NCBI GenBank assembly: GCA_902834055.1
Contig: CADFHB010000024.1
Span: forward strand, 1 to 8,431
Direction: 5' to 3'
DNA: 8,431 nt
From: Lactobacillaceae bacterium
GTDB lineage: Bacteria; Bacillota; Bacilli; Lactobacillales; Lactobacillaceae
Positions within the stretch are counted from its first letter, which is position 1; each line of letters starts with the position of its first letter. The translations under genes were made by a program, and so were the position numbers. Below, in pieces: positions 1-8,431 of this stretch. Below the pieces are notes generated by a model. That model was given only the letters and a program-made list of their open reading frames with translations. It ran no database searches and had not been told where the DNA came from.

Positions 1-25
1 CATTCCTTATTATTTAAATATATAT

Positions 26-42
26 ACTTAATAAAATTAAGT
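26..42 (-). terminator. Possible weak AT-rich hairpin after the redoxin gene
   Basis: Directly after the redoxin stop codon, ACTTAAT and ATTAAGT form a 7-bp stem with a 3-nt loop. The downstream minus-strand sequence is A/T-rich but mixed, without a clean U-run. It could be a weak terminator or merely AT-rich sequence. Confidence 0.3.
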
Positions 43-285
43 TTAGCTGTTAATGAGCCCCTTAATCTTGTCCGGTCGAAAGCCGGTCCAACCGTCAACG
101 CTACTACCGTTGTCAACCATTACAATGGGGATACTGTAATAGCCCAGGGCGCGCAAAGCCTCAATCGCCGCCGGGTCATCACTAATGTCAATTGTCTGGT
201 ACTCCAGCTTAAGCCGGTCCATCAGTTGTTTAGTCATCGTACAGCCGGGGCAAAATTTCTTGGTAAATATTCTAATCTGGGCCAC
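43..285 (-). CDS. NrdH/glutaredoxin-like thiol-disulfide redoxin
   Basis: This is an 80-residue cytosolic thioredoxin-fold protein that would shuttle electrons through a dithiol. What is seen: the redox motif CPGC at residues 12-15, a likely cis-proline at P53 (SIPIV), and the C-terminal signature WTGFRPDKI (66-74). That last block is the hallmark of NrdH redoxins, which reduce class Ib ribonucleotide reductase using thioredoxin reductase. The active site differs from the CxQC form usual in lactobacillar NrdH, and no nrdE, nrdF or nrdI lies nearby, so its partner may be something else. The start is GTG (283-285), chosen because AAAGGAGG (293-300, minus strand) sits 7 nt upstream. It follows the nitroreductase gene by 23 bp and is probably co-transcribed with it. 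The family call is firm; the physiological partner is not. Confidence 0.88.
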   Translation of the reverse strand: MAQIRIFTKKFCPGCTMTKQLMDRLKLEYQTIDISDDPAAIEALRALGYYSIPIVMVDNGSSVDGWTGFRPDKIKGLINS

Positions 286-292
286 CCTTCCC

Positions 293-300
293 CCTCCTTT
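293..300 (-). promoter_or_regulatory. Ribosome binding site deciding a GTG start
   Basis: AAAGGAGG on the minus strand ends 7 nt before the GTG codon of the redoxin gene. No ATG lies at a suitable distance, so this near-perfect Shine-Dalgarno site supports the GTG initiation. Confidence 0.8.
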
Positions 301-308
301 GATTACTT

Positions 309-797
309 TTAACGACGAACTAGCTTATAGCGGTGCGTCCGGTCTGGCGTATCAACCTTGCCGGCTGGGTGACCGATTGCAACAATTACCGTTACCGCGT
401 AGCCATCATCAACTCCCAACTCCTTTAGCAAGTCGGGATGACCATTCAGGGTCTGGGCCCCACTCATCACGTAGACCGACCCGAGATCAAGGGCGGCAGC
501 CTGAACCATGACGTTTTCCGCCGCGGCCGAAGCATCGCGGTCACCAAACGGACTCGTCTTCTTGGTTGAAATCACGAACAGTAACGGTGCCCCATAGCAG
601 GCGTTACTGCTTGCCGTGGCAATTTTCTTCAACAATGCTTCGTCCGTTACCACCGTTGCCTGCATATCTTCAACCTGGTGCATTCCAAAGGGAGCAGCTT
701 CGAACGCTGCCACCATTTTCTCAATATCTGGGCCAGCAACTGGCGTTAACGCGTACTTACGGACCGCCCGCCGCTGCAAAATTGGATTTTCCATCAT
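309..797 (-). CDS. Nitroreductase-family FMN oxidoreductase (short form)
   Basis: The 162-residue product fits the nitroreductase family: flavin enzymes, usually FMN-binding dimers, that reduce nitro compounds, quinones or other acceptors with NAD(P)H. What is seen: the N-terminal RRAVRKY block (residues 9-15), which in this family contacts the flavin phosphate; the helix beginning AAENVMVQAAALDLGSVYV (from about 92); and the C-terminal IGHPAGK turn (141-147) followed by a basic tail. It is somewhat shorter than the usual 170-220 residues, but both ends look intact. Two ATG codons are adjacent (795-797 and 792-794); the first is 6 nt from AAAGGAG (804-810), the second 9 nt, so either could serve. 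The redoxin gene follows 23 bp downstream, suggesting a redox or detoxification operon. The natural substrate cannot be told from sequence. Confidence 0.88.
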   Translation of the reverse strand: MMENPILQRRAVRKYALTPVAGPDIEKMVAAFEAAPFGMHQVEDMQATVVTDEALLKKIATASSNACYGAPLLFVISTKKTSPFGDRDASAAAENVMVQAAALDLGSVYVMSGAQTLNGHPDLLKELGVDDGYAVTVIVAIGHPAGKVDTPDRTHRYKLVRR

Positions 798-830
798 TAA
801 AGGCTCCTTTCCATACTCACGTTACTTTCT

Positions 831-860
831 ATTATAATCGTTTCTTCCTTATTATAGGAA
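831..860 (-). promoter_or_regulatory. Candidate promoter of the nitroreductase-redoxin operon
   Basis: On the minus strand a perfect -10 hexamer TATAAT lies at 831-836, about 20 nt upstream of the ribosome site. The best -35 is the poor TTCCTA at 855-860 with an 18-bp spacer. The -35 falls inside a small dyad, so regulation at this site is possible. Confidence 0.5.
845..860. repeat. Inverted repeat overlapping the -35 region
   Basis: TTCCT (845-849) and AGGAA (856-860) are perfect 5-bp arms around TATTAT. The 16-bp dyad overlaps the weak -35 of the nitroreductase promoter and could be an operator. A dyad this short could also arise by chance in AT-rich DNA. Confidence 0.35.
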
Positions 861-903
861 AAATAAGCACCCACCCGCCGTAGATTACCAAACGGCAACG
901 ATA

Positions 904-931
904 TTGCAATAGAGTTACAAAGCGATTGCAA
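904..931. promoter_or_regulatory. Three 11-bp-phased half-sites, WalR/PhoP-like
   Basis: TTGCAA (904-909), TTACAA (915-920) and TTGCAA (926-931) start exactly 11 bp apart, on one face of the helix. Read on the minus strand they give TGCAAT-N5-TGTAAC-N5-TGCAAT. This resembles the TGTWAH-N5-TGTWAH direct repeat bound by the OmpR-family regulator WalR (YycF): the central half-site matches fully and each flanking one differs at one position. A degenerate fourth copy (CGGCAA) begins at 893, again 11 bp away. The site lies upstream of a wall-hydrolase gene, the classical WalR target class. The assignment is by pattern only. Confidence 0.45.
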
Positions 932-994
932 GATGTATCATTCCAATAACAATCCGCCCACGTTTCCCTTTAAAGCGGTCACTTATGCTAGCCT

Positions 995-1000
995 TATAAA
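995..1000 (+). promoter_or_regulatory. Candidate -10 element of the NlpC/P60 gene
   Basis: TATAAA at 995-1000 is the best -10 match before the gene. No good -35 is found 16-18 bp upstream; TTTAAA at 969-974 is too far at 20 bp. A strong -10 with a poor -35 would suit activator dependence. It would give a leader of about 40 nt. Confidence 0.4.
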
Positions 1001-1023
1001 TGGAAATTAACAAACGAACAAAT

Positions 1024-1030
1024 AAAGGAG
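1024..1030 (+). promoter_or_regulatory. Ribosome binding site with unusually long spacing
   Basis: AAAGGAG is a strong Shine-Dalgarno match, but it ends 16 nt before the only plausible ATG (1047), against the usual 5-9 nt. No in-frame ATG, GTG or TTG lies closer, and the KxYKxGKxW signal peptide requires this start. Confidence 0.6.
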
Positions 1031-1046
1031 TCGCGATTTAACGTTT

Positions 1047-2852
1047 ATGGATACTAAGAAACACTACAAGATGTACAAGAGCAACAAGAACTGGTTCTAC
1101 GCCGCAATCACCACGGTTGCCGTTGCTGTCGGCTTAGTAGCCGGTGGCCACGTTGCGCAAGCAGACACCGTTTCCCCTGACACTATCGCGCAAACAACTG
1201 CGGTTACGTCAGCTGCTACCAGTACAGCAACTAGTGCTGCTTCATCCCAACAACAATCTGCTGCTAGCCAAACTAGCGCTGCTACTCCTGCATGGCAACC
1301 AGCCGATGCCAACCTGAATGCCCAACAAGCCCAATCCGCTGCCGACCAAAAGAACTACGGTAACCTGGATAACTTCAGCATTGCTGACGGTAAGTTAACC
1401 GTTTCTGGTTGGAACGCTTCTAATAAAGACGCCAACTACCAAGACCACTACCTGATTGTTTACGACCAAACTCAAGGCAAGGAACTGGGGCGGCAGGCAG
1501 TTACGAACCTGCAACGTAACGATGTGCAAAAGGTCTACCCTGGTGTATACAATGCCCAATATTCTGGCTTCAACAACACCTTCGACCTTGATATGACCCC
1601 ATACTTAAACGATAGTCTGCAAATCATTAGCCGTTACTCCAACGGTGCTAATGGTGAAGGGCAATACTTCGACAAGTGGTTTGGCCCAATCAACCTGGGT
1701 AAGGAACAAAAGGCCAACAGCATTGACAGCGTAAAGCAAACTGCTAACGGTCTTCAAGTTACTGGTTGGATGGCCGACGACGCTTCTGCAACGAAGCCAT
1801 ACGCCTACCTGATCCTCCTCAAGGATGGCAAGGAATTAACCCGGAGCCGGGTTCAACTGACCGACCGGGCCGACGTTGCTAAGGCTAAGGGCACGATTTA
1901 CAACAGTCTGCACAGTGGTTTCAGCACAACATTAAACGTTGACCAAGCCCTTTTGAGCGGTAACCTGCAAATCTTGATGCGCTACACTGATGACGTTAAT
2001 GGGAACGGTAATTACAGTGACCAGTATTCCAAGACTTACGCTTCCAACACTGGTTACGTTGATGGGTACGCATTAAACAACAACACCATCCATTACACTG
2101 GTTGGCACGCCGCTACTAACGCTAACGGGATGAACCACCAATTTATCATCGTCCTGGACGCTAACAACCACGAACTCTACCGGACTGAATTGACCGGCAA
2201 CCAAAAGAATATCAACCGGAATGACGTTGCTAATGTCTACTCCTGGATTGCCAATGCTAGCCAATCCGGTTTCAGCGTTGATATCCCAGTTCAAGCTAAC
2301 ATGCAACACAAGGAAATCCGGATCCTGCACCGTTACTCCAGCTCTGCTGACGGCAACAGTCAATACGTTGACTTTACTTCTGGTAACTACTCCATCAATA
2401 GTGGTTGGCAAGGTGACTACTACTACGACCCCGTTACCGGCCAAAAGGCAACTGGTCAAAAGGTAATCAACGGTGTTACCTACCAATTTGACGCTAATGG
2501 TAAGCTGCAAAGCAAGCAACAAAACGCCGTCAACCGGGCCCTCTCCATGCGTGGTGTTCCTTACGTTTGGGGTGGTAACACGCCAGCTGGTTTTGACTGC
2601 TCTGGTTTAGTCCAATGGGCATACGGCCTTGGCGCCCGGACCACTTACCAACAACAGGCATTGGGTGCCCACCACTACGACGTTGCTAACGCCCCACTTG
2701 GTGCCCTCCTCTTCTTCGGTTCTGACACCACCCCTGGTCACGTGGCCATCTCGCTGGGGAACGGGACTTACGTTCACGCCCCACAACCAGGCCAAACCGT
2801 AACGGTCGCTAGCCAACGTTGGTACGCACCAAGCTTCTACGTTGTTCTCTAA
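1047..2852 (+). CDS. Secreted NlpC/P60 peptidoglycan endopeptidase with KxYKxGKxW signal and repeats
   Basis: The 601-residue product is an exported cell-wall hydrolase. In order: a KxYKxGKxW-type signal peptide (KMYKSNKNW at 8-16, Gly replaced by Asn), a hydrophobic core, and a probable cut after A39 (AQA/DT); a Ser/Thr/Ala/Gln-rich stretch (about 40-100); three repeats of roughly 110 residues (106-217, 224-332, 335-450); one YYYD...FDANG module (453-488); and a C-terminal NlpC/P60 domain (about 493-601). Its catalytic residues are visible: Cys518 in FDCSG, His565 in PGHVAI and His577 in YVHAP. Cys518 is the only cysteine. NlpC/P60 enzymes typically cut peptidoglycan stem peptides at D-Glu-diamino acid bonds. 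There is no LPXTG anchor or membrane tail, so the protein is released or held by its repeats. Codons are strongly biased (AAC, GTT, CAA, AAG), suggesting high expression. A terminator follows. Confidence in the enzyme class is high; the role of the repeats is unknown. Confidence 0.93.
   Translation: MDTKKHYKMYKSNKNWFYAAITTVAVAVGLVAGGHVAQADTVSPDTIAQTTAVTSAATSTATSAASSQQQSAASQTSAATPAWQPADANLNAQQAQSAADQKNYGNLDNFSIADGKLTVSGWNASNKDANYQDHYLIVYDQTQGKELGRQAVTNLQRNDVQKVYPGVYNAQYSGFNNTFDLDMTPYLNDSLQIISRYSNGANGEGQYFDKWFGPINLGKEQKANSIDSVKQTANGLQVTGWMADDASATKPYAYLILLKDGKELTRSRVQLTDRADVAKAKGTIYNSLHSGFSTTLNVDQALLSGNLQILMRYTDDVNGNGNYSDQYSKTYASNTGYVDGYALNNNTIHYTGWHAATNANGMNHQFIIVLDANNHELYRTELTGNQKNINRNDVANVYSWIANASQSGFSVDIPVQANMQHKEIRILHRYSSSADGNSQYVDFTSGNYSINSGWQGDYYYDPVTGQKATGQKVINGVTYQFDANGKLQSKQQNAVNRALSMRGVPYVWGGNTPAGFDCSGLVQWAYGLGARTTYQQQALGAHHYDVANAPLGALLFFGSDTTPGHVAISLGNGTYVHAPQPGQTVTVASQRWYAPSFYVVL
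1362..2396 (+). repeat. Three ~110-residue protein repeats in the hydrolase
   Basis: Units lie at 1362-1697, 1716-2042 and 2049-2396. Each runs from a G-x-L-x-V-x-G-W strand through an E-L-x-R turn, an R-x-D-V block, an SGF strand and an RY[ST] strand, ending in an acidic GxGxYxD-type loop. The same unit occurs four times in the adjacent CotH protein. I do not recognise a named domain with confidence; a beta-sandwich binding module for glycans or wall polymer is the likeliest reading. Confidence 0.75.
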
Positions 2853-2873
2853 TTAGATATCCATAAATTTAGA

Positions 2874-2914
2874 AACGGACTTAGTACGTTCAATGCTAAG
2901 TCCGTTCCTTTTTT
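2874..2914 (+). terminator. Rho-independent terminator after the NlpC/P60 gene
   Basis: AACGGACTTAG (2874-2884) pairs perfectly with CTAAGTCCGTT (2896-2906), with two more possible pairs inside, and is followed by TTTTTT (2909-2914). It separates the hydrolase from the CotH gene, which therefore needs its own promoter or readthrough. Confidence 0.92.
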
Positions 2915-2920
2915 AAACAC

Positions 2921-2949
2921 TTGGTAGCGATTACAAAATAACCTATGTT
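2921..2949 (+). promoter_or_regulatory. Candidate promoter of the CotH-domain gene
   Basis: TTGGTA (2921-2926), a 17-bp spacer and TATGTT (2944-2949) match the sigma-A consensus at 4 of 6 positions each. The -10 overlaps the upstream in-frame ATG at 2945, which argues that this ATG is not the translation start. The adjacent AGCGATTACAA (2928-2938) resembles the AGCGATTGCAA in the array upstream of the hydrolase. Confidence 0.45.
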
Positions 2950-2995
2950 AAAATTTAAACATGACACGCTGCTTTTTTATTATGGGGGTTTTATT

Positions 2996-5900
2996 GTGGA
3001 AGATAAAAGACATTATAAACTTTACAAGCATGGTAAATTATGGTGCTGTACGGCAATTACCATCGCTTCATTGACAATTGGAACAGTGGTCCTGCATGCC
3101 AACGTGCACGCAGATAGTAATCAACCAGCTACGACCCAAGTTGTAAGTTCTAGTTCCACGGAGGTAATGGCAAATCAACCAGCTACAGCAACCACCGAAA
3201 ACGAAGTTCCACTAGATCAAACAACTGTCAACAATAACTATGCCGCTAACGACGCGTGCCTTGACCACTACCAGGTCACTACTGATGAAAATAACCAAAA
3301 TGTATTTCAAGCCAGCGGCTGGCATGCTAGCGGGCAAAGTAATAATGAACGCTACCGTTATGCTATTCTTTACGATAACACCACCAGAAATGAAATTGCA
3401 CGGCAAAGAATTGCCCCACTAGAGCGCCCCGACGTTCAAGCGGCTTATCCGCATATCAACAATAGTCGGCTTAGCGGGTTCGATATTAACTTCGTACTCC
3501 CAAATAATATCAGTGGGCATACCATTAGCTTAGTAACACGTTACAGTAATGATGCCGTTAACGGTGAGGGGCAGCGAACAGACTTCTGGTTCAGCCCAAT
3601 CATTATCGATAACACGAACCGGGCTAACCTCGATACCCTAGCGGCTGACCAGAATGGCAACCTCCACGTAGGTGGCTGGCACGCCAGTAATCAGGCAATG
3701 GGGAAAAAGTATCACTACATTATTATCTATGATCTGACGTCTAATCACGAAATTGCTCGTCAGCTGGTTACCCCCGTGCAGCGTCCCGATGTCGCCCAGG
3801 CTTTCCCCACAATCGGTAACGCCCACGACTCTGGATTTGACGTTACCTTCAAGCTAACCCCCCAATATAGCCAGGGGAATCTTTCGATTATCAGTCGGTG
3901 GACTAATGATCCGGTCGGCAACGGAGATGACACAACCGATTTTTGGTTTGCCCCTGTGCAAAAGAATAATCAGGGCTGGCTTGACTCTTACAATCTCAGT
4001 AAGGGGCAGCTCACCGTCAGTGGTTGGCATGCCAACGATGCCGCTATTTACCAGCCATATCACTACCTTATTCTCTTTGATAACACAGCTCAAACACAGG
4101 TTGCTAGTGACCTTGTTCCTACTGATCCATCCCCAGACGTTGCTAAGGCCAATCCAAATACTCGGTCAGCTTACTCCGCCCGTTTCAACTATCAATTTGG
4201 GAAAGTTGATTGGACGGCGGGCCATACCTATTCCCTAGTGAGTCGTTACTCGATTTCTAACCAGGGCAACGGTGATGACGGTACTGCCGCAGATCATACC
4301 GATTTCTGGTTCCCGGCAATGACCCTTAACCAGCACGCCGCTTACATTGATAACTACCAGATTGATTCCCAGAACATGCTAAATGTCAGCGGTTGGTATG
4401 CCAACGATAACGCTGTCGGCAAGAATTATGCCTACGTAATTATCCTCCAGGATGGGCATGAAATTAACCGCCAACAAGTTACGATGACATACCGGCAAGA
4501 CGTCGCTGCAGTTTTCCCGACAATCTATAATAGCGCAATGAGTGGCTTTACTGCTGCAATTCAACTGCCAGCAACGGCTAAAGGAAATCTCAGTTTTGTC
4601 CTTCGTTTCAGCGACCAGAGCGATGGTGAAGGTAACTATGCTGATATCTACACGCAGCCAATTTCAAACGGCTTTATGCATAATCGGATGGTATTAGGCG
4701 ATAATAATCAGGCCTTTTACTATGACGACCAGGGTCAGGCAGCTAACAACTTTATTATCGATGGTATCCTTTACCGCACTGACGGTAGCGGAAATGTTCT
4801 CAATACCATTAAAGACAACACCAATAGTCACATCGGGCAAATTAGTTTCACTGGTGACCTCACCGGTATCAATAAAGATAACCGCAAGCCGGTACAAATT
4901 AGTGTCAAGCTAACTGACGGTACCAGTATTGATGGTTGGGCAACGATCAAATGGCAGGGGAACAGTAGTATTGCCTGGCCTAAGAAGGGCTACCGCCTAA
5001 AGCTTTTTAAGGACCAAGCAATGACCAAGAAACTAAAAATTAAGCTCCCGGGGAGCGGCTTTAAAACCAATTCTTTCAACCTCAAAGCTTGCTTTACGGA
5101 CCCAACCGCCGGGCTCAACATCGTCAACGCCGAACTGTTCAAACAAATCACAGCCTCCCGGTCCGGTCTTGCGGATTCAATTGTCAACGATATGCCAAAT
5201 TACGGTCAAATCGCTGGTTTACCACTAGAACTCGGTATCAATAACCTTGACCAAGGGTTATACGTTTTAGAAACTTACCAAGAAGACAAGCTCTATAACC
5301 TTGATGATAAGTTGGCAGATAACATTGCCTTGAGTGATAACCAATCCGATATGTCAACATTCACCCAACCTTTTACCGCTGACGACCTTGTTGATACTGC
5401 CTTTAACAACCGGTCCCCAAAGAAAGTCGACCAGTCAGTCGTGGATCGCTTCAACCAGCTTTATCAACTAGCTAATGCCAGTGATGCCGAATATTATAAC
5501 TTAGAGAAACAGTATCTTGACGTCCCGGCCGCGATTGATTACCTAACTTTCATCTCGGCAATTAATGATGTCGACGGAATTACCAAGAATATCACCTACA
5601 TTAGCAAGGCCGGTAGTAAGTGGGTCCTGATGCCCTACGATCTGGACATGACCTGGAACAACCTTTATAATGGGGAAACCATGTCGATTAATGCTAACAT
5701 GGAAGACCTGCTCAATAACTACCAGCAGCGACTTCTCTTAACAATTTACAAGCACCACCGGCAAGACGTTATTGATCGTTACCAGGCGTTGCGCCAGAAC
5801 GTTCTAAGCACGGCCAACGTCACTAACTTGTTCAACCAGTGGTTTAACAAGGTTGGTAGTGCTGCTTACCAAAATGATGATACCCTTTGGAGCGACATCA

Positions 5901-6004
5901 GTGTTAACAACGGACGCCATCCCCACCCGGTTAACGTTACTGATTTTGACAATATGATCAGCCAACGTCTCAACAACGTCGACCACTTCTTCGGTCTGGC
6001 CTAG
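2996..6004 (+). CDS. Secreted CotH-type kinase protein with KxYKxGKxW signal and repeats
   Basis: Read from GTG 2996 the product has 1002 residues. The frame is open to an ATG at 2945, but GTG gives VEDKRHYKLYKHGKLW, aligning residue for residue with the neighbour's MDTKKHYKMYK; GGGGG (2984-2988) sits 7 nt upstream. Domains: KxYKxGKxW signal (KLYKHGKLW, 8-16) with a probable cut after A39 (VHA/DS); a short Ser/Thr-rich linker; four ~110-residue repeats (85-203, 209-322, 327-442, 447-556); one YYDD...DGSG module (568-603); and a CotH kinase-family domain (about 612-1000). CotH signatures visible are WQGNSS (653-658), PKKGYRLKL (662-670) and the likely metal-binding MPYDLDMTWN (879-888). CotH of Bacillus phosphorylates spore-coat proteins; family members also occur outside spore formers. 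No LPXTG or membrane tail is present. Codon bias is weaker than in the hydrolase. Phosphate donor and target are unknown. Confidence 0.88.
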   Translation: MEDKRHYKLYKHGKLWCCTAITIASLTIGTVVLHANVHADSNQPATTQVVSSSSTEVMANQPATATTENEVPLDQTTVNNNYAANDACLDHYQVTTDENNQNVFQASGWHASGQSNNERYRYAILYDNTTRNEIARQRIAPLERPDVQAAYPHINNSRLSGFDINFVLPNNISGHTISLVTRYSNDAVNGEGQRTDFWFSPIIIDNTNRANLDTLAADQNGNLHVGGWHASNQAMGKKYHYIIIYDLTSNHEIARQLVTPVQRPDVAQAFPTIGNAHDSGFDVTFKLTPQYSQGNLSIISRWTNDPVGNGDDTTDFWFAPVQKNNQGWLDSYNLSKGQLTVSGWHANDAAIYQPYHYLILFDNTAQTQVASDLVPTDPSPDVAKANPNTRSAYSARFNYQFGKVDWTAGHTYSLVSRYSISNQGNGDDGTAADHTDFWFPAMTLNQHAAYIDNYQIDSQNMLNVSGWYANDNAVGKNYAYVIILQDGHEINRQQVTMTYRQDVAAVFPTIYNSAMSGFTAAIQLPATAKGNLSFVLRFSDQSDGEGNYADIYTQPISNGFMHNRMVLGDNNQAFYYDDQGQAANNFIIDGILYRTDGSGNVLNTIKDNTNSHIGQISFTGDLTGINKDNRKPVQISVKLTDGTSIDGWATIKWQGNSSIAWPKKGYRLKLFKDQAMTKKLKIKLPGSGFKTNSFNLKACFTDPTAGLNIVNAELFKQITASRSGLADSIVNDMPNYGQIAGLPLELGINNLDQGLYVLETYQEDKLYNLDDKLADNIALSDNQSDMSTFTQPFTADDLVDTAFNNRSPKKVDQSVVDRFNQLYQLANASDAEYYNLEKQYLDVPAAIDYLTFISAINDVDGITKNITYISKAGSKWVLMPYDLDMTWNNLYNGETMSINANMEDLLNNYQQRLLLTIYKHHRQDVIDRYQALRQNVLSTANVTNLFNQWFNKVGSAAYQNDDTLWSDISVNNGRHPHPVNVTDFDNMISQRLNNVDHFFGLA
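3248..4663 (+). repeat. Four ~110-residue protein repeats in the CotH protein
   Basis: Units lie at 3248-3604, 3620-3961, 3974-4321 and 4334-4663. The pattern is VSGWHA, then a YxYxIIxxD strand, an E-I-A-R-Q turn, R-x-DV-x(4)-P-x-I-x-N, an SGF strand, a RYS strand and an acidic loop ending DFWF. The units match those of the upstream hydrolase, so the two genes share their non-catalytic body. DNA identity between units is modest, so this is old divergence and not recent duplication. Confidence 0.75.
4829..5995 (+). other. CotH kinase domain
   Basis: This domain covers residues 612-1000 of the preceding gene. The GNSS...KKxYxLK block followed about 215 residues later by W-V-L-M-P-Y-D-L-D-M-T-W is the family pattern: an N-lobe phosphate-binding and lysine region, then the DxD metal site. 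In between, LDQGLYVLETYQEDKL (751-766) fits the family's segment leading into the active site. No key motif appears broken, so activity is plausible. Confidence 0.82.
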
Positions 6005-6014
6005 CTCCATAACA

Positions 6015-6060
6015 TAACAATCCCCCGCGCCCGGAATTTACCGAGCGCGGGGGATTGTTA
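6015..6060. terminator. Strong GC-rich hairpin after the CotH gene, no U-tract
   Basis: Sixteen perfect pairs join TAACAATCCCCCGCGC (6015-6030) and GCGCGGGGGATTGTTA (6045-6060); CGG/CCG inside the loop extends the helix after one mismatch. On neither strand is it followed by a U-run: the plus-strand tail is AACCAAAAAAA. It may stop transcription without a tract, protect the 3' end, or work with the adjacent hairpin at 6065-6101. Confidence 0.6.
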
Positions 6061-6064
6061 AACC

Positions 6065-6101
6065 AAAAAAATCTTCCCACCTTAATAGCTTGGGAAGATT
6101 T
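6065..6101 (-). terminator. Rho-independent terminator of the small acidic-protein gene
   Basis: On the minus strand AAATCTTCCCA (6091-6101) pairs with TGGGAAGATTT (6069-6079), 11 bp with an 11-nt loop, and runs into seven T residues (6065-6071). It lies about 30 bp past the stop codon at 6131. Confidence 0.88.
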
Positions 6102-6130
6102 CGAAATTTAGCATATATGGTAATGAATGA

Positions 6131-6340
6131 TTAGACATCTAAGGTCTTGCCATACTCATTGTTGATAGTGTCAACAACATCCTTGGCCTTCATGTCGTCT
6201 TCAACAATGGTTTCGCCATCACGAAGTGTGTAGGTGGTGTCGTCACTCAGATTGTTAAAATCAACATCGTTACCTTTGGCATCAACAAAATCAAACTTCG
6301 AGTTTTGGAAGTTCTTAAGAGCATCTTCATTAATTTCCAT
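6131..6340 (-). CDS. Small acidic protein of unknown function
   Basis: This 69-residue protein is not a family I recognise. It has about 18 acidic against 7 basic residues, no cysteine, no signal peptide and no membrane segment, so it should be a soluble cytosolic protein. The gene looks real: AAAGGAAG (6348-6355) is 7 nt before the ATG, a good promoter precedes it, and a terminator follows. The sequence alternates polar and hydrophobic residues in FDFVDAKGNDVDF (16-28) and YTLRDGETIV (37-46), suggesting a small beta sheet, then a helix beginning AKDVVDTINNEYG (52-64). It lies just downstream of the transporter gene on the same strand, with no evident terminator between them, so some readthrough is possible. 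No function is proposed. Confidence 0.75.
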   Translation of the reverse strand: MEINEDALKNFQNSKFDFVDAKGNDVDFNNLSDDTTYTLRDGETIVEDDMKAKDVVDTINNEYGKTLDV

Positions 6341-6363
6341 GATTATGCTTCCTTTCTTCTTAC

Positions 6364-6393
6364 ATTATAATGCTTTTTCCCCAAATATGTTAA
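6364..6393 (-). promoter_or_regulatory. Promoter of the small acidic-protein gene
   Basis: On the minus strand TTAACA (6388-6393) and TATAAT (6364-6369) are separated by 18 bp: 5 of 6 and 6 of 6 consensus matches. It lies in the 99-bp gap after the transporter gene and gives a short leader containing the ribosome site. Confidence 0.7.
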
Positions 6394-6439
6394 TTTTTCC
6401 GGGTAATTTAGCAATTCTTAAACCTTACCGGCACAAATC

Positions 6440-7945
6440 CTATCCCCGACCGGGCCGGTTCAGCTTCCGTTCGCCATAGTTTAGCAACCGGGTCAAGGAG
6501 AAGGTCAGGATGAAGTAGATCATCATGGCAATAAACAGCGGGAATGCACCTTTGTAAGTAGCGGACTGAACCAGCTGGGTCTGGTACATCAGCTCCGATA
6601 CCCCAATGACGGAGACAATCGAGCTGTCCTTCAACAGGGTAATAAACTCGTTGCCCAGTGCCGGCCAGATGTTCCGCAGGGCCTGGGGCATGATAACGTA
6701 CCGCATCGTCAGTTTCTGACTCATCCCTAAACTCCGTGAAGCCTCAAATTGCCCGTGGTTGATAGCCTGAATCCCGGACCGGATAATTTCGGCCACGTAG
6801 GCCCCGGAATTAATGGAAACGGCGATGATCCCCGCAACCAGGGCGGGAATGTTTTGGATTATTTCACCAATCCCGAAGTAGACAAACATTACCTGGACCA
6901 TCATTGGGGTTCCCCGGATAAACTCGATATAGGCAACGGCCAGGCTGTGCAGGACCTTATTCTTGGACCGCCGGAACATTGCGAAGATGAAGCCGAGAAT
7001 GAACCCAAAGAAGACGGAGAAGACCGTGATGATCAGGGTGTAAACAATCCCCCGAACGAAGTAGTTCCAGTAGTTCAAAACGGTATTCTGCTTGGTCCCC
7101 TGGCTCATGTACTTGCCGGCCCGCGGAACATAAACCTTGTCAAAGGTGTCGTGCTTTTGCAGCTTGGTGATTGTCTTGTTGGTGGCCGCAACCAGTCCTG
7201 GCGAATCCTTAGCAACCGCCACGGCTGTCCCCTGCTGGCCACTCACCTTGAAGTGGGGGTTGATAGCCTTCAGCTTGTCGTTATTAGCCACAAAGGCCTT
7301 GGCCCGGGTGGAGTCCATTACGACCCCGTCAACCTTGTGTGACTGGAGGGCAATGATTAAGTTGTTGACCCGGTCTAGCCCCTTTAGCTTGGCGCCCTTC
7401 ATCTGCTGCTTGGCCAGGTCGTACTGTTCGGACCCGTTCTGGGCACCGATGACCTTGCCGTCAAAGTCCTTCAGGTTCTTGTACTTTGACTCTTCGGCCT
7501 TGTTGATGACAATATCTTGGTTGTCACCATAGTAGACCTTGGAAAAATCAACACTCTTGGCCCGCTCCGGAGTTGGGCTCATGGCGGCGATGACAACATC
7601 AACCTTGTGCGTTTCCAGGGCCACCAGGAGGGAGTCAAAGTTCATTACCTTGAACTCGGCCTTGACGCCCAGGTCCTTAGCCAGTTGCTTACCGAGGTCG
7701 ATGTCGATTCCGACCCGCTTGCTGACGCCGTTTTCCTTAACGGAGAACTCATACGGTGGGTAATCGGCGGCCGTCCCGATGACAATCTTCCCCCGCTTCT
7801 TTATTGCGGCGACACTGCTCTGCTGGCTAGCGGCCTGACTCGTGGTGCTGCTAGAGATCGTGGTGTCCGCAAATACACCCGCTGGTGCGAACAGGAAGGG
7901 GAGGATAATGGCGATTAACATTAATAATTGCTTGATTTTCTTCAT
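6440..7945 (-). CDS. Polar amino-acid ABC transporter, substrate-binding/permease fusion (GlnH-GlnP type)
   Basis: The 501-residue protein joins a family-3 substrate-binding domain to a His/Glu/Gln/Arg-class permease. What is seen: a signal sequence with probable cleavage VFA/DT after A26; a binding domain (about 46-278) with YPPYEF (62-67), SPTPER (123-128, the Arg expected to hold the substrate carboxylate) and Asp211, expected to bind the amino group; then a permease (about 290-490) of four or five membrane helices with the ATPase-docking EAA loop EASRSLG (401-407). This fusion is common in lactic acid bacteria, usually for glutamine, glutamate or similar amino acids; the exact substrate is not readable. 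The ATP-binding subunit is absent from the window and must be supplied elsewhere. I chose ATG 7943-7945 over an upstream in-frame TTG (7961-7963) because AGGAAGG (7954-7960) overlaps the intervening codons and sits 8 nt before the ATG. Confidence 0.93.
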   Translation of the reverse strand: MKKIKQLLMLIAIILPFLFAPAGVFADTTISSSTTSQAASQQSSVAAIKKRGKIVIGTAADYPPYEFSVKENGVSKRVGIDIDLGKQLAKDLGVKAEFKVMNFDSLLVALETHKVDVVIAAMSPTPERAKSVDFSKVYYGDNQDIVINKAEESKYKNLKDFDGKVIGAQNGSEQYDLAKQQMKGAKLKGLDRVNNLIIALQSHKVDGVVMDSTRAKAFVANNDKLKAINPHFKVSGQQGTAVAVAKDSPGLVAATNKTITKLQKHDTFDKVYVPRAGKYMSQGTKQNTVLNYWNYFVRGIVYTLIITVFSVFFGFILGFIFAMFRRSKNKVLHSLAVAYIEFIRGTPMMVQVMFVYFGIGEIIQNIPALVAGIIAVSINSGAYVAEIIRSGIQAINHGQFEASRSLGMSQKLTMRYVIMPQALRNIWPALGNEFITLLKDSSIVSVIGVSELMYQTQLVQSATYKGAFPLFIAMMIYFILTFSLTRLLNYGERKLNRPGRG

Positions 7946-7977
7946 AATCAATACCTTCCTCAAAAATAATCGGTTTA

Positions 7978-8006
7978 AATATACATCGTTAACGGATATT
8001 ATGCAA
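7978..8006 (-). promoter_or_regulatory. Candidate promoter of the transporter gene
   Basis: On the minus strand TTGCAT (8001-8006), a 17-bp spacer and TATATT (7978-7983) form a moderate sigma-A promoter. It gives a leader of about 25-30 nt. The region is AT-rich, so alternatives exist. Confidence 0.45.
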
Positions 8007-8017
8007 TATATTTCGGT

Positions 8018-8030
8018 AAAATAGTATTTT
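8018..8030. repeat. 13-bp perfect palindrome upstream of the transporter promoter
   Basis: AAAATA and TATTTT flank a central G. The dyad lies 11 bp upstream of the candidate -35, a possible operator position. It is AT-only in its arms, so chance is a serious alternative. Confidence 0.3.
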
Positions 8031-8066
8031 TATTCATGCATTTGGTGAATACGCCATCGAATATAC

Positions 8067-8095
8067 AAAAAAGGCCAGCAACTGGGTGCCAGCCT
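8067..8095 (-). terminator. Terminator of the 79-residue-protein gene
   Basis: On the minus strand AGGCTGGC and GCTGGCCT pair over 8 bp (two G-U pairs) with an 8-nt loop, and six T residues follow. It begins about 17 bp after the stop codon at 8112 and isolates this gene from the transporter downstream. Confidence 0.7.
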
Positions 8096-8111
8096 CCTAA
8101 TTTCAAACTAT

Positions 8112-8351
8112 CTACTTGTCTGCCTTACCCTGGGCCACTAAGTAGTGGCGGATGTTGCGCAGGCACTTATTGAACTCGGCCCACTCATCGAAGGTCATGT
8201 CGACCGCCGCAACCTGGTAGCGGTCTGGCGGGGTCACACTGGCGACCTCCTTCGTGCCCCTCTTCAGGATTAATTGCTGACCACGGCGTTCGATATCATA
8301 ATGGCGGCCACAGAGCCAATCTTGCAGGGCTTGGAAAGTATCGGTATTCAT
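8112..8351 (-). CDS. Small cytosolic protein of unknown function
   Basis: The 79-residue product is not a family I can name. It has no signal peptide or membrane helix. The N-terminal part (TFQALQDWL, 5-13) looks helical, the middle (about 17-40) contains short basic strands such as QLILKRGTKEVASV, and the C-terminal half has MTFDEWAEFNKCLRNIRHYL (52-71), a likely amphipathic helix with several aromatic residues. The overall strand-strand-helix feel suits a small nucleic-acid or protein-binding unit, but that is speculation. The gene is well supported: ATG 8349-8351 lies 7 nt from GAGG (8359-8362), there is a candidate promoter upstream, and a terminator follows, so it is a single-gene unit. 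Confidence 0.7.
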   Translation of the reverse strand: MNTDTFQALQDWLCGRHYDIERRGQQLILKRGTKEVASVTPPDRYQVAAVDMTFDEWAEFNKCLRNIRHYLVAQGKADK

Positions 8352-8380
8352 TTTCCCACCTCGTTTTCACAGCGTTTGAT

Positions 8381-8417
8381 TTAACTTAATCGTAATTTAA
8401 CTCTACAATAAAGTTAA
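8381..8417. repeat. Repeated TTAAC elements around the promoter
   Basis: TTAACTT (8381-8387) and AAGTTAA (8411-8417) are a perfect 7-bp inverted pair; a third TTAAC (8397-8401) lies 16 bp from the first in direct orientation. The right copy coincides with the candidate -35. They could be a regulator's half-sites or AT-rich coincidence. Confidence 0.35.
8389..8417 (-). promoter_or_regulatory. Candidate promoter of the 79-residue-protein gene
   Basis: On the minus strand TTAACT (8412-8417), a 17-bp spacer and TACGAT (8389-8394) each match consensus at 4 of 6 positions. The promoter is framed by repeated TTAACT elements. Confidence 0.4.
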
Positions 8418-8431
8418 GTAATACGAAAGGG

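What the first reader, a model, noticed from the sequence alone, without database searches (positions are those of the whole stretch)
2996..6004. Secreted CotH-type kinase on a lactobacillar surface-protein chassis
CotH kinases are best known from Bacillus spores, where they phosphorylate coat proteins. Here the domain sits at the C-terminus of a KxYKxGKxW-exported, repeat-bearing protein of a probable non-sporulating lactobacillus. The GNSS, KKxYxLK and DLD motifs are all present, so it looks active. It would act outside the membrane, where ATP is scarce, so either the phosphate donor is unusual, or the reaction happens during export, or host ATP is used. Target and role (adhesion, wall protein modification, host proteins) are open.
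Basis: partly seen in the sequence, partly recalled or inferred. Interest (0 to 1): 0.72.

Follow-up and report, generated by a model that had tools for sequence, protein, structure and literature searches.

The report
Wall-targeted secreted CotH kinase
A gut-type lactobacillus encodes an exported protein with an apparently intact kinase-like CotH domain mounted on repeats that otherwise often carry cell-wall enzymes, so it may phosphorylate something outside the cell, although its target and phosphate donor are unknown.

The parts
2996..6004 (+). secreted CotH-domain protein, 1002 aa, GTG start
   Evidence: start agrees with the homologues' start; KxYKxGKxW and CotH profile matches
2996..3118 (+). 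KxYKxGKxW export signal, residues 1-41
   Evidence: PF19258 4.2e-11, TIGR03715 2.1e-4, both above cut-off
3119..3238 (+). low-complexity linker after the signal, residues 42-81
   Evidence: sequence; pLDDT under 50 for residues 24-81
3239..3604 (+). GWxA repeat 1
   Evidence: alignment A5; strand-rich in model
3605..3961 (+). GWxA repeat 2
3965..4321 (+). GWxA repeat 3
4331..4666 (+). GWxA repeat 4
4667..4807 (+). short strand-containing linker between repeats and CotH domain (residues 558-604)
   Evidence: full-length model, strands 564-595, moderate confidence
4808..6001 (+). CotH domain as modelled (residues 605-1002); Pfam core 4946-5902
4958..5002 (+). GNSS loop and KKGYRLK (residues 655-669), with K664
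   Evidence: G655, S657, K664 invariant in the family alignment; equivalence to the CotH loop rests on a weak local alignment
5573..5590 (+). D860...N865, equivalent of CotH D228 and the following Asn
5636..5647 (+). YDLD (residues 881-884); D882 is the equivalent of CotH D251
2874..2906 (+). terminator-like hairpin between the NlpC/P60 gene and the CotH gene
   Evidence: 13-pair stem followed by a T run; the scan as a whole finds no more than its shuffles
1047..2852 (+). neighbour: KxYKxGKxW + three GWxA repeats + NlpC/P60 domain, 601 aa
   Evidence: PF00877 4.6e-19, PF19258 4e-14; 32-35% identity to the CotH protein's repeats in the three best alignments

Best explanation
It is an exported CotH-fold kinase held in the cell wall. 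Steps: (1) the KxYKxGKxW signal sends the protein out through a Sec pathway and is removed (inferred from the family). (2) The four GWxA repeats keep it in the wall, as they are presumed to do for the wall enzymes that share them (inferred from shared architecture). (3) The CotH domain binds Mg-nucleotide between its lobes (GNSS loop, K664, N865, D882) and D860 serves as catalytic base (inferred from the fold and from equivalence to CotH D228/D251). (4) It moves a phosphate to Ser/Thr of wall-associated proteins close by, most likely proteins with the same repeats such as the NlpC/P60 protein encoded next door, and so tunes wall turnover or surface assembly (hypothesis; no substrate shown). 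The donor is most simply ATP released into the wall; this is not shown.
Against: No phosphotransfer, substrate or wall location has been measured for any member. Identity to solved CotH is 14%, and the glycine-loop/Lys pairing with Bacillus CotH was seen only in a non-significant local alignment (-1.4 bits); in 4 of 7 phage/plasmid/prophage rows the loop region did not align and in other Lactobacillaceae the loop Ser and K669 vary. Donor outside the cell is unexplained. The gene is patchy and often lost: 7 of 50 Limosilactobacillus genomes match, one apparently in a prophage and three broken or interrupted. Synonymous divergence of the CotH gene from L. panis (pS 0.72-0.79) exceeds that of its neighbours (0.32, 0.61), so recombination or allele replacement is possible and the constraint estimate is rough. 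Some sisters have choline/glucan-binding-type repeats or Muc_B2 instead, so the common denominator may be surface retention, not wall enzymes. The 20 sampled repeat proteins were chosen by me from the best matches of 16 genomes, not at random, and the 8 glucosaminidases look like orthologues (57-68% identical). Repeat binding to the wall is assumed; for EfAmi1, the one PDB sequence relative, the authors propose only a probable carbohydrate-binding module, absent from the crystal (PMC10167349).
Confidence: 0.55

Rival explanations
1. Adhesin or structural module: the CotH domain is used for binding and its catalysis no longer matters.
For: Carried on adhesion-like scaffolds in sisters (Muc_B2, choline/glucan-binding-type repeats). 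CotH domains sit in tail/baseplate proteins of phages. Mucorales CotH surface proteins are regarded as invasins (recalled, not read here).
Against: D860, N865, D882 and K664 are invariant in the family alignment, which a pure binding role would not require.
Confidence: 0.2
2. Glycan kinase: the domain phosphorylates a sugar hydroxyl of wall or extracellular polysaccharide rather than protein.
Against: CotH activity shown so far is on Ser of proteins (PMC7821199, passages); Fam20 matches are tied with PI3K and HipA rows and a shared fold shows no function.
Confidence: 0.15
3. Acts on itself or on co-exported proteins during export, using cytoplasmic ATP.
For: Would resolve the donor problem; Ser/Thr-containing linkers lie right after the signal in both neighbours.
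Against: Sec substrates cross unfolded and the CotH domain is C-terminal, so it should fold outside (general knowledge); nothing in the sequence points this way.
Confidence: 0.07
4. Polyphosphate-linked kinase: donor supplied by a VTC polyphosphate polymerase, as suggested by VTC-DUF4956-CotH neighbourhoods.
For: VTC and DUF4956 genes lie beside membrane-anchored or secreted CotH in other Lactobacillaceae (L129, L130, L131).
Against: VTC matched in 0 of 47 sampled Limosilactobacillus genomes, while the search rang in 3 of 14 control genomes; those CotHs lie on another branch.
Confidence: 0.03

Closest known systems
CotH spore-coat kinase (PF08757; Bacillus cereus 5jd9/5jda, B. subtilis CotH)
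   Different: 14% identity; complete Lactobacillaceae hits score about 61-117 bits on PF08757 against 238-334 for the 30 fetched Bacilli loci; exported on a surface chassis; non-sporulating host
Secreted CotH proteins of non-sporulating streptococci (SIR_1594 of S. intermedius; pel-linked cotH)
   Same: Secreted CotH in a non-sporulating member of Lactobacillales, with a surface phenotype
   Different: Followed by FN3 and set among pel and phosphate-metabolism-type genes; the window has none of these neighbours
CotH domains of phage tail/baseplate proteins (wine phage CRBO14221, Lacticaseibacillus phage R3.3, prophages, IMG/VR contigs)
   Same: Group with the surface clade in the tree (91/88); wine phage 38.5% identical over 80%; catalytic D/N/D kept
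   Different: In phage tail proteins (L124: BppU_N, between a tail protein with endopeptidase domain and holin/endolysin) instead of behind an export signal
L044-type chromosomal CotH of other Lactobacillaceae
   Same: Placed as sister of the surface clade (84/85)
   Different: About 575 aa, no export signal recognised by eye, setting not studied
GWxA-repeat wall-enzyme-type proteins of Limosilactobacillus
   Same: Same repeats, in part the same export signal, often adjacent genes
   Different: Payload is a hydrolase, transpeptidase or other domain, not a kinase
Fam20C-type secretory-pathway kinases
   Same: Distantly similar kinase fold and extracytoplasmic site of action

Membership tests
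CotH (PF08757) | Profile score above the curated cut-off | tested here: met
   85.5 bits against 23.8
CotH (PF08757) | CotH kinase fold over the whole domain | tested here: met
CotH (PF08757) | Two Asp needed for activity (D228, D251) | tested here: met
   D860 and D882 by alignment and spacing; invariant in the family alignment
CotH (PF08757) | Glycine-rich loop and nucleotide-binding Lys | tested here: inconclusive
   G655, S657, K664 invariant in the family, but the pairing with Bacillus CotH was seen only in a -1.4-bit alignment and pocket geometry was not measured
CotH (PF08757) | Phosphotransfer to Ser of proteins | not testable with these tools
   needs a biochemical assay
Bacillus-type spore-coat CotH subgroup | Scores like the spore-coat group on its own profile | tested here: not met
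   A profile of 27 Bacilli CotH frames scores the window domain 18.2 bits against 489-619 for 25 of its 27 members (two wrongly cut frames scored 73 and 209). CotB/CotG substrates were not searched for
KxYKxGKxW-signal surface proteins (PF19258/TIGR03715) | Profile match at the N-terminus above cut-off | tested here: met
   43.1 bits against 23.6; 20.9 against 18
Accessory-Sec (SecA2/Asp) substrates | Accessory Sec genes in the host genome | tested here: inconclusive
   Asp1 above cut-off in 2 of 7 CotH-bearing Limosilactobacillus genomes; only sub-cut-off matches in the L. panis relatives; window's own genome not held
VTC-DUF4956-CotH phosphate module | VTC and DUF4956 genes alongside | tested here: not met
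   None among the 7 window proteins scanned; VTC in 0 of 47 Limosilactobacillus genomes; DUF4956 not searched in genomes
Fam20 kinases | Fold and family membership | tested here: inconclusive

The most novel reading that the evidence does not exclude
A kinase that works inside the Gram-positive cell wall: an extracellular CotH enzyme carried there on a wall-enzyme chassis, phosphorylating neighbouring wall enzymes or wall/extracellular glycan, and exchanged in evolution between bacterial surface proteins and phage baseplates, where the same domain would modify the host surface.
Probability: 0.25. Interest if true: 0.8.

Novelty: new variant of a known kind. Interest (0 to 1): 0.45.

Why it matters
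If active, it would extend kinase chemistry to the outside of commensal gut bacteria that are easy to work with, and offer a defined system (one protein, recognisable chassis, candidate neighbour substrates, naturally gene-broken relatives) to settle what secreted bacterial CotH domains do and what they use as phosphate donor. The link to phage baseplates makes a testable case that the same kinase fold is used by phages at the cell surface.

Tried and rejected
Polyphosphate donor: set aside for this genus because VTC matched in 0 of 47 sampled genomes. Pseudokinase: not supported, since no loss of D860, N865 or D882 was seen in family rows that cover them. 'Already described': CotH + KxYKxGKxW gave 2 papers, both unrelated in the passages seen; 'CotH kinase' + Limosilactobacillus gave 0; CotH + kinase + Lactobacillus gave 6, of which I opened two, the phage paper and the cellulosome review, the other four seen as listing only; 'phage tail' + CotH gave 1. 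The cellulosome search and the polyphosphate search were seen as listings, apart from PMC12345266. This open-access library lacks most subscription papers. The database name 'CotH kinase family protein [Limosilactobacillus sp.]' shows that the domain is already annotated automatically.

Repeat fold: the full-length model against PDB gave complement/fibronectin/Ig-like strings with large rmsd, so no specific ligand follows. The CotH part of that model is poor (14 sequences only); the domain model was used instead. Promoter and terminator scans are near shuffle level (promoters 12 against a mean of 7.6, terminators 5 against 5.9). The quick tree warned of long branches; I rely on the mixture-model tree of 38 rows, where grouping with phage CotHs has 91/88 support (not starred) and the immediate sister, at 84/85, is a chromosomal CotH (L044), not a phage one. 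'Phage' labels in that tree are mine: L004 and L076 are phage records; L028 and L032 rest on tail or lysis family matches in L124 and L125; L039 is nearly identical to L004; L041 and L043 rest on gene layout only.

Full report
What is there. The window comes from a Limosilactobacillus close to L. panis: the NlpC/P60, ABC, NrdH and 69-aa proteins are 94-96% identical to L. panis-type loci, the nitroreductase 89%, the 79-aa ORF 80-82%. Gene order in genome G031, whose contig has the length of one named L. panis, is the same: NrdH-like glutaredoxin, nitroreductase, NlpC/P60 surface protein, CotH protein, small ORF, ABC transporter, 79-aa ORF. The CotH gene is 2996-6004 on the plus strand, GTG start, supported by the start of its homologues. 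A 13-pair terminator-like hairpin at 2874-2906 lies between it and the NlpC/P60 gene.

Anatomy. Residues 1-41 are a KxYKxGKxW signal (PF19258 4.2e-11). Residues 82-557 hold four repeats of about 115 residues with a GWxA motif; copies 2-4 are 35-42% identical to the first, the three of the upstream protein 29-40%. The model gives strand-rich beads with block pLDDT mostly 76-94 between residues 81 and 560 (one block at 60). Residues 605-1002 are the CotH domain (PF08757 6.5e-24).

Is it under selection? Between the window and L. panis DSM 6035 (L001) the CotH domain has 198.7 changes at 251 synonymous sites but 82.3 at 937 non-synonymous sites, so the protein was constrained. Synonymous divergence is near saturation and higher than in the neighbours (pS 0.79 against 0.32 for NlpC/P60 and 0.61 for ABC), so the gene may have been exchanged by recombination, and I give no dN/dS for the domain. 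The L. panis-type copies are now broken (stop and frame changes), and the copy in G038 is split by two ORFs that look like a transposase pair (not searched). Presence is patchy: 7 of 50 Limosilactobacillus genomes; G050's copy lies among phage-like genes by layout, G001, G031 and G038 are broken or split, and G008, G026 and G040 look intact. In wider samples 26 of 350 Lactobacillaceae genomes match, and 81 of 299 Bacilli genomes (80 above the cut-off).

The chassis. Of 49 close homologues listed, 42 have PF19258, 8 carry PF19127 (choline-binding-type repeats) and 7 carry PF17966 (Muc_B2). Five rescanned: two with Muc_B2, two with PF19127, one with neither. So the CotH domain is combined with several surface modules. 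Where it has GWxA repeats and the neighbourhood is held, a neighbour has them too in 6 of 6 loci (window, L002, L013, L014, L015, L017); the window and L017 are the same locus in two relatives, and L001, whose contig ends beside the gene, was not counted. Neighbours' domains are NlpC/P60 (window; L017 by 96% identity), glucosaminidase (L013), C39-like peptidase and Amidase_5 (L014), and YkuD L,D-transpeptidase (L015, L002), with an M23 match below cut-off in L002; one repeat protein of L014 and one of L002 had no catalytic Pfam domain, and a 172-aa repeat fragment of L002 was not scanned. To look away from the CotH neighbourhood I searched the repeat itself: 23 of 47 genomes have it at E 1e-8, up to 96 matches in one genome. 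I chose 20 stretches from the best matches, not at random. They hold 25 repeat frames; I dropped 5 cut by a stretch end and scanned 20, from 16 genomes. Payloads: glucosaminidase 8, Beta-lactamase2 3, NlpC/P60 2, M23 1, C39-like 1, mucin-binding 1, and 4 with no domain besides the signal, if any. The 8 glucosaminidases look like orthologues (57-68% identity to the first). Eleven of 20 are thus classical peptidoglycan hydrolases; counting Beta-lactamase2 and C39-like as wall enzymes, which is my assumption, 15 of 20. The kinase is an unusual payload on this chassis. That the repeats bind the wall is inferred. The single PDB sequence match, EfAmi1 of an Enterococcus prophage, has a C-terminal domain that its authors call a probable carbohydrate-binding module, absent from the crystal (PMC10167349, passages).

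Kin. A mixture-model tree of 38 CotH domains puts the exported KxYKxGKxW CotHs in one clade (100/100) and joins them with phage CotHs plus one chromosomal CotH (91/88), apart from membrane-anchored or secreted CotHs of other lactobacilli. The immediate sister is the chromosomal L044 (84/85); the wine phage and L028 come next (88/93). In L124, the larger stretch around L028, the CotH protein begins with BppU_N and lies between Dit and endopeptidase-type tail proteins and holin/endolysin. The wine phage CRBO14221 is the nearest phage-record match (38.5% over 80%). Some other Lactobacillaceae CotHs lie beside VTC and DUF4956 genes (L129, L130, L131), as reported near pel loci (PMC7112168). VTC was not found in 47 sampled Limosilactobacillus genomes.

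What is new and what is not. In print: CotH beside pel in non-sporulating streptococci (PMC7112168, passages); a secreted CotH protein whose deletion changes Pel levels and reduces aggregation in S. intermedius (PMC12345266, passages); cellulosomal CotH (PMC12484212, passages); phage CotH, 'currently unstudied' (PMC8008677, passage), and CotH among targets of diversity-generating retroelements (PMC4159848, passage). Not found in my searches: CotH on the KxYKxGKxW/GWxA chassis, or its link to wall enzymes and lactobacillus phage baseplates.

Judgement. Exported CotH-fold kinase with an intact Asp/Asn/Asp site: about 0.8. Catalytically active outside the cell: about 0.65. Acting on wall-associated neighbours: a hypothesis, about 0.3 on its own. 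The best explanation is given 0.55 because step 4 is put forward as the most likely target, not as shown.

Noticed in passing
L004, L076, L124 4227-7814, L125 3746-7828, L126: CotH domains form the C-end of tail or baseplate-type proteins in lactobacillus phages and prophages (L126 by layout only). PHROG families 9391, 28731 and 27151 (unknown function) match the CotH part of the window protein and of L124; 9391 and 27151 also L076.
   Followed up: partly
L129 4370-7883, L131 5109-7896, L130 4728-8269: VTC and DUF4956 genes directly beside or close to membrane-anchored or secreted CotH genes in other Lactobacillaceae.
   Followed up: partly
L001, L017, L016 6394-10053: Orthologues are broken in two L. 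panis-type genomes, and in G038 the gene is split by ORFs that look like a transposase pair, so the gene is often lost.
   Followed up: partly
Limosilactobacillus genomes: The GWxA repeat occurs up to 96 times per genome in 23 of 47 genomes; no Pfam model matched it in the proteins scanned here; phrog_35916 matches it (1.3e-93).
   Followed up: partly
window 6131-6340 (-): A 69-aa ORF without Pfam match is 94-96% identical in L. panis-type loci and lies between the CotH gene and the ABC transporter gene.
   Followed up: no
window 6443-7945 (-): Amino-acid ABC transporter with substrate-binding domain and permease fused in one protein.
   Followed up: no
P0052-P0060: Long metagenome proteins, three of them read here (P0052, P0053, P0056), look like phage tail proteins and have a distant CotH domain towards the C-end.
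   Followed up: no
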